Shown here in pieces: positions 1-64,000 of a stretch of DNA of 64,000 bases. The position numbers were made by a program, and so were the translations under genes. How positions within the stretch are numbered: the first letter of the stretch is position 1; the number at the start of each line of letters is the position of its first letter. Below the pieces are notes generated by a model. It did no database searches, had not been told where the DNA came from, and saw only the letters and a list, made by a program, of their open reading frames with translations. The stretch is from Stenotrophomonas sp. MMGLT7 (GTDB taxonomy: Bacteria; Pseudomonadota; Gammaproteobacteria; Xanthomonadales; Xanthomonadaceae). The stretch spans positions 124,001 through 188,000 of the forward strand of contig NZ_JAJOZS010000004.1 of NCBI RefSeq assembly GCF_021168555.1. The letters are read 5' to 3'.

Positions 1-301
1 GGACCGTCGGCGTGCCCTTGAACAGCAGGTGCTCGAGCAGGTGCGCCATGCCGGTCTCGCCGTAGTTCTCGTGCGCGGCGCCGACCGAGTAGGTCACGTT
101 GACGGTGGTGGTGGGCGTGCCCTGGTCGGGGAACAGCAGCACCCGCAGGCCGTTGTCCAGGCGGTACTCGCTGATGCCTTCCACGCTGGGACCGGCGCTG
201 ATGCCCGGCGGCAGGACGGCGCCGGGTTGCGCGGCAGCGAGCGCGCCTTGGCTTGCCGGCAAGGCCAGGCAGAGGGCGAGCAGGATGGAACGAGGTCGCA
301 T
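1..301 (-). CDS. M16 family zinc metalloprotease, N-terminal part (cut by window start)
   Basis: The first 100 codons of a secreted M16 (pitrilysin/insulinase-type) peptidase; the rest lies outside the window. The ATG at 301 is followed by a basic n-region, a hydrophobic stretch and an Ala-rich cleavage region, so it is probably exported to the periplasm. The inverted zinc motif HxxEH is visible as HLLEH near residue 90, preceded by the usual family block around NGLRVLL and [14 protein letters not shown]. It lies 85 bp downstream of the STN-type TonB receptor on the same strand and probably shares its transcript. By analogy with FusC, which cleaves ferredoxin imported through the receptor FusA, it may process a protein or peptide brought in by that receptor; this role is inference. 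Confidence 0.9.
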
Positions 302-386
302 TGTCTACTCCGTAACGGGGAGGGATGCCGCGGCGGCCAGGCCCGGACCGGCAATGGCGATCCGGGCGCAGCCGCCAGGCGGGGAA

Positions 387-3080
387 TCAGAACTGTCCGC
401 GCAGGCTCAGGGTGTAGCTGCGTGGCTCGCCGTAGTAGTTGCCGGAATAGGTGTTGGCGACGGTCTGCCAGTAGCTGCGGTCGAGCAGGTTGTTGACGTT
501 CAGCGCGACCTGCCAGCGATGGTCGATACGCCAGGCGGCGCGGGCCGAAACCACGGCATAGCTGCCCTGGGAGAACTCGTAGCCGGCGTAGCCGCCGCTG
601 CACACGCCGCTGATCTGGTTGAAGGCCAGGCACGCGGTGCCGGTGTAGTAGCCGCGGCTCTGTGCGTTGACGCCGCCACCCAGGCTCAAACGGCTCAACC
701 ACGCGCCGCCCTGGAACTGGTAGGAACTCCACAACTTGAACAGGTGCTTGGGCAGGCGGCTCTGCAGCGGCAAGCCCTGCGAATAGGACAGGGTGCCGTT
801 CTCCTCGTTCTCGTTGAGGGTGTAGCTGGCCGAGATCTGCCAGCCCGGCAGGATTTCTCCGCTCACTTCGGCGTCGATGCCGCGACTGATGCGTTGTATG
901 TCGGTATCTGTGGTGTAGCAGCAGTAGTGGTTGCTGTCGACCTGGTAGTAGTCGTCCGGGTTCGAGTAGCTGCCGTCGAGGTAGGCCCAGTTTTTCTGTT
1001 CGATGCGGTAGAGCGCCAGGCTGGCGTTGATCTGGCCGCCACGCCCGGCCCACTTGACGCCTGCCTCGAAATTGCTGCCGGTGATCGGGTCGACCATGCG
1101 GCCGTCCCGGCCGAAGTAGTTGGACTGTTCGAGGTAGACGTCGCTGTAGCTGGCGTATGCCGACCACGCATCATTGAAGTCGTAGACGATCGATACGGTC
1201 GGCGGCCAACTGAAGTCATAGGTATCCCAGCCGGCGGGATAGGAACCGGTCAACTCGCCCTTGCCCACGGTTTCGCCGGTAGCCGCGATGCAGGCGTCAT
1301 AGCTGCACAATGTCTGGCGCAGGTTCTTGGTCTTGTAGGTGCTGTAGCGCAAGCCCAGGTTCACGTGCAGCGGCTCCCACAGCGTCAACCGCAGGTTGGC
1401 GTAGGCATTGGTCTGGCGGCGCAGGTACTCGGGATAAGTCTGGTAGGGCACCGCAGCATCGCCCAGGGCATAGGCCGGATCGGATGGGTCGAAATCGAAG
1501 ATGTCGACCGGGGGATAGCTGGTCGAGGGCGAGCTGTAGTAGGTGTGCCCGCCGCCATCTGCGAGCGCGTAGTTGCCACCGATCGTCAGCAACTGCCTGT
1601 GCCCGAACAGTTCGAAGCTGCCGTTCAAGGTCAGGTCCGCGGTGGTCTGTTTGCTCGCCTGTTCTTCCTTGGACTGGTACAGGTACGGTCCGGCCAGTGT
1701 CACCGGGTTGACCGCGCCGCTGACGGTGCTCACGGTCAGATCCCGCTCCTGGTCGGTGCGGGTGGCGTTGAGTTTCACACTCCAGGCCTCGTTGAAGCTG
1801 TGCTCCACCCAGCCGAAGACCTCGGTAATATCGAAGTCGTAGCGGTTCCAGGGAAACGCCAGGCTGGTGCTGCGGGACACGTCCAGCGCGGCGCCGGTGA
1901 TGTAGCGCGGCAGGCCACTGGTGAACGGTACCGCGTCCTGCCAGGTGCGGCTGGCGCCGACGCCAACGACGGTCGATGGCGTCAGGTCGTATTCGAGGAC
2001 CCCGTAGGCGATCTCCTTCTCGCTTGAGGCAACGTCGTAAAAGAAGTCCTGGTCCTGCCAGACCAGCACGCCACGTCCGCGCAGACGGCCATCGAAACCC
2101 AGGGGACCGGTGGCGTCTAACGTCGTGCGGTAGTTGTTCCAGCTGCCGACCTGTGCCTCGAAGATCACCTGGTAGTGGTCCAGCGGACGCTTGCGGGTCA
2201 GGTTGATCACCCCGCCGGGGTTGCCGTAAGCGTTGTACTGGCCATCGGCGCCGCGCAGGATCTCGACGTGGTCGTACAGGGCGGTATCGAACTGCGGCAC
2301 CAAGCCCCAGTTGCTGTTCTGGATATCCAGCGGCGCGCCGCCGTCGAGCTGCAGGCGCTGGATGCGGAAGCCGCGCGAGTAGAACTCGGACTCGAGCGCG
2401 CCCCTGCTGCCGGTGATAGTGCTGATGCCCGTGGAAGCACTCATCAGCGCGGCGAAGTCGGTGAGGTTCTGGTCCTCGATCTGTTGCCGCGTGACCACGC
2501 TGACCGACTGCGGCGTGTCCTTGATCGACAGCGGCATCTTGCTGGCGACGCCCAGCGCGCCACTGGTGTAGCTGCCCGTGCCCTCGGTGGCGGTCACGTC
2601 GGAACTGCCGTTGACGCCATTGACCGCCGCGCCGCCGGCGGCCCCCTCGATGCGCAGCGGCCCCAGCACGCGCGCATCGCCCACGTCCGGCGCCGCCTCG
2701 ATCACCACCGTGCGCGGGCCGGCGAAGCGGAACGTCAGGCCACTGCCGGCCAGCAGCCCGGCCAGTCCGCTCTGCGCCGAATGGCGGCCATGCACGCCGC
2801 CGGTGCTCTTGCCGTCGGTCAGCCTGCTGTCGACGTTGAACTGCAGCCCGGACTGCTGGCCGAAGCGCAGCAGCGCCGAACTCAGCGGACCGGCGGGAAT
2901 GTCGAACTCGTGCGTCTCCCCCTGTCCCTGCCCCGGTTGCCCCTGTTGTGCGCTCGCCGCCGGCACGACGGCAACAGCCAACGCGCCGGCGGCAACGGCC
3001 GCCGCCATGGCCCTGGAGCAATGCCGCAATCCATCCCCCAGAATGGAAGCCAGCGAAGCATGCAATCTCGTGTAGCGCAT
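387..3080 (-). CDS. TonB-dependent outer-membrane receptor with STN signalling domain (FecA-type transducer)
   Basis: 897 aa. The chosen ATG at 3080 gives a typical signal peptide ending near AASAQ (about residue 44); in-frame codons upstream lack signal-peptide character. Residues about 53-110 form an STN domain, the periplasmic module that touches FecR. A plug follows (RIRGF-like block replaced by [40 protein letters not shown]) and then a 22-strand barrel ending in an aromatic C-terminus (Phe). STN receptors import a ferric or other complex and report occupancy to a FecR/FecI pair, and such a pair lies directly upstream. Substrate unknown. The promoter-like element at 3190-3218 matches one in front of exbB. 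Confidence 0.95.
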
Positions 3081-3189
3081 CCGTATCCCCTGGTTGTCGT
3101 ATTCGTCAGTGGCGCCTGGCCCGGCGGGCCGTCCCCGAATCGAGACCGCAGCGGTCCGGCAAGCGCCCCCCCGATGCTGTCTTCTTCCT

Positions 3190-3218
3190 GTAATGCCCAG
3201 GGGAGCCGAATCTGACAA
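3190..3218 (-). promoter_or_regulatory. Promoter-like element TTGTCA-N17-CATTAC in front of the STN receptor
   Basis: On the minus strand TTGTCA (3218-3213) and CATTAC (3195-3190) are separated by exactly 17 bases, about 103 bases before the receptor start codon. The same two hexamers with the same spacing occur before exbB (7305-7333), so they may be recognised by the same sigma factor. TTGTCA is one base from the sigma-70 -35 consensus, while CATTAC is a poor -10 box. An ECF target is an inference. Confidence 0.45.
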
Positions 3219-3324
3219 AGCCCGGTTCATTCAATTGCGGAATATCGAACGGTGAGGAAATGCGGGAGTTCCCTGCCCCCCGGCATGGAGTGGATGCGAA
3301 TAGGTGATGCCCCTGCATAGCCAG

Positions 3325-3478
3325 TTCCCTTCTCCCGCTTGCGGGGCTCACGGCCCCCTTTGGGGGGAAGGTGGCGCACAGCGCCGGATGGGTGGCTTTC
3401 GCTGTGGCCTTTCCCATGCTCCAGGCAGCCCCCATCCGCCCTTCGGGCACCTTCCCCCGCAAGCGGAAGAAGGAGGAA
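3325..3478. repeat. Intergenic repeat, family C, divergent single copy
   Basis: A diverged copy of the unit that forms the tandem array at 30350-31106. It has the same opening ttcccttctcccgcttgcgg, the same ggaaggtg and catccgcccttcgggcacctt blocks, but rearranged. It lies between fecR and the receptor gene and fills much of the 468-bp gap (3081-3548). The palindromic ctcccgc/gcggg segments could form an RNA hairpin after fecR. No coding potential seen. Confidence 0.65.
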
Positions 3479-3548
3479 CTGCTGCTCATTCCCGAATCCG
3501 TTGCTTGCGCAACGGGCCGCCCCCGTACGCGCGGCGGCCGCCTGTGCC

Positions 3549-4592
3549 TCAGCCCGAGGAGGAAGCCGAGTCAGTCGGGTGCGCTGCGGTGCGCTGCACC
3601 TCCGGCGATTGCCGGATCCACACGAACGGGCCGATGCGCCTGACCTGGACCGGCAGCGATTGCCCCAGCGTGTCGTACCACTCGTCGATGCGCGCCAGGT
3701 CGACGATGGAGCTGACCCGCAGCCGCTCGGAATCCGGGTAGCTGACGATGACGATGCGGCGGTCGTAGCGCTTGAGCTCGCCGAGCACTTCGGCCACCGG
3801 CCGGTTCTCGAACATCAGCCGCCCGGTGTGCCAGGCCAGCGCCCGTTCCGCATCGGCCTGCTGCACCGGCTTGGCGCGGTCGCCTTCGTGCACCCGTACC
3901 GCCTGGTCGGGAGTGACGACCACCGCCGGCGTGCCGCCGCCGGAGACCTGCACCCTGCCCCGCTGCACCGTGACCACGACGTCGCCGCCGTCGCGGCGGA
4001 CGCCGAACGCGGTGCCCAGCACCCGGATCTGCCCGGCGCCGGCATCGACGGTGAACGGGAGCCCCGCCGCATGCGCCACGTCGAAGTAGGCCTCGCCGCG
4101 CACCAGCCGGACGTGGCGCTGCCGCGCGTCCACCTGGACGTCCGCGGCGCTGGCGGTGTTGAGCCACATCGTGCTGCCGTCGGCCAGGGCGACGATGCGC
4201 TGCTGGCCGGTGGCGGTGGTCTGGTCGTGGCGCCAATCCAGCAGCCATTGCATCCACAGGCCGCAGGCCATCACCAGTGCCGCGGCCATGGCCAGCCAGC
4301 GGCCGCGCCGGCGCAGGCCGCCGTCGCCGCCGCGCCGCGCGGGCAGGCTGGCCATCGTCGGTGCGTACTGCGCCTCCAGCGGTTCGCCGATCAGCAGCCA
4401 CAGCTGCCGCGCCTGGTTCAGCGCCTTCTCGTTGCGCGGGTCGGAATCGCGCCAGCGCTCGAACCGCGCGAGCATGTCGGCATCGGCTTCGCCGGTGGCG
4501 AGCCGGGACACCCACAGCAATGCCTGGTCCTTCGGGCTGTCAGGATCCATGCCCGGTTCGCTGTCCATCCATTTTTCATCGCTGTTGTTCAT
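3549..4592 (-). CDS. FecR-type transmembrane anti-sigma/sigma regulator
   Basis: 347 aa. The start ATG at 4592 is preceded by TAGGGAC, a good ribosome-binding site. Order of parts: an N-terminal cytoplasmic DUF4880-type segment (about 15-60, with LLWVSRLATGEAD and FERWRDSDPRNEKAL), one membrane helix (about 90-112), the periplasmic FecR domain (about 125-230, with LADGSTMWLNTASAADVQ and GEAYFDVAH), and a C-terminal STN-like fold (LMFENRPVAEVLGEL). FecR senses the loaded receptor through the STN domain and releases or activates the cognate ECF sigma factor. It follows the sigma gene by 54 bp and precedes the STN receptor, the classic fecIRA order. Confidence 0.93.
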   Translation of the reverse strand: MNNSDEKWMDSEPGMDPDSPKDQALLWVSRLATGEADADMLARFERWRDSDPRNEKALNQARQLWLLIGEPLEAQYAPTMASLPARRGGDGGLRRRGRWLAMAAALVMACGLWMQWLLDWRHDQTTATGQQRIVALADGSTMWLNTASAADVQVDARQRHVRLVRGEAYFDVAHAAGLPFTVDAGAGQIRVLGTAFGVRRDGGDVVVTVQRGRVQVSGGGTPAVVVTPDQAVRVHEGDRAKPVQQADAERALAWHTGRLMFENRPVAEVLGELKRYDRRIVIVSYPDSERLRVSSIVDLARIDEWYDTLGQSLPVQVRRIGPFVWIRQSPEVQRTAAHPTDSASSSG

Positions 4593-4646
4593 ATCGTCCC
4601 TAACGCCCGGCGATGCCCGGAATGACAATGCCGGCCGTGCATCCGT

Positions 4647-5219
4647 TCATCTCTCGCCCAGCTTCTTTTCGCAGTGCTTCAACGCCAGCAGCACGTACTT
4701 GTTGACCAGGCTCAGCGACACGCCGAGACGGCGCGCCACGTCCTCGCGCGGCAGCCCCTCGATGCGGGTCAGGTAGAGCACGTCGCGGCACTTGGCCGGC
4801 AGTTCCGCCAGGGCGTCGTGGATGATGTCCAGCCGGTCCTGCGCGTGGGCGTGCTCCTCCGGATCGGCGACGTGGCCCTCGAACAGGGTCAGCGCCCCGG
4901 CCAGCAGCTGCACGTGCCGGCTCTCGGTGCGCTGGTGGTACAGCGCGGCGTGCACGGCCATGCGCATCAGGTAGCGATGCGCGTCCTCCTCGCCCGGCAG
5001 CAGGTCGGAGATCCTGTCCAGCCGCAGGTAGATGTCCTGCGCCAGGTCCTGCGCGGTGTCGCGGTCGTGGATGCGGCGCTCGATGGCGCGCTCCAGGTTC
5101 GGCCGGATCTCCAGGAAGATGCGGGTCAGTTCCTCGCTGCTCAGCCCGGCCGCGCGGCGCCGGTCGAGCGCGTCGTCCGCCGGTGCCGGCGGCGGGGCCT
5201 GCGTGCGCCCCCACTTCAT
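4647..5219 (-). CDS. FecI-like ECF RNA polymerase sigma factor
   Basis: 190 aa. The ATG at 5219 overlaps the tonB stop codon (TGATG), implying translational coupling. Region 2 spans about residues 27-95 (LTRIFLEIRPNLERAI, DTAQDLAQDIYLRLDRI) and region 4 about 128-185 (ALAELPAKCRDVLYLTRIEGL, then the helix-turn-helix EDVARRLGVSLSLVNKYV). No region 3 is present, as expected for ECF sigma factors. It should direct transcription of the adjacent receptor gene when FecR signals. Its target promoter may be the TTGTCA-N17-CATTAC element found twice in this locus. Confidence 0.93.
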   Translation of the reverse strand: MKWGRTQAPPPAPADDALDRRRAAGLSSEELTRIFLEIRPNLERAIERRIHDRDTAQDLAQDIYLRLDRISDLLPGEEDAHRYLMRMAVHAALYHQRTESRHVQLLAGALTLFEGHVADPEEHAHAQDRLDIIHDALAELPAKCRDVLYLTRIEGLPREDVARRLGVSLSLVNKYVLLALKHCEKKLGER

Positions 5220-6019
5220 CAGCGTCCCCTCCGCGCCAGGTTTCGGCGCAGGAAGAACTCCACCGGCACCACCATGTCGATGAGGGTGCCGCCCATCTCG
5301 TCCGGCGGCGGCGGCAACGGCGAGGCGCGCTGGATCAGCGCATTGACCTCCTCGTCGAGCGCGGCGTAGCCGCGGCTGCGGGCGATGTGCCAGTGCAACA
5401 CCTTGCCGCTGCGGTCCATGGTGAAGCGCAGGTAGATCACGTCCTCCTGGCGGCGCATCTGCGCCCCGCCCGGGTAGCGCTTGTGCCGCTCCAGGTGGGT
5501 CAGCAGGGTGTTCTCCCAGGTCTGGATCGCACTCGCGCCCTGGTCGCTGGGCGAACCCTCGACCGGCGCCTGCAGCGCGTCCTGGGTCTGCGCCATGCTG
5601 GACGGCGCCGCGCTGGTGCGATCGGCCGCGACCTGCTGTTCGGACTCGGGCTCGTCCTCCGGCCTGGCCGCCAGCGCATCCGGCGGCGGTGCGGCCCTCG
5701 CCTCGGGCGGCGGATCGAACTGGCGTTGCCGCGGCTGCGGCTTGGGCTGGACCCGCTGCTCGACCTGCTCCGGCCCCGGCGGCGTCTCGCTGGCGCGCGG
5801 CTCCGGTGCCGAGGGCAGGTCGGCCAGCTCCACGCTCATCGCCGCCAGCGGCGGAGCGGCCGCGGACTCGGCCGGCCTGGCCCCGAAGTCCACCAGCATC
5901 GCCGCCGCGGCCCCGGCGTGCAGCAGCACGGCGGCGGCGATGCTGCCGACCCAGCGCACCGACTCGGCCCGCCGGGAGCGCTCCACGGTGCCCGCTACGC
6001 GAGGTGTGTGTTCCGCCAT
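5219..6019 (-). CDS. TonB-like energy transducer
   Basis: 266 aa. There is one N-terminal membrane anchor (about 22-42), a long Pro/Glu/Arg-rich periplasmic spacer (about 65-130), and a C-terminal TonB fold (about 180-260, with YPGGAQMRRQEDVIYLRFTMDRSGKV and the LDEEVNALIQRASPLPPPP block). TonB couples the inner-membrane proton gradient, harvested by ExbBD, to outer-membrane receptors. Its position right after exbD and before the fecI-like gene suggests a motor dedicated to the adjacent receptor, though it may serve others. The stop overlaps the next start by one base. Confidence 0.93.
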   Translation of the reverse strand: MAEHTPRVAGTVERSRRAESVRWVGSIAAAVLLHAGAAAAMLVDFGARPAESAAAPPLAAMSVELADLPSAPEPRASETPPGPEQVEQRVQPKPQPRQRQFDPPPEARAAPPPDALAARPEDEPESEQQVAADRTSAAPSSMAQTQDALQAPVEGSPSDQGASAIQTWENTLLTHLERHKRYPGGAQMRRQEDVIYLRFTMDRSGKVLHWHIARSRGYAALDEEVNALIQRASPLPPPPDEMGGTLIDMVVPVEFFLRRNLARRGR

Positions 6020-6026
6020 GGCCGCG

Positions 6027-6449
6027 CTATGCCTCCTGCTGGTTCAGGGCGACCAGCGCCACCTTCAGGTAGCCGGCCTGGCGCAGTTCGTCCATCAGCC
6101 CGACCAGGTCGCCGTAGGGCACGGTCTTGTCGGCGCGCAGGAAGATCCGCGATTCGCGATCGCCGCCGAGCAGGCCGTCCAGCCTGCCGGCCAGCGCCGC
6201 GCGATCCACCTCCTCTTCGCCGACGAACACCCGCAGGTCAGCCTGCAGGCTGACCACCACCGGCTCGCGCGGCTCGGGCTGCGCCTGCGCGCTGGAAACG
6301 GGCAGGTCCAGCGGCACGTTCACCGTGGCCAGCGGCGCGGCCACCATGAAGATGATCAGCAGCACCAGCATCACGTCGATGAAGGGGGTAACGTTGATCT
6401 CGTGCAGGCCTTCCTCGGCGTCGTCGCCGGACTCGAGCTTAAACGCCAT
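6027..6449 (-). CDS. exbD: ExbD-like biopolymer transport protein
   Basis: 140 aa, the usual ExbD length. The N-terminus contains the conserved HEINVTPFIDVMLVLLIIFMV segment. This is the single membrane helix carrying the proton-conducting Asp, followed by a periplasmic domain with the typical LRADKTVPYGDLVGLMDELRQAG ending. It overlaps the end of exbB by 11 bases and precedes tonB by 7, a tight operon. With ExbB it forms the proton-driven motor for TonB. Confidence 0.95.
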   Translation of the reverse strand: MAFKLESGDDAEEGLHEINVTPFIDVMLVLLIIFMVAAPLATVNVPLDLPVSSAQAQPEPREPVVVSLQADLRVFVGEEEVDRAALAGRLDGLLGGDRESRIFLRADKTVPYGDLVGLMDELRQAGYLKVALVALNQQEA

Positions 6450-7224
6450 GCAGCCCTCCCGCCTTGCGCGGCGGCACCACGGCCTCGGACTCCAGCTCGC
6501 GGCTGAGCAGACACATCACCTGCGCAGCGGCATCGTTCATGCGCACCCGGTAGCCGGCGATCGCCCGCGTCACCAGGTTGTAGACCAGCACCGCGGGAAT
6601 GGCCGCGACCAGGCCGAACGCGGTGGCCAGCAGCGCCTCGGCGATGCCCGGCGCCACCACCGCCAGGTTGGTGGTCTGTGCCTGGGCGATGCCGATGAAG
6701 CTGTTCATGATGCCCCAGACGGTGCCGAACAGGCCGATGAACGGGGCCGCGGCGCCGATGCTGCCCAGCACGCTGACGCCGCGCGAGAGCCTGCGCTGCT
6801 GCCCGGCCTCCACCCGCTGGATCAGCGCCGCGGCGCGTTCCTTGATGCCATCGGCGAGCGGGTACCACGCCGCGGACGGATAGCGCTCCAGTTCCTGCAG
6901 CGCCACGCCCACCATCGCCGCGGCCGCCGGGTCGGGCAGCCTGGCCGCGGTCCCCAGCGCGGGCGCCGCGGCCAGTGCCTCCAGCGCAGCGGCGATCGAA
7001 CGGCGCTGGGCCAGGATTTCCCACGTCTTGTAGATCCAGATGCTCAGGGTCGTCACCGAGGCCAGCACCAGGATCGCCATCACCCCCTTCACCACCCAGT
7101 CGGCGCGCTGGAACATCGCGCCGACGGTGAGGTCCTGCGGCATCGTGGCGATGTCCTGCGCCGTCGCCGGCACTGCCAGAAATCCAAGGACCACCCACAG
7201 GCAAACTGAAAGACCACGCTTCAA
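6439..7224 (-). CDS. exbB: ExbB-like MotA/TolQ/ExbB proton channel protein
   Basis: 261 aa from a TTG start at 7224, chosen because AGGAG lies six bases upstream and the resulting N-terminus (MKRGLSVCLWVVLGFL...ATAQ) resembles a signal peptide, as in many ExbB proteins. An ATG two bases upstream is out of frame and stops after one codon. Three membrane helices are visible (WVVKGVMAILVLASVTTLSIW; then GAAAPFIGLFGTVWGIMNSF and EALLATAFGLVAAIPAVLVYN), the last two being the conserved MotA_ExbB domain. First gene of the cluster; promoter candidate at 7305-7333. Confidence 0.93.
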   Translation of the reverse strand: MKRGLSVCLWVVLGFLAVPATAQDIATMPQDLTVGAMFQRADWVVKGVMAILVLASVTTLSIWIYKTWEILAQRRSIAAALEALAAAPALGTAARLPDPAAAAMVGVALQELERYPSAAWYPLADGIKERAAALIQRVEAGQQRRLSRGVSVLGSIGAAAPFIGLFGTVWGIMNSFIGIAQAQTTNLAVVAPGIAEALLATAFGLVAAIPAVLVYNLVTRAIAGYRVRMNDAAAQVMCLLSRELESEAVVPPRKAGGLHGV

Positions 7225-7304
7225 AGCATCTCTCCTGGCTGACGTCGGCGATGACCGGCCCGGCGGGACGGCCACGGATGCGGACACGATTGCCGCTAAC
7301 TGGA

Positions 7305-7333
7305 GTAATGCCTGGGCGACAGGGAATTGACAA
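7305..7333 (-). promoter_or_regulatory. Promoter-like element TTGTCA-N17-CATTAC in front of exbB
   Basis: TTGTCA (7333-7328) and CATTAC (7310-7305) read on the minus strand, 17 bases apart. That puts a start site about 75 bases upstream of the exbB TTG codon. Hexamers and spacing are identical to the element before the STN receptor (3190-3218), and GG precedes CATTAC in both. This is the only regulatory signal I see in the 263-bp gap 7225-7487. Confidence 0.45.
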
Positions 7334-7487
7334 TCGGAATGCAGCTTCCGCCCGCGGCGAAATCGTTGCGGATGAAACCCACTGTCCGGGAAGGCCGCCG
7401 ACGATCGTCGCCGCCGCCGGTCGCGCAGCGGCGCCAAGCTGGACGGCTCCCCTCGCGCCAGCGGTCGTCGCCCCCCCGTGCAGGGAA

Positions 7488-8573
7488 CTACGGCGAGGTC
7501 CGCTGCGCGCCGGAGGCATCCATGCCGATGATGGCGGCATCGTCCGCCGGCTGCCGCCAGATCCGCCACCACATGCGTGCCAGCGCGTCGCCGAGCTGCC
7601 CGCGCGCGACCGGTGCGCGATAGGCCGCCTCGACCTGCCGCGGCGGCAGTTCCTCCCAGCCCGCGCCGCGCTGCCGGGCGACGACGAAGTTGAAGTTGTA
7701 CTGCGGCTCCAGGCCCATGCGCAGGTCGCTGAGCACCAGCTCGCCGTCCACCACCTGCGCGCGCATGAAGCCGCGGTTGAACCACGCCAGCCGCCGCACC
7801 GCCGGCAGCTCGCGCACCTGCGCCAGCGCCTGCACGTTCGAGGCATGGCCGTGGAAACGCATCGGCCCGCGGTCGGCCACCAGCGAACGCTCGCCGATCA
7901 CGTAGCCGCCCGGCGTCATCGCCACCACCCGCCACAACAGCGTGTTGAACGGCATCGGCACCGAGAAGCGCGGCGCGTCGGCCAGCCCCATCGCCGCCAG
8001 CGAACGCGCCGCCTCGCGCTCGACCAGCTGCTTGGCCAGCAGCGACCAGCCCAGGTAGGCGCTGCCGAGCGCCAGCCCGGCCACCAGCGCGCGCTGCGCC
8101 AGCGGCCGCGCCCGCGCGAACCAGGCCACCACGCAGGCCAGCAGCAGCCACAGCGTGTAGGCCGGATCGATGATGAACATGCTCGACCACATCGCCGGAT
8201 GCGGATGGAACGGCCACCACAGCTGGGTGCCGTAGACGGTGAACGCATCGAGCAGCGGATGGGTGACCAGCGCCAGCTCGATCGCCCAGAACCAGCGCCG
8301 CGGCGACTGCACCACGCGCCCGCGGCCGTAGCGCAGGAACAGCCACCAGACCAGCCAGCCCAGCAGCGGCAGCACCAGCAGCGAGTGGCTGAAGCTGCGA
8401 TGCACGGTCATCAGCGTCACCGGATCGCGGGTGAACGGCAGCATCAGCAACCCGTCGAGGTCGGGCAGCGTCCCCAGCGCGGCGCCGGCCAGCAGCGCGG
8501 CGCGGCGGTGGCCGGCGGGAGCGATGGCGGCGGCGACGGCGCCGCCGAGGACGATCTGGGTGAGGGAATCCAT
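7488..8573 (-). CDS. YdjM/DUF457-family inner-membrane metal-dependent hydrolase
   Basis: 361 aa. The N-terminal half is a membrane-embedded YdjM (LexA-regulated DUF457) domain, with MDSLTQIVLGGAVAAAI, the DLDG motif, the HRSFSHSLL block and THPLLDAFTVYGTQ. The His and Asp residues probably bind metal. Four to five hydrophobic segments lie in the first 190 residues; the C-terminal half is soluble and begins near the PFNTLLWRVV segment. Substrate unknown in the family. It starts 59 bp after the EEP lipoprotein on the same strand and may be the last gene of that receptor operon. Confidence 0.85.
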   Translation of the reverse strand: MDSLTQIVLGGAVAAAIAPAGHRRAALLAGAALGTLPDLDGLLMLPFTRDPVTLMTVHRSFSHSLLVLPLLGWLVWWLFLRYGRGRVVQSPRRWFWAIELALVTHPLLDAFTVYGTQLWWPFHPHPAMWSSMFIIDPAYTLWLLLACVVAWFARARPLAQRALVAGLALGSAYLGWSLLAKQLVEREAARSLAAMGLADAPRFSVPMPFNTLLWRVVAMTPGGYVIGERSLVADRGPMRFHGHASNVQALAQVRELPAVRRLAWFNRGFMRAQVVDGELVLSDLRMGLEPQYNFNFVVARQRGAGWEELPPRQVEAAYRAPVARGQLGDALARMWWRIWRQPADDAAIIGMDASGAQRTSP

Positions 8574-8632
8574 CGGCCGATGGTAAACCGGTCCGGCGCC
8601 GCGCCCTACCGCGGCGACCGGCGGTCATCAGG

Positions 8633-9583
8633 TCACCCGGCCGGAGACAGGTCCACCGAGATCGCGCAGTGGTCGGACAGGTGCGCCGGCTGTCCGGTCT
8701 TCTCGTAGGTGTATTCGACGAACGAACCGTCGCGATAGCCCCGCGCGCCCTTCGCGCTCAGCACGATGTGGTCGATGTAGGCATCGAAGTCCGAGCATGC
8801 CGGCCGGCGCGCGCCCGGGATGTCCTTCAGCGGCACGCCGGCCCGGGTGCTGTGCCTGAGTTCCCACCACAGCTTGTCGTCCCGCTTGGCCAGGCGGCGG
8901 TTCCAGTCGCCGAGGATCACGTAGGGCACGGAAGGGTCGGCCTCGCGCGCCGATACCCAGTGCTGCAGTACGTCGGCCTGCCTGAACACCGTGCTGCAGA
9001 CCGGCGTGGGATCGTTGCTGTCGAAGCAGCCGCTCTTGAGGTGCACCGCCAGCAGCCGCAGCGGATTGCCGGCACGGTCGCGGACGGTGATGTCCACGCC
9101 CCAGCGCAGGTCGGGATCGCCCAGCGCCAGTGCCGCGAGGTCGGGATTGCGTTGCACGTCCAGGTCCTTGCGCACGGCGAAGCCCACGCCCTGGTTGCGG
9201 ATCTTCAGGCCCGGCTCGCCGCGGCAGTCGCCGCCGCGGCCGCTGGCCGGGCGCTGTTCGAACACGATCCGGTACCTGTCCGGCGCGAACACGCGCGCGG
9301 CGGCGGCGGCCGATTCCACCTCCTCGATGGCGAACACGTCGGCGTTCACCCTGGAGACGTAGTCGCGCATCCGCGCATAGTCGGCCTCGCTGCGCGGCCG
9401 GCAGCCGACGCCGTCGGACTCGGCCAGGTGCTCCATGTTCCAGGTGGCGACGCGCAGGACCGCCGCCGCCGCGGGCGAGCCCGGCCTGGCCGGCGGGGTC
9501 GAGCAGGAGGGCAGCACCAGGACCAGCAGCGACAGCGCGGCGGCGCCCAGGCATGGGGAGATACGACGCGACAGCGAGATCAT
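8633..9583 (-). CDS. Endonuclease/exonuclease/phosphatase-family lipoprotein
   Basis: 316 aa from ATG 9583; thirteen codons further upstream are also open, but this start gives a clean lipoprotein signal with the lipobox LPSC near residue 27. The DNase I-like (EEP) fold is shown by ATWNMEH (metal-binding Asn/Glu), AIEEVES, VHLKSGC, LGDWNRRL, DAYIDHIV and the terminal LSDHCAI (catalytic Asp-His). It is therefore a surface or periplasmic phosphodiesterase or phosphatase. It lies 123 bp downstream of a TonB receptor on the same strand, so it may cleave a phosphorylated or nucleic-acid substrate for uptake. The substrate is not deducible. Confidence 0.88.
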   Translation of the reverse strand: MISLSRRISPCLGAAALSLLVLVLPSCSTPPARPGSPAAAAVLRVATWNMEHLAESDGVGCRPRSEADYARMRDYVSRVNADVFAIEEVESAAAAARVFAPDRYRIVFEQRPASGRGGDCRGEPGLKIRNQGVGFAVRKDLDVQRNPDLAALALGDPDLRWGVDITVRDRAGNPLRLLAVHLKSGCFDSNDPTPVCSTVFRQADVLQHWVSAREADPSVPYVILGDWNRRLAKRDDKLWWELRHSTRAGVPLKDIPGARRPACSDFDAYIDHIVLSAKGARGYRDGSFVEYTYEKTGQPAHLSDHCAISVDLSPAG

Positions 9584-9706
9584 GCGCGATTCCGGAAATC
9601 TGGCCGGCCGCGGCCGGCGCAAGGCGTCGGCGGCCGGCGGGGAAAGGAACGGGCCCGGGACATGCGTCCCGGGCCCGGGGTGCAGCGAACTATGCTCTGC
9701 GCAGGC

Positions 9707-12178
9707 TCAGAACGAGCCGCCGAAGCTCACCATGATCGTGCGCGGGGCCAGCACGCCGTACTCCGGCTGGTCGTAGTACCAGTCGTAGCTCTCGGCCGCG
9801 GCCTGGTTCTCGTAGTAGCCCTTCTCCGACACCCACGGCGCGTTGCTGACGTAGGTGTAGGCCTTGCGGTCGAACAGGTTGGAGATGTTGAGCTTGAGCA
9901 CCGGCTTCTTCACCGCACCGATGTCCGGCAGGTTGACGCCGGCGTTCAGGCCCACCACGGTGTAGCCGCCGACCTTCTCGGTGTTCATGTAGTCGCCGTA
10001 GCGCGAACCGGAGTACTTGGCCTTCAGCGACGCCCAGAACTCGCCGTTGCTCCAGCTCAGGCGCGCGGAGGCGATGTCCTTGGGCGTATCGGCCAGCTGC
10101 TTGCCCTTGATCGGATAGGCGCCGTCGTCGCCGGTGTCCACGATGCTGCTGCGCACCTGCGCCTCGGTGCGGGTGTAGGACAGGTAGGCCTTCCAGTGCT
10201 GGTCGAACGCATAGCTGGCCTCCCAGTTGGCGCCGCGCATGCGCACCTTCGGTATCCACACATAGGTGGTCAGCGCCAGGTCGTTGTCGTAGCTGGACAT
10301 CTGCTTGTTCTTGTAGTCGCTCTGGTAGACCATCGCGGCCATCCCGAAGCGGTCCCCGTAGAAGCGCCAGCCCAGGTCGTGGGTGATCGCCGTCTCCGGC
10401 TGGCTGGTGGTGTTGCCGGTGACGGTGTTGAGGGTGATCGAGTTGGTCGACGGCACCCGGAAGGTCTTGCCCACGCCGTAGAAGAACTGGTTGCGGTCGT
10501 CGGGCATGAACTTGATGCCCAGCGCCGGCAGGAACTCGCTGTAGTCGTTGTCGAACAGCGTCTCCGTCTCCAGGTAGCGGCCCAGGCCGGTGTAGTAGCT
10601 GCTGGCGTAGTCGGCGCCCGGCCACTGGTAGTTGTGGCCCTTGCGGGTGGCCTTCAGGTAGGCCACGCCGAGGTTGAACTGCCACCTGTCGCTGGGCGTC
10701 CAGTTGTCCTGCAGGAAGTACTTCTGCACCGTGGTCACCGTGTAGGTGCGGTAGCCCTGCTGCGGGGTGCCGTCGGGGTAGTAGATCAGGCAGCCGTCGC
10801 TGTCGGCCCACACGTCGCAGGCCTCGCCGGTGCTCTGGTCCACCAGCGAGTAGTCCTGCGTCTGGCTCTTGCGCGAGCGCTCGAACCAGGCGCCGTAGGA
10901 CAGGGTGTGGTCCAGGCCGACGTTCTGGATGAACTTGGCGACCACGCCCGGGCGCAGGGTCTTGCTGTGCGAGAACTGGTAGCCGGTGAAAGCCGCGCTG
11001 CCGTTGCTGATCACGCCGTCGCCATTGAGGTCCTGGTTGGCGTAGTCGAACTGGTTGACCGCGGTGTTGGCGGTCTCGCGGAAGTAGTTGCTGCCGCTGG
11101 AGCCGCCGCCGTCGCCCCACCACAGGTAGGGCACCACCGACAGGCGCAGGTCGTCGGAGAAGGCGAACTCGCCGTCCAGGCTCACCATCAGGCTGCGGAA
11201 CGGGTTGCGGCGCAGCTTGTAGTAGTAGGCATTGTTGCTGGCGCCGGCACTCTGGCTGCCGTACCAATCGGTGTTGTAGTCGTACTCGTAGTCCGCCTGG
11301 ATGTCTTGCTTGGTGCCGTTGGCGTAGCTGTAGTTGCTCTGGCGGTTGTACTGGAACGACAGGCTGATCGAGTTGGCATCGTCGATCTGCCAGATCGACT
11401 TGCCGTCGATCTTGGTGACGTCCATGTCGCCGGCGCCCTTCCACTTGTCCTTGGTGTTCTTGGAGATCGAGATCCAGGAGCGCACCGGGCCGAGGTCGCC
11501 GGTGTTCATCCGCACGAAGCTGCGCTTGTAGTCGTAGTTGCCGAAGCTCTGCACGAAATCCACGCCGAAGTCGTGGGTCGGGTCGATGCTGGACCAGGCG
11601 ATCTGGCCGCCGGCGGCGCCCATCTCCGGCTGGTCGACGTTGGGCGTGCCCTGCATCACGGTGATGTCGTTGTAGTTCTCGGCATCGCCGTACTCGGTCG
11701 CGTACACCGAGTAGCTGCCGGTATCGGTGATCGGTGCGCCGTTGACGGTGATGCCGATGCTGGAGGAATCGAAGCCGCGCAGGCTGTAGTTGCCGTTGGC
11801 GAGCCCGGACGGGTCGTCGGTGGAGGCGTCCACGCCCGGGATGGAATCGATCAGCTGGGTGAAGTTGCTGCCGCCGGCCTCCTCGGCGATGGCCTCGCGG
11901 GTGACCGTGGAGATCGCCTTGGGCGCGGTCTGGATCAGCATGCTGCCGCCGCCGAGCACCGGGCTCTGGGCGGTGACGTCGATCTTGTCCAGTTCCTGGA
12001 TGCGGCGGGTGTCGTAGGCCGAGGTGGTGTTGGAGGTACTGGAGGCGGTGACGCGGCTGCCGCCGGTGGCGGTCGTGTCCTCGGCGGCGGTGGTGCTCTG
12101 CGCATGGGCGGGAGCGGCGAGGATGCTGGCAAGCGCAACGCTCAACAGGGACATCCTGGCGAGAGGCTGGGGCTTCAT
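9707..12178 (-). CDS. TonB-dependent receptor (substrate unknown), paired with EEP lipoprotein
   Basis: 823 aa. A signal peptide ends at PAHAQ (about residue 27). A TonB-box-like ELDKIDVTAQS precedes the plug (about 75-190: TREAIAEEAGGSNFTQLIDSIPGVD, NYSLRGFDSSSIGITVNGAPI). The barrel ends in an aromatic C-terminus (GGSF). No STN domain, so no direct FecR signalling. The long barrel with many Tyr/Asn/Gly loops does not identify the ligand, and no Fur-like box is evident in the 645 bp upstream. Pairing with the EEP phosphohydrolase suggests a phosphorylated substrate rather than a siderophore; that is inference. Confidence 0.92.
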   Translation of the reverse strand: MKPQPLARMSLLSVALASILAAPAHAQSTTAAEDTTATGGSRVTASSTSNTTSAYDTRRIQELDKIDVTAQSPVLGGGSMLIQTAPKAISTVTREAIAEEAGGSNFTQLIDSIPGVDASTDDPSGLANGNYSLRGFDSSSIGITVNGAPITDTGSYSVYATEYGDAENYNDITVMQGTPNVDQPEMGAAGGQIAWSSIDPTHDFGVDFVQSFGNYDYKRSFVRMNTGDLGPVRSWISISKNTKDKWKGAGDMDVTKIDGKSIWQIDDANSISLSFQYNRQSNYSYANGTKQDIQADYEYDYNTDWYGSQSAGASNNAYYYKLRRNPFRSLMVSLDGEFAFSDDLRLSVVPYLWWGDGGGSSGSNYFRETANTAVNQFDYANQDLNGDGVISNGSAAFTGYQFSHSKTLRPGVVAKFIQNVGLDHTLSYGAWFERSRKSQTQDYSLVDQSTGEACDVWADSDGCLIYYPDGTPQQGYRTYTVTTVQKYFLQDNWTPSDRWQFNLGVAYLKATRKGHNYQWPGADYASSYYTGLGRYLETETLFDNDYSEFLPALGIKFMPDDRNQFFYGVGKTFRVPSTNSITLNTVTGNTTSQPETAITHDLGWRFYGDRFGMAAMVYQSDYKNKQMSSYDNDLALTTYVWIPKVRMRGANWEASYAFDQHWKAYLSYTRTEAQVRSSIVDTGDDGAYPIKGKQLADTPKDIASARLSWSNGEFWASLKAKYSGSRYGDYMNTEKVGGYTVVGLNAGVNLPDIGAVKKPVLKLNISNLFDRKAYTYVSNAPWVSEKGYYENQAAAESYDWYYDQPEYGVLAPRTIMVSFGGSF

Positions 12179-12689
12179 CTGGAACCTTTGGTGACGGACG
12201 GGAACTGGCGAACGGACATGGCCTGCGGATGGCAGCGCGCCCCGGAGCGCGTTCGGATCCGGGCACGTCCTGCAGGTCGCTTAACGCTAGTTCATCCTCG
12301 TCTCGCCGATTTGCCCGGCGCTTCGCATTCGTTGCCACGGCCGACACGCCGCGCGAAAAAAATCCCAGCCTTCTGCCATCGGAATGACACATTTCGCGGC
12401 CCGGCCCGCCCGCCGGTGCCAGGGCGCCGACGCGCACTCGACCGGACCGGTGGCCGCCGCCCCGGGCAGGCACCGTCGGGCAGCCGCAGCTCGACCACGG
12501 CGGCTGCGGCAGGCCGGGACGATCGGGAATCATCTGGCGATCGGCCGACGCGCACGATCGCGGAACGGCGCATTGACCTTCGAGGTGGAGCAGGGCAAGG
12601 CGACGGTGCGCTCCGGCAGCATGCCGCGCAGCTGAGCCCGCCCTCGGCGGCGTTGCCGGGACCATTGGCGGCACCGTTGCAGGAGCGAC
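12179..12689. other. Long non-coding gap before the receptor; no gene recognised
   Basis: This is the upstream region of the receptor at 9707-12178. Open frames here have the shadow character typical of high-GC DNA and no recognisable protein. No Fur box, riboswitch motif or convincing -35/-10 pair was seen. A REP doublet follows at 12690. Confidence 0.5.
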
Positions 12690-12757
12690 GTAGGAGCGAC
12701 TTCAGTCGCGATGAGGCTTTACCGGCAGAGCCTCATCGCGACTGAAATCGCTCCTAC
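12690..12757. repeat. REP doublet, family A (GTAG type)
   Basis: Two head-to-head copies of GTAGGAGCGACTTCAGTCGC joined by a short linker with the ttaccgg core. Each monomer starts with GTAG and contains the mini-palindrome GCGACT-TC-AGTCGC; the pair forms a larger inverted repeat with one mismatch (actgaaatcg). The layout matches REP/BIME elements mobilised by RAYT transposases, such as the GTAG-type REPs of Stenotrophomonas. Located after the permease genes' 3' side. Confidence 0.85.
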
Positions 12758-12823
12758 AGGGGTAGCTCCAGCATAGGGGCGCCCTGGCCACCACGGCGGA
12801 GTCCGCCGCTCAGCCCCGCGCGC

Positions 12824-13954
12824 TCACCAGTGCGCGCCCTGCCGGATCGCCGGCATCGCGCGGTAGCGCCACAGCGCCAGCGCGCCGTAGAGCACGGTCA
12901 GCAGCGCCAGCGCGCCCAGCTCGCGCGAGACCTCGGCCAGGCCGGCATCCATCTGGTTGAGCCGCACCATCAGGTTCATGCCCGAGGTGGTCGGCAGCAG
13001 CCGCGCCAGCTCCACCAGCAGCGGCGGCCATGCGTGCGCCGGCCACGACAGCCCGGACAGGAAGAACATCGGGATCGAGGTGGCGATGACGTACTGGAAC
13101 GCACGCTCGCGGGTGGCGAAGAAACTGCCGACGAACAGCCCGAACGCCACCGTGGCGGCGATGAACAACGCCCCGCCCAGCAGCTGCCCGGGCAGGTTGC
13201 CGCCGCGCGGGTAGTCCTGCACCCAGGAGGTGAAGCCGGCGTAGTACAGCAGCCCGCACAGGCCGACCACGCCGAAGCCCAGGGCCATGCCGGCGAGCGT
13301 GGGCAGGTCGAAGTGCAGGCGCCGGCCCAGCGCCTTGCGCCGCGTGCCCAGCAGCACGCCGATGCCCATCAGCAGGGTCTGGTGCACGATCAGCTCGGCC
13401 ACGCCCGGGACGATGGCGCTGCCGTAGCCCTCGCGGGTGTTGAACAGCGGCCGCTGCACCAGTGCGATCGGCGCGGCCTGCGGCGCGCCCATGAACGCGG
13501 CCTGGCGCACCGCCGACTCGCGCGCGAACGCGGTCAGCGCATCGGCGACGCCGCCCAGCACCCAACTCGCGCGTCCCAGGTAGGCGCCGTTGCCCAGCAG
13601 CACCAGCTGCCCGGCGCCGCCGCGCAGGATGTCGCGCTCCAGGTTCGCCGGGATCAGCACGATGCCCTCGGCATGGCCGGCCTCCAGTTCGGCGCGCGCC
13701 TGCGCCAGCGTCCGCGGCTGCCCGGCGATGCGCACCGCGCGCAACGCATCGATGCGCCGCAGCAGTTCGCGGCTGCTGGCGCTGTGGTCCTCGTCGACCA
13801 CCAGCACCGGCAGGTTGCCGGCCACCTGGTGGCGATAGGCGGCCGGATAGAAGAACGAGTACAGCACCACCGCGCCGACCATCACGATCATCGCGTAGCG
13901 GTCGCCGGCGACCGCACGCAGGGTCTGCGCGAAGGCGGCCCCTATCTTCTTCAT
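12824..13954 (-). CDS. ABC-2 type transporter permease (YhhJ/YbhR-like), second of pair
   Basis: 376 aa. There is one N-terminal membrane helix (about 22-42, YAMIVMVGAVVLYSFFYPAAY) and a large periplasmic domain beginning LPVLVVDEDHSASSRELLRRID. A C-terminal bundle of five to six helices follows, including GVGLLGT, GGALFIAATVAFGLFVGSFF and the SIPMFFLSGLSWP motif typical of ABC-2 exporters. It contains no ATPase motifs. It follows its paralogue by 13 bp and is the last gene of a tolC-hlyD-permease-permease operon. Probable role: export of a drug, pigment or lipid with the adjacent adaptor and outer-membrane channel. Confidence 0.9.
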   Translation of the reverse strand: MKKIGAAFAQTLRAVAGDRYAMIVMVGAVVLYSFFYPAAYRHQVAGNLPVLVVDEDHSASSRELLRRIDALRAVRIAGQPRTLAQARAELEAGHAEGIVLIPANLERDILRGGAGQLVLLGNGAYLGRASWVLGGVADALTAFARESAVRQAAFMGAPQAAPIALVQRPLFNTREGYGSAIVPGVAELIVHQTLLMGIGVLLGTRRKALGRRLHFDLPTLAGMALGFGVVGLCGLLYYAGFTSWVQDYPRGGNLPGQLLGGALFIAATVAFGLFVGSFFATRERAFQYVIATSIPMFFLSGLSWPAHAWPPLLVELARLLPTTSGMNLMVRLNQMDAGLAEVSRELGALALLTVLYGALALWRYRAMPAIRQGAHW

Positions 13955-13967
13955 GGCGTCACCGTCT

Positions 13968-15143
13968 TCATCGCGCCGGCGCCGCAGCGGCCGCGACCGC
14001 CGGCGCGCGCGCGGCGGCGATCAGCCGCCAGCCGCCGATGCCGCCGGCGACCACGATCATCAGCGCCAGCGTGCCCAGCGGCCACAGCGACACCGTCCAT
14101 GCCGAGCCGATGAACTGCTGCTGGGTCTGCAGCTTGATGTAGGCGGTCAGCGGCAGCAGCAGGTTCCACACGCGGGTGAACAGCGGCGCGTCGATCACCG
14201 GGAAGGTGGCGCCGGAGAACGCCAGCGCGGTGCCGATGCTCAGGCCCACCGCCGACAGCGCCGTGCCCATGTCGCGGGTGACGCCGACGAACAGCAGCGC
14301 CACCGCGGCGCTGGCCAGGTACAGCAGCGGCTGGCCCAGCATCAGCAGCGCCAGGCTGCCGGCCACGCCGTCGCCGCGCAGGTAGGCCAGGTACAGCACG
14401 CCCAGCGCGCCGTACAGCGAGAACAGCACGATGTATGGCGCCAGCTTGCCGGCGATCGCCGCCCACGGGCGCTGTCCCAGCCAGCCGGCCAGCGTGCCGT
14501 CGCGCAGCTCGCGGCCGAACGCGGACCCGGCCGCCAGTGCCAGTGCCAGCGACAGCAGCGCCGGCAGGATCAGCGGCAGCAGGAACAGCTCGTAGCTGCG
14601 CGCCGGGTTGTAGAGGATGTCCGACTGCACCGTCACCGGTGCCGCGCGCAGCTTGCCCGGGCCGACCTGCTGGCCGATGCGCTCGGCCAGCAGGCGTGCG
14701 TTGAAGGCCGACACCGCATCGGCGATGTCGCGCGCAGCCGACTGCCCGGTGGTCAGGTAGCTGGCGTTGTAGTACGAGAACACCGTGCCCTCGCCGCCGC
14801 GCAGCGCCAGCCGGGTGGCATCGCGCGGCACCAGCACCACCGCGAACACCTGCAGCGAGCGCAGCTGCGACTGCGCCTGCGCCAGCGACGCCGGCTGGCT
14901 GACGATGGCCACGCCGGCACTGGCGTCGATCGTCCGCGCCAGCAGGCGGCTGTCGGCGCTGTTGTCCAGGTCCACCAGCGCGATCGGCACCTGCCGCATC
15001 ACCGAGCCGGAGAACAGCCAGGCCATCGCCAGCATCATCAGCCACGGCAGCACGGTCACCAGCCCCAGGTCGCCGAGGTCGCCGCGCAGGTGGCGCAGCT
15101 CGCGCCGCAGCGAGGCGCAGAAGCCATCGGGCGGGGTTTTCAT
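13968..15143 (-). CDS. ABC-2 type transporter permease, first of pair
   Basis: 391 aa with the same architecture as its neighbour: one helix near 25-45, then a periplasmic domain (VPIALVDLDNSADSRLLARTID). Five to six C-terminal helices follow, with ALSAVGLSIGTALAFSGATFPVID in the ABC-2 signature position. The two permeases would form a heterodimer as in YbhR/YbhS. Its ATG overlaps the stop of the third mini-ORF (ATGA), so its translation is probably coupled to the tandem mini-ORFs upstream. The Ala-rich tail (residues 375-391) is unusual but probably harmless. Confidence 0.9.
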   Translation of the reverse strand: MKTPPDGFCASLRRELRHLRGDLGDLGLVTVLPWLMMLAMAWLFSGSVMRQVPIALVDLDNSADSRLLARTIDASAGVAIVSQPASLAQAQSQLRSLQVFAVVLVPRDATRLALRGGEGTVFSYYNASYLTTGQSAARDIADAVSAFNARLLAERIGQQVGPGKLRAAPVTVQSDILYNPARSYELFLLPLILPALLSLALALAAGSAFGRELRDGTLAGWLGQRPWAAIAGKLAPYIVLFSLYGALGVLYLAYLRGDGVAGSLALLMLGQPLLYLASAAVALLFVGVTRDMGTALSAVGLSIGTALAFSGATFPVIDAPLFTRVWNLLLPLTAYIKLQTQQQFIGSAWTVSLWPLGTLALMIVVAGGIGGWRLIAAARAPAVAAAAAPAR

Positions 15144-15214
15144 GACGCACCTCCATGTGCGTCACCCTGCGGGCGGCTCCGCCGTGAAAAACGGCTGTCC
15201 TGCCGTTTTTTCAT
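15140..15214 (-). CDS. Coupled 24-aa mini-ORF, third copy (nearest permease)
   Basis: ATG at 15214, 24 sense codons, with TGA overlapping the permease ATG (ATGA). The peptide begins MKKRQDSRFSRRSR and ends GDAHGGAS; it is very basic at the N-terminus. The last codons contain GGAGGT six bases before the permease start, so the ORF carries the permease's ribosome-binding site. Codons 2-8 form a perfect hairpin (AAAAACGGC/GCCGTTTTT, 15187-15210). No known family. The repeated, frame-preserving structure supports translation, not the peptide's function. Confidence 0.55.
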   Translation of the reverse strand: MKKRQDSRFSRRSRPQGDAHGGAS

Positions 15215-15285
15215 GACGCACCTCCGTGTGCGCCACCCTGCAGGCCGCTTCGCCGGGGGAAACGGCTGTGCTGCCTTTTTTTCAT
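15211..15285 (-). CDS. Coupled 24-aa mini-ORF, second copy
   Basis: ATG at 15285 overlaps the stop of the first copy, and the stop overlaps the next ATG (ATGA at both ends). The peptide starts MKKRQHSRFPRRSG and ends GAHGGAS, about 80 percent identical to the third copy. GGAGGT precedes the next start by six bases. The hairpin at the start is weaker than in the third copy. No homologue recognised. Confidence 0.55.
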   Translation of the reverse strand: MKKRQHSRFPRRSGLQGGAHGGAS

Positions 15286-15356
15286 GACACACCACCACGT
15301 GCGTCGCCCTGCGGGCCGCCTCGCCGTGGGAAACGGCTGTGCTGCCATTCTTTCAA
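15282..15356 (-). CDS. Coupled 24-aa mini-ORF, first copy (TTG start at hlyD stop)
   Basis: A TTG start at 15356 overlaps the hlyD TGA (GTTGA). The peptide reads (M)KEWQHSRFPRRGG and ends DARGGVS. It is the most divergent unit and the only one without ATG. GGTGG precedes the next ATG. If the TTG is not used, ribosomes could still re-initiate at the next ATG; expression of this copy is less certain than of the others. Confidence 0.4.
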   Translation of the reverse strand: MKEWQHSRFPRRGGPQGDARGGVS

Positions 15357-16375
15357 CCCTGCGGCCATGCGAACAGCACGCTCATGCCCGGGCGGAAGCC
15401 TTCCAGCCGGCGCACCGGCCGCAGCCGCACCTCGAAGCTGCGCACGTCGTAGCCGGACGACTGCCGGGTGCTGCGCCAGGTGGCGTAGTCGCCGGCAGGG
15501 TTGATGAAGTACACCTCGAACTCGGCCTCGCGCTCGGCCAGCGCCGGCACGCTGCCGCGCAGGCGGCTGCCGACCTTCAGGCCGTCGACCTGGTCCTCGC
15601 GCAGGTTGACCGACACCCACATGCGGTCGATGTCCACCAGGGTGAACACCGGATAGCCGGCCGGCACCAGCTCGCCGACGTCGGCCATGCGCTTGTTGAT
15701 CTCGCCGGCCAGCGGCGCCCGGCCCAGGGTTTCCTCGCGCGCGGCATCGACCTCGGCCACCGCGCCCTCGGCCTGGCGCACCTGCGCCTGCGCCGCGTCC
15801 TTGTCCTGCGCGCGGGCGCCGGCCAGCGCCTGGTCGTACTGCGCGCGCGCCGCGCGCGCCAGTTCGGTGGAACTGCGCGACTGCGCCAGCGCCTCGTCGC
15901 GCTTCTGCCGGGTGACCACGCCCTCGTTGAACAGGTTGTCCACGCGCCGGTAGGTGCTCTGCGCCAGCTCGGCGCCGGCCACGGCACGTTTCCAGTTGGC
16001 CTCGGCGGCGCGGATGTCCTCGCTGCGCGCGCCTTCCTCGGCCTTGGCGGCCACCGCCCTGGCCGCATCCAGCGCTGCGTGCGCCTGGCGTTCCTTGGCC
16101 GCGACCTCGGGGCTGTCCAGCTCGAACAGCGCCTGCCCGGCCTGCACCCGGTCGCCCTCGTGCACCAGCAGCCGGGACACCCGCGCGGTCACCTTGGCGG
16201 CGACGTTGACGTTGTCGGCATCGGCCATGCCCTGTACCTGCCCGGCCGGGGTGCGGAAGCCCAGCCACAGGCCCAGCGCCACCAGCACGATCGCCGCCAG
16301 CAGCAGCGCGATGCGCTTGCCGCGCCCGGACCGGCGCGCGTCCCTTTGCTCTCGCGCAAGCAGCGAGTCACTCAT
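15353..16375 (-). CDS. HlyD/EmrA-family periplasmic adaptor (membrane fusion protein)
   Basis: 340 aa from ATG 16375, which overlaps the tolC stop by 8 bases. One membrane helix (about 20-40, IALLLAAIVLVALGLWLGF) is followed by a split biotinyl-lipoyl domain (NVNVAAKVTARVSRLLVHEGDRVQAGQALFELD). Then come a long alpha-hairpin of about 120 residues rich in Ala/Glu/Arg and a beta-barrel with EINKRMADVGELVPAGYPVFTLVDIDRMWV. Adaptors of this type connect ABC-2 exporters to TolC. The last residues, Pro-Gln-Gly, are echoed in each downstream 71-bp repeat. Confidence 0.93.
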   Translation of the reverse strand: MSDSLLAREQRDARRSGRGKRIALLLAAIVLVALGLWLGFRTPAGQVQGMADADNVNVAAKVTARVSRLLVHEGDRVQAGQALFELDSPEVAAKERQAHAALDAARAVAAKAEEGARSEDIRAAEANWKRAVAGAELAQSTYRRVDNLFNEGVVTRQKRDEALAQSRSSTELARAARAQYDQALAGARAQDKDAAQAQVRQAEGAVAEVDAAREETLGRAPLAGEINKRMADVGELVPAGYPVFTLVDIDRMWVSVNLREDQVDGLKVGSRLRGSVPALAEREAEFEVYFINPAGDYATWRSTRQSSGYDVRSFEVRLRPVRRLEGFRPGMSVLFAWPQG

Positions 16376-17804
16376 ATGCCAGCACCTTGTCCGCGCGCAG
16401 GCGGAATTCGTCGAATCGGTCCATCTGTCCACTCATCTCCAGCAGTTGCGCCAGCGCCACGTCGTACTGGTAGGCCGCCTGCGCGCGCTCGATGCGCGCC
16501 CCGCCCAGCGCCAGCCGCGCGTCGATCACGTCCAGCGAGGTCGCCTGGCCCTCGCGGAAGGACAGTTCCTGCAGCCGCAGGTTCTCCTCGGCCTGGGCGA
16601 TGGAACTGTCGAGCAGGCCGAACTGCCGGCGCGCGGTGTCCAGTTCGTTCCACGCACGGCGCACGCCCAGCGCCACCTGGTTCTCGGCCTCGCCGATGCC
16701 GGCCTGCGCCTGGTCCAGCTGCGCGCGCGCGGCGCTGAGCTGCAGCGGCCGCATGCTCGGCGACAGGAAGGTGTAGCGCAGGCCGATGCCGAAGGCCCAG
16801 TCGGGATCGGCGATCAGCTCGTCGCGGCGGCGGAAGTCGTACTGGCCGAACAGGTAGACCTGCGGCTTGAACTTGGCCTGCTGCACGCGCACGCCCTGCT
16901 CGGCCTGCGCCGCCATTGCGCGCAGCTTCTCGATCTGCGGATGCCGGCCCAGTGCCGCCTGCTCGAACTCGGCCTGGCTGCCGACCGGCGCGGTGGCGAC
17001 GAACAGCGGGGTCAGCGCCTGCACCTCGCCACCGCTGCGCAGCAGCGTGGACAGCGCCGACTGCAGCGTGGACAGGTCGTTGAGCGCCTTCTGGTAGTCG
17101 CGCTCGGCCTTGTCGCGCGCCACCGTGGCCTGCAGCCGCTGGGCGCGGGTGGCGAAGCCCTCGCGCTCCAGCTTGCCGGCATCGTCCAGGTGCCGCTGCA
17201 GGCCGTCGCGCACCTCGCGCCGCACCTGCAGCGCCTGCTCGGCCAGCTGCTGGCCGAAATAGGCCTGCACCAGCTGCACCGCCAGCGATTGCCGCTGCGA
17301 CTCGCGCTCGGCGCTGGCCTGGCGGGTGGCGGCCTCGGCCGCGCCCTGGGCGGCGGGGATCAGCCCGCCGGTGTACAGCGGCAGGGTCGCGGTCACCACC
17401 GGTCGCGTGCGCCAGTCGCGCTCGATGAACTCCAGCGGCGACTCGATGCCGAACGCCTCGGCCACCGGTGCCAGCGAGCCCAGCGGGATGGTCAGCGTCT
17501 TCTGGAACTGCAGCCGCCGCACTTCGCCGGTGATCTCCGGCAGGCGCAGGTAGCGGGTGGCGTCCTGCAGGTCCTGCTTGTTGCGCACCCCGGCGTCGGC
17601 CGCGGCCAGCGCGTCGGACACCTGCTGCAGGCGCTCGCTGGCCTGCGCGTAGGTCAGCGCGGGAAGCTGCTGCGCCGGCGCCTGGCCGGTCGCCAGCAGC
17701 AGCGACAGCGCCGTTGCGGCGGCCCGCCGCTTCCACGACCGGCCCGCGGACCGCACCAGCACCCCATGTCTCGACCGCACGATGTTCCCTCGGGAAAACT
17801 CCAT
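16368..17804 (-). CDS. TolC-family outer-membrane efflux protein
   Basis: 478 aa from ATG 17804. A GTG at 17780 with AGGGA five bases upstream is an equally good start and gives a shorter signal peptide; both end near APAQ. Two OEP repeats are visible: the first (about 60-250) has the NKQDLQDATRYLRLPEITGEV and YFGQQLAEQALQVRREV helices, the second (about 270-470) has VALGVRRAWNELDTARRQ and the ATSLDVIDARLALGGARIE block typical of the family. It should form the outer-membrane exit duct for the HlyD/ABC-2 pump encoded immediately downstream. First gene of the operon. Confidence 0.93.
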   Translation of the reverse strand: MEFSRGNIVRSRHGVLVRSAGRSWKRRAAATALSLLLATGQAPAQQLPALTYAQASERLQQVSDALAAADAGVRNKQDLQDATRYLRLPEITGEVRRLQFQKTLTIPLGSLAPVAEAFGIESPLEFIERDWRTRPVVTATLPLYTGGLIPAAQGAAEAATRQASAERESQRQSLAVQLVQAYFGQQLAEQALQVRREVRDGLQRHLDDAGKLEREGFATRAQRLQATVARDKAERDYQKALNDLSTLQSALSTLLRSGGEVQALTPLFVATAPVGSQAEFEQAALGRHPQIEKLRAMAAQAEQGVRVQQAKFKPQVYLFGQYDFRRRDELIADPDWAFGIGLRYTFLSPSMRPLQLSAARAQLDQAQAGIGEAENQVALGVRRAWNELDTARRQFGLLDSSIAQAEENLRLQELSFREGQATSLDVIDARLALGGARIERAQAAYQYDVALAQLLEMSGQMDRFDEFRLRADKVLAYE

Positions 17805-17922
17805 CCAATGCCGCCAGCATAGCGGCATGCGGACAAGGATGTCCTCACCCGCCACGGCGTGCGGCACTCGGCGCCCGGCGGCCTCGCGGCGGCCGCCCGC
17901 CCGCGGTCACGCGCCGTCGACG

Positions 17923-18723
17923 TCAGGCCGCGTTGCGCAGCGGTGCCCTGACCGGCAGCTGCGCCAGGGTGCGGCCGTCGTGCGACAGCAGCGACAGGCT
18001 GCCGTCGGCGGCCTCGGCCAGCGCGGTCAGGCTTTCCACCCAGTCGCCGTCGTTGGCGTACACCAGCCCGTCGTGCTCGAACAGGCCGGCACGGTGGATG
18101 TGGCCGCAGACGATGCCGTCCAGGCCGCGCCGGCGCACGTCGGCCAGGCCGGCCTGCTCGAAGCGGGCGATGTAGCGCTCGGCCGCGCCGCTGCGCCGCT
18201 TCAGGAACTCGGCCAGCGACCAGTAGCGCAGGCCCATGCGCCGGCGCAGCCGGTTGACCAGGCGGTTGCCGCCGAGGATGCGGCCGTACAGCCAGTCGCC
18301 GCAGCGCTCCTGCAACCCGCCGAACTGGGTCAGCGCGTCGTAGTCGTCGCCGTGCGTGACCAGCAGCCGGCGGCCGTCGGCGGTGGCGTGGATGGCGCGC
18401 CGGCGCACCTGCATCGCCGGCACCGCCAGGCCGCAGAAACGGCGGATGGCGCGGTCGTGGTTGCCCGGCACGTAGACCAGCGCGGTGCCGGCGCGGGCCT
18501 TGTCGTGCAGTGCCTCGACCACCCGCTGGTGCGCCGCGTCCCAGGTGGCGCGGTGCTGCGACAGCCACCACAGGTCGACCATGTCGCCGACCAGGTACAG
18601 GGTGTCGCAGCGCTGCCGGGCGAGGAAGTCGGCGAACTCGGCGGCATGGCAGTACGGCGCGCCCAGGTGCAGGTCGGAGACGAACAGGCTGCGTCGGTGC
18701 GGATGGAGCGTGGCGATACTCAT
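17923..18723 (-). CDS. LpxH-like UDP-2,3-diacylglucosamine diphosphatase / calcineurin-type phosphoesterase
   Basis: 266 aa. The metallophosphoesterase motifs appear in order: DLHLG (residues about 17-21, from LFVSDLHLGAPYC), GDMVDLW, GNHD (YVPGNHDRAI), THGDDYD and GHIHRAG. The layout fits COG2908 (LpxH and the related LpxH2 group). LpxH hydrolyses UDP-2,3-diacylglucosamine in lipid A synthesis. Whether this is the essential LpxH or a paralogue for other nucleotide-linked lipids is not clear. The start ATG overlaps the stop of the upstream acyltransferase (ATGA), supporting a joint role in lipid metabolism. Confidence 0.85.
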   Translation of the reverse strand: MSIATLHPHRRSLFVSDLHLGAPYCHAAEFADFLARQRCDTLYLVGDMVDLWWLSQHRATWDAAHQRVVEALHDKARAGTALVYVPGNHDRAIRRFCGLAVPAMQVRRRAIHATADGRRLLVTHGDDYDALTQFGGLQERCGDWLYGRILGGNRLVNRLRRRMGLRYWSLAEFLKRRSGAAERYIARFEQAGLADVRRRGLDGIVCGHIHRAGLFEHDGLVYANDGDWVESLTALAEAADGSLSLLSHDGRTLAQLPVRAPLRNAA

Positions 18724-20459
18724 GCCGGCACCTCCCGGGTGCTGGTGATGGAAGCTTCGCGCGCTGCGGCGGCGCCGAGATAGCGCTCGCGCTTCTTCGG
18801 CTTGAGCCGCTGCAGGTCGACCTCGATCAGGCCGTCCACGGTGTCGCTGAAATCCGGGTCCACGCCGAAGGCGAGGAAGCGCGCCCCGCCCGGCTCGCAC
18901 AGTTCGGTGTACTGCTTGTAGAGCATCGGCACCGCGGCACCGAGCGCATCGAGGTTGTCCTTGAGCACGCGCATCGCGGTGGCGGCGTCGAGTTCGCCGA
19001 ACAGCGCCTCGGGCACCTGCGGTGCGAACGGACGCCGTGCGGCGACGCCGTCGCTGCCGCCGGCGTGGTAGCGGCGGTAGTAGGCGACGATCTGCTCGCG
19101 CGCGGCCGGCGGCAGCGCGGCGCTGATCGACACCGCGCCGACCAGGTAGCGGATCTGCGGATGCCGGCGCAGGTAGGCGCCGATGCCCTGCCACAGGTAG
19201 TCGATGCTGCGGCTGCCCCAGTAGTCCGGCACCACGAAGCTGCGGCCCAGCTCCAGCGCCTGCGCCAATCGCGGCACCATCGCATCGTCGTAGTCGAACA
19301 GGCTGGCGCTGTAGAGGCCGGCCAGCCCGCGCCGCGCCAGCAGCCCGGCGCAGCGCGCGACCCGGTAGGCGCCGACGATGCGGCCGGCGGCGCCGTCCCA
19401 CAGCACGATGTGCTCGTACCAGGCGTCGTAGCGGTCGAGGTCGCGCGACAGCCCGCTGCCCTCGCCGACCTCGCGGAAGGTCAGCTCGCGCAGCCGGCCG
19501 ATCTCCAGCAGCAGCGGCGCGTCCTCGGCCAGCGTGCCGTAGCGCACCTGCTTGCCGTCGAGGGTGTGGCCGAGCAGTTCCAGCGTGGCGACGTCCTCGG
19601 CCAGCCGCTGCGGCGGCAGCGGCGCCGCCAGCGGCTCGGCGCGGCAGCCGCCGGCGAGCTTGCCCAGCGCGTACAGCTCGCGGCGCAGCGCATGCAGTTC
19701 GCGCTGGTCGTCGCTGCCGTCCGCGGGCAGCCGGCGTGGCTGGCCGATATGCAGCTTCACCCGCTGCGGGCGCTGCCGCGCCAGCGTCTCGTGCGCCAGC
19801 AGCACGGTGCCGGCCGGCCGGAACAGTGCCGAGGCGCCGTAGAACAGTGCCGAGTTGCGCGCCTGCACGCATACCGGCAGCAGCGGCGCGCCGGTGCGGC
19901 GGGCGAAGTGCAGGAAGCCGCGGCGCCAGCGCCCGTCCCGCACGCCGCGCCAGCCCAGCCGCGAGACCTCCCCGGCCGGGAACACGATCACGCAGCGCTC
20001 CTGCCGCAGCGCCTGCTCCACCGCCATCACGCTGGCGCGCGAGGGCTGGCCGCCGAGGATGCGCACCGGCAGCAGCAGCTCGCGCAGCGGCTCGATCACC
20101 TGCAGCCAGTCGTTGGCGACGATGCACACGTCGCCGCGCACGCGCCCGACCGCCTCCAGCAGCGCCAGCGCGTCGCGCGCCCCGGAAGGATGGTTGGCCA
20201 GCACCAGCACCCGGCCCTGGCGCGGGATGCGCTGCAGGTCGGCCGCGGCCACCTCGCAGGAGGTCTGCAGGAAATCCAGCGCGGCGCGCACGAACTCCAG
20301 CCCGCGCAGCCCCGGCACGCCGGCCAGGAAGCGCTCGGCCCGGCCCAGCCCCGACCAGCGCCCGAAACCGCGCAGCAGCGGCCTGACCAGCTTCGCCCTG
20401 CGCCCGCTGAACAACCCCGGATACTGCTGCTGCAGGGTCTGCTCGAGCAGTGTCGCCAT
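18720..20459 (-). CDS. Two-domain acyltransferase: PlsC-type domain fused to GNAT/OlsB-like domain
   Basis: 579 aa. The N-terminal half (about 60-260) is a 1-acylglycerol-phosphate acyltransferase domain with the catalytic NHPSGARD (HxxxxD class) and FPAGEVSR blocks. The C-terminal half (about 300-560) resembles the acyl-ACP-dependent GNAT group (OlsB/hemolysin-like), with LTFREVGEGSG, the DRYDAWYEHIVLWD segment, VPDYWGSRSIDYLW and LYKQYTELCEPGGARFLAFGVDPDF. Such proteins make ornithine or other amino-acid lipids: OlsF also joins the two activities, but in the opposite order. Product inferred, not proven. Coupled to the LpxH-like gene downstream. Confidence 0.85.
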   Translation of the reverse strand: MATLLEQTLQQQYPGLFSGRRAKLVRPLLRGFGRWSGLGRAERFLAGVPGLRGLEFVRAALDFLQTSCEVAAADLQRIPRQGRVLVLANHPSGARDALALLEAVGRVRGDVCIVANDWLQVIEPLRELLLPVRILGGQPSRASVMAVEQALRQERCVIVFPAGEVSRLGWRGVRDGRWRRGFLHFARRTGAPLLPVCVQARNSALFYGASALFRPAGTVLLAHETLARQRPQRVKLHIGQPRRLPADGSDDQRELHALRRELYALGKLAGGCRAEPLAAPLPPQRLAEDVATLELLGHTLDGKQVRYGTLAEDAPLLLEIGRLRELTFREVGEGSGLSRDLDRYDAWYEHIVLWDGAAGRIVGAYRVARCAGLLARRGLAGLYSASLFDYDDAMVPRLAQALELGRSFVVPDYWGSRSIDYLWQGIGAYLRRHPQIRYLVGAVSISAALPPAAREQIVAYYRRYHAGGSDGVAARRPFAPQVPEALFGELDAATAMRVLKDNLDALGAAVPMLYKQYTELCEPGGARFLAFGVDPDFSDTVDGLIEVDLQRLKPKKRERYLGAAAAREASITSTREVPA

Positions 20460-20605
20460 GCACGGACTCTCCGTTCCCGTTGCGCGAATGCTGCGCAGCG
20501 GCGGCGACGGCCATGTGGCAGCGGCAAGGCAGTTGCGTGACGGGCCGCGGGCTTAACTCCGGGCAACCCCGCGGCGGGCACAATGCACGGTCACCCCGGC
20601 GCGTG

Positions 20606-20611
20606 TATCAT
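20606..20611 (+). promoter_or_regulatory. Candidate -10 box of metK
   Basis: TATCAT, about 42 bases before the metK ATG, is the best -10 match in the 193-bp divergent gap. I see no good -35 hexamer at 16-18 bases and no known SAM riboswitch fold in the short leader. AAGGGA about ten bases before the ATG is the likely ribosome-binding site. Confidence 0.35.
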
Positions 20612-20652
20612 GCGCGCCCATCTTTTCATCCGAATCAAGGGATATAAGCCGA

Positions 20653-21864
<1,212 letters not shown>

Positions 21865-21889
21865 GGCAGCGCGCTGCATTGCAGTTGCG

Positions 21890-21914
21890 AACGGGCCGCG
21901 CGAGCGGCCCGTTT
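21890..21914 (+). terminator. Rho-independent terminator of metK
   Basis: A ten-base-pair GC-rich stem, aacgggccgc/gcggcccgtt, with a 4-base loop and a short T run, 26 bases after the metK stop codon. Confidence 0.85.
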
Positions 21915-21972
21915 GCGTTGGTGCCGGTGCACGGGGATGGCAGCGCTCGCGGAGCGACCCGCAGCAGCGACT

Positions 21973-22052
21973 GTAGGAGCGACTTCAGTCGCGATGGGCT
22001 TTACCGGTAAAAGCCCCATCGCGACTGAAGTCGCTCCTACAGTCGCTCCTAC
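21973..22052. repeat. REP doublet plus extra half unit, family A
   Basis: A perfect inverted pair of GTAGGAGCGACTTCAGTCGC around the linker atgggctttaccggtaaaagcccat (21973-22040). A second agtcgctcctac remnant follows (22041-22052), suggesting insertion next to or slippage of an older copy. It sits between metK and the VapBC pair. No gene in 21865-22241. Confidence 0.85.
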
Positions 22053-22241
22053 AAAATCAATCGCGCGGGCAGGTCGCGCTGCAGAGTCACTAGGTGGGCC
22101 TCGGCCCACCCCGGCGGAGTCCGCCGCGAGCGCCGAGGCGACGACGCCACGGACCGACAACACGCCAGCAACGTCGAGGCCGGGCCGCATGCGGCCGGCG
22201 GCTACGGGCGCCGTGCGACAGGCCAGGGCCGCTACCCCGCC

Positions 22242-22724
22242 TCAATCGATCTGCTGCAGCGCCTCGCGACCGCCCGCCACCGCGTCGGTGACCAGGCGCC
22301 GGTCGAACGTGGCCAGCCTGCCGCCGTGCCGGACCGCCAGCGCCAGCAGCCAGGTGTCGGTGACCTGGGCGGGCGACAGCAGCCGCCCGCGCTCGACCAG
22401 CGGCGAATCGAGCAGGCTGAGTTCGCCGGGCCAGTAGCGGTGCGCCGGCTGCGCGCAGAACTCGGCCAGCACCTCGGCCGCCTCGGCCACCGAGGCGACG
22501 CGATTGGGATAGGAACGGTGGGCCATGATCCGCAGCGCGCCGTTCTGGGTCACCGCGCACGAGGCCCAGGCCCGCGCGCCATGCGCGGCAAACCAGGCGT
22601 GCGCCCGCGGGTGATGGCTGTGCAGCGGGTCGAGCAGGGCCAGCAGCACATTGACGTCGAGCAGGTAGACGGGCTCGCCGGGCGGCCAGCGCAGCGCTGG
22701 CTCGGCCAGTCGCGCCGGACTCAC
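22242..22724 (-). CDS. vapC: VapC-type PIN-domain toxin ribonuclease
   Basis: 160 aa from a GTG start at 22724 that overlaps the antitoxin stop codon (GTGA), which decides the start. The PIN fold is shown by YLLDVNVLLALLD (first Asp), TQNGALRIM, QVTDTWLLALAVRHGGRLATFDRRL (the later acidic residues). The pattern fits the subgroup common in mycobacteria (TIGR00028-like), in which the second acidic position is often Gln. VapC toxins cleave tRNA or rRNA when released from VapB. The N-terminal 17 residues before YLLDVN are longer than usual. Confidence 0.85.
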   Translation of the reverse strand: MSPARLAEPALRWPPGEPVYLLDVNVLLALLDPLHSHHPRAHAWFAAHGARAWASCAVTQNGALRIMAHRSYPNRVASVAEAAEVLAEFCAQPAHRYWPGELSLLDSPLVERGRLLSPAQVTDTWLLALAVRHGGRLATFDRRLVTDAVAGGREALQQID

Positions 22725-22951
22725 GGCGCTTCGTCGCGCAGGCGGTTGACCAGTTCCAGCGTGGCCGAGCCGGCGCCGGGGCGTGCAGGCAGCAGGCGGA
22801 TGCCGTTGCGGTATTGCGGCGGTTGCGCCACCGGCGCCAGCCCCTTGCGCGCCAGGTCCGAGATCACTTCGCCCAGGCTGCGCCCCTCGGCCTCGGCCAG
22901 GGCACGCGCCGCCGCGAGGATGTCGTCGTCGATTGCCAGGGTCGTGCGCAT
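22721..22951 (-). CDS. vapB: VapB-like ribbon-helix-helix antitoxin
   Basis: 76 aa. The N-terminus (MRTTLAIDDDILAAARALAEAEGRSLGEVISDLARKG) is a ribbon-helix-helix DNA-binding domain: a beta strand then two helices. The C-terminal tail (from about residue 45, with YRNGIRLLP) would wrap the toxin. It precedes vapC with a 4-base overlap. Antitoxins of this type repress their own promoter, and a run of GATGCGT heptamers lies 35 bases upstream (22986-23004). Confidence 0.85.
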   Translation of the reverse strand: MRTTLAIDDDILAAARALAEAEGRSLGEVISDLARKGLAPVAQPPQYRNGIRLLPARPGAGSATLELVNRLRDEAP

Positions 22952-22985
22952 CGCAGGGCTTCCCGCGGGTCCGTATCGGCACCGA

Positions 22986-23004
22986 GCATCACGCATCACG
23001 CATC
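22986..23004 (-). promoter_or_regulatory. Heptamer iterons upstream of vapBC
   Basis: On the minus strand GATGC-GTGATGC-GTGATGC, two and a half direct copies of a 7-base unit, about 35-53 bases before the vapB start. The position is right for an autoregulatory operator. The rest of the gap 22952-23198 shows no other recognised feature apart from GC-rich inverted repeats after the phosphatase gene. Confidence 0.35.
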
Positions 23005-23198
23005 TTCGGTCAAGGCCAGGGCTGCTGCGGCCGTCTGCTGCGGTGCGGTACGACCGATGCCGCATTCCCTCGCAGCCGCCGTGCCGCTGGGCCGGGAATC
23101 GGACTTCCCGGGAAGGCGCCCGGCGGCGCTGGTTTCCCAAGGACCCGCCAACGCAACGAGGCGGAACCGCCCGCAGGGCGGGCGGATGGGCGGCGACC

Positions 23199-24515
23199 TC
23201 AATCCCGGCGCCACTGCGGGCAGTCGGCATCGGCAGGCGCGTCCTTGCCGCAGGATGGCCGCGCCGACGCACGCAGTCCGCGCACGAACGCATCCAGCGG
23301 GCAGCCGTCCGGCGTCGCCGCGTCGGTGCAGATCGACGGCGACAGCGCCTGGCGCAGCGGCGGATGCTCCAGGTCCAGCGGTTGCAGCGTACGCAGCTGC
23401 TGCAGCGACTGCGCCAGGTACTCCACCCGCACGCTGCGTTCGCCGCTGGCCGGGTCGCGCCACAGCCCCACCATCAGCGCCCCGCCCGGCGGCGGGTCGT
23501 CGGCGCCGTAGCCGGGCAGGTGGAAATGCACGCCCAGCAGGCTGCTCAACGCGGCGATGTGGTTGTCGCTGCCGACGAACAGCGAGACCCGCGGGCTGCC
23601 CGCATCGCCCAGACGCCGCAGCAGTTCCCCGGCCAGCGGTCCGCCGGAACGCACGGCCATGTAGCGCGGCCGGGCGTAGATGTCGAACAGCAGCGCGTGC
23701 AGGCGCGAGACCTGTTCCAGCCGCTCGGACGTGGCGCGGCCCCAGCCGACCTGGTCCAGCGGCATGCCCTGCGCGTACTGCAGCAGCAACACCTCGCCGG
23801 TGCCGGAGGTCAGGTCCACCGGCCCCTTCAGCGCGAACCCGCGGCCGTCCTCCCCGGGCACCAGCGACGACGGCATCGCGGCGAAGTCGCACGGCGTGCG
23901 GGTGCAGCCGAGGATCTCGCGCATCGCCTCCAGTTCCGGCCGGTGCGCGGCGACCAGCGCCGCCGGGCCGCCGTTCTCGCGCAGGATAGAGGCCACCGCG
24001 GCGCGCGCGTCGAAGTCCACCGCGCCGGCCTCGACCGGCCGGAACAGCGGGTCGTGGGTGCCTTCCGGGCGATGCTCGGCGACCAGTCCGCAGCCCGGCG
24101 CCAGCGCCTGGGCCAGGATCAGGCCGCTGTCGATGGTGCGCTGGTCGGTGTTGGCGCGCACCGCCACGCTGCCCGGTGCCGGGCAGCCCTGCACCGGCAG
24201 CACGCCCTGCCCGCTCAGCCACCTGCGCAGCCAGTCGCCGCTCAGCCGCACCGCCTCGCGTCCGTGCGCGGTCAGCTGGCTGGGCGGGGTGTCCCACTGC
24301 GGCCACGGCGCGTCGGCATAGGCCGCGGCGGCGACCTCGCCCGGCAGCGGCGCGCGCACGCCGTGGCGCACCACCAGCACCACCTGCTCCAGTCGCGGCG
24401 CGGCGGCGGCTGGCGACGGCACGCCAGCCGCCAGCATGGGTACCAGGCACAGCGCCGGCAGGCGGCGGAGCCCTGCGCGGCACGACCGCCGCGCCATGGC
24501 CCGCACCATCGTCAT
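23199..24515 (-). CDS. Histidine acid phosphatase (AppA/glucose-1-phosphatase/phytase type), exported
   Basis: 438 aa from ATG 24515; other ATGs follow at 24509 and 24497. A signal peptide runs to about PAAAA. The clade-2 histidine phosphatase motif RHGVRAP (RHGxRxP, phospho-His) is at about residue 50. The C-terminal proton-donor block normally reads HDTNL; here the aligned block is GSDNHIAAL, keeping Asp but with Ser in place of His. Even numbers of Cys near the C-terminus suggest disulfides. It starts 46 bp after a TonB receptor on the same strand and probably dephosphorylates a sugar phosphate or phytate before or after uptake. Confidence 0.88.
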   Translation of the reverse strand: MTMVRAMARRSCRAGLRRLPALCLVPMLAAGVPSPAAAAPRLEQVVLVVRHGVRAPLPGEVAAAAYADAPWPQWDTPPSQLTAHGREAVRLSGDWLRRWLSGQGVLPVQGCPAPGSVAVRANTDQRTIDSGLILAQALAPGCGLVAEHRPEGTHDPLFRPVEAGAVDFDARAAVASILRENGGPAALVAAHRPELEAMREILGCTRTPCDFAAMPSSLVPGEDGRGFALKGPVDLTSGTGEVLLLQYAQGMPLDQVGWGRATSERLEQVSRLHALLFDIYARPRYMAVRSGGPLAGELLRRLGDAGSPRVSLFVGSDNHIAALSSLLGVHFHLPGYGADDPPPGGALMVGLWRDPASGERSVRVEYLAQSLQQLRTLQPLDLEHPPLRQALSPSICTDAATPDGCPLDAFVRGLRASARPSCGKDAPADADCPQWRRD

Positions 24516-24561
24516 GGCGCCGCCGCGTGCAGGCTGCGGCGCGCGTATCGTCGAGCCGGCA

Positions 24562-27333
24562 TCAGAACGCATAGCGCACCGTCAGCAGGCTGGTCATGCC
24601 GGAATCGACGATGTCCTGCAGCGCCGTGCTGTTGTGGCCCACGTGCGCGCGGTAGCTCTCGCGCTTGGTCAGGTTGGCGATCGAAAGGTCGGCGCGCCAG
24701 CTCTCGCCCAGGGCATAGCCGACGTGCAGGTCGATGCGCGAGGACGGCTTGACCCACAGGTTGTCCCAGCTCGCGCCCTGGCGCAGGTAGTCGTACACCG
24801 CGACGTACTCGCCGGAGTGGTGCCAGCTGAGGTTCACCGACAGCGGCCCCTTCTCGTAGAACAGCTCGGCGTTGGCCAGCAGGTCCGGCGCGTTCTGGAT
24901 GCGCTCGCGGCGGAAGCCGTCCATGCCCAGGTCCACGCGGGTCTTCTGGCGGGTGGCGTTGATGCCAATGCCCAGGCCGTCCAGCGGTTCGGGCAGGTCC
25001 TGGAACTTCTGCCGCAGCGCCAGCTCCAGGCCGTAGACCTCGCCGTCCCCGCCGTTCTGCGGGCGCCGGTAGATGGTCTCGCCCTCGCCGCTCTCGCCCT
25101 GGTTCACCGCGTTGGAGCCGCTCTCGTAGATGTAGTCGCTCAGGTGCTTGTAGTACGCCGCCAGCATCGCATGGCCGCCGCGGTCGTTGCGCCACTCGCC
25201 GGACAGGTCGAGGTTGAGCGACTTGATCGGGTCCAGGTCCGGGTTGCCCTCGGTGATGGTGATCCGGCCGGTGTCGGCCGAGATGCTGGTCGAGGAGCCG
25301 CCGCCGAGCTGGACGAAGGCCGGGCGGGTGTAGCTGGTCCACAGGCCGGCGCGGTAGACGCTGTCGCCGTCGCCGGGGCGCCAGTTCAGGAACACGCTGG
25401 GCAGCGGCACGCGGTAGCGGCTGTGGTTGTTCTCGAAGTGGCCGATGGGCTGGTCGTCCGTGGCCCAGTAGGTGTTGCGGATGCGGGTGTACTCGTAGCG
25501 CAGGCCGGGGATGATCTCCAGGTCGCCGTAGCGCAGCGTCGCCATCGCGTAGGCCGCCGACACCGCCTCGGTGCCGCGCATGGTGTTGCAGTTCCAGTTG
25601 TTGACGTACTCGCTGCCGCAGGTATCGAAGCTGCTCTCGGTGAGCCGCTCGTTGATCAGCGCCTTGAGCGCGTCGTTGCTCAGGTGCACGGTGTCCCAGT
25701 CGTACTTGCCCGGGAAGGCGGCGTCGTAGTGGCCGTCGATCAGGCCGATGTCCTGCAGCAGCGCGTAACCGCCGTAGTAGCCGGTGGTCCAGTTGCGGCC
25801 GGTGAACCTGCGCGAGCTGACCACGTGCTTGATGCCGAACTGCAGTTCCTGCAGCGCGCCGTCGTCGAACACCCGACGCAGGTCGAGCTTGAGGCCGCCC
25901 TTTTTCTGCCCGCTGTACTGCCTGGTGAGCTGGCCGGCGCGGCGTACGTACATGCCGCCGATGTCGTCGATCGCGGCGGCCATCTCCGGCGTCAGCAGCG
26001 GCACCGGGTAGCCATCGGAGTCCTGGCCGAGCAACTGGCCGGCGCCGTAGGCGAACTTGCCGCCGCGGTCGCTGTACTGGTCGGTGCGCGCCGAGATCTC
26101 GATGTGGTCCGGGCGGTCGTTGTTGCCGAAGCCGTAGAACACGTTGGGCGAGATCGTCCAGTTGCCCAGTTCCTTGTCGGCGCCGAACTGGATCGTGGCC
26201 AGGTCGGCCATCTCCGGGTTGGTCTCGTACCAGTAGCGCGCCGCGTAGGCACCGATCTTCGGCTGGTAGACGCCGTCAACGCCGGTCGGCTCATAGCTGA
26301 CGTTCTGCGGGATCAGCTGCGAGTAGCCGGTGTTCTGCTCGGTGAAGGCGCGCGAGAAGGTGCCGCGCGCGTACACCAGCAGGGTCGGATCGACCCGCCA
26401 GTCGAACGAGACGTTGCCGCCGAAGCGGCGGGTCCGGCCCTCGGAATAACCTGCGTACATGCCGGTGCCCAGCAGCGACTGCTGCGGGTCGTAGCCGGCG
26501 GCGAGGTTGCCCTCGGCATCGGTGCGGGCGAACTCCCAGGTGCCGTCGCTGCCGGCGGCGGTGGCGCCGGCGTACTGGCTGTTCACGTAGTCGCGGGTGT
26601 CGTAGTAGCCGCTCACGTAGAGCCCGAACTGGTTGTCGCTGCCGAAGCGGCCGTGCCACTCGCCGGCCACGCCGCCGCCCAGGCCGCTGTCGCCGTAGTC
26701 GCGCGCGCGGCTCTCCATGCGGCCGCTGAGGCTGACGCTGCCGCCGCTATGCGCGCCGAAGTCGAACGCGGTGGGGGTGCGGTAGTCGATGGTGCCGCCG
26801 ATCGCGTCGCCGTCCATCGCCGCGGTCGAGGTCTTGTTGAGCACGATGGTCTGCAGCCCCGACGGCGGCAGCAGCCGCAGCTGCACGCTGCGGCTGTAGG
26901 GCATGCCCTGGGCGACGTTGACGCCGTTGACCAGGTTGACGTTGTACTCGGCGTTGAGACCGCGCACCGAGGCGAACATGCCCTCGCCGCGCGCGGCGCC
27001 GTCGATGCCGCCGAAGTACGACTGCCCGGTGTTGATGACGTTGACGCCGGGCATCAGCCCCAGCGCCTCGGCGATGTTGTGCACCGCCGTGTACTTGAGG
27101 TCCTCGGCCGAGAGCACGTTGGCGGTGTTGCTGGCGGCCATCTGCATGTCGGCGGCGCTGTAGCGGGTGGCGGCGACGGTGACCTTGTCCAGGGTGACGG
27201 CCTGCTGGTCGGCCGCGGCCGGGGCGTCGTCGCCCTGCTGCGCCAGTGCCGGCGCGGTGGCCAGCGCGACCAGTGCGAGGACGATGCCGTGGACCAGCCG
27301 GTCCCGGCGCATGGTGGTGCGATTGGAGCGCAT
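24562..27333 (-). CDS. TonB-dependent receptor of the Xanthomonas/Caulobacter (TIGR01782-like) type
   Basis: 923 aa. The ATG at 27333, preceded by CGGGAAC, begins a signal peptide ending PALAQ. A TonB-box-like TLDKVTVAATR follows, then the plug with the family features NIAEALGLMPGVNV, VRGLNAEYNVNLVNGVNVA and DAIGGTIDYRTPTAFDF. The barrel ends in an aromatic Phe (TVRYAF). The family typically imports plant oligosaccharides or other organic nutrients rather than iron. The adjacent histidine acid phosphatase suggests an organic phosphate such as phytate or a sugar phosphate; inferred. Confidence 0.93.
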   Translation of the reverse strand: MRSNRTTMRRDRLVHGIVLALVALATAPALAQQGDDAPAAADQQAVTLDKVTVAATRYSAADMQMAASNTANVLSAEDLKYTAVHNIAEALGLMPGVNVINTGQSYFGGIDGAARGEGMFASVRGLNAEYNVNLVNGVNVAQGMPYSRSVQLRLLPPSGLQTIVLNKTSTAAMDGDAIGGTIDYRTPTAFDFGAHSGGSVSLSGRMESRARDYGDSGLGGGVAGEWHGRFGSDNQFGLYVSGYYDTRDYVNSQYAGATAAGSDGTWEFARTDAEGNLAAGYDPQQSLLGTGMYAGYSEGRTRRFGGNVSFDWRVDPTLLVYARGTFSRAFTEQNTGYSQLIPQNVSYEPTGVDGVYQPKIGAYAARYWYETNPEMADLATIQFGADKELGNWTISPNVFYGFGNNDRPDHIEISARTDQYSDRGGKFAYGAGQLLGQDSDGYPVPLLTPEMAAAIDDIGGMYVRRAGQLTRQYSGQKKGGLKLDLRRVFDDGALQELQFGIKHVVSSRRFTGRNWTTGYYGGYALLQDIGLIDGHYDAAFPGKYDWDTVHLSNDALKALINERLTESSFDTCGSEYVNNWNCNTMRGTEAVSAAYAMATLRYGDLEIIPGLRYEYTRIRNTYWATDDQPIGHFENNHSRYRVPLPSVFLNWRPGDGDSVYRAGLWTSYTRPAFVQLGGGSSTSISADTGRITITEGNPDLDPIKSLNLDLSGEWRNDRGGHAMLAAYYKHLSDYIYESGSNAVNQGESGEGETIYRRPQNGGDGEVYGLELALRQKFQDLPEPLDGLGIGINATRQKTRVDLGMDGFRRERIQNAPDLLANAELFYEKGPLSVNLSWHHSGEYVAVYDYLRQGASWDNLWVKPSSRIDLHVGYALGESWRADLSIANLTKRESYRAHVGHNSTALQDIVDSGMTSLLTVRYAF

Positions 27334-27670
27334 TGTCTGTTCCCGAAAGACGATGTCGTGGCGCACGGCCGGGCACGCCGGCCCGCTCCCGCGAGATCGC
27401 GCAAGAAAAAATGAAAGAAGGAAGTCGATTCGATTGGTCGTTGTGCACATGGCCGGCGTCGACTCCGTCCATGTGCGGCAGATTGTGGGCCCGGTCACTT
27501 TTCACGCCGGTGACAACGGCGGGCTTTCCGCATGATTGTGCGGAATATCCCGCAACCGACGCTGGAATCCGCACAATCCGGGCCTGCCGCACCCGGTTTT
27601 CCCGCTATCCTTCGCCGCCCCCCCCGCGCGGACACGGGTGCGGGCCCCGCCATGGGACCTATAGGGCGAT
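27334..27670. other. Upstream region of receptor; inverted repeats, no gene
   Basis: No convincing protein is encoded. The stretch has several TTGTG/TGCGG-type half sites. Its main structure is the inverted repeat described separately at 27534-27578. A TTGTCAC segment (about 27510-27517 on the minus strand) resembles a single Pho-box half but lacks the second half. Confidence 0.4.
27534..27578. promoter_or_regulatory. Perfect 11-bp inverted repeat, operator-like
   Basis: gattgtgcgga (27534-27544) and tccgcacaatc (27568-27578) are perfect reverse complements separated by 23 bases. A nested imperfect palindrome TTGCGG-GATATT-CCGCACAA lies in the first arm and spacer. It is about 200 bases upstream of the receptor start. 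The spacing of two and a half or so DNA turns suits a dimeric or looping regulator; the regulator is unknown. Confidence 0.4.
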
Positions 27671-27738
27671 GTAGGAGCGACTTCAGTCGCGATGGGGATT
27701 TACCGGTACAGCCCCATCGCGACTGAAGTCGCTCCTAC
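27671..27738. repeat. REP doublet, family A
   Basis: An inverted pair of GTAGGAGCGACTTCAGTCGC units with the gatggggatttaccggtacagccccatc linker, followed by a degenerate cgttcctaca remnant. It lies between the receptor operon and panE, which diverge. Confidence 0.85.
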
Positions 27739-27879
27739 ATCGTTCCTACATCCCCCTACATCCGTCCTGCATCATTCCTCCATGCTTCTACGGCAGAGCG
27801 ATCGACGGCGCGGGCATCCATGGACGGATCGCCGCCAGGCCCTAACATGGCCGCACATGCCCTGCAGGAGACGAGCGCA

Positions 27880-28779
27880 ATGAGGATCGCGGTGATGGGA
27901 GCCGGCGCGGTGGGCGGCTACTTCGGTGCGCGCCTGCACCAGGCCGGCCACGAGGTGGTGCTGATCGGCCGCGCGCCGATGGTGGCGGCGGTGCGCGCGG
28001 ACGGCCTGCGCCTGCAGGCGGCGGACTTCGACGGCCGGCTGCCGCTGCAGGCCAGCAGCGATCCGGCGGCGGTGCGCGGGGCGGAACTGGTGCTGTTCTG
28101 CGTCAAGTCCGGCGACACCGAGGCCGCCGGGGCGGCGATCGCCCCGCACCTGGCCGCCGGCGCCGCCGTGCTGAGCCTGCAGAACGGCGTGGACAACGCG
28201 CCGCGGCTGTCGCGCGTGCTCGGCCGCGAGGCAATCCCGGCCGTGGTCTACGTCGCCGCCGCCACGCAGGGGCCGGCGCACGTCGTCCACCACGGCCGCG
28301 GCGAGCTGGTGATCGGTCCTTCCGCGGCAAGCGACGCCATCGCCGCGGCGCTGTCGGCCGGCAACGTGCCCACGCAGGTGTCCGATCGCGTGACCGAGGC
28401 GCTGTGGACCAAGCTGGTGATCAACTGCGTCTACAACGCGCTGTCGGCGCTGAGCCAGCTGCCCTACGGCGAGCTGGTGCGCGGCGAGGGCATCGTGGCG
28501 ACGATGCGCGAGGTGGTGGACGAATGCCGGGCGGTGGCTTCCGCGCAGGGCGTGGCACTGCCGCAGACGCTGTGGGACGACGTGCTGTCGATCTCGCGCA
28601 GCATGGCCGGCCAGCGCTCTTCCACCGCGCAGGACGTGGCACGCGGCAAGCCCAGCGAGATCGACTACATCAACGGCCACGTCGTGCGCGAGGGCGAGCG
28701 GCTGGGCATCGCCGTGCCCGCCAACCGGGTGCTGCACGCGCTGGTCAGGCTGCACGACCGCGCCGCCGCCGGCCCCTGA
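27880..28779 (+). CDS. panE: 2-dehydropantoate 2-reductase (ApbA/PanE)
   Basis: 299 aa from ATG 27880, chosen because AGGAGA precedes it and the Rossmann motif MGAGAVGGYFGARL starts at once; the frame is open further upstream without a sensible N-terminus. The enzyme reduces ketopantoate to pantoate with NADPH in pantothenate/CoA synthesis. Catalytic Lys lies in LWTKLVINCVYNALSAL (about residue 180), and the substrate-binding Glu/Asn block is KPSEIDYINGHVV. Other KPR-family members reduce different 2-keto acids, so the exact role is probable rather than certain. Confidence 0.9.
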   Translation: MRIAVMGAGAVGGYFGARLHQAGHEVVLIGRAPMVAAVRADGLRLQAADFDGRLPLQASSDPAAVRGAELVLFCVKSGDTEAAGAAIAPHLAAGAAVLSLQNGVDNAPRLSRVLGREAIPAVVYVAAATQGPAHVVHHGRGELVIGPSAASDAIAAALSAGNVPTQVSDRVTEALWTKLVINCVYNALSALSQLPYGELVRGEGIVATMREVVDECRAVASAQGVALPQTLWDDVLSISRSMAGQRSSTAQDVARGKPSEIDYINGHVVREGERLGIAVPANRVLHALVRLHDRAAAGP

Positions 28780-28781
28780 AC

Positions 28782-28833
28782 CGTCGGATCGCCGGGCAGG
28801 TAATCTTGCCGTCCCTCCCCCGGCGATCCGACG
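28782..28833 (+). promoter_or_regulatory. 15-bp inverted repeat ending directly at a start codon
   Basis: cgtcggatcgccggg (28782-28796) and cccggcgatccgacg (28819-28833) are perfect complements with a 22-base loop. The right arm touches the thioesterase ATG, and no Shine-Dalgarno is visible outside the stem. In RNA this could act as terminator of panE or block translation of the next gene. Confidence 0.5.
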
Positions 28834-29343
28834 ATGCCCGACTTCCAGTCCCACCAGTTGACCATGACCGTGCTGATGACGCCGGAGATGGCCAACTTCT
28901 CCGGCAAGGTGCACGGCGGCGCCGTGCTCAAGCTGCTGGACCAGGTCGCCTACGCCTGCGCCAGCCGCTATGCCGGCCGCTACGTGGTCACCTTGTCGGT
29001 GGACCAGGTGGTGTTCCGCGAGCCGATCAACGTCGGCGAGCTGGTCACCTTCCTGGCCTCGGTGAACTACACCGGCACCTCGTCGATGGAGGTGGGCATC
29101 AAGGTGGTCGCCGAGGACATCCGCAAGCAGAGCGTGCGCCACGCCAACAGCTGCTTCTTCACCATGGTGGCGGTGGACGACGACGACCGCCCCACGCCGG
29201 TACCGCCGCTGCTGCCGCAGACCGCGGACCAGAAGCGCCGCCACGCGGCCGCGCAGATCCGCCGCACGCTGCGCCAGGAGATGGAACGGCACCAACTCGC
29301 GCTGCTGGCCTCCACCCCGGCCGGCGTGGCCGACGAGACCTGA
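28834..29343 (+). CDS. Acyl-CoA thioesterase, hotdog fold (YciA/BACH-like)
   Basis: 169 aa. The single hotdog domain (about 5-120) shows the helix motif NFSGKVHGGAVLKLLDQVAYACASRYAGR, the strand VVTLSVDQVVFREPINVGELVTF and the conserved NYTGTSSMEVGIKVVAED, as in cytosolic acyl-CoA hydrolases. It splits acyl-CoA into fatty acid and CoA; chain preference is not deducible. The C-terminal 50 residues are charged and helical. It follows panE by 54 bp with an unusual hairpin in between. Confidence 0.88.
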   Translation: MPDFQSHQLTMTVLMTPEMANFSGKVHGGAVLKLLDQVAYACASRYAGRYVVTLSVDQVVFREPINVGELVTFLASVNYTGTSSMEVGIKVVAEDIRKQSVRHANSCFFTMVAVDDDDRPTPVPPLLPQTADQKRRHAAAQIRRTLRQEMERHQLALLASTPAGVADET

Positions 29344-29352
29344 GCGCACGCA

Positions 29353-29372
29353 CCCCGGCGGACGCGCCGGGG
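29353..29372 (+). terminator. Terminator-like hairpin after thioesterase
   Basis: An 8-bp stem ccccggcg/cgccgggg with a short loop, 9 bases after the stop codon. There is no T run, so factor-independent termination is uncertain. Confidence 0.4.
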
Positions 29373-29455
29373 AATGCTGAGTTCCGGCGGGCCCGTGGCC
29401 AGGCCCGCGGGGCTGGCCTACAGTGTTCGCTCCCCTTTCCCGAGTGACCGACCCC

Positions 29456-30289
29456 ATGTCCAACGTTCCCTTCCTCACTCTCTCCGACGGCCATCGCATT
29501 CCCCAGTTCGGCCTGGGCGTGTGGCAGACGCCGGCCGGGCAGACCGCGCAGGTGGTCGCCGCCGCACTGGAGCTGGGCTACCGCCACATCGACACCGCCG
29601 CCATCTACGGCAACGAAGAAGGCGTCGGCCAGGCCATCGCCACCTCCGGCATCGCCCGCGACGAGCTGTTCGTCACCACCAAGCTGTGGAACGCCGACCA
29701 GGGCTACGACAGCGCGCTGAAGGCGCTGGACACCAGCCTGGCCAAGCTGGGGCTGGACTACGTGGACCTGTACCTGATTCACTGGCCGTGCCCGGCCCAG
29801 GACCGTTTCGTCGACAGCTGGAAGGCGCTGGTGCAGGCGCGCAAGGACGGCAAGGCGCGCTCGATCGGCGTGTCCAACTTCCGCGCGCAGGACATCGACC
29901 GCATCGTCGAGGCCACCGGGGTCGCCCCGGCGGTCGACCAGATCGAGCTGCATCCGCTGCTGCAGCAGGACGAACTGCGCGCCTACGCCGCCGCGCACGG
30001 CATCGTCGTCGAGTCGTGGAGCCCGCTGGCGCAGGGCGGCGAGCTGCTGCACGACCCGGCGCTGCAGGCCATCGCCGCGCGCCACGGCAAGAGCGTGGCG
30101 CAGGTGATCCTGCGCTGGCACATCCAGCTCGGCCTGGTGGTGTTCCCCAAGTCGGTGACGCCCGCACGCATCGCCGAGAACATCGACATCTTCGACTTCG
30201 CGCTGTCCGACCAGGACATGGCCGCCATCGCCGCGCTGGATGCCGGCAAGCGCCTGGGCCCGGACCCGGCCGCGTTCGAGATGGTCTGA
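29456..30289 (+). CDS. Aldo/keto reductase (2,5-diketo-D-gluconate reductase-like)
   Basis: 277 aa, normal for the AKR family. The TIM-barrel NADPH-dependent reductase has the catalytic tetrad in place: Asp/Tyr in GYRHIDTAAIYGNEEGVG, Lys in LFVTTKLWN and His in LYLIHWPCP. The cofactor block is LVVFPKSVTPARIAENIDIF. It reduces aldehydes or ketones such as diketogluconate or methylglyoxal. Start ATG 29456 chosen over the one 33 bases upstream because the family begins close to the PFLTLSDGHRIPQFGLG segment. It is followed by a hairpin and then the long repeat array. Confidence 0.93.
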   Translation: MSNVPFLTLSDGHRIPQFGLGVWQTPAGQTAQVVAAALELGYRHIDTAAIYGNEEGVGQAIATSGIARDELFVTTKLWNADQGYDSALKALDTSLAKLGLDYVDLYLIHWPCPAQDRFVDSWKALVQARKDGKARSIGVSNFRAQDIDRIVEATGVAPAVDQIELHPLLQQDELRAYAAAHGIVVESWSPLAQGGELLHDPALQAIAARHGKSVAQVILRWHIQLGLVVFPKSVTPARIAENIDIFDFALSDQDMAAIAALDAGKRLGPDPAAFEMV

Positions 30290-30306
30290 GGCGGAAACGG
30301 CCATGA

Positions 30307-30330
30307 CCCGGTAGGCGCAGCCTATCCGGG
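30307..30330 (+). terminator. Terminator-like hairpin after aldo/keto reductase
   Basis: cccggtaggc-gca-gcctatccggg, an almost perfect 10-bp stem 18 bases after the stop codon, without a T run. Confidence 0.4.
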
Positions 30331-30349
30331 ACAAGGATAGTGCGAGGCA

Positions 30350-31106
30350 GCCCCCTTCTCCCGCTTGCGGGGCTGGGCACCCTCGGGGTGGAAGGTGCCC
30401 GAAGGGCGGATGGGGGTTGCCGGGAGCATTGGGAAAGCCACCGCAGAAGCGCCCTCATCCGGCGCTGCGCGCCACCTTCTCCCGTGAACGGGAGAAGGAA
30501 GCTTCGCAGCGATTCCAGATGACCGACCGCTGTTCCCTTCTCCCGCTTGCGGGGCTGGGCACCCTCGGGGTGGAAGGTGCCCGAAGGGCGGATGGGGGTT
30601 GCCTGGAGCATGGGAGAGCCACCGCAGAAGCGCCCTCATCCGGCGCTGCGCGCCACCTTCTCCCGTGAACGGGAGAAGGGAAGCTTCGCGGCGATTCCAG
30701 ATGACCGACCGCTGTTCCCTTCTCCCGCTTGCGGGGCTGGGCACCCTCGGGGTGGAAGGTGCCCGGAGGGCGGATGGGGGCTGCCTGGAGCATGGGAAAG
30801 CCGCCGCAGAAGCCCCCTCATCCGGAGAAGCGCCCTCATCCGGCGCTGCGCGCCACCTTCTCCCGTGAACGGGAGAAGGAAGCTTCGCGGCGATTCCAGA
30901 TGAGCGCTGTTCCCTTCTCCCGCTTGCGGGGGAAGGTGCCCGAAGGGCGGATGGGGGGCTGCCGGGAGCATTGGGAAAGCCGCCGCAGAAGCCCCCTCAT
31001 CCGGCGCTGCGCGCCACCTTCTCCCGTGAACGGGAGAAGGGAGCTTCGCGGCGATTCCGGATGGCCGACCGCTGTTCCCTTCTCCCGCTTGCGGGAGAAG
31101 GGAGCC
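30350..31106. repeat. Tandem array of family C intergenic repeat, about 4.5 copies
   Basis: Units start at about 30353, 30534, 30716, 30911 and (partial) 31076, with periods of 181, 182, 195 and 165 bases. Each runs from cttctcccgcttgcgg through ggtgcccgaagggcggatgggg, gccaccttctcccgtgaacg to gattccagatgaccgaccgc. Copies are more than 90 percent identical apart from a short internal duplication in the third and a deletion in the fourth. Each unit holds two ggagaag/cttctcc hairpins. No gene is recognised in 30290-31162; this fills the gap between convergent genes. Confidence 0.92.
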
Positions 31107-31162
31107 TCCCCTTCGAAATCCGGCAGCAGGGACCGCCCCTCGCAAGACGGTCGCGCAACCGC

Positions 31163-33109
31163 TCAACGCCCCGCGTTGGCGGCCATCTCCTCGTGCAGGA
31201 TGCGGCGGATCTCCAGGATCGCCTGCGGGGTCTCCTGCACGCTGTGCCAGGAGGTGACCACCTTCTCCGACTCGGCGCCGGGCAGGTGCGCGCTGGCATA
31301 GGGCACCAACCCGTCGTCGGACTCGGCCAGCGGCACCTTCGGATCGCGGCGGGCGATGATGCTGTTGTAGCGCACGCCCGGCGAGATCGGCAGGTCGGCG
31401 GCGGCGCGGATGAACGGGTCGCTGTCGCGCAGGTTGTCGATGCTGTTGGGCGGCAGCAGCTTGCGCGGACGCCCCTTGTCGTCGTCGCCGGCCAGGTCCT
31501 GCAGCACGTCGCCGAAGCGTTCCAGCAGCGTCACCGGCAGCCGCACCAGGCGCCCGACCAGGCGTCCCAGGCGGCCGCCGGCGGCGCTGGTGCCGCGGTG
31601 CGGGGCGGCGATGAAGATCGCCCGGTCCACTTCCGGCAGCGGCTGGAAGTGCAGCAGCGGCTGCAGCCGCTCGCGCACGCGGCGGCCGCGTTCGCCGCTG
31701 AGCTTGCGGTCGGCCATCAGGCTGTCCCACAAGCGGTCCCCGGAGGAAGACACCAGCAGCCTCGCCAGCACCCCGCCCATGCTGTGGCCGATCAGCACCA
31801 TGTCGCGCGAGGCCGGCGCCTGCCCCGACGGATCGAAGCGCTGCAGCGCCTGGGTCAGCAGCGAGCGGATCTGCGCCTGGTTCCATGCCATCGGCATGTT
31901 GGTCGGGTAGTAGACCTGCCAGATCTGGTAGTGGCCGCGCAGCTGCTCGTCGCCGGCGATCTCGTTGGCGACGTTGACCCACGCCTCCGGGCTGCTGGCG
32001 AGCCCGTGCAGCATCAGGATGATGCGGCGGTCGGGGTCGAACGGCTGCATCAGGTACAGGTGCGGGCGGTCGATGCCGTTGTCGCGGCCGAGCATCGAGC
32101 GCAGCGACTGCGCGGCGAAGCCCGAGCGAGCCAGCCACAGGCCGTAGGCGGCGGTGAAGTTGCCGGCCAGCGGCACGCGCTGGCCGTGCAGGACGACCTC
32201 GTCGCTGCGGTACGGGTCGTAGGGCAGCAACTGCACCTTGCGGGTGGCCAGCACCTGCGCCTGGTCCTGGCCCTCGAAGCGCAGCAGCAGGGTGGCCGGG
32301 GCGAAGGGCACCTCGCTGAAGTCCGGCGTCTGCCGGCGCTTGCCCTCGGCCACCGGCAGGCGCGCCAGGCCGGCCGGGTCGCCGACCGTCTCGGCCGAGA
32401 CCTCGGCCACCAGCTCGGCGCCGAAGCCGTCGCGGCGATAGGTGCTGCGCAGGCCGTCGAAGCGCAGCGACGAGGCCGGGATCAGCGCCTCGGGCTGGCC
32501 GGCGTCGCCCGGCAGGCGGAAGCCGGACAGGTCCACGGACAGCCGCCACGGTCCCACCGCGAACGCGCCCTCGGCGTCGTCGGGCGCCTGCCGCCAGCGC
32601 GTGTAGAGGCTTTCCACCACCTGCTGCACGGCGTAGTTGTAGTAGTCCCTGACCTGGGTCTGGCGGTTCTCGAAGGCGCGCTCGCCCGGCGTGCGCTCGG
32701 TGAAGAACAGGTAGGCGTAGGCGTGCTGCGCGGCCTCCAGCCAGGCATCCATGGCGGCATCGCCCAGCGCCACGCCGGGCTTGCTCTTGCCACCCAGCGC
32801 CAGCGCCGCGCCGGTCCACAGCTCGGCCTGGGCGGCCAGCCGCCGTTCCGGATCGAGCCCGGCGATGTCGTCGAGCTGCGCGGAGCAGGCCGCGACATCG
32901 GCCTGGCACGGCTTGGGCTCGATGCCGGCGACCTTGAGGGTCTCCGCCCCGGCCTCGCTGAGCTTGCCGGTGCTGAGCACGTCGCCGCGGGTCTGGGCGA
33001 TGTAGTCGCCGGGGCCGCGCGACTGCACCGTGACCATCGCGCAGCCGGACAGCGCCAGCAGCAGCACCGCCGCCAGCGCCACGCGCACACGGGCGCGCAC
33101 CGCGGTCAT
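31163..33109 (-). CDS. Alpha/beta-hydrolase (lipase/esterase-like) lipoprotein
   Basis: 648 aa. A lipoprotein signal with lipobox LSGC lies near residue 22. The N-terminal 300 residues are an unassigned, mostly beta region. The C-terminal part is an alpha/beta hydrolase: oxyanion LMLHGLASSPEAW, the nucleophile elbow GHSMGGVLA (Ser), a likely acid in DDGLVPYAS, and His in VVTSWHSVQETP. It is probably an envelope-anchored lipase, thioesterase or acyl hydrolase. Its start overlaps the stop of the upstream Lnb/DUF4105 gene (ATGA), and both follow a TetR gene. Confidence 0.88.
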   Translation of the reverse strand: MTAVRARVRVALAAVLLLALSGCAMVTVQSRGPGDYIAQTRGDVLSTGKLSEAGAETLKVAGIEPKPCQADVAACSAQLDDIAGLDPERRLAAQAELWTGAALALGGKSKPGVALGDAAMDAWLEAAQHAYAYLFFTERTPGERAFENRQTQVRDYYNYAVQQVVESLYTRWRQAPDDAEGAFAVGPWRLSVDLSGFRLPGDAGQPEALIPASSLRFDGLRSTYRRDGFGAELVAEVSAETVGDPAGLARLPVAEGKRRQTPDFSEVPFAPATLLLRFEGQDQAQVLATRKVQLLPYDPYRSDEVVLHGQRVPLAGNFTAAYGLWLARSGFAAQSLRSMLGRDNGIDRPHLYLMQPFDPDRRIILMLHGLASSPEAWVNVANEIAGDEQLRGHYQIWQVYYPTNMPMAWNQAQIRSLLTQALQRFDPSGQAPASRDMVLIGHSMGGVLARLLVSSSGDRLWDSLMADRKLSGERGRRVRERLQPLLHFQPLPEVDRAIFIAAPHRGTSAAGGRLGRLVGRLVRLPVTLLERFGDVLQDLAGDDDKGRPRKLLPPNSIDNLRDSDPFIRAAADLPISPGVRYNSIIARRDPKVPLAESDDGLVPYASAHLPGAESEKVVTSWHSVQETPQAILEIRRILHEEMAANAGR

Positions 33110-34146
33110 GGCCGCACCCGCGGGTCGTCGCCGGGCACGCCGACGCGGATGCGCCGGGAGAAGTCCACCGCCGCGTCGGCCGCGCGCGCATGCGCGGTGA
33201 TGTGGCCGCGCGCCTTGAGCGTGGCGAAGTCGTAGCCCGGCGTCAGCCCGCCATGGTCGTAGGCGTACTCGGCCGCGTAGCCGGACAGCAGCAGGCGCCA
33301 GTCCAGCGGCAGGCCCGGATCGATCAGCCGCGCCAGTTCGTAGACGATGGTGGTGCAGTTGCTGGTCAGGGTGTTGTAGAAGCGCGGGGCGCGCTGCAGC
33401 TGGCGCGCCTTGTCCAGGTAGCCCAGGAACATCTGCCGCAGTCCCGCGGGCGGGATGTTCAACCGGTACAGGTACATGTCCTCGCCGCGCGCGTTGGTGC
33501 GCACGCGCAGGATGTCGCGCTCGTCGGCGGCGATCACCACTTCCTCGAACTTGTGGAAGAAGCCGCCCAGCGCGGAGAACTTCTCGTCGCGTTCCTTGCG
33601 GATCTCCAGCGAGAACACCACCCGCTGGCCGTCGGCGAAGCCGAACGACACCAGCGTGTGGGCGATGGCCGGGCCCATCCAGTACGACATCGCCAGGTCG
33701 GCCGACTGCAGCTGCGACAGGTCGTAGCTGCGCGTTTCCCAGTTCACCTCGTAGTCGCTGTCGCTGCGCCAGTCGAAGTCGCGCACGTTGTGCAGGACCA
33801 CGTGGTCGCCGTCGACCTCCGGGCGCAGCAGCCGCGCCACGTCGTCGGCCCAGTCGCGGTCCTGCTGCGGCTGCATGCACAGGAACCCGGCCAGCAGCCC
33901 GGCGAAGCCCAGCCCGAAGATCGCCGCCACCACCCGGTTGCGCCCGCCCTCGCGCAGGCTCCACCAGGCCGCGGCGCCCATCCCCAGCCACACCAGCAGC
34001 ATCGCCGTGCGTACCAGCGCGTTGCTGTCGAGCAGGTAGAACAGCGCCATCGCGGCCCACAGCGTCGCGGCCGCCACCGCGCAGCGCAGCAGCCGGCGGC
34101 CGCGGCGGCGCCAGGGCGAGGATCCAGGCGATACCGGGGGACTCAT
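33106..34146 (-). CDS. DUF4105 / Lnb N-terminal-domain membrane protein
   Basis: 346 aa. Two or three N-terminal membrane helices (about 20-90) are followed by a periplasmic DUF4105 domain (about 95-335) with NVRDFDWRSDSDYEVNWETR, the SYWMGPAIAHTLVSFGF segment, LEIRKERDEKF and TLTSNCTTIVYELA. The conserved Asn-Cys-Thr is the likely catalytic site. RefSeq now names this domain after Lnb, a lipoprotein N-acyltransferase; whether this protein has that activity is unknown. Overlaps with TetR upstream and the lipoprotein hydrolase downstream (ATGA at both ends) suggest one envelope-lipid operon. Confidence 0.87.
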   Translation of the reverse strand: MSPPVSPGSSPWRRRGRRLLRCAVAAATLWAAMALFYLLDSNALVRTAMLLVWLGMGAAAWWSLREGGRNRVVAAIFGLGFAGLLAGFLCMQPQQDRDWADDVARLLRPEVDGDHVVLHNVRDFDWRSDSDYEVNWETRSYDLSQLQSADLAMSYWMGPAIAHTLVSFGFADGQRVVFSLEIRKERDEKFSALGGFFHKFEEVVIAADERDILRVRTNARGEDMYLYRLNIPPAGLRQMFLGYLDKARQLQRAPRFYNTLTSNCTTIVYELARLIDPGLPLDWRLLLSGYAAEYAYDHGGLTPGYDFATLKARGHITAHARAADAAVDFSRRIRVGVPGDDPRVRP

Positions 34147-34742
34147 GCAGTGGCGGCCTGCACCGTCTGCGGGCGGCGCCCGCCGGCGCGGCCCGGCGCC
34201 TCCAGCGCCTGCGCCACCAGGCGTGCCGAATCGGCCGCCAGCGACCTGCGCTCCTGCTCGTCGCCGCCGCGCAGGCATACGGCCAGCATGTCGACGACGA
34301 TGGCGATGTCGCGCTCGCCCACGTCGGCGCGGCACAGCCCGGCCGCGATCGCCTGACGCAGCAGCGGCATCAGCGAATCCATGATGCGCTGGTGCGCCTG
34401 CTCCACCAGCGGGTCGGCGCGCCCCACCGAGCGCCAGTAGTCGGCCAGCGGCGCACACACGGCGGTGTGCTCGGCCAGGTCCCGGATCAGCACGAACAGG
34501 CCGTCGGGGCGAGCGGCGCTGTCGCGCGCACACTGCTCCAGCGCCTGCAGCGCACGGTCCAGCAGCGCCGCCAGCAGCGCACGGCGATCGGGGAAGTTGC
34601 GGTACAGCGTGGCGCGGCCGAGCCCGGCGCGCTCCACCACCAGTTCCAGCGGGGCATGCACGCCGTGTTCGCAGAACACCTCGTCTGCGGCGTCGAGGAT
34701 CTGGCGGCGGCGTTGCAGGACATCGGGGCGGGGGGCGTTCAT
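34143..34742 (-). CDS. TetR/AcrR-family transcriptional regulator
   Basis: 199 aa from ATG 34742. The TTG six codons upstream lies inside the operator palindrome and is less likely. The N-terminal helix-turn-helix (about 10-55) reads RRRQILDAADEVFCEHGVHAPLELVVERAGLGRATLYRNFPDRRALL; the C-terminal ligand domain is diverse. It overlaps the following DUF4105 gene by 4 bases and probably controls its own operon through the palindrome at 34754-34769. Inducer unknown. Confidence 0.93.
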   Translation of the reverse strand: MNAPRPDVLQRRRQILDAADEVFCEHGVHAPLELVVERAGLGRATLYRNFPDRRALLAALLDRALQALEQCARDSAARPDGLFVLIRDLAEHTAVCAPLADYWRSVGRADPLVEQAHQRIMDSLMPLLRQAIAAGLCRADVGERDIAIVVDMLAVCLRGGDEQERRSLAADSARLVAQALEAPGRAGGRRPQTVQAATA

Positions 34743-34753
34743 GCCGGCATTAT

Positions 34754-34769
34754 CGGACAAATCTGTCCG
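34754..34769. promoter_or_regulatory. Palindromic operator, probable TetR site
   Basis: CGGACA-aatc-TGTCCG, a perfect 6-bp palindrome with 4-base spacer, 11 bases before the TetR ATG. It overlaps the only -10-like sequence (GATAAT on the minus strand). Position and symmetry fit autorepression by the adjacent TetR protein. Confidence 0.6.
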
Positions 34770-34797
34770 GATTGGGCGCCGTGCCCGCCGCGAGGCC

Positions 34798-37512
34798 TCA
34801 TCCGGTGTTCTGCAGCCCCTGCGACACGCCGTTGACGCAGGCCACCAGCGCGCGCAGCAGCTCGTCGTCGCCGCTGCCGCCCTCGCGCCAGCGCCGCAGC
34901 AGGTCCACCTGCAGCACGCTCATCGGGTCGATGTAGGGGTTGCGCAGGCGGATCGACAGTGCCAGCCGCGGGTCGTGCTGCAGCAGCGAGCGCTGCCCGG
35001 TGAGCGCCTCGATCCAGTCCCCGGTCAGCGCCAGCTCCGCGGCGATCTGCGGGAAGAAGTGCGCGTGCAGCGGCCCGGACAGGCGCGAGAACAGCTCGGC
35101 GATGGCCAGGTCACCCTTGGACAGCACCATCGCCGCGTCGTCCAGGAAGGTGCGGAAGAACGGCCAGTCGTGCGCCATCTCGCGCAGGATGTCCTCGTGG
35201 CCGGCGTCCACCGCCGCCCGCAGGCCGCTGCCGACGCCGTACCAGCCCGGGATCACCGCCCTCGCCTGGCTCCAGGCGAACACCCACGGGATCGCGCGCA
35301 GGTTGGACAGCGCGGCATCCTCGCCGAGCCGGCGCGACGGCCGCGAGCCCAGGGTCATGCGCTCGATCACGTCGATCGGCGTGGCCTGGCGGAAGTAGGC
35401 CATGAAGCCGGGCTGGCCGACGAAGCCGCGGTAGGCCTGCGAGCTGGCCTGCGCCACGAGTTCCATCACCGGCTTCCAGATTTCCTCGCGCGGCTCGGGC
35501 GGGCGCGGGCGGATGCTCGAACGCAGCACCGCGCCCAGCGACTGCTCCAGCGAGCGCAGCGCCAGCGCGCGGATGCCGTACTTGCGGTGGATCACCTCGC
35601 CCTGCTCGGTCACCCGCAGGCGGCCGTCGACGCTGCCGCGCGGCGCCGCCTCCAGCGCGCGGGTGGTCTTGCCGCCGCCGCGCACGATCGAGCCGCCGCG
35701 ACCGTGGAAGAAGGTCAGGGCGATGCCGAGCGCGTGCGCGGCCTCGACCAGTTCCACCTGCGCGCGCTGCAGGCCCCAGCGCGAGGCGGCGATGCCGCCG
35801 TCCTTGCCGCTGTCCGAATAGCCCAGCATCACCATCTGCACGTTGCCGCGCGCGGCCAGGTGGGCGCGGTAGACCGGGTCGGCCAGCAGGTCGCGCAGCA
35901 CCTCGGTGCCGTGGCCCAGGTCCTCGATGGTCTCGAACAGCGGCGCGATGTCCAGCGGCACCACGCCGTGCGCGTCCACCAGCCCGCCGCGGCGGGCCAG
36001 CGCCAGCACCGCGAGCACGTCGGCGCGGTCGTGCGCCATGGAGATGATGTAGCTGCCCAGCGCATCGGCGCCGTGGCGCCGGCGCGCGTCGGCCAGCGCC
36101 GCGAACACCGCGTCCAGCCGCGCGTTGCCCTCGTCGCCGGCGCCCGGCAGCGCCTGCTCGCCGCCGGCGCAGGGCTGCAGCCGCGCGGCGCGGGCCGCGG
36201 TGTCGAGCCGGTCCCAGTCGTCCACTCCCAGCGCGGCGGCCACCGCGCGCGCATGCACGCCGGACTCCTGGCGCACGTCCAGCCGCGCCAGGTGGAAGCC
36301 GAAGGTACGCACGCGCCAGGCCAGGCGGCGGATCGCGAACAGCCCGGCGTGCACGCCGCGGTTGGCCTCCAGGCTGCGCATGACCAGCGCGATGTCGGCC
36401 TCCAGCTCCGCCGGTCCGGGATAGCCGCCGGGTGCGTCCGCGGCGGTGGCGCGCAGGCGCGCGCGCATCAGGTCGTTGAGCAGCCGGTAGGGCATGTCGG
36501 CATGGCGCGGGCGCGAGCCTGCCGCCGCCTCCGGCAGCAGCGCGCGGTAGTGCTCGATCCGCGCCAGCACCTGCCCGCTCACATCCACCAGCGAGGTGGA
36601 CTGGCTCAGCAGGCCGGCCAGCTGCTCCAGTTCCTTCAGGTACAGCTCGATGATCGCCGCGCGCTGCGCGTCCAGCGTGGCGCGGATGGTGGCGGCATCG
36701 ACATTGGGGTTGCCGTCCATGTCCCCGCCCACCCAGGTGCCGAAGCGCAGCAGCCGCGGCAACGGCGGGCACCGGCCATGGGTCTGCTTCAGCGCGTGCT
36801 CCAGGCTCTCGTACAGCGCCGGCACGATGCGGTACAGCACCCGCGTCAGGTAGAAACCCACATGCTCGCGCTCGTCGGCCACGGTGGGGCGCACCGGCGA
36901 GGAATCGGCGGTCTGCCAGGCGGCGGTCAGCGCCATGCGGAAGCGCGCCAGGTCGACCTCGCGCTCGTGCGGGGTGCGCTGGCCGTCCAGGTCGTCGACC
37001 AGCGCGGCCACCATCAGCTGCTCCTTCTCCAGCAGCGCGCGGCGCACCGCCTCGGTCGGGTGCGCGGTGAACACCGGCTCGATGTCGATGCGCGGCAGCC
37101 AGCCGGCCAGCTCGTCCGCGTCCACGCCCTGGGCGTGCAGCTTCTGCAGCGCGTCGTGCAGGCCGTCCGGCTGCGGGGTGTCGATGCCGCTGCGCTGGTA
37201 GTCGCGGCGGCGGCGGATGCGGTGCACCCGCTCGGCGATGTTGACCACCTGGAAGTAGGCGCTGAACGCGCGCACCAGCGCCTCGGCCTGGCGCGGCGCG
37301 CGACCGTCGAGCAGCCCGCTCAGCGCCTGCGGCGGGGCCTGGCTCTCGCGCCGGGCGATGGCGGCGGTGCGGATGCGCTCGATCTCGCCGAGGAACTCCT
37401 GCGACACCTGCTCGGCCAGCATGTCGCCCACCAGCGCGCCCAGGCGGCGCACGTCGTCGCGCAGGGGAAGGTCGGGGGTGGCGAACTCCAGGCTGCTGCG
37501 GGACTCGTTCAT
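34798..37512 (-). CDS. ppc: Phosphoenolpyruvate carboxylase
   Basis: 904 aa from ATG 37512 (a GTG three codons upstream is possible). It carboxylates phosphoenolpyruvate to oxaloacetate to refill the TCA cycle. Signatures: [12 protein letters not shown] (catalytic His near 145), [38 protein letters not shown] (catalytic mobile loop), [13 protein letters not shown], and the absolutely conserved C-terminal QNTG. Length and order are normal. No obvious partners; tetR follows after 55 bp on the same strand but is separately controlled by its own operator. Confidence 0.97.
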
Positions 37513-37728
37513 CGGCGGCACACGGGTGGGATTGCCCCCAGCCTAACCGAAGCCGGCCGGCACTCCCGCCACGCTTGCAGGCGCAACTTTCGCGGTGCGG
37601 GTCGGGCCGACGTGCGGGCCGACGCGATTTCATGGAGCACCGGGGCCGTGGCTCAGTCCCACCGCGGTTGCTGTGCCCGGGCGGGCATCTTGGGGGCGGG
37701 ATTACGGGGCGGCCGCGAGGACGAGGCC

Positions 37729-37757
37729 GACTTCAGTCGCGATGGGGCCTTGCCGAC
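37729..37757. repeat. Truncated family A REP remnant
   Basis: gacttcagtcgcgatggggccttgccgac matches the left arm and linker of the family A doublets but lacks GTAGGAGC and the right arm. It lies in the 454-bp gap 37513-37966, which holds no gene. Confidence 0.6.
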
Positions 37758-37814
37758 ATTGCCTTCAACGTCGTTGTCTTTCTCGATTCCCTTGATGACC
37801 CACCCGGCCCCCTC

Positions 37815-37880
37815 GTAGAGCCGAGCTCGCTCGGCTGGAGCTTTCCCGGTACCGCCCCAGCCGAACAAGCTCGGCGCTAC
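37815..37880. repeat. REP doublet, family B (GTAG type)
   Basis: gtagagccgagctcgctcggct followed by a linker with cccggtaccg and the near-complementary agccgaacaagctcggcgctac. Each monomer starts with GTAG and folds as AGCCGAGC-tc-GCTCGGCT, the layout of Stenotrophomonas SMAG-type REPs. A second copy is at 61177-61241. Confidence 0.8.
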
Positions 37881-37966
37881 GAAGGCGCGCGGCTCGCAAG
37901 GTTTCCTGTCCAAAGAGGCATCATCGGCGGATCAGGAAAAACCAACGACGTTGAATGGCTTTGGCC

Positions 37967-40450
<2,484 letters not shown>

Positions 40451-40563
40451 CGTCGGTTTCCGCGTTAGGCCAGCAGGCGACCATAGCAGCGCACGGCGCC
40501 ACGGCGACGTGCCGTTGGTTGGGGCGGCCCCTGCCGGCGAGAGATCATCTCAGCGAGCGCCGG

Positions 40564-40590
40564 TTCCCTTCTCCCGCGTGCGGGGGAAGG
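40564..40590. repeat. Family C repeat fragment
   Basis: ttcccttctcccgcgtgcgg-gggaagg, the first hairpin of the family C unit only. It lies between the S9 peptidase and the ahcY promoter. Confidence 0.55.
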
Positions 40591-40678
40591 AAACGGCCAT
40601 GCCTCGGGACGAAACGACAGGGGCGGGCAGGACACCGTTGGAATCCGCACGATTCATGCCCCCGGCCGGCCCAGCCGA

Positions 40679-40684
40679 TATAAT
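40679..40684 (+). promoter_or_regulatory. -10 box of the ahcY transcript
   Basis: A perfect TATAAT placed about 12 bases before the riboswitch begins, so transcription would start just at the aptamer's 5' edge. The -35 region is weak. Confidence 0.6.
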
Positions 40685-40695
40685 CGCCGGCCTGT

Positions 40696-40797
40696 GCCGA
40701 GGGGCGCTGCGACCAGGGCGCGAGTGATCGCCGATGTGCGGATCACCGCCGCCGACCTGGCCAGGCTCGTCACAGGCCACACGTCAACGGCGCCCGG
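40696..40797 (+). promoter_or_regulatory. S-adenosylhomocysteine (SAH) riboswitch
   Basis: Conserved aptamer parts are visible: gccgaggggcgctgcgacc (40695-40713), the ccaggctcg block (40761-40769) and caacggcgccc (40785-40795), whose gcgccc pairs with ggggcgc to form P1 and a pseudoknot. A variable hairpin (gtgatcgccgatgtgcggatcac) lies between. SAH riboswitches turn on ahcY when SAH, an inhibitor of methylation, accumulates. The aptamer ends 40 bases before the ahcY ATG. Confidence 0.85.
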
Positions 40798-40837
40798 CAA
40801 CGCGAGCACATCCCTCGCCATTGACCGGAGTACCACC

Positions 40838-42283
<1,446 letters not shown>

Positions 42284-42312
42284 GCCGCCGGCGGCTCGTT
42301 GCCGGACCAAGG

Positions 42313-42339
42313 ACGGGCGCCGCGAGGCGCCCGTTTTCT
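42313..42339 (+). terminator. Rho-independent terminator of ahcY
   Basis: Stem acgggcgcc/ggcgcccgt with gcga loop followed by a TTTTCTT run, 29 bases after the stop codon. Confidence 0.88.
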
Positions 42340-42393
42340 TCTGGATTGCCGCGGATCCGGCGCGCAATGGCCGCCCACAAATCCCCTTCCCCC

Positions 42394-42460
42394 GTAGGAG
42401 CGACTTCAGTCGCGATGGGCTTTACCGGTAGAGCCCCATCGCGACTTAAGTCGCTCCTAC
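42394..42460. repeat. REP doublet, family A
   Basis: GTAGGAGCGACTTCAGTCGC in both orientations with the gatgggctttaccggtagagccccatc linker; one change in the right arm (cgacttaagtcg). It sits between convergent ahcY and queH. Confidence 0.87.
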
Positions 42461-42542
42461 CGGGTGCGCCTGCGGATGGACCACCTTCGAACCACTCGTG
42501 CGCCAGCGATCGGCACGCGCAACCGCGATCGCGGACCGGCCA

Positions 42543-43202
42543 TCAGGATTCCGCGTCCCCGTCCCCATAGAACTTCACCCCCAGGCGGATCCGCTCGCGG
42601 CCCTGCGCGCGCCGGTGCCGGTTGCTGTCGCGCAGCGAGTACACGCAGCCGCAGTACTCCTGCTGGTAGAAGTTCTCCCGCTTGCTGATCTCGATCATGC
42701 GCTGGCTGCCGCCGCCCTTGCGCCAGTTGTGGTCCCAGTAGACCAGGCCCTCGTAGGGCGCGGCGGCGCGATGCCCGCAATCGTTGATCTGCGCCATGTT
42801 CTTCCAGCGCGAGATCCCCAGCGAACTGGTCATCACCGTGAAGCCGTGCTCGTGGGCATGCAGCGCGGTGCGCTCGAAGCGCATGTCGAAGCACATGGTG
42901 CAGCGGATGCCGCGCTCGGGCTCGTCCTCCATGCCCCTGGCGCGGGCGAACCAGTTGTCGGTGTCGTAGTCGGCATCGACGAACGGGACCCTGTGCTTCT
43001 CGGCGAAGCGGATGTTCTCCTGCTTGCGCAGCTCGTACTCCTTCAACGGATGGATGTTCGGGTTGTAGAAGAAGATCGTGTAGTCGATGCCCGACGCCAC
43101 GAACGCCTCCATCAGCTCGCCCGAGCAGGGAGCGCAACACGAATGCAGCAGCAGGCGGCTGCCGCCGTCCGGCAGGGCCAGTTTCTCGCGTGTTGCGCTC
43201 AT
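42543..43202 (-). CDS. queH: Epoxyqueuosine reductase QueH
   Basis: 219 aa. This is the DUF208 family member that reduces epoxyqueuosine to queuosine in tRNA wobble positions, a non-orthologous replacement of QueG. The four-cysteine pattern is present: [12 protein letters not shown] near the N-terminus, RCTMCFDMR in the middle and [11 protein letters not shown] near the C-terminus, consistent with an iron-sulfur centre and zinc. Further conserved blocks are [17 protein letters not shown] and DWFARARG-like NWFARARG. It lies 27 bases after the MetE-like gene on the same strand and may be co-transcribed with it. Confidence 0.93.
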
Positions 43203-43229
43203 GCCCGCATCTCCGTCGCTATCGCCGGC

Positions 43230-44405
43230 TCAACCCCAGACTTCCCGCGCGACCTCGCCGATCAGGCGGATCTTCGCCCACTGCTGCTCCTCGGTGAGGG
43301 CGTTGCCTTCCTCGGTCGAGGCGAAGCCGCACTGGGTGCTCAGGCACAGCCGCTCCAGCGGCAGGTAGCGGCTCGCCTCGCGGATGCGGGCGACGACGGC
43401 CTCCCGGTCCTCCAGCTCGCCGACCTTGGACGACACCAGCCCCAGCACGACCTTCTTGTCGCCGGAGACCTGCGCCAGCGGCGAGAAATCGCCGGCACGG
43501 TCGGTATCGAATTCCAGGTAGTACGCCGAGACGTTCTCCCTGGCGAACAGGAACGGCGCGATCGGGTCGTAGCCGCCCTGCGCCGCCCAGGTGGAGCGGT
43601 AGTTGCCGCGGCACACGTGGGTGGTGATCGCCAGGTCGGCCGGCGCACCGGCCAGGGCGCGGTTGTTCACCTCCAGCAACTCGTTGGCGAGGGCCTCGAC
43701 ACTGTCGCTGATGACCGTGGCCGGGCCGTGCTCGCAGCAGCTGCCGTCGCTGTTGGCGGCGGCGATGCCGGCGTTGCTGTAGCGCGGGTCCACCATCATC
43801 CCCCAGGTGCAGTCGTCGAACTGCAGGCTGCGGCAACCGAGGGCGTACAGCTCGGCGATGAAGGTGCGGTAGGCCGCGGCGATGTCCTCGATCAGCGCCT
43901 CGCGCGAGGGATAGATCGCCTCGGTCGCCGCCAGGTTCTCCGGACGGTGCAGTTCCTTGAAGAACTGCGCCGGCGCCGGCACCGTCAGGCGCGGCAGCAC
44001 GCTGGCGTCGGCCAGCCCCTGGATGAACTGGAAGTGCGCGAGGAACGGATGGTCGGCGCCGCCCAGCTTGCCGGTCAGGCGTGCCGTCTCCGGGCGCGTT
44101 TCCATGTCGGCGAAGCGGTAGCCGTGTTCCAGCTGCGCCTTCTCCACGCCCTGCAGGCCCCACATGAAGTCCAGGTGCCACCAGCTGCGGCGGAACTCGC
44201 CATCGGTGATGGCCTGCAGCCCGGCCGCCTTCTGCCTGGCGACCAGGTCGGTGATGGCGCGGTCCTCCACCGCCTCCAGCGCGGCGGCATCGATCTCGCC
44301 GGCGGCGAAGCGGCGACGCGCGGCATGCAGGTAGTCGGGGCGCAGGTAGCTGCCGACGACGTCGGCGCGGAAGGGAGGGACGAGGCGGGTTGCGGGGGCG
44401 GTCAT
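43230..44405 (-). CDS. Cobalamin-independent methionine synthase-like (MetE C-terminal / YxjG-YxjH type)
   Basis: 391 aa, equal to the catalytic half of MetE only. Zinc and substrate features: FRADVVGSYLRPDYLHAARR, ITDGEFRRSWWHLDF, LQFDDCTWGMM, ITTHVCRGNYRSTW (His/Cys ligands), YYLEFDTDRAGDF and LCLSTQCGFAS (Cys ligand). The family transfers a methyl group to homocysteine, often from methyl donors other than long-chain folate. A cobalamin riboswitch precedes it (44520-44697), which fits a B12-independent enzyme shut off when B12 allows MetH to work. queH follows. Confidence 0.9.
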   Translation of the reverse strand: MTAPATRLVPPFRADVVGSYLRPDYLHAARRRFAAGEIDAAALEAVEDRAITDLVARQKAAGLQAITDGEFRRSWWHLDFMWGLQGVEKAQLEHGYRFADMETRPETARLTGKLGGADHPFLAHFQFIQGLADASVLPRLTVPAPAQFFKELHRPENLAATEAIYPSREALIEDIAAAYRTFIAELYALGCRSLQFDDCTWGMMVDPRYSNAGIAAANSDGSCCEHGPATVISDSVEALANELLEVNNRALAGAPADLAITTHVCRGNYRSTWAAQGGYDPIAPFLFARENVSAYYLEFDTDRAGDFSPLAQVSGDKKVVLGLVSSKVGELEDREAVVARIREASRYLPLERLCLSTQCGFASTEEGNALTEEQQWAKIRLIGEVAREVWG

Positions 44406-44519
44406 GGCGGGTCCTGGGTTGTCTGGACGGAAGTCGGACCGGCACGGCACAGCCGCGGTTGCGGCGGAGGCCACAACCTTGGACATGCACCCGGCCCGAA
44501 CACCCCGTCGGAAGGTCGA

Positions 44520-44697
44520 TGAACATCCAGGCAGGTCTCCTGGCTCGCAGGTCGACGCCACTGCGCCCTCTTCCCAGGGATCGACCCCAGTGAGCATTGG
44601 CGGGTGGCTCGCTGCTTACAGTTGCGGGGGCAGCACCGGCATCGACCGGTTTCCCTCTTAGCTGCGGCGGCACAAGCGAACCGCCGCAGAACCTTGA
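44520..44697 (-). promoter_or_regulatory. Cobalamin (AdoCbl) riboswitch
   Basis: Read on the minus strand, all hallmarks are present. TAAGAGGGAAACCGGT lies near 44660-44643, the core GCTGCCCCCGCAACTGTAA is at 44634-44616, CACTG and GGGAAG blocks follow, and the B12 box GCCAGGAGACCTGCC is at 44544-44530. About 115 bases separate it from the methyltransferase ATG and form the expression platform. It should repress the downstream gene when cobalamin is abundant. Confidence 0.93.
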
Positions 44698-44709
44698 TGT
44701 TGCGTGCTA

Positions 44710-44978
44710 GTGTAGTGCGTGCGGCCAGGGCGCGCACCGTGTCTGCCGCCGGCTGTCCGGTACGAGGTGCCGGCAGTCATGAGCCCCGTCCTTCCCCGGA
44801 TCGCCCGCCCGCGCCGGAGCGGCGACCGGCGTTTCCGCGACTGCGATGCGCCATCGTGGCGATGCCCCGCTCCCGTCGATCGCTTCTGCATCACTGTCGG
44901 CCGAGAACCGACGGTGGTAGTGGGTACCCATCGCTGGCGCGGCGTGCCGATGCCGCCGGACTTCCACGCAGACCCTTC
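44710..44978. other. Divergent spacer between the riboswitch transcript and DJ-1/PfpI gene
   Basis: No gene recognised. It should hold the promoters of both flanking genes; TACACT at 44714-44709 on the minus strand is a possible -10 box for the riboswitch transcript. Confidence 0.35.
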
Positions 44979-45656
44979 ATGCACGTCAACTTCCTGCTGT
45001 TTCCCGACTTGACCCAGCTCGACCTGACCGGGCCCTACGAGGTGCTCGCCCGTGCTCCCGGCTTCACGATCGACCTCGTATCGCCTTCCATGGAACCGGT
45101 GCGCTCGGACCGCGGGCTGACGCTGCTGCCGACCGCCACCTTCGCCACCGCCGCGCCCTGCGAGCTGCTCGTGGTACCCGGCGGGCCGGGGACGGACCAG
45201 GCCCTGCTGGATCGGCGATGGCTGGATTTCACCGCGTGCCAGGCCGCCGGTGCCGGGTTCGTCCTCGGCATCTGCACCGGCTCCCTGCTGCTCGGCGCGG
45301 CGGGACTGCTGCGCGGCAGGCGCGCCGCCTGTCACTGGCAGGCGCGTGAGTTCCTGGCCTCGTTCGCTGCGACACCGGACGAGTCGCGCATGTGCATCGA
45401 CGGCAACATCTTGACCTCGGGAGGGGTGACGTCCGGCATCGACCTGGCGCTGAAGGCGGTCGCGCTGGTGTGCGACGAGGATGCGGCACGCCAGATCCAG
45501 CTGCAGATCGAATACGACCCGCAACCGCCGTTTCCCGGCGGGACGCCGCGCACGTCGCCGGACCGCATCGTGCAGCGCTGCCTGGACGCCGGGCGCGAAC
45601 GCCACGCCGCCCGCGCCCGCGCCGTCGCGCAGGCATCGGCTGCCCTCGACGCCTGA
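44979..45656 (+). CDS. DJ-1/PfpI-family protein (isonitrile hydratase-like)
   Basis: 225 aa. A class I glutamine amidotransferase-like fold: MHVNFLLFPDLTQLDLTGPYEVLAR, LLVVPGGPGTDQALLD, and the nucleophile elbow GICTGSLLLGAAGLLRGRRAACHW (Cys about residue 105). The second half has ILTSGGVTSGIDLALKAV. The pattern matches cyclohexyl-isocyanide hydratase (InhA-type) more than glyoxalase III. Proposed role: detoxification of a small reactive compound; substrate unproven. No strong ribosome-binding site precedes the start. It is transcribed alone or with grxB. Confidence 0.88.
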   Translation: MHVNFLLFPDLTQLDLTGPYEVLARAPGFTIDLVSPSMEPVRSDRGLTLLPTATFATAAPCELLVVPGGPGTDQALLDRRWLDFTACQAAGAGFVLGICTGSLLLGAAGLLRGRRAACHWQAREFLASFAATPDESRMCIDGNILTSGGVTSGIDLALKAVALVCDEDAARQIQLQIEYDPQPPFPGGTPRTSPDRIVQRCLDAGRERHAARARAVAQASAALDA

Positions 45657-45747
45657 ACGCCCCGGTCCGCGCCCACCCGCGGATGCGTTGGGCATGCCAT
45701 CGCAACCGGGGCATGATGGCGGACCCGTCCGCGATCCCGATGCCTCG

Positions 45748-46386
45748 ATGAAGCTCTACATCTACCAGCACTGCCCGTTCTGCTGCCGCACGCTGATGAT
45801 CCGCGGCCTGAAGCAACTGGACCTCCCGGTCGAGGTCATCATGGAAGGCGATGCCGAAACGCCCACGCGGCTGGTCGGCAAGAAGGCGGTGCCGATCCTG
45901 CGCAAGCGCGACGGCAGCCACATGACCGAGAGCATGGACATCGTCCACTACCTGGACGAGGCGTTCCCGCCCAGGGCGATCACCGCCGCGCCGGTGCCGG
46001 CGATCGACGACTGGGCCTCGCGGGCATTCAAGCCGGCGATCACCCTGGCGGTGCCGCGCTTCACCCGCGGCCGCTTCGCCGAACTGGCCACGCCGCAGGC
46101 ACGCGCGGCCTACACCGAGCGCGAGACCCGCGCCTTCGGCGACCTGCAGGCGCTGCTGGACAGCACCGGCGAACAGGTGGCGGCGCTGCAGCCGCTGCTG
46201 GACGAGCTGGAAGGCATCGTCCCGGCGCCCGGCGGCGCGATCGGCGACAGCGACTTCCTGCTGTTCCCGATCCTGCGCTCGCTGAGCATCGTCGCGGCGG
46301 TGCGGCTCGGCCCGAAGGCGCGTGCGTGGTACGAGGCGATGCTGCAGCGGACCGGGATGGCCGACTTCAGCGACCAGGCGAGCTGA
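45748..46386 (+). CDS. grxB: Glutaredoxin 2 (GrxB)
   Basis: 212 aa, the typical GrxB length, with a GST-like fold. The active site CPFC (residues 9-12, from LYIYQHCPFCCRTLMIRGL) is followed by a third Cys. The thioredoxin half contains KKAVPILRKRDGSHMTESMDIVHYLDE; the C-terminal helical half contains the GAIGDSDFLLFPILRSLSIV segment. It reduces disulfides with glutathione in the cytoplasm. The gene lies 91 bp after the DJ-1/PfpI gene, both with a redox or detoxification flavour. Confidence 0.93.
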   Translation: MKLYIYQHCPFCCRTLMIRGLKQLDLPVEVIMEGDAETPTRLVGKKAVPILRKRDGSHMTESMDIVHYLDEAFPPRAITAAPVPAIDDWASRAFKPAITLAVPRFTRGRFAELATPQARAAYTERETRAFGDLQALLDSTGEQVAALQPLLDELEGIVPAPGGAIGDSDFLLFPILRSLSIVAAVRLGPKARAWYEAMLQRTGMADFSDQAS

Positions 46387-46510
46387 TCCGGGCGCACGCA
46401 TCGCCCGCAGGCCCTGGCGATGTCCGCCACGCCATGGAGGCGGCAGTGGCGGGCAACCGCGCACAACCCGGGCAAGCGAAGCGCACCCGGTGCATGCCAT
46501 CCCGGCTGCG

Positions 46511-46553
46511 GCCGATGGCCTTGCCCGGGCCTTACCCGGACCAGGCCATCGGC
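46511..46553. terminator. Bidirectional terminator-like hairpin
   Basis: gccgatggcct/aggccatcggc, a perfect 11-bp stem with an inner GC-rich hairpin. It is placed between the convergent grxB and 46597-47076 genes; no T run. Confidence 0.45.
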
Positions 46554-46596
46554 AGGCATCCGGACGCGGCCCGGGCCTGCCGCAATGCTTCCCCGC

Positions 46597-47076
46597 TCAG
46601 CCGGCCGAGCCGTAGCGGTCGCACAGCGCCAGGTACTCGTCGGCGCCGATCGCCATGGCGCCGGCCCGCAGCATCAGCAGCGGCATGTCCGACCGGTTCG
46701 TGTGTATGCGGATCAGGCGTCCGGTGGTGATGCCCACGTACTGCTGGACGATGAACCTGTTCTCGGTGATGGCCTCCCACGGCACCAGCCTGCCGTCGTC
46801 CAGGCGCAGGCCCTGCTGCGTGAACACCAGCACCGGACGCTGCAGGCGCCCGAGCTGGCGGATGCAGTTCACCGCCAGCAAGACCGCTATCACCACCAGG
46901 GCGCCGCAGAACAGCATGCCCATGGTCTTGTGGCGCACGCTCCACGTCAGCGCGGCGAAGATGCAGGCCGCCAGCGACCAGATCACCACGCCGGTCAGCA
47001 GGCGACTGCGCGAATAGAACACCGGATGATCGCTCAGCGCCTGCTGCTGTTCGCCGGGGGAACGGTAGATATCCAT
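46597..47076 (-). CDS. Small inner-membrane protein of unknown function
   Basis: 159 aa, not recognised with certainty. Two adjacent hydrophobic helices (about 27-45 and 53-72) are followed by a soluble beta-rich half with LVFTQQGLRLDDGRLVPWEAITENRF and GADEYLALCDRYG. This pattern resembles the PH-like/STM3941-type membrane-protein group, where a short helical hairpin carries a PH-like domain. It lies 24 bp downstream of another small membrane protein with a similar layout, so the two may be a functional pair. Confidence 0.65.
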   Translation of the reverse strand: MDIYRSPGEQQQALSDHPVFYSRSRLLTGVVIWSLAACIFAALTWSVRHKTMGMLFCGALVVIAVLLAVNCIRQLGRLQRPVLVFTQQGLRLDDGRLVPWEAITENRFIVQQYVGITTGRLIRIHTNRSDMPLLMLRAGAMAIGADEYLALCDRYGSAG

Positions 47077-47100
47077 CGATGACTCCTTGTGAATGCGGGA

Positions 47101-47823
47101 TCAGGCACCCAGGCGCTGCTGCAGTACCGCCAGCAGCACCGGCTCGTTGCGGATGCGCGAGCGGTCAAGCTTGTAGTGCCTGCCCGCCGCGGTGATGACC
47201 AGGGTTTCGTCGGTATCGACGCCCTCGTGTTCGGTCTGGGTGCGGATGCGCTCGATCTGGTCCCAGGCCAGCTGCGTGCGCTTGATCCACAGCCCGCTGC
47301 CGGACACGCGCAGCGGACCGAAGTCCAGCACTTCCCCGGCATCCAGGCGCCGCCGGGCGTCTTGCAGCAGCTGCGCGCGTACCGCCTCCAGCACGCCGGC
47401 GGCCAGCGCGTCGCCATCGCGCCACAGTGCCAGGCGGATGCGCCGCCGGCCGCCGCCGCGCAGCCACAGCAGCAGGTGCCCGCGCGCGTGCAGCTGGCGT
47501 ACCTGCGTGACCTCGGCGAACGGCAGCCGCGTGCGTCCGTCGTCGATGCCGCCGGGGTCGAGCCGCAGCGTCGCCGGCGCGCGCAGCCAGGCGAACAGGT
47601 CCGCGCCCTTCCAGAAGATCAGGTAGGCCGCGGTGGGCAGCGCCAGGAAGAACACCAGCGCGGCGGCGCGGTAGTGGAGGAGCTGCGAGGTCAGCGCATG
47701 CGGCAGCAGCGCGACGCCCAGGGGCGCCAGCAGCATCGCCAGGAACAGGTAGGCCAGGGCCAGGCCCCATGCCACGTACAGCAGGGCGGTACGCGGCAGG
47801 ATGCGTTCGAAGGACTGGTTCAT
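47101..47823 (-). CDS. Membrane protein with helical hairpin and PH-like C-terminus, unknown function
   Basis: 240 aa. Two hydrophobic stretches (about 15-35 and 45-67) are followed by about 170 soluble residues rich in beta strands: LRLDPGGIDDGRTRLPFAEVTQVRQL, RIRLALWRDGD and SGLWIKRTQLAWDQIERIRTQ. The succession of a helical hairpin and PH-like strands is like its downstream neighbour, suggesting distant homology or a shared role. No enzyme motif seen. Confidence 0.65.
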   Translation of the reverse strand: MNQSFERILPRTALLYVAWGLALAYLFLAMLLAPLGVALLPHALTSQLLHYRAAALVFFLALPTAAYLIFWKGADLFAWLRAPATLRLDPGGIDDGRTRLPFAEVTQVRQLHARGHLLLWLRGGGRRRIRLALWRDGDALAAGVLEAVRAQLLQDARRRLDAGEVLDFGPLRVSGSGLWIKRTQLAWDQIERIRTQTEHEGVDTDETLVITAAGRHYKLDRSRIRNEPVLLAVLQQRLGA

Positions 47824-48021
47824 ACGGGGCGGAACATGGCGTGTGCCGGGAAAAACCGGCGCGCATGATAGCAGCCGCGGTCGTCCCGCCTGTCGCAGGG
47901 CGTGACCGGCGCCGCCGCACGGCGGTTCCAAGTGCGCCATCCGGGCGTATCGTCCCCCTGCCATGCGGACGCGGGCGACAATGGCCGGCCCGTGGCGAGG
48001 TCCGCTTCCCGAGGAGACGCA

Positions 48022-49401
48022 ATGACGCCATCCACACAAACGGGCCTGCCGCCGCCGGCGCGCCTGTGGGCGATGGCGGCGCTGTCCATCGCGGTATGCC
48101 TGGCGACGCTGGACACCGCCATCACCAATACCGCACTGCCGACGATCGCCCGGGAGTTCGCGGCCGGACCGGCCGACACCATCTGGATCGTCACCAGCTA
48201 CCAGCTGGTCATGATCGCCGCGATGCTGCCGCTGGCTTCGCTGGGCGAACGGTTCGGGCAGCGCGCGGTCTTCGTCGCCGGCATCGCGGTGTTCGCGGCG
48301 GCCTCGCTGGCGTGCGGGCTGGCGCGGTCGCTGCAGGTCCTGGTCGGCGCCCGGGCGCTGCAGGGCCTGGGAGCGGCCGCGATCATGAGCGCCAACACCG
48401 CGCTGGTCAGGCACATCTACCCGGAGGCGAACCTGGGCCGGGGCCTGGGCCTCAACGCGCTGGTGATCGCGTTCGGGCTGGCGGCCGGGCCGGTGCTGGC
48501 CTCGGCGATCCTGGCGGTCGCCACGTGGCACTGGCTGTTCCTGGTCAACGTCCCAGCCGGCCTGCTCGCGCTGTCGATGGCGTTGCGGATGCTGCCGCGC
48601 CCGGCCGGCACCGCCGCCGGCTTCGATGGCGTGGCGGCACTGCTGTGTTTCACGATGTTCGCCCTGTTCGTGCACGGCCTGGGCGAAGCCAGCCACCGCG
48701 GCGCGTGGGCACTGGTGGCCGCGGAATGGGCGCTGGCGCTGCTGTGCGGGTATCTGCTGGCGAGGCGGCAGCGGCGCGGATCGTCCCCGATCCTGCCCGT
48801 GGACCTGCTGCGGATCCCGCTGTTCGGCCTGTCGTCGGCGGTCGCCGTGTGTGCGTTCGCCACGCAGGGACTTGCGCTGGTGGCGCTGCCCTTCCACTTC
48901 ATGGCCGATCTGGGGCGAGGCCAGGTGGAACTGGGACTGCTGATCGCCCCCTGGCCGCTGCTCGGCGCGGCCATGGCCCCGGTCGCCGGGTCGCTCTCCG
49001 ACCGCTATCCCGCCGGCCTGCTCGGCGGCGCCGGGCTGCTGTGCCTGGCCTCCGGGATCGCCCTGCTGGCGCTGCTGCCCGCCGCCACCTCGACCGCGGC
49101 CATCGTCGGCTGCATGGCGCTGTGCGGATTCGGGTTCGGCCTGTTCCTGTCGCCGAACCAGAGATCGATCATGGCCAGCGCGCCGGCCCGGCGCTCCGGC
49201 GCGGCGAGCGGCATCCTCGGCACGGCGCGGCTGCTGGGCCAGGCGCTGGGCGCGGCCATCGTCGCGCTGTGGCTGACGCTGTCCGGGACCGCCGGCGCGC
49301 GCGCCGCGTTATGGGTCGGATGCCTGCTCGCCGTCGCCGGCGCCATCGCCTCGATGGCCAGGCTGTTGCCGGCGCGGAAGCACGACGCCCACGGGGACTG
49401 A
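48022..49401 (+). CDS. MFS drug exporter (DHA2/EmrB-QacA type)
   Basis: 459 aa from ATG 48022, preceded by GAGGAGA at ideal spacing. About 13-14 hydrophobic helices. The first helix contains the DHA2 motif LDTAITNTALPTIAREF, and the loop motif A is SLGERFGQRAVFVAG; motif C is LAAGPVLASAILAVATWHWLFLVNVPAGL. This fits a proton-driven multidrug efflux pump. No adaptor or regulator gene adjoins it. The convergent neighbour is DUF3228. A second, smaller motif-A-like GSLSDRYPAGLLGGAG supports the two-half symmetry. Confidence 0.92.
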   Translation: MTPSTQTGLPPPARLWAMAALSIAVCLATLDTAITNTALPTIAREFAAGPADTIWIVTSYQLVMIAAMLPLASLGERFGQRAVFVAGIAVFAAASLACGLARSLQVLVGARALQGLGAAAIMSANTALVRHIYPEANLGRGLGLNALVIAFGLAAGPVLASAILAVATWHWLFLVNVPAGLLALSMALRMLPRPAGTAAGFDGVAALLCFTMFALFVHGLGEASHRGAWALVAAEWALALLCGYLLARRQRRGSSPILPVDLLRIPLFGLSSAVAVCAFATQGLALVALPFHFMADLGRGQVELGLLIAPWPLLGAAMAPVAGSLSDRYPAGLLGGAGLLCLASGIALLALLPAATSTAAIVGCMALCGFGFGLFLSPNQRSIMASAPARRSGAASGILGTARLLGQALGAAIVALWLTLSGTAGARAALWVGCLLAVAGAIASMARLLPARKHDAHGD

Positions 49402-49518
49402 AGGCCAGGCCGGCGGGATGCCGTCCATCGCAGCCGGCTCCCGCTCCGGCTCGCGCCGTGCCGGCGGCTGTCGCCTGTCACACGCCCGGGCGAACGGTGC
49501 GGCCGGCTCGCGTCGGCG

Positions 49519-50076
49519 CTACGGCCGCCAGTTGGCGTGCCGCTCCCAGAACGCCACGCTGCGCCTGTACGCCTCGCGGTCCAGCGGCACGCCCGAGCCG
49601 CCCTCCTCCACGCCGAGCGCGTTGCGCATCATCGTGATCGGCGCCATCGGCAGTTCCTCCGGCGTCATCGTGTACAGGCAGCCGACCACGCCCCAGTCGG
49701 CGTCGATCGGCGAACCCTCCTTGGCCAGTTGCTCGCGGCTGTACAGGATCGGCAGCAGGTAGCCGGCCACCGGCGGCTCGACGCCCTCGAACCAGCGCAC
49801 CAGCACCGGCAGTTCCTCGCGGCTGCGCGCCTCGTAGGCGCTGCGCAGCAGCTGGCGGTTGCCGTCGTCGATCGCCACCACCGAGCACCGCGTGGAGGTC
49901 CAGTTGCGGTGCACGTGCAGCTTGCAGAACGGTGCGTAGCCGTCGAGCACCTGCAGCGGCGCGTGCTCGTTGAGGTGGCGCTCGAACTGCTCGGCGCCGC
50001 AGTCCTGGATGGCGGTGCGGCGCCCGTCGCGCGGGAACAGGCGGCTGCGGGCGAACGGCGTCAGGACGATGGACAT
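49519..50076 (-). CDS. DUF3228-family protein
   Basis: 185 aa. The family is conserved in proteobacteria but has no known function. Features: the start MSIVLTPFARSRLFPRDGRR, a HAPLQVLDGYAPFCKLHVHRNW block with several His and Cys, then PVLVRWFEGVEPPVAGYLLPILYSREQL and GVVGCLYTMTPEELPMAPITMMRNALG. No signal peptide or membrane helix. It lies 17 bases after the carboxypeptidase gene on the same strand, so the two are probably co-transcribed. Confidence 0.8.
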   Translation of the reverse strand: MSIVLTPFARSRLFPRDGRRTAIQDCGAEQFERHLNEHAPLQVLDGYAPFCKLHVHRNWTSTRCSVVAIDDGNRQLLRSAYEARSREELPVLVRWFEGVEPPVAGYLLPILYSREQLAKEGSPIDADWGVVGCLYTMTPEELPMAPITMMRNALGVEEGGSGVPLDREAYRRSVAFWERHANWRP

Positions 50077-50093
50077 GGCAGGCACGGACCGGC

Positions 50094-51017
50094 TCAGGCG
50101 GCGTGCGCCAGCGCGTGGTCGATGGCGGCGCGGATGGCGGCCACCTGCGCGGCGTTGCACTGCTCCGGCGTGGCCCTCGGGCTGTCCGGGTAGACCTCGG
50201 TGGTGGTGCGGTAACGGGCAGGGGTGATGCTGGCGCACAGGCCCAGCGCGGTGCAGTCGTATTCGATCACCCCCGGCGCCACCACCGGCGAGCCGATGAT
50301 CTCGCCCTCGCCGTCCGCCGGGGCGATGTGGGTCACCTCGGCGACGGCGGCGTTGACCGCCTGCTGGAAGGCCGGCTCCGGCGCGGCGCTGTCGGCACAC
50401 AGGTAGAAGCCGTCGGGGATCGTGCCCGGCTCGAACGGCTTGCCGTCGCGCGCGGCAAGCGCCGGGCGGAACTCGCTCTCGTCGCTGTCGGTGGTCTCGT
50501 GCAGGTCGATGTGCATGAGCACGGTGTCGCGCAGCGGCGCCACCAGCCGCATCAGCGCCGCCGATTCCTGCGCCGGGCTGTCCGCGCGGAACGAGCGGTT
50601 CGGATCGAGCGCGTCGGCGTTCCAGCGCTGGATGTGCTCGTAGCCCCACGGGCTGACGCACGGCACCAGCAGCACATTGGCACGGCCGGCGTAGTCGCCC
50701 GCGTGTTCGCCGGCAAAGCGCAGCGCACCATGCACGCCGCTGGTCTCGTAGCCGTGCACGCCGCCGGTCACCAGCACGGTCGGCAGCGCGTCGTCCCAGC
50801 CGCGGCTGCGCAGCGCCAGCAGCGGGTAACGCTCCTGGCCATAGGCAAGCTCGCCGTACTCGTGCACCTGCCAGTGCGAACCCAGCCGCTCCACCGCCGC
50901 CACCACGTCGATGGCATGGCTGCGCTGGCGGCGCTGCCGCGCGCACCACTGCGCCTTCTCCGCATCGCCCCAGGGCTGTCCGGGGGTGCCGACGGGATAG
51001 AAGGACGGGATGTTCAT
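50094..51017 (-). CDS. M14-family metallocarboxypeptidase / succinylglutamate desuccinylase-like
   Basis: 307 aa. The zinc motif HxxE appears in TGGVHGYETSGVHGALRF (residues about 83-100), with LMHIDLHETTDSDESEFRP supplying the third His. The CVSPWGYEHIQRWNADALDPNRSFR segment includes the substrate Arg/Asn block. Members remove C-terminal or side-chain residues from small peptides or acyl-amino acids. No signal peptide, so probably cytoplasmic. The start ATG at 51017 begins at the family N-terminus; DUF3228 follows. Confidence 0.88.
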   Translation of the reverse strand: MNIPSFYPVGTPGQPWGDAEKAQWCARQRRQRSHAIDVVAAVERLGSHWQVHEYGELAYGQERYPLLALRSRGWDDALPTVLVTGGVHGYETSGVHGALRFAGEHAGDYAGRANVLLVPCVSPWGYEHIQRWNADALDPNRSFRADSPAQESAALMRLVAPLRDTVLMHIDLHETTDSDESEFRPALAARDGKPFEPGTIPDGFYLCADSAAPEPAFQQAVNAAVAEVTHIAPADGEGEIIGSPVVAPGVIEYDCTALGLCASITPARYRTTTEVYPDSPRATPEQCNAAQVAAIRAAIDHALAHAA

Positions 51018-51502
51018 GACGGTGCTCGCTCGGGCATGGAACGGAAGGCCCGAGACTTTACACCGGTGCCGGCCATTGCCGCTTGGCGCATCCGCCATCG
51101 CTGCGGACCTGCGCAGGCCACGTCGCGGCGCGGACCCATGGCAGGCCCGAGCGCCAGCATTCGCCTTGGCCCGTCGCGCCCCTTGCAGCGGCACTGCTCG
51201 GTCGAGGACGCAACGTCCATGGGCGCCCCACCTGCGCGGGAGCGACGATTGTTTCCCCGGGCAGCAATGCCCCGCGCGGAAACCGCGGCACCGCGGATGC
51301 CTGCGGCGAGCCTGCCCCGGGAGCGTGGGCGGCAGAGATGTTCGAGGCGAAGCGCTTCACCACAGCGAAGCGGGTCGAAGTTCGCCGTGCGAAGCCAGAT
51401 TCGTGACGATTCGCCTGTAGCCGCGCTATAGGCCAGGAAGCGGTGCGGATATGGACCGCACGGCGGGCTTCGCAGCCCTGACGGCTTCCGCCGCCCGCGC
51501 TC
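51018..51502. other. Non-coding gap of 485 bases; nothing recognised
   Basis: No credible gene, REP or riboswitch. Short open frames on both strands have no family resemblance or good ribosome-binding site. It probably holds the promoter of the carboxypeptidase and the 3' end of the PepSY transcript. Confidence 0.5.
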
Positions 51503-53092
51503 CTAGCCGCGGGCCACGTCCTCCGCATCCCGGCCGGTCCATATGCTGTCGACCGCACCGTGCCGCATGCGCCGGCGCGTGTAGCGGGCGATCAGCACGA
51601 ACGCCGGCACCGCGGCCAGCGCCACCAGGTCGACGACGATCCCGCTGCCGGGGTGATTCCAGCTGCCGCCGATGCCCCACACCCCGGCCAGGCTGGACAG
51701 CGGCACCAGCAGCGCCGCCAGCGCGCACAGCCACAGCAGCTCGCAGGCGCCCTGCGCGGCACCGCGCCAAAGCGCCCAGGCCGTGGCCGCCAGGAACACG
51801 GCGTAGTAGATGCCGGTATGCCAGGCCATCAGGTCCTGCACCTGCGCCGGCAGCCACTTGGCCGCGGCCACCGTGGCGGAGATGCCGGCCACGCAGCCCA
51901 GCGACACGCCCACCGTCAGCGCGCCCATGACCCGGGCCGAGCGCTTCTGCGCCACCGGCGTGCCGTGGCGCGCCTTCCTGCGCCGCGACTCGATCCACAG
52001 CAGGTTGCCGGTGTAGAACAGCATCGCCCCGGCCAGGCCGAGCGCGAAGTACATCCAGCGCACCGGATTGCCGCCGAAGCTGCCGAAATGGAGCATGAAG
52101 AAGCTGTTGACCGCGGTGTCCCAGCCATCCATATGCCCGGGCAGGTCGTGCGGGTCCACCTCGCCCGTGTACGGATCCAGGTGGGCGCTGGCATAGGTGC
52201 GCGCACGGGTGCCGTAGCGGATGTCCAGGCCGGTCACCCGCGCCTCCAGCCGGCCGTGGTCCTCGGCGAAGCCCAGGCTGTGCACCTCGAAGCCCGGCAG
52301 TTGCCGCCGCACCCGCTGCAGCAGCTCGGCCGGCGCCAGCGGCACCGCGCCGGGCGGTGGTGCCGGTTCGGCCTGCTCGCCCCATTCGATGCGCTGGTCG
52401 TAGACCGCCTTCTCCTGCACCTCGTAGAACTGGTCGTGGAAGGCGAACACCACGCAGGTCAGCGCCATGATCAGGTGGAACGGCAGGCTGACCACGCCCA
52501 GCGCGTTGTGCGCGTCCAGCCACATGCGCTTGAGGTTCTTGCCGATGCGCAGGGCGAAGAAGTCCTTGGCCAGCGTCGGCAGCAGCACGATCAGCCCCGA
52601 TACCAGCGCCACCGCGTAGGCCAGCGACACCGCACCCATGATCGGCCGCGACACCGCGTCGGGGAACGGCAGGCCGACGTACTGGTGCAGGCGGTCCACC
52701 AGCTCGGCGGCCCTGGCCTTGCGCAGCTTCTCCACCTTCAGGCTGCCGTCCGGCGCGAAGTTGGCGCCGTACTCGGTGAACTGGCGCCGGCCCTGCCCGC
52801 GTTCGCGCCAGATCACCCGCGCCGGCTGGTCCGGGGTGATGTCCACCACCACCGAATGGTTGCGCGCCGCCTGCGGATGTGCGGCCAGCACCGCGGCGAC
52901 CAGCTCCGGCGCGCGCTGCAGCGGCACCGGCTCGCCCAGCGCCGAGGGCGGCGTGGCCCAGCGCTCCAGCGGCTTCTCGAACATGGTGATGGAGCCGGCG
53001 TAGAACGCCACGAACAGCATCAGCCCGGTCACGATGCCGACCCAGATGTGCACGTCCTTGTAGACCTTGACGATGTCGCTGCGCAGCTTCAT
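51503..53092 (-). CDS. PepSY-associated transmembrane protein (iron-uptake type)
   Basis: 529 aa. At least five to seven membrane helices: VHIWVGIVTGLMLFVAFYAGSI, VSLAYAVALVSGLIVLL, LGVVSLPFHLIMALTCVVFAF, WMYFALGLAGAMLFYTGNLLW and several near the C-terminus. Periplasmic PepSY-like regions lie between them. Such PiuB/FsqB-like proteins accompany siderophore receptors and are thought to help reduce or release ferric iron at the inner membrane. Conserved His residues in helices (about 15, 195, 207, 339) may bind heme. Last gene of a receptor operon, 4 bp after the preceding ORF. Confidence 0.9.
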   Translation of the reverse strand: MKLRSDIVKVYKDVHIWVGIVTGLMLFVAFYAGSITMFEKPLERWATPPSALGEPVPLQRAPELVAAVLAAHPQAARNHSVVVDITPDQPARVIWRERGQGRRQFTEYGANFAPDGSLKVEKLRKARAAELVDRLHQYVGLPFPDAVSRPIMGAVSLAYAVALVSGLIVLLPTLAKDFFALRIGKNLKRMWLDAHNALGVVSLPFHLIMALTCVVFAFHDQFYEVQEKAVYDQRIEWGEQAEPAPPPGAVPLAPAELLQRVRRQLPGFEVHSLGFAEDHGRLEARVTGLDIRYGTRARTYASAHLDPYTGEVDPHDLPGHMDGWDTAVNSFFMLHFGSFGGNPVRWMYFALGLAGAMLFYTGNLLWIESRRRKARHGTPVAQKRSARVMGALTVGVSLGCVAGISATVAAAKWLPAQVQDLMAWHTGIYYAVFLAATAWALWRGAAQGACELLWLCALAALLVPLSSLAGVWGIGGSWNHPGSGIVVDLVALAAVPAFVLIARYTRRRMRHGAVDSIWTGRDAEDVARG

Positions 53093-53096
53093 GCCC

Positions 53097-53399
53097 TCAT
53101 CCCAGCGCCGTGCGCACGGCCCACAGCAGCGCGAAGCCGAGCACGTTGGCCGCGCCCAGCCACAGCCACGCGCGCAGGCTGTCGCGGAACAGGAACACGA
53201 AGCTCAGCACGCCGGCCCACACCGGCGCCATCAGCCACATGTTGAACTGCGCCTTGCCGCCGCCGGCGCCGATGCCGCCCGGCCCCAGCCAGGCGAACAG
53301 GCCGGATGCCGCCAGCGCCAGGCCGAAGCCCAGCACCGCGCCGGCGCAGGTCTTGCCCAGCCAGTGGCGGCTTTGCAGCCTGGCCGGCCCGGCGCTCAT
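53097..53399 (-). CDS. Small membrane protein of the iron-uptake operon (DUF3649-like)
   Basis: 100 aa with three hydrophobic helices (about 14-38, 51-70, 76-97) and the segment FLFRDSLRAWLWLGAANVLG. Its size and place between a siderophore receptor and a PepSY protein match DUF3649 iron-uptake proteins of Pseudomonas and Xanthomonas. The family assignment is by context and overall look, so moderate. Start overlaps the previous stop (ATGA). Confidence 0.75.
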   Translation of the reverse strand: MSAGPARLQSRHWLGKTCAGAVLGFGLALAASGLFAWLGPGGIGAGGGKAQFNMWLMAPVWAGVLSFVFLFRDSLRAWLWLGAANVLGFALLWAVRTALG

Positions 53400-53683
53400 C
53401 GCGCCCTCCGCCGCCGCGCCCGCCACGCGCCCAGGAACGGCGCGGCCGACCCCACCAGCATCAGCAGCGTCAGCCAGGCGAACACGGCCGCGCCCGAGCC
53501 CATGACCGGCAGCAGCAGCGCCAGCGACAGTGCCAGGCAGGCGCTGCCGGGCAGCCAGCGCCGGCGCGACGGCCACGGCCCGGCCGCGCGCCACTGCTGC
53601 TGGGGCGAGGCGACGTACAGCAGCATCGTCCCCAGCGTGCCGGCCAGCGCGGCCAGCAGCGCAATCCAGCCAGCGCCCACCAT
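53396..53683 (-). CDS. Small membrane protein of the iron-uptake operon (DUF3325-like)
   Basis: 95 aa, three hydrophobic helices (about 4-25, 45-62, 66-84) with LYVASPQQQW after the first. This resembles DUF3325, which is regularly found beside PepSY proteins and receptors. The ATG overlaps the receptor stop (TGATG), and the stop overlaps the next ATG (ATGA), so it is translated as part of the same operon. Function unknown. Confidence 0.8.
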   Translation of the reverse strand: MVGAGWIALLAALAGTLGTMLLYVASPQQQWRAAGPWPSRRRWLPGSACLALSLALLLPVMGSGAAVFAWLTLLMLVGSAAPFLGAWRARRRRAR

Positions 53684-55905
53684 CACCAGATGAAGCGCGC
53701 CGTGGCGGTCACCACGCGGCCGCTGCCGTAGTAGCACGAGGACACGCCGCCGCAGGTGGAGACATAGGTCTTGTCGGCCAGGTTGCTGGCGTTGAGCGCC
53801 AGCTGCACGGCCGTGGCGCCGAAGCGGCCGGCGTCGTAGCGGATCGCCGCGTCGAACAGGGTGTAGGACGGGATGCGGTACAGGTTGGCGCTGTCGCCAT
53901 AGCTCTCGCCGTTGTAGCGCACGCCGGCGGCCAGGCTCAGGCCCGCCAATGCACCGGCCTGGAAGGTGTAGTCGCCCCACAGCGCGGCGGTCCAGTCCGG
54001 CACCATCGCCAGCTGCCTGCCCTTGTAGCCGTTGTTGCTGCGGGTGACTTCCGAATCCATCCACGACGCCGCGCCGATCACGCTGAAGCCGTCGAACGGG
54101 GTGATGCGCGCCTCCAGTTCGACGCCGCGCACGCGGCCCTCGCCGTCCTGGACCTGGCACTGGCTGCTGCCGCTCGCACCGCAGCCATCGGCATGGTCGG
54201 GGTCGTTGGTCAGGATGTTCTGCTGGCGCAGGTCGTAGGCGGCCACGGTGAACAGGCCGTCGAAACCGGCCGGCTGGTACTTCAGGCCGGCTTCCCACTG
54301 CTTGCCGGTGATCGGGTCGAACGGCGTGCGCGCGTAGCTCATGTTGGTATCGGTGCCCGCCGGCTGGAACGACTCGGCGTAGCTGACGTAGGGGGTGAGG
54401 CCGTTGTCGGCCACGTACAGCACCCCGGCATTGCCGCTGAAGGCCTTGTTGTCGATCCGGGTCGGTACGCGCGCCCCGTACACGCCGCTGACCGCGTTGT
54501 AGGAGCGGGTCCAGGTGTCGTCCTTGGTCCAGTCGTAGCGCCCGCCCAGGGTGAGGCGCCACTTGTCCAGCGCGATCTGGTCCTGCAGGTACACGCCGGT
54601 CTGGCGGTTGACGCCGCCGGAGTAGGCGATGCTGGTGGTGACCGGGACGTAGCCGGTGTAGACCGGGTTGAAGATGTCGATGTCGAGCGGGCTGTTCATC
54701 GCGCCGCGCGCGCCGTCCCAGTCCGCCCTCTGCCAGTCCACGCCGAACAGCAGCGTGTGCTCGGCGGCGCCGGTGGCGAACCGGCCGGTCAGGCGGGTGT
54801 CCAGCGTGTCGCCGTCCGAGTCGCCGGTGCCCCAGGTGGCGCGGCGCTTCTGGGTGCGGCCGTCGGCATTGAGCCCGCCGTTGGTCACCACGGTGCGGAA
54901 CAGCGAGTCCACATGCGTGCGGCGCGCGCTCTGGCTCAGCGTCCAGTGCTCGTTGAAGCCGTGCTCGAACAGCCAGCCGGCGGTCCAGAGGGTGCGGTCG
55001 AAGGTGTTCCAGTTCGGCTCGCCGATGAAGGTGGTGTTCTTCATCCGCCCGTACGGCGTGGCCACCAGGGTGCCGGCCATCGGCAGGAACTGGTAGGTCG
55101 AGCCGCCGTCGTCCTTCTGGTACAGGCCGAGCAGGGTCAGGCGGGTGCGCTCGGCGATCTGCCAGGTGTAGCTGGGCGCCAGGAACCAATGCTTCTGCTC
55201 GGTGTGCTTGATCTGGGTGTCGCCGTCGCGGTACAGCCCGACCAGGCGGAACAGGTGGTCGTCGCCGGTGCTGCCGGCGCCGACGTCGAAGGCGGTGCCG
55301 TACTGGCCGTTGCCGTCCACGTTCAGCCGCAGCTGCTGCTCCTGGTCCGGCGTCGGCGTCTTGCTGACCTGGTTGACCATGCCGCCCGGGGCGACCTGGC
55401 CGTACATCACCGCCGACGGTCCCTTGAGCACCTCCACCCGGTCCAGGTTCCAGCTGTCGAACATGGAACGGTTCCACTGGCTGCCCTGCGGCGCGCGCAT
55501 GCCGTCCAGGGTGACGTTGTTGGACCAGCTGCCGGCGTCGAAGCCGCGGATGCGGAAGTCGTCCACGCGGTTGTCGATGCCGCTGCTCTCCAGGCTGACG
55601 CCGGCGACGTAGCGCATGGCCTCGTTGAGGTTCTGCACGCCGCGCGCATCCAGCTCCTCGCGCGCGATCACCGACAGCGACTGCGCCGTCTCGGCCACCG
55701 GGGTGTTGGTCTTGGTGGCGCCGCTGGCGCTGGTGGTGGCGCGGTAGGCGTTCACCCGCACCGCGTCGAGATCGACCGGGTCGGCATCGCCGCGCGCGGC
55801 CGACGGCGACTGCTCGGCCACGGCGGTACCGGACAGCAGCGCGCAGGACAGGAGAAGGACGAGACGGCGGCGGCGCGGCGCACGCAGGGAGCTGCAACGG
55901 GACAT
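53683..55905 (-). CDS. TonB-dependent siderophore receptor
   Basis: 740 aa from ATG 55905 with GAGGTC upstream. A signal peptide ends at TAVAE. No STN domain is present. The plug reads RVNAYRATTSASGATKTNTPVAETAQSLSV, a hallmark of TIGR01783 siderophore receptors (xxTPxxxxPQSVSV variant), then DDFRIRGFDAGSWSNNVTLDGM and VEVLKGPSAVMYGQVAPGGMVN. The barrel ends in Trp. It heads an operon with two small membrane proteins and a PepSY protein, and a Fur-box-like site lies 77 bases upstream, so iron regulation is expected. The siderophore is unknown. Confidence 0.95.
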   Translation of the reverse strand: MSRCSSLRAPRRRRLVLLLSCALLSGTAVAEQSPSAARGDADPVDLDAVRVNAYRATTSASGATKTNTPVAETAQSLSVIAREELDARGVQNLNEAMRYVAGVSLESSGIDNRVDDFRIRGFDAGSWSNNVTLDGMRAPQGSQWNRSMFDSWNLDRVEVLKGPSAVMYGQVAPGGMVNQVSKTPTPDQEQQLRLNVDGNGQYGTAFDVGAGSTGDDHLFRLVGLYRDGDTQIKHTEQKHWFLAPSYTWQIAERTRLTLLGLYQKDDGGSTYQFLPMAGTLVATPYGRMKNTTFIGEPNWNTFDRTLWTAGWLFEHGFNEHWTLSQSARRTHVDSLFRTVVTNGGLNADGRTQKRRATWGTGDSDGDTLDTRLTGRFATGAAEHTLLFGVDWQRADWDGARGAMNSPLDIDIFNPVYTGYVPVTTSIAYSGGVNRQTGVYLQDQIALDKWRLTLGGRYDWTKDDTWTRSYNAVSGVYGARVPTRIDNKAFSGNAGVLYVADNGLTPYVSYAESFQPAGTDTNMSYARTPFDPITGKQWEAGLKYQPAGFDGLFTVAAYDLRQQNILTNDPDHADGCGASGSSQCQVQDGEGRVRGVELEARITPFDGFSVIGAASWMDSEVTRSNNGYKGRQLAMVPDWTAALWGDYTFQAGALAGLSLAAGVRYNGESYGDSANLYRIPSYTLFDAAIRYDAGRFGATAVQLALNASNLADKTYVSTCGGVSSCYYGSGRVVTATARFIW

Positions 55906-55981
55906 GACGGGACCTCGGTGTATCGAAACGAAGCGCGGGAACGGGCTCGCCCACGCTGGCCGGCGCGGATTGTCCTGCAAA

Positions 55982-55996
55982 TGAGAATAGTTATCA
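55982..55996 (-). promoter_or_regulatory. Fur-box-like site before the siderophore receptor
   Basis: Minus-strand TGATAAC-T-ATTCTCA fits the 7-1-7 Fur pattern (TGATAAT/ATTATCA) with a few mismatches, flanked by TTTGC on the 3' side. It lies in the 187-bp divergent gap (55906-56092) between this operon and metF, closer to the receptor. Confidence 0.65.
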
Positions 55997-56060
55997 AACC
56001 TATCGCCAGGACGGCGGTTGCATCCGACACTTCATTTCACATCCATCGCGATAAAGAGAT

Positions 56061-56096
56061 ATGATTCGCACCCCGCCACGGCCGCCGCCGCGATGA
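56061..56096 (+). CDS. Possible 11-aa leader peptide coupled to metF
   Basis: ATG 56061 (AAGAG shortly upstream) encodes MIRTPPRPPPR and its TGA overlaps the metF ATG (ATGA). metF itself has no Shine-Dalgarno. Three consecutive prolines just before the stop are a ribosome-stalling context. Too short to be sure it is translated. Confidence 0.35.
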   Translation: MIRTPPRPPPR

Positions 56097-56917
56097 CCCA
56101 GATCAGCTTCGAGTTCTACCCGCCCAAGACCGACGAGCAGCGCGCGCAGCTGGACCGCACCGCCAGCCGGCTCGGCAAGTTCGCTCCCGAGTACGTGTCG
56201 TGCACCTTCGGCGCCGGCGGCTCCACCCTCAGCTACACCTCCGAGACGGTGCGCCACCTCAAGCAGCACCACGGCTTCGACGCCGCGCCGCACCTGTCGT
56301 GCGTGGGCGGCAGCCGCGAGGAGATCCGCGAGCTGCTCAAGCTCTACCGCGCCATCGGCTGCCGCCGCATCGTCGCCCTGCGCGGCGACCTGCCCTCGGG
56401 CATGGGCCATCCCGGCGACCTGCGCTATGCCGCCGACCTGATCGCCTTCATCCGCGCCGAGCACGGCGACGCCTTCCGCATCGAGGTCGGCGCCTACCCG
56501 GAAACCCATCCCCAGGCCAGCGACGCGCTCGCCGACCTGCGCCACTTCAAGGCCAAGGTCGATGCCGGTGCCGATGCCGCGATCACCCAGTACTTCTACA
56601 ACGCCGACGCCTATTTCCGCTTCGTCGACGACGCGCGCCGGCTCGGCGTGGACGTGCCGATCGTGCCCGGCATCATGCCGATCTCCAACTTCAGCCAGCT
56701 GCGGCGCTTCTCCGAACAGTGCGGGGCTCAGATCCCGCGCTGGATCGACAGGCGCATGCAGGCCTATGGCGACGATGCCGATTCGGTGAAGGCGTTCGGC
56801 GCCGACGTGGTCGCGCAGCTGTGCCGGCGCCTGCTCGACGGCGGTGCGCCCGGGCTGCACTTCTACACGCTCAACCTGGCCAGGCCGGCCACCGCGGTGC
56901 TGTCGCGGCTTTCCTGA
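56093..56917 (+). CDS. metF: Methylenetetrahydrofolate reductase
   Basis: 274 aa, slightly shorter than E. coli MetF. It reduces 5,10-methylene-THF to 5-methyl-THF, the methyl donor of methionine synthesis, with FAD. Signatures: MTQISFEFYPPKT, YVSCTFGAGGSTLSYT, the catalytic LRGDLPSGMG, EVGAYPETHPQA, KVDAGADAAITQYFYNADAY and GIMPISNFSQLRRFSEQCGAQIP. The start is fixed by the family N-terminus. It may be translated by coupling to an 11-codon leader. Neighbouring methionine-cycle genes in the window are metK, ahcY and the MetE-like gene. Confidence 0.96.
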   Translation: MTQISFEFYPPKTDEQRAQLDRTASRLGKFAPEYVSCTFGAGGSTLSYTSETVRHLKQHHGFDAAPHLSCVGGSREEIRELLKLYRAIGCRRIVALRGDLPSGMGHPGDLRYAADLIAFIRAEHGDAFRIEVGAYPETHPQASDALADLRHFKAKVDAGADAAITQYFYNADAYFRFVDDARRLGVDVPIVPGIMPISNFSQLRRFSEQCGAQIPRWIDRRMQAYGDDADSVKAFGADVVAQLCRRLLDGGAPGLHFYTLNLARPATAVLSRLS

Positions 56918-57136
56918 ATCGAGGAAAAATCGCGGCAGAGACCCGCGACAAATTGTCACTGCTGGAATTTCCGCAAGACCGGCTTGGTCTATCATCGCGC
57001 ACCCAAGCGCCGTACCCGGGCGCCTGATAACTCCATTCCAGGCCAGCCAGCCATCGTTCCGCCCCTGCGGCCGTCCGACCTTCAGCAAGCGCGCCTTATC
57101 GACATGCCCCGCCCGCCGGGGTTGATGAGGACAACC

Positions 57137-59425
57137 ATGCGCAATTTCCCCCGCGTTACCCCCTTGGCCGCACTGATCGGCCTGGCCCTCGCCGCACCGG
57201 CCTTTGCCGACGAGGCCGTCGACCTGCCGCGGGTGGACGTCACCGCCACCAAGCCCACGATCAAGCTCGACACCCCCGGCACCGTCACGGTGATCGACCG
57301 CGAGCGCATCGACCGCTACATGGTGCAGAACATCCGCGACCTGGTGCGCTACGAGCCCGGCGTGTCGGTGGTCGGCAGCCCCGGCCGCTTCGGCCTGGAG
57401 AGCTTCAACATCCGCGGCCTGGCCGGCAACCGCACCCGCATCGAGGTCGACGGCGTGTCGCTGCCGGCATCGTTCGCCTCCGCCGTCGCCGGCAGCAGCC
57501 TGCGCGCCGGCCGCAACCAGATCGACGTTGACAACATCAAGGACGTGGAGATCGTGCGTGGCCCGGCCTCCGCGCTGTACGCCTCCGACGCGCTCGGCGG
57601 CGTGGTCAACCTGAGGACCAAGGACCCGATCGACTACCTGCAGCCGGGCAAGACCTTCGGCGGCCAGGCCAAGGTCTCCTACGACAGCGTCGACGACAGC
57701 AAGGGCGCGGTGGCCACCGTCGCCTTCGGCGACGTGCGCGACAGCCTGCTGCTGCAGGCCAGCTACCGCGAGGGCCACGAGACCGAGAACAAGGGCGAGG
57801 TCGGCGGCACCGGCGCCACCCGCACCCGCGCCGAGCCGCAGGACTACAAGCAGACCGGCTTCCTGGCCAAGTACGTGCACAACGCCGACAGCGGCCGCCG
57901 CGACTTCGTCGGCATAGAGAGCGCACGCACCGACACCGACACCAACGGGCTGAGCAGCGTCACCGGCGCGGCCAGCTACTACCTGGCGCAGGACAGCAAC
58001 CGCCGCTTCAAGCTGAACTTCGGCCAGTCCTACCGCGAGTTGGGCAGCGCGCTGGCCGACAGCCTGGATTGGAACGGCTACTGGCAGAAGACCTCCAGCC
58101 GCACCAACACCCAGACCGATACCGCCGCCTACCGCCGCTACTACTACGTGCTGCCGTCGCAGGAAAAGACCTACGGCGGCAAGCTGGTGGCGGAGAAGCG
58201 CTTGGAGGGCGGCGGCGTCGGCCAGACCCTCAGCTACGGCCTGGAACTGTCGCGCACCACGCCCAAGGGCTATGCCGACGGCTACGGCGTGAGCAAGACC
58301 ACCGGGCTCAGCGGATCGGCCTCGCCCTACCTGCCCAGCACCTACCCGCTACATCTGTTCCCCAAGAGCGACACCGATCGCTACGCGCTGTTCGCCCAGG
58401 ACCGGATCGAGCTGGCCGACGGCCGCCTGAGCATCGTGCCCGGCGTGCGCGTGGACCGCTACGAGTACAAGCCCGGCGACGACGCGCTGTACTACTCCCA
58501 GGTCGGCAACGCCGCCGCCTCGGACTACACGGCCACCGAGGTCTCGCCCAAGCTGGGCCTGCAATGGAAGTTCAGCGACGGCCTGAGCGCCTACTTCAAC
58601 TATGCCGAGGGCTTCCGCCCGCCGCTGTACAACGAGATCGACGGCGCCTGGTCCGAGCGCTTCCCGCCGTACGCCAACATCGCCTTCATCCCCAACGCGG
58701 ACCTGAAGAAGGAGACCAGCCGCGGCGGCGAGATCGGCGTGCGCGGCAACGGCGACGCCGGCTGGTTCAACGTCGCCGGCTACTACACCTACTACGACGA
58801 CTTCATCTGGAGCGGATACCAGCTTCCCGCCGGCGACATCCCCTCGTGGGTCCTGGCGCTGGTGCCCGGCGCGTTCACCACCATGGTGTTCCAGTCGGTC
58901 AATGCCGAGCACGCCATCATCAAGGGCGTGGAAGCCAGCGGCCAGCTGCGCCTGGGCTACTTCTCCGACGCGCTCGCCGGATGGTCGGTCAACGCCAGCG
59001 CCTCGATCGCCAACGGCCGCCTGATCCAGCCGGGCGACAGCGGCTACACCCCGCTCAACACGGTGGACCCGGCCAAGGCCGTGCTCGGCATCGCCTACGA
59101 CGGCGAGCGCTGGGGCGCGGAACTGGTCGGCACCGGCGTGCGCCGCCACAGCCGGCTCGACGATTCCACCGTGTTCCGCCCGCCGGGCTACGGCAAGATC
59201 GACCTGTTCGCCCACTACCGCCCCACCCGCAACCTGGAACTCAACGTCGGCCTGAACAACCTGACCGACCGCACGTACTGGGAATGGGGCAGCCTGCAGA
59301 GCAGCCTGCTCGGCACCAAGCCGGGCAGCACCGCCCCGGACACGGTGTCGTCCAGCAGCGGCGTCCTGGACATGTACACCATGCCCGGCCGCAGCATCAG
59401 CGCCTCGCTGCGCTACACCTTCTGA
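57137..59425 (+). CDS. TonB-dependent heme/hemoprotein receptor
   Basis: 762 aa from ATG 57137 with GAGGACAACC upstream (ATG 57125 is an alternative). A signal peptide ends PAFA. TonB box DLPRVDVTATK, then a plug with NIRDLVRYEPGVSVV, FNIRGLAGNRTRIEVDGVSLP and VEIVRGPASALYASDALGGVVNLRTKDP, as in the hemoglobin/transferrin/heme receptor group (TIGR01785/01786). FRPP and NPDL-like (FIPNADLKKETS) heme-receptor blocks are visible. The barrel ends in Phe. It is followed directly by a heme oxygenase gene, which makes heme as substrate very likely. Confidence 0.93.
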   Translation: MRNFPRVTPLAALIGLALAAPAFADEAVDLPRVDVTATKPTIKLDTPGTVTVIDRERIDRYMVQNIRDLVRYEPGVSVVGSPGRFGLESFNIRGLAGNRTRIEVDGVSLPASFASAVAGSSLRAGRNQIDVDNIKDVEIVRGPASALYASDALGGVVNLRTKDPIDYLQPGKTFGGQAKVSYDSVDDSKGAVATVAFGDVRDSLLLQASYREGHETENKGEVGGTGATRTRAEPQDYKQTGFLAKYVHNADSGRRDFVGIESARTDTDTNGLSSVTGAASYYLAQDSNRRFKLNFGQSYRELGSALADSLDWNGYWQKTSSRTNTQTDTAAYRRYYYVLPSQEKTYGGKLVAEKRLEGGGVGQTLSYGLELSRTTPKGYADGYGVSKTTGLSGSASPYLPSTYPLHLFPKSDTDRYALFAQDRIELADGRLSIVPGVRVDRYEYKPGDDALYYSQVGNAAASDYTATEVSPKLGLQWKFSDGLSAYFNYAEGFRPPLYNEIDGAWSERFPPYANIAFIPNADLKKETSRGGEIGVRGNGDAGWFNVAGYYTYYDDFIWSGYQLPAGDIPSWVLALVPGAFTTMVFQSVNAEHAIIKGVEASGQLRLGYFSDALAGWSVNASASIANGRLIQPGDSGYTPLNTVDPAKAVLGIAYDGERWGAELVGTGVRRHSRLDDSTVFRPPGYGKIDLFAHYRPTRNLELNVGLNNLTDRTYWEWGSLQSSLLGTKPGSTAPDTVSSSSGVLDMYTMPGRSISASLRYTF

Positions 59426-59444
59426 GCAGGACGCCAAGCAAGCC

Positions 59445-59484
59445 GGCCAGGACCGGCCCGGGACTCCCCGGGCCGGTCCTGGCC
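59445..59484 (+). terminator. Perfect 18-bp intergenic hairpin between heme receptor and heme oxygenase
   Basis: ggccaggaccggcccggg/cccgggccggtcctggcc with a 4-base loop, 19 bases after the receptor stop. There is no T run, so it may reduce read-through or protect the receptor mRNA 3' end rather than terminate fully. Confidence 0.6.
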
Positions 59485-59505
59485 GATCCCCGGAGACTCG
59501 CCCCC

Positions 59506-60099
59506 ATGTCCACCGATGTCCTTTCCTCGCCCTCGCTGTCCCTGCGCCTGAAGCAGGAGACCGAACCGCAGCACCTGCGCATGCACGCACTGATGGAACG
59601 CGCGCAGCCGTTCTCCAGCCGCGAACGCTATGCCGGCTTCGTCGCCGTGCAGTACCTGTTCCAGCGCGACGTCGAGCACCTGTTCGACGACCCGCAGGTG
59701 CGCGCCGCGGTCGACGACCTCGACGCCCGCGGCCGCCTGGCCGCCGCACTGGCCGACCTGCAGGATCTCGGCGCGCCCGTGCCCGAGGAGGCAGCGCTGG
59801 CTACCGCCGGGATCGCCATGCCGGCGGCACTGGGCTGGCTCTACGTCTCCGAGGGCTCCACCCTCGGCGCCGCCTTCCTGTTCAAGGAAGCCCGCGACCG
59901 GCTCGGCCTGTCGAGCGGGTTCGGCGCGCGCAACCTGGCCGCCTACCCCGAGGGCCGCGCCCGGGTGTGGCGGCGCTTCGTCGAGTCGCTGGACAGCGAG
60001 CGCGTCGCCGCCGGGCAGCACGATGCCGTCATCGCCGGCGCCAATGCCGCCTACGACCGCTTCGGCACGCTGCTGCAGGCGACCTTCGCCCTGGCCTGA
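59506..60099 (+). CDS. Heme oxygenase (HemO/PigA/BphO type)
   Basis: 197 aa, normal for bacterial heme oxygenases. It opens heme to biliverdin, releasing iron in the cytoplasm. The N-terminal helix has LKQETEPQHLRMHALMERAQPF, with the proximal His about residue 23. The distal helix is GWLYVSEGSTLGAAFLF with the flexible Gly pair. BphO homologues beside phytochromes also supply chromophore, but here the gene follows a heme receptor, so iron recovery is the likely role. The gap of 80 bp holds a perfect 18-bp hairpin. Confidence 0.93.
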   Translation: MSTDVLSSPSLSLRLKQETEPQHLRMHALMERAQPFSSRERYAGFVAVQYLFQRDVEHLFDDPQVRAAVDDLDARGRLAAALADLQDLGAPVPEEAALATAGIAMPAALGWLYVSEGSTLGAAFLFKEARDRLGLSSGFGARNLAAYPEGRARVWRRFVESLDSERVAAGQHDAVIAGANAAYDRFGTLLQATFALA

Positions 60100-60190
60100 C
60101 CCGCCTCCGGCCTCGACAGCCCACGCCGACGCAGCCCCCAATCAGCGGCGGCGCCGGGCGTGCGCGGTGCGATCGCGGCTCCCTCTACCG

Positions 60191-61114
60191 TCAGCCTGCC
60201 GGCTGGATCGTGGCCACGCCCTGCGCGCCATGGCGCCGCGCCTCGGCGACCGCGTCCACGTCGAGGCCGCTGGCGTACAGCGGCAGCGCCACCTGCTCGC
60301 GCAGCCGCTCGAAACCGCGCCAGCCGAGCGCGTCCGGCGCCGCCGGCCCGGCCTGCACCGGCCCGACCACGGCGAAGTCGCAGCCCAGCGCCTGCGCCGC
60401 GCGCAACTGCCCGGCGTCCTCGCACGAGGCGGCCAGCAGGCCCGGCACTGGCCGCGCATCGAGCCCGCGAAGCTGGGCCGGTTCCAGGTGCAGGCCGATG
60501 CCCAGTTCGGCGGCCAGCCCGGCATCGCCGCCCAGCAGCCAGCGCACCTTGCGCCGCGCGAACCGCCGCAGCGTGCTGCGCAGCAGCGCCGGCCACGCCG
60601 CATCGCGGCCGGGCGCACGCAACTGCACCAGCGACACCCCGTCCTCGATGGCCTGCTCCAGGCCGCCGAGCCAGGCCTGCTCGCCATCCGGCGCGGACGT
60701 CACCAGGTAGCGATCGGGATCGCGCAGCAGCGCCACCACCGGCTGGTCGGCCGGCGGCATCGAGTAGCGCGGCAGCCGCTCGGGCAGCACCCAGGTCAGC
60801 GGCTGGCCTTCGCGCCCGCGCGCATGGCCGCTCCATGCAGACACGCGCCGCACCTCCAGCCGCAGCCGCTTGTCCGGATACTGCTGCGGCACCTCCATCA
60901 GCAGCGGGCCGACCTCTGCCTCGATGCCCAGTTCCTCGCGCAGCTCCCGCACCAGCGCCTGCTCGGAGGTCTCGCCCGGCTCCAGCTTGCCGCCGGGAAA
61001 CTCCCACAGCCCGGCGAGATCGCTTTTCCCGGTCCTGCGCGTGAGCAGGATGCGGCCACGCCTGTCGGCGATCACAGCGGCGACGACGTGGATGGAACGC
61101 AAGGACTCTGGCAT
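60191..61114 (-). CDS. Nudix hydrolase (MutT-like) fused to thiamine-phosphate synthase-like domain
   Basis: 307 aa. The first half (about 8-135) is a Nudix hydrolase with the full box: GGKLEPGE-TSEQALVRELREELGIE (GX5EX7REUXEEXGU). The second half (about 145-305) is a ThiE/TenI-like TIM barrel: LEQAIEDGVSLVQLRAPG, HLEPAQL, CDFAVVGPVQ and LPLYASGLDVDAVAEARRHGAQGVATI. This fusion is known in Pseudomonas (PA4400) and Xanthomonas. Its MutT half cleans oxidised dGTP; the ThiE-like half lacks a proven substrate. ATG 61114 was chosen over an upstream TTG. Confidence 0.93.
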   Translation of the reverse strand: MPESLRSIHVVAAVIADRRGRILLTRRTGKSDLAGLWEFPGGKLEPGETSEQALVRELREELGIEAEVGPLLMEVPQQYPDKRLRLEVRRVSAWSGHARGREGQPLTWVLPERLPRYSMPPADQPVVALLRDPDRYLVTSAPDGEQAWLGGLEQAIEDGVSLVQLRAPGRDAAWPALLRSTLRRFARRKVRWLLGGDAGLAAELGIGLHLEPAQLRGLDARPVPGLLAASCEDAGQLRAAQALGCDFAVVGPVQAGPAAPDALGWRGFERLREQVALPLYASGLDVDAVAEARRHGAQGVATIQPAG

Positions 61115-61176
61115 GGGGCCAAGCTTAGCCGACAACCAGGATCCTGCATCGCCCCGGCGACCGATCCTCCCCTCAT

Positions 61177-61241
61177 GTAGAGCCGAGCCTGCTCGGCTGA
61201 AGCCTTCCCGGTAACGCCCAGCCGAGCAAGCCCGGCTCTAC
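61177..61241. repeat. REP doublet, family B (GTAG type)
   Basis: gtagagccgagcctgctcggct, a linker with cccggtaacgcc, and agccgagcaagcccggctctac. Almost perfect inverted pair, sister of the copy at 37815-37880. It lies between the Nudix-ThiE gene and secA. Confidence 0.83.
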
Positions 61242-61280
61242 GGCGCGACGCCGCAGCAGGAACCATTCCGAAGAGGAAGC

Positions 61281-61477
61281 CCCCTTGGCAAGGAGGCGCG
61301 GCGCAGCCGCGGGGATCGGAAGCAACGAGCCGGGGCCCGGACTTCGCAACGCGAAGTTTGGGGCGCAGCGGGCGAAGCCTGGTGTGCGCCCTCCCCGTTG
61401 GATAGGAGGGCGCGGCGACGGCCACGGGAATCGGAAGCAAAGTCCGTGAGCCCGGAATCCGCTACGCGGATTCCGGG
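61281..61477. repeat. Two degenerate copies of an intergenic repeat, family D
   Basis: Copies at 61281-61362 and 61393-61477 share ttgg-a-aggagg-gcggcg, cggg-atcggaagcaa and a closing palindrome (cccggacttcgcaacgcgaagtttggg and cccggaatccgctacgcggattccggg). About 112 bp apart. No gene is recognised between 61115 and 61518. Confidence 0.65.
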
Positions 61478-61518
61478 TGTGCAGCCGGCTGCGCGGGCTG
61501 CACCACGGTCAACTCAGC

Positions 61519-64000
<2,482 letters not shown>

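Follow-up and report, generated by a model that had tools for sequence, protein, structure and literature searches.

Tandem copies of a dispersed three-hairpin repeat element between hlyD and an ABC permease gene of Stenotrophomonas

In Stenotrophomonas sp. MMGLT7, three mini-ORFs that link an hlyD gene to an ABC permease gene are tandem copies of a dispersed repeat element of ~71 nt with three hairpins. The element has a covarying structure, orthologous junctions exist without it, and the continuity of the reading frame is conserved where it lies at gene junctions. In the reading that we favour, to which we give a probability of roughly 0.78, this repeat would have been inserted at the hlyD/permease overlap and multiplied in tandem, and would pass the ribosome on to the permease, with RsmA lowering re-initiation.

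The hlyD/permease junction and the repeat element

The window, i.e. the whole stretch of 64,000 nucleotides that was analysed (contig NZ_JAJOZS010000004.1, positions 124,001 to 188,000), carries the junction on its minus strand (Table 1). An initial annotation had described three 71-bp copies, each a 24-codon ORF, chained by overlapping stop and start codons and provided with Shine-Dalgarno sequences. This observation, at 15356-15140, is confirmed in every detail by TRF and by the ORF coordinates. The three units are arranged head-to-tail and fill the interval exactly, with a TRF period of 71, 3.1 copies and 85% matches without indels. The TGA of hlyD (15355-15353) overlaps the TTG at 15356 that starts the first mini-ORF; the other two start with ATG at 15285 and 15214, and each mini-ORF TGA overlaps the following ATG, the final overlap providing the ATG of the permease at 15143. 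The Shine-Dalgarno sequence reads GGTGG in unit 1 and GGAGGTG in units 2 and 3. The locus thus presents a series of overlapping stop and start codons, as in a translationally coupled gene chain. Pairwise, the units differ at 10-13 of 75 positions, and it is true, as had been remarked, that these substitutions leave all frames open. Open frames alone are, however, unremarkable because 80% of the 24-codon frames on the minus strand of the window are free of stops, and we rejected them as significant by themselves. The real signal is the exact overlap chain together with its recurrence at other loci. No other 71-nt mini-ORF running from overlap to overlap exists on the minus strand of the window, and in an unfiltered covariance-model scan of the window the three units score 102, 64 and 50 bits, the next best match scoring 18 bits.

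Table 1 Features of the hlyD/permease junction (window coordinates)
Feature	Position	Strand	Evidence or remark
HlyD-type membrane-fusion adaptor gene, upstream of the junction	15353..16432	-	HlyD_D23 5.8e-20; start codon uncertain
Unit 1, mini-ORF LKEWQHSRFPRRGGPQGDARGGVS, TTG start	15282..15356	-	63.8 bits
Unit 2, mini-ORF MKKRQHSRFPRRSGLQGGAHGGAS, hairpin-3 loop ACGGAG	15211..15285	-	model scan
Unit 3, mini-ORF MKKRQDSRFSRRSRPQGDAHGGAS, complete element, both GGA loops intact	15140..15214	-	101.8 bits
Unit 3 hairpin 1, loop AGGACA (CsrB-like CAGGAC)	15187..15210	-	
Unit 3 hairpin 2, CGGC-GGA-GCCG (GNA triloop)	15174..15184	-	
Unit 3 CCCGCAGGG mini-hairpin; family form CCCGNAGGG	15165..15173	-	
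Unit 3 hairpin 3, TGACGCAC-ATGGAG-GTGCGTCA	15143..15164	-	
ABC-2 type permease, downstream of the junction	13968..15143	-	ABC2_membrane_3 9.6e-42
Second ABC-2 permease, same operon	12824..13954	-	family search

The fold was assessed on 13 aligned units, in which the three hairpins show standard pairs in 93.8% of cells, as against 28-45% when the partner is slid. Both sides have changed in 13 of the 21 pairs, the covariation was equalled by none of 500 shuffles, and it was seen again on 150 copies in an alignment fitted by the model itself. In unit 3, loop and stem of hairpin 3 contain the Shine-Dalgarno sequence of the permease, whose ATG contributes its A as the final paired base of the conserved stem. 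Both GGA loop motifs have decayed in unit 1 (loops AGCACA and GTGGTG), and unit 2 has lost one of its two.

Including the window locus, the unit occurs at three loci of its own genome. At one of the other two (L002), two copies between ftsL and ftsI form one fused in-frame ORF of 49 codons with an ATGA overlap at each end; at the other (L003), a single copy separates a terminator hairpin from the stop codon of a different gene. Beyond this genome, the covariance model finds the element in 215 of 397 Xanthomonadaceae genomes, representing 38 of 54 genera, and, at E <= 1e-5 (these E-values being rough), more diverged copies in 70 of 321 sampled Gammaproteobacteria genomes; the best scores outside Xanthomonadaceae exceed 80 bits. 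Copy numbers per genome are lower bounds, with 12-15 candidates scored in each. Tandem multiplication is common across genomes, and periods of 69 and 72 nt, which fuse copies in frame, also occur. The three-hairpin fold with its GGA loops, the dispersal and these in-frame periods go beyond what the initial annotation had noticed.

No match was found by a Rfam search at the window locus, nor by a plasmid and phage search with the mini-ORF peptide, and with that peptide no Pfam or NCBIfam family rose above cut-off. A full-text literature search by unit sequence, peptide, Xanthomonadaceae palindromic repeats and RtT, in a collection with few subscription journals, turned up no account of the element. 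As a separate observation, 4-7 fused copies at the operon junctions of L050, L059 and L045 give would-be repetitive basic proteins of ~96-170 residues.

Insertion settings and continuity of the frame at junctions

Inspection of ~100 loci revealed four settings. Firstly, the element lies at co-directional gene junctions in the arrangement ATGA-unit-ATGA (setting A), examples being ftsL/ftsI, GNAT/epmA-like, hlyD/permease and junctions that precede a PepSY-type gene or an ABC permease gene, among others. Secondly, it lies between a stop codon and a terminator (setting B). Thirdly, it is found within the common CCTTCTCCC...GGTGCCCGAAGGGCGGATGAGGG repeat (setting C) and, fourthly, inside T-loops that belong to tRNA-like remnants next to tRNA genes, where the sequence reads GGTTCGA[unit]GAATCCC (setting D). 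There is also a gammaproteobacterial in-frame copy (L168, ~1501-1576) inside a prmA-like ORF, to which it adds 24 residues. The names GNAT, epmA, PepSY, ftsL and prmA were read from translations rather than from a family search. In other Gammaproteobacteria, copies occur beside or inside ORFs resembling serine or tyrosine recombinases (L169, L170, L172 and L173), for which a link to mobility is possible. The window itself holds, at 30353-31095, a 182-bp tandem array with 4.1 copies of the CCCTTCTCCC...GGTGCCCGAAGGGCGGATG repeat that is common in Xanthomonadaceae; in other genomes, this repeat is the host of the setting-C copies.

Empty sites were found at two of these junctions. At the ftsL/ftsI junction of genome G030 (L129), the sequence GTGCGCCC-ATGA-AGGCC equals that of the MMGLT7 genome minus its two units, and a direct ftsL/ftsI overlap with the unit absent is also seen in X. 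albilineans, X. bonasiae, X. massiliensis, S. maltophilia and Pseudoxanthomonas. The hlyD/permease junctions of the closest relatives, which belong to related genera (L158-L162; permeases 84%, 74% and 66% identical), contain no unit; the hlyD stop, in the form CTGA, is immediately followed by the permease. Therefore, the units are insertions at a stop/start overlap. From the sampled sequences, the insertion next to hlyD would most simply have followed the split from the nearest sampled genus. GA, or NTGA, borders copies on either side, and the empty sites read ATGA, present once, at ftsL/ftsI and CTGA at hlyD; a target-site duplication and an element that brings its own GA would fit these flanks equally well. 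The G030 permease homologue at L162 contains an in-frame TGA, a possible pseudogene or assembly error.

We then compared the chain of ORFs that leads from the upstream overlap to the downstream ATG, either as one ORF or as a series of overlapping ORFs, between junction and non-junction copies. It is intact at 11 of 11 independent junctions, with the mutually related ftsL/ftsI rows counted once, and in 9 of 22 non-junction copies (Fisher p = 0.0016); the two groups were told apart with an ORF and GC3 heuristic and by inspection by eye, and the junctions are few. Frameshifted or stop-containing copies at the rate of neutral repeats, which would have spoken against the chain, are thus not what the junctions contain. 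In Xanthomonas and relatives, the ftsL/ftsI inserts range from 56 to 359 nt and come in 17 different lengths, each of which is 2 mod 3. They hold 1-5 recognisable units, which repeat at intervals of, for instance, 69 or 72 nt, and all of the inserts finish at the ATG of ftsI. The proposal that a period equal to ORF length minus the 4-nt overlap lets copy number change while coupling is preserved is borne out by these lengths. In X. vasicola, X. cannabis, X. cissicola and X. floridensis, short decayed inserts no longer resemble a full unit and nonetheless retain both overlaps and the frame. Likewise, L015, L016, L085 and L111 retain the chain despite units that are partly in other frames or heavily altered, L111 showing an intact chain of 49 codons when followed further upstream. 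Together, the intact chains at 11 of 11 against 9 of 22 copies and the uniform 2 mod 3 lengths indicate that continuity of translation is under selection, and the retention of the chain by altered units and by units read in other frames indicates that this continuity counts more than the peptide.

Substitutions by codon position number 34/17/46 in junction units and 53/43/40 in non-junction units (chi-square p = 0.008, from a test that pools ftsL/ftsI with other loci and ignores kinship). In junction units, position 2 is thus the least changed and position 3 the most, and there may be amino-acid constraint at junctions in general. Among the three hlyD copies, no codon-position bias was found (4/4/4, 7/2/4 and 4/2/4).

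Proposed mechanism and alternative readings

Coupling by termination and re-initiation at ATGA overlaps is established (PMC6728339). In the favoured reading, the element would have landed where the hlyD stop overlapped the permease start and then multiplied in tandem. A ribosome would terminate at TGA, restart at the overlapping ATG and repeat this until the downstream gene is reached, so that the chain of mini-ORFs would be translated; since the element spans ATGA to ATGA in a single open frame, the ribosome would be handed on at a coupled pair. Hairpin 3 holds the Shine-Dalgarno sequence and pairs into the next AUG, and the downstream gene should consequently need ribosomes that arrive from the mini-ORF. 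A ribosome completing the mini-ORF would melt hairpin 3 and restart at the overlapping AUG, and hairpin 3 would thereby enforce the coupling of the permease to the mini-ORF. RsmA (CsrA), predicted to bind both GGA hexaloops, would lower this re-initiation. The translational relay proposed in the initial annotation stands in so far as continuity of translation is selected; a system specific to the pump finds no support, as orthologous junctions are free of units and the unit lies between unrelated genes.

CsrA recognises ANGGAN in hexaloops, the repeats of CsrB read CAGGA(U/A/C)G and the SELEX consensus is RUACARGGAUGU; the protein can bridge sites over 10-63 nt and represses iraD through the coupled short ORF idlP (PMC7652899). 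GGA is placed in hexaloops, one of them over the Shine-Dalgarno sequence, as in CsrA/RsmA targets, in hairpin 3 of units 2 and 3 and in hairpin 1 of unit 3, and the two GGA motifs of unit 3 are ~43 nt apart. The element might, on this evidence from motifs, be kept mainly as a portable operator, with hairpins 1 and 3 as RsmA-binding sites; the downstream gene would come under Csr control, and the mini-ORF would be a by-product that permits location inside operons. We regard this as a serious contender at somewhat less than even odds. The hairpin-1 loop AGGANN and the hairpin-3 loop ANGGAN match the binding consensus, some copies contain the exact SELEX core ACARGGAUGU, and the MMGLT7 genome encodes CsrA. 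Among 43 copies from settings C and D, which are untranslated, 40 have AGGA and 39 the hairpin-3 GGA, while none has GGA in the GNA loop of hairpin 2. Stems also contain more G-U than A-C combinations (85 versus 46). On the other hand, long stable stems are described as disadvantageous for CsrA (PMC7652899), unit 1 lacks both GGA loops and unit 2 lacks one, and the GGA of hairpin 3 may be retained merely as a Shine-Dalgarno sequence. Loop conservation in scattered copies could, moreover, be a legacy of the active copies from which they descend or be due to a mobilising enzyme that recognises the loops. Binding of RsmA to the units is predicted from a strong motif match, and the loops could serve mobilisation instead.

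A purely selfish hairpin repeat has a comparable claim, which we would also place a little short of an even chance. The GGA and GNA loops would then be recognition features for a putative mobilising enzyme, and the open frame would be the signature of survivors because broken chains would silence downstream genes. The very different hosts (3’ ends before terminators, another repeat, tRNA T-loops and the prmA-like ORF) and the frequent tandem multiplication agree with such a repeat, as does the fact that GCGNAGC-type hairpins are very stable DNA hairpins. However, neither the two overlaps nor the frame have been lost over many species in the short decayed ftsL/ftsI inserts, so that junction copies are at least maintained, and a selfish repeat leaves the excess of G-U over A-C unexplained.

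The initial annotation had also considered a basic peptide, encoded by the mini-ORFs and active in the pump. The mini-ORF product is indeed basic (KKRQDSRFSRRSRPQG), there is the codon-position bias at junctions overall, and the ORF tpr of E. coli rttR is comparably basic. Against this, the peptide differs between copies, units at several junctions are read in other frames, the three hlyD copies lack codon bias and the peptide belongs to no Pfam or NCBIfam family. Orthologous pumps lack the unit, which also lies beside unrelated genes. We consider such a function highly improbable, and a conserved pump peptide was rejected on the empty orthologous junctions and the frame switching. Finally, ordinary local tandem duplication of a junction fragment without wider meaning, although tandem duplication is clear at hlyD/permease and ftsL/ftsI, is refuted by copies at unrelated loci of a unit that is dispersed, structured and covarying in many genera, and retains next to no credibility.

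Returning to the coupled insertion that we favour, tiny repeats can enter the tightest spot of an operon, the 4-nt stop/start overlap, and leave translation unbroken because the repeat spans stop/start to stop/start in one frame. This is a route for mobile DNA to add short extra cistrons to operons, the cell-division pair ftsL/ftsI of Xanthomonas included. If the GGA hairpins bind RsmA, a single step could bring genes into a global regulon or release them from it, and the element could be relevant to RtT/tpr, an obscure repeat found in tRNA operons of E. coli. A wider proposal, that a mobile gammaproteobacterial hairpin family supplies both coupling adapters and RsmA operators, joining downstream genes, ftsI of Xanthomonas among them, to the Csr/Rsm network with a strength set by copy number, and that RtT-like tRNA-processed relatives act as RsmA sponges, is speculative and on balance unlikely.

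Comparison with known repeats and coupled ORFs

The element fits a kind already known, the small palindromic mobile repeats, and by behaviour its nearest kinds are Rickettsia palindromic elements and MITEs (PMC10969869). Rickettsia palindromic elements are, like the L168 copy, small hairpin-rich repeats inserted in coding DNA with frames left open; by description, they are ~150 bp long, rickettsial and located inside ORFs (PMC10969869), whereas the present element is ~71 nt long, gammaproteobacterial and often placed exactly at gene junctions. Like MITEs, REP and ERIC-type repeats (for example Chunjie, inserted in an operon), it is short, dispersed and present or absent at the same site. Unlike them, it carries its own start-to-stop frame. 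The terminal inverted repeats of MITEs are absent, the ends being two different hairpins, hairpin 1 and hairpin 3; the GTAG tetranucleotide of REP is absent from the ends of the aligned units, and copies lie inside stop/start overlaps rather than being extragenic.

With regard to coupling, in the E. coli idlP-iraD pair, too, translation of the downstream gene is coupled to that of a short ORF bearing CsrA-type sites (PMC7652899), but idlP is a single fixed leader ORF while the element is a dispersed repeat for which CsrA binding is predicted. The element uses the standard 4-nt ATGA overlap of termination-reinitiation (PMC6728339) and differs from plain ATGA coupling in that extra mini-cistrons sit in series inside one overlap.

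The tRNA-linked relatives resemble RtT RNA (Rfam RF00391). They share with it a tRNA-like remnant and an insert between TTCGA and AATCC, and the layout of GNA-loop hairpins, CCCGAAGGG and a GAGT(G)AATCC end is also common to both. They score 29-37 bits against RF00391 (best 36.9), under its gathering score of 45, and RF00391 has no match at the window unit (L001). Conversely, the unit model gave no significant match on the E. coli rttR region (3 bits). RtT sits in a tRNA operon within a remnant of the tRNA 3’ end, a location shared by the tRNA-linked relatives alone, whereas the window unit has hlyD and a permease gene as its neighbours, and we know of no RtT at the stop/start overlap of an operon. 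The insert of E. coli rttR lacks GGA hexaloops, unlike the element, and has the same order of parts as the tRNA-linked relatives; its protamine-like ORF tpr reads RRQRPEG where units of the element read RRSRPQG. At L020, L021, L024, L025, L100, L109, L112 and L123, tandem tRNA-like remnants follow tRNA genes with the element replacing the T-loop, and these RtT-related loci may yield tRNA-processed small RNAs that carry two GGA hexaloops.

Follow-up and report, generated by a model that had tools for sequence, protein, structure and literature searches.

QueH and QueG are said to be alternative epoxyqueuosine reductases (a view attributed to Zallot 2017). In the accessible parts of two papers, QueH is described as the cobalamin-independent counterpart of QueG (PMC11906303; PMC6461909). 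The accessible text of a third states that a cobalamin riboswitch, fused with a SAM riboswitch, commonly lies 5′ of metE in genomes having both metE and metH (PMC9600662). The locus described here lies in a window of 64,000 nucleotides, by which we mean the whole stretch of DNA that was analyzed. It resembles the riboswitch-led metE and other B12-independent isozymes, as far as that text portrays them, in its RNA family and its logic; it differs in that queH, whose product has QueG as its partner, is among the genes led, as is a valine-degradation operon in relatives. The QueH encoded in the window is likewise a predicted cobalamin-independent counterpart of QueG. Whereas the two enzymes are known as alternatives, the window genome has both together, with the B12-free one behind a cobalamin riboswitch. 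Within the accessible portions of the PubMed Central open subset, no publication came up in which a cobalamin riboswitch is assigned to queH or to this valine operon.

The features collected in Table 1 very probably form a B12-shortage transcript, in which a riboswitch precedes the genes for two B12-free enzymes and QueH backs up QueG.

Table 1. Features of the locus in window coordinates
Feature	Position	Strand	Evidence
Cobalamin riboswitch aptamer (RF00174)	44513..44711	-	115.2 bits, model positions 1-189/189 with flanks
Leader, aptamer to start codon (putative expression platform)	44406..44512	-	Sequence; AGGA immediately 5′ of ATG
MetE-core methyltransferase, 391 aa, NCBIfam PRK06520 subfamily	43230..44405	-	ATG at 44405, stop ending 43230; profile matches
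Junction, core-enzyme stop to queH ATG, 27 bases	43203..43229	-	Holds GGAG 5′ of queH ATG
queH, predicted cobalamin-independent epoxyqueuosine reductase, 219 aa	42543..43202	-	PF02677 218.7 bits vs 23.5

A covariance scan of the whole window detected RF00174 at 115.1-115.2 bits (E 4e-28). The match exceeds the gathering score of 31.5 and spans the model from end to end, as the initial annotation had read when it described a complete B12 riboswitch. That annotation had placed the unit at 43230-44697; the former coordinate is indeed the end of the core-enzyme stop codon, but queH falls outside the interval and 44697 lies inside the aptamer. The leader folded no better than shuffled sequence (z -0.58), and the terminator scan, which is weak evidence, gave no match to an intrinsic terminator between the aptamer and the start codon, its terminator-like matches in 42350-44900 all falling within the queH coding region. 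The missing terminator and the unexceptional fold count against our reading of the locus.

The first gene behind the leader encodes, in agreement with the initial annotation, a methyltransferase of the MetE C-terminal type. It matched Pfam Meth_synt_2 (PF01717, the MetE catalytic domain) at 42.7 bits (cut-off 21) and, at 416.1 bits, belongs to NCBIfam PRK06520 (curated cut-off 313). The N-terminal MetE domain scored below its cut-off (PF08267, 12.9 bits against 27), and the 391-residue protein is not a full-length MetE (TIGR01371, 16.8 bits against 930). Among solved structures, 1ypx is the closest (E 8e-93). Alignment of the protein with the genome's own MetE shows every one of the zinc ligands (H, C, E and C) and homocysteine residues (S, E and D) listed in PMC7857596; a methionine synthase activity is likely. 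In being single-domain and MetE-like, with the same zinc and homocysteine residues, the protein resembles MesD/MesX and the other core methionine synthases presented in the accessible part of that paper (PMC7857596); unlike the MesD described there, it belongs to PRK06520 and not to the MesD model PRK09121. Two other identities were rejected: MesD itself, by a PRK09121 score of 38.3 bits (cut-off 392) and the lack of a MesX neighbor, and a truncated MetE, by the domain and family profile scores and the residue alignment with MetE. The gene is flanked by queH on one side and, past the riboswitch, by a divergent DJ-1/PfpI gene. Full-length matches to the core enzyme occurred in 2 of the 149 genomes of our family sample, and the exact order riboswitch-core enzyme-queH was found only in the window genome, the genus being represented by one genome. 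In two Burkholderiales loci (L121, 6856-8651; L102, 6841-8639), a core MetE-like gene stands directly 5′ of queH without a riboswitch, and in L121 a full metE lies ahead of both.

The gene that follows is queH, at the 27-base distance originally noted. Its product matched the solved QueH structures 7lc5, 7lc7 and 9deu (E 5e-28), and its cysteine motifs HSCCAPC, RCTMC and YCGC correspond to HVCCAPD, RCERC and YCGC of the solved QueH; the solved chain has Asp where the first motif of the window protein ends in Cys, and the motifs otherwise aligned. These conserved cysteine motifs presumably have a metal role.

The initial annotation had asked whether the genome also has queG. The window genome (assembly G000, 99.9% complete) does encode QueG (498 bits), together with the B12-dependent MetH and the adenosylcobalamin-dependent class II ribonucleotide reductase NrdJ (591 bits against 400). 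It contains four cobalamin riboswitches. Besides the one described above, a second leads a full-length metE (TIGR01371, 1095 bits), another leads nrdA-nrdB (PRK09209, 1468 bits; beta subunit, 496 bits), and the remaining one leads a gene for a TonB B12 receptor (btuB, 861 bits), followed by cobA, cobB and cbiB-like genes of corrinoid salvage. MetH/MetE, NrdJ/NrdAB and QueG/QueH are thus three pairs, in each of which the B12-free partner stands behind a cobalamin riboswitch. Since the other riboswitches lead metE, nrdAB and the btuB locus, the original idea fits a broader pattern of riboswitches on B12-free backups. B12 control of a B12-free methionine enzyme, as first proposed, also fits; if the core protein is such an enzyme, it would have full-length MetE beside it, which has its own riboswitch.

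We propose that adenosylcobalamin, or a related corrinoid, would bind the leader riboswitch and lower expression, and that under B12 scarcity the unbound riboswitch would let expression rise. One transcript would code for both the core MetE-type methyltransferase, probably a methionine-making enzyme, and QueH, which would perform the last queuosine step, otherwise carried out by the B12-dependent QueG. With B12 present, MetH and QueG would be in use; in its absence, MetE, the core enzyme and QueH would take over. That the riboswitch is instead of the activating kind, turning the unit on when B12 is present, seems to us extremely improbable: activating corrinoid riboswitches are reported in the accessible part of PMC10653944, and no terminator was found that would fix the sign, but every riboswitch-led unit of this genome serves B12 uptake and salvage or encodes a B12-free isozyme, the usual targets of repression.

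A B12-shortage role for queH gains support from relatives as well as from the presence of QueG. In the family sample, QueH was present in 13 genomes and QueG in 143 of 149, and a cobalamin riboswitch lay 5′ of queH on the same strand in 9 of the 13 QueH-positive genomes. It directly precedes queH, with no gene between, in G070, G097 and G123; it leads mmsA-acyl-CoA dehydrogenase-enoyl-CoA hydratase-hydrolase-mmsB-queH in G047 (where queH is split across two frames), G057, G084, G089 and G137; and it leads the core enzyme and queH in the window genome. In G016 and G091, a MetR-like gene precedes queH, MesX-MesD is divergent and no riboswitch lies 5′ of queH. The contig of G029 ends upstream of queH. 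In G017 (L031, 6345-9307), the riboswitch lies 3′ of queH, ahead of a TonB B12-receptor-like gene, and no QueG was found.

For a wider survey, 10 of the riboswitches found in this analysis were used to build a covariance model, R1, which was applied to queH loci of GTDB species; of 578 confirmed candidates, the best 80, a sample of those closest, were covered. A strong same-strand R1 match lay 5′ of queH in 23 of these best 80 of 578 loci, which answers in the affirmative the early suggestion to look for riboswitch-linked queH elsewhere. Still among the best 80, the match stood directly before queH in 12, all from Stenotrophomonas except a record titled [Pseudomonas] hibiscicola; riboswitch-metE-queH occurred in 5, and riboswitch-valine operon-queH in 6, from Dyella, Luteibacter, Luteimonas and Lysobacter. 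Rfam identified a cobalamin riboswitch in all three R1-linked loci examined (L054, L057 and L085). Five records are common to both samples (G016/L072, G091/L094, G070/L093, G097/L085 and G123/L081), two of which (G097/L085 and G123/L081) belong to the R1 training set, and three of the 12 direct riboswitch-queH loci are the same records as the three family genomes, leaving 29 distinct linked genomes (9 + 23 - 3). QueG was over its cut-off in all 29. It was likewise over the cut-off in the genomes of 63 of the best 80 of 578 loci: all 23 of the linked loci had it, as did 40 of the 57 unlinked ones (Fisher p 0.002), an association confounded by descent, the linked rows being of one order and 143 of 149 family genomes having QueG anyway. 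Two genomes of Xanthomonadaceae in which QueG is missing, those of G017 and L052 (Xanthomonas sp. GPE 39), have no riboswitch 5′ of queH.

These arrangements bear on whether the riboswitch might govern the core enzyme only, with queH served by a B12-blind promoter of its own inside the core gene. The 27-base gap without overlap leaves room for this, weak intragenic promoters being possible, and several queH genes of Burkholderiales and Xanthomonas follow a MetR-like regulator with no riboswitch. Against it, the promoter scan, weak evidence in itself, matched no sigma70-like site anywhere in 42350-44900; in Stenotrophomonas no other gene separates the riboswitch from queH; and elsewhere queH overlaps the preceding riboswitch-led gene. 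A separate promoter is therefore unlikely, and a shared transcript is the reading that we prefer. Where queH overlaps mmsB through ATGA (L032, L034, L039 and L055), coupling is plausible; across the gap in the window, control would have to act on transcription or through polarity.

Chance neighborhood of queH and the riboswitch was ruled out by the recurrence in four arrangements and by an outside control. Among 369 genomes sampled at the level of the class (Gammaproteobacteria), 58 have QueH, 56 of them outside the family. In these 56 queH loci, taken with up to 5.5 kb of upstream sequence and some shortened by contig ends, R1 found nothing better than E 0.98, and Rfam identified no cobalamin riboswitch in the 40 of these loci to which it was applied. 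Within these samples, the riboswitch-queH linkage is confined to Xanthomonadales.

QueA consumes SAM, and for this reason queH might travel with methionine synthases and MetR-like regulators, tied to methionine/SAM metabolism and not to B12. Many loci do have queH beside a MetR-like gene and MesX-MesD, and the core enzyme-queH (L102) and metE-core enzyme-queH (L121) arrangements lack a riboswitch. The valine operon, however, is not methionine metabolism and yet has the riboswitch and queH; riboswitch-queH units exist without any methionine gene; and the methionine genes involved are the B12-free ones (MetE and MesD). We regard a methionine/SAM link as very unlikely and retain the link to B12.

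MesX-MesD is a B12-free, folate-free methionine synthase pair, and it adjoins or lies near a queH that follows a MetR-like regulator in L030, L029, L064, L065, L067, L072, L078, L080, L086, L090, L094, L101, L106 and L118. In the accessible part of Leyn et al. (PMC4239095), PF08908-metE2 is placed in MetR regulons; PF08908 is MesX in Pfam, so that this fits the MetR-like gene found beside queH and MesX-MesD in Xanthomonas.

The valine operon itself was characterized in L039, where TIGR01722, TIGR01692 and the enoyl-CoA hydratase and 3-hydroxyisobutyryl-CoA hydrolase models of NCBIfam all scored over their cut-offs; the acyl-CoA dehydrogenase matched several NCBIfam models, all below cut-off. 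IcmF is a mutase that depends on B12 and has isobutyryl-CoA as its substrate. A search of 19 genomes with TIGR00641, a model picked for methylmalonyl-CoA mutase, gave matches in 11 and none in 8. Two of the 11 mutases were typed and are IcmF (1658 and 1677 bits against 1500), and the other nine are presumably IcmF, as their matches are split in the same pattern. A valine operon ending in queH stands behind the riboswitch in all 11 IcmF-type genomes (L032, L034, L038, L039, L040, L049, L051, L053, L054, L055 and L060) and in none of the 8 without a match (Fisher p 1.3e-5, descent ignored), the latter including three of one genus, two of another and a draft metagenome bin, L050. In these 8, mmsA is present and no riboswitch lies beside it in the stretches scanned. 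The valine operon also consumes isobutyryl-CoA, without B12. A B12-independent propionate shunt, a pathway of animals with the same reaction types, is a possible alternative role for the operon; disposal of isobutyryl-CoA fits better, since the riboswitch-associated mutase scored as IcmF in the two typed genomes.

Both Stenotrophomonas and the window genome lack IcmF; their valine operon is without a riboswitch, and queH has kept one. This is the outcome to expect if the riboswitch stays with whichever B12-dependent partner survives, here QueG. We consider it likely that Xanthomonadales cobalamin riboswitches mark the B12-free counterparts of those B12 enzymes that are kept, including QueH for QueG and the valine operon (mmsA-mmsB) for the fused IcmF, so that the valine operon goes without a riboswitch where IcmF was lost, while the window genome and Stenotrophomonas keep that of queH along with QueG. 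L050 breaks the rule: it has QueG and no IcmF match, and its queH is last in a valine operon without a riboswitch.

In a QueH tree with many weak forks, the window protein belongs to a group of 15 rows with support of 96/95, of which 9 are of the valine-operon type. Its grouping among valine-operon rows means that riboswitch-valine operon-queH may be the older arrangement. The Xanthomonas queH genes with MesX-MesD cluster with those of Burkholderiales, which suggests a separate acquisition. The queH of L071, a record titled Bacillus subtilis, sits among the Stenotrophomonas rows, and this assembly is probably contaminated.

The recurrence of the riboswitch-queH link in other arrangements among related bacteria makes it probable that a B12-free tRNA enzyme is swapped in at B12 shortage. 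If so, a vitamin sensor would be tied to the modification of a tRNA wobble base, the choice of queuosine-finishing enzyme would depend on the supply of B12, and decoding by Q-modified tRNAs would be protected during B12 scarcity. Cultivable bacteria, such as Stenotrophomonas with queH first behind the riboswitch, would offer a simple genetic system. The correlation of IcmF with the riboswitch-led valine operon provides a testable rule, by which the riboswitch shows which B12-independent gene replaces which B12 enzyme.

Several observations concern the surroundings of queH. In a Stenotrophomonas locus (L035, 7057-7683), a nicotinamidase gene (PRK11609, 182 bits) lies about 55 bases 3′ of queH and may share its riboswitch transcript. 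In two Nitrobacter loci (L083 and L099, 4700-11400), queH has a cobalamin riboswitch on either side, one facing away from it toward a ribonucleotide reductase and the other leading metE; no QueG was found in either genome. In the window, at 40693-42283 on the + strand, an SAH riboswitch (RF01057, 44.6 bits against 37) lies 5′ of ahcY and is convergent with queH, placing a second methionine-cycle riboswitch at a neighboring position. Finally, a palindromic repeat whose arms are about 28 bases apart occurs in four copies, at 12690-12757, 21973-22040, 27671-27738 and, just 3′ of queH, 42394-42460; its arms gave 8 matches against 0 expected.
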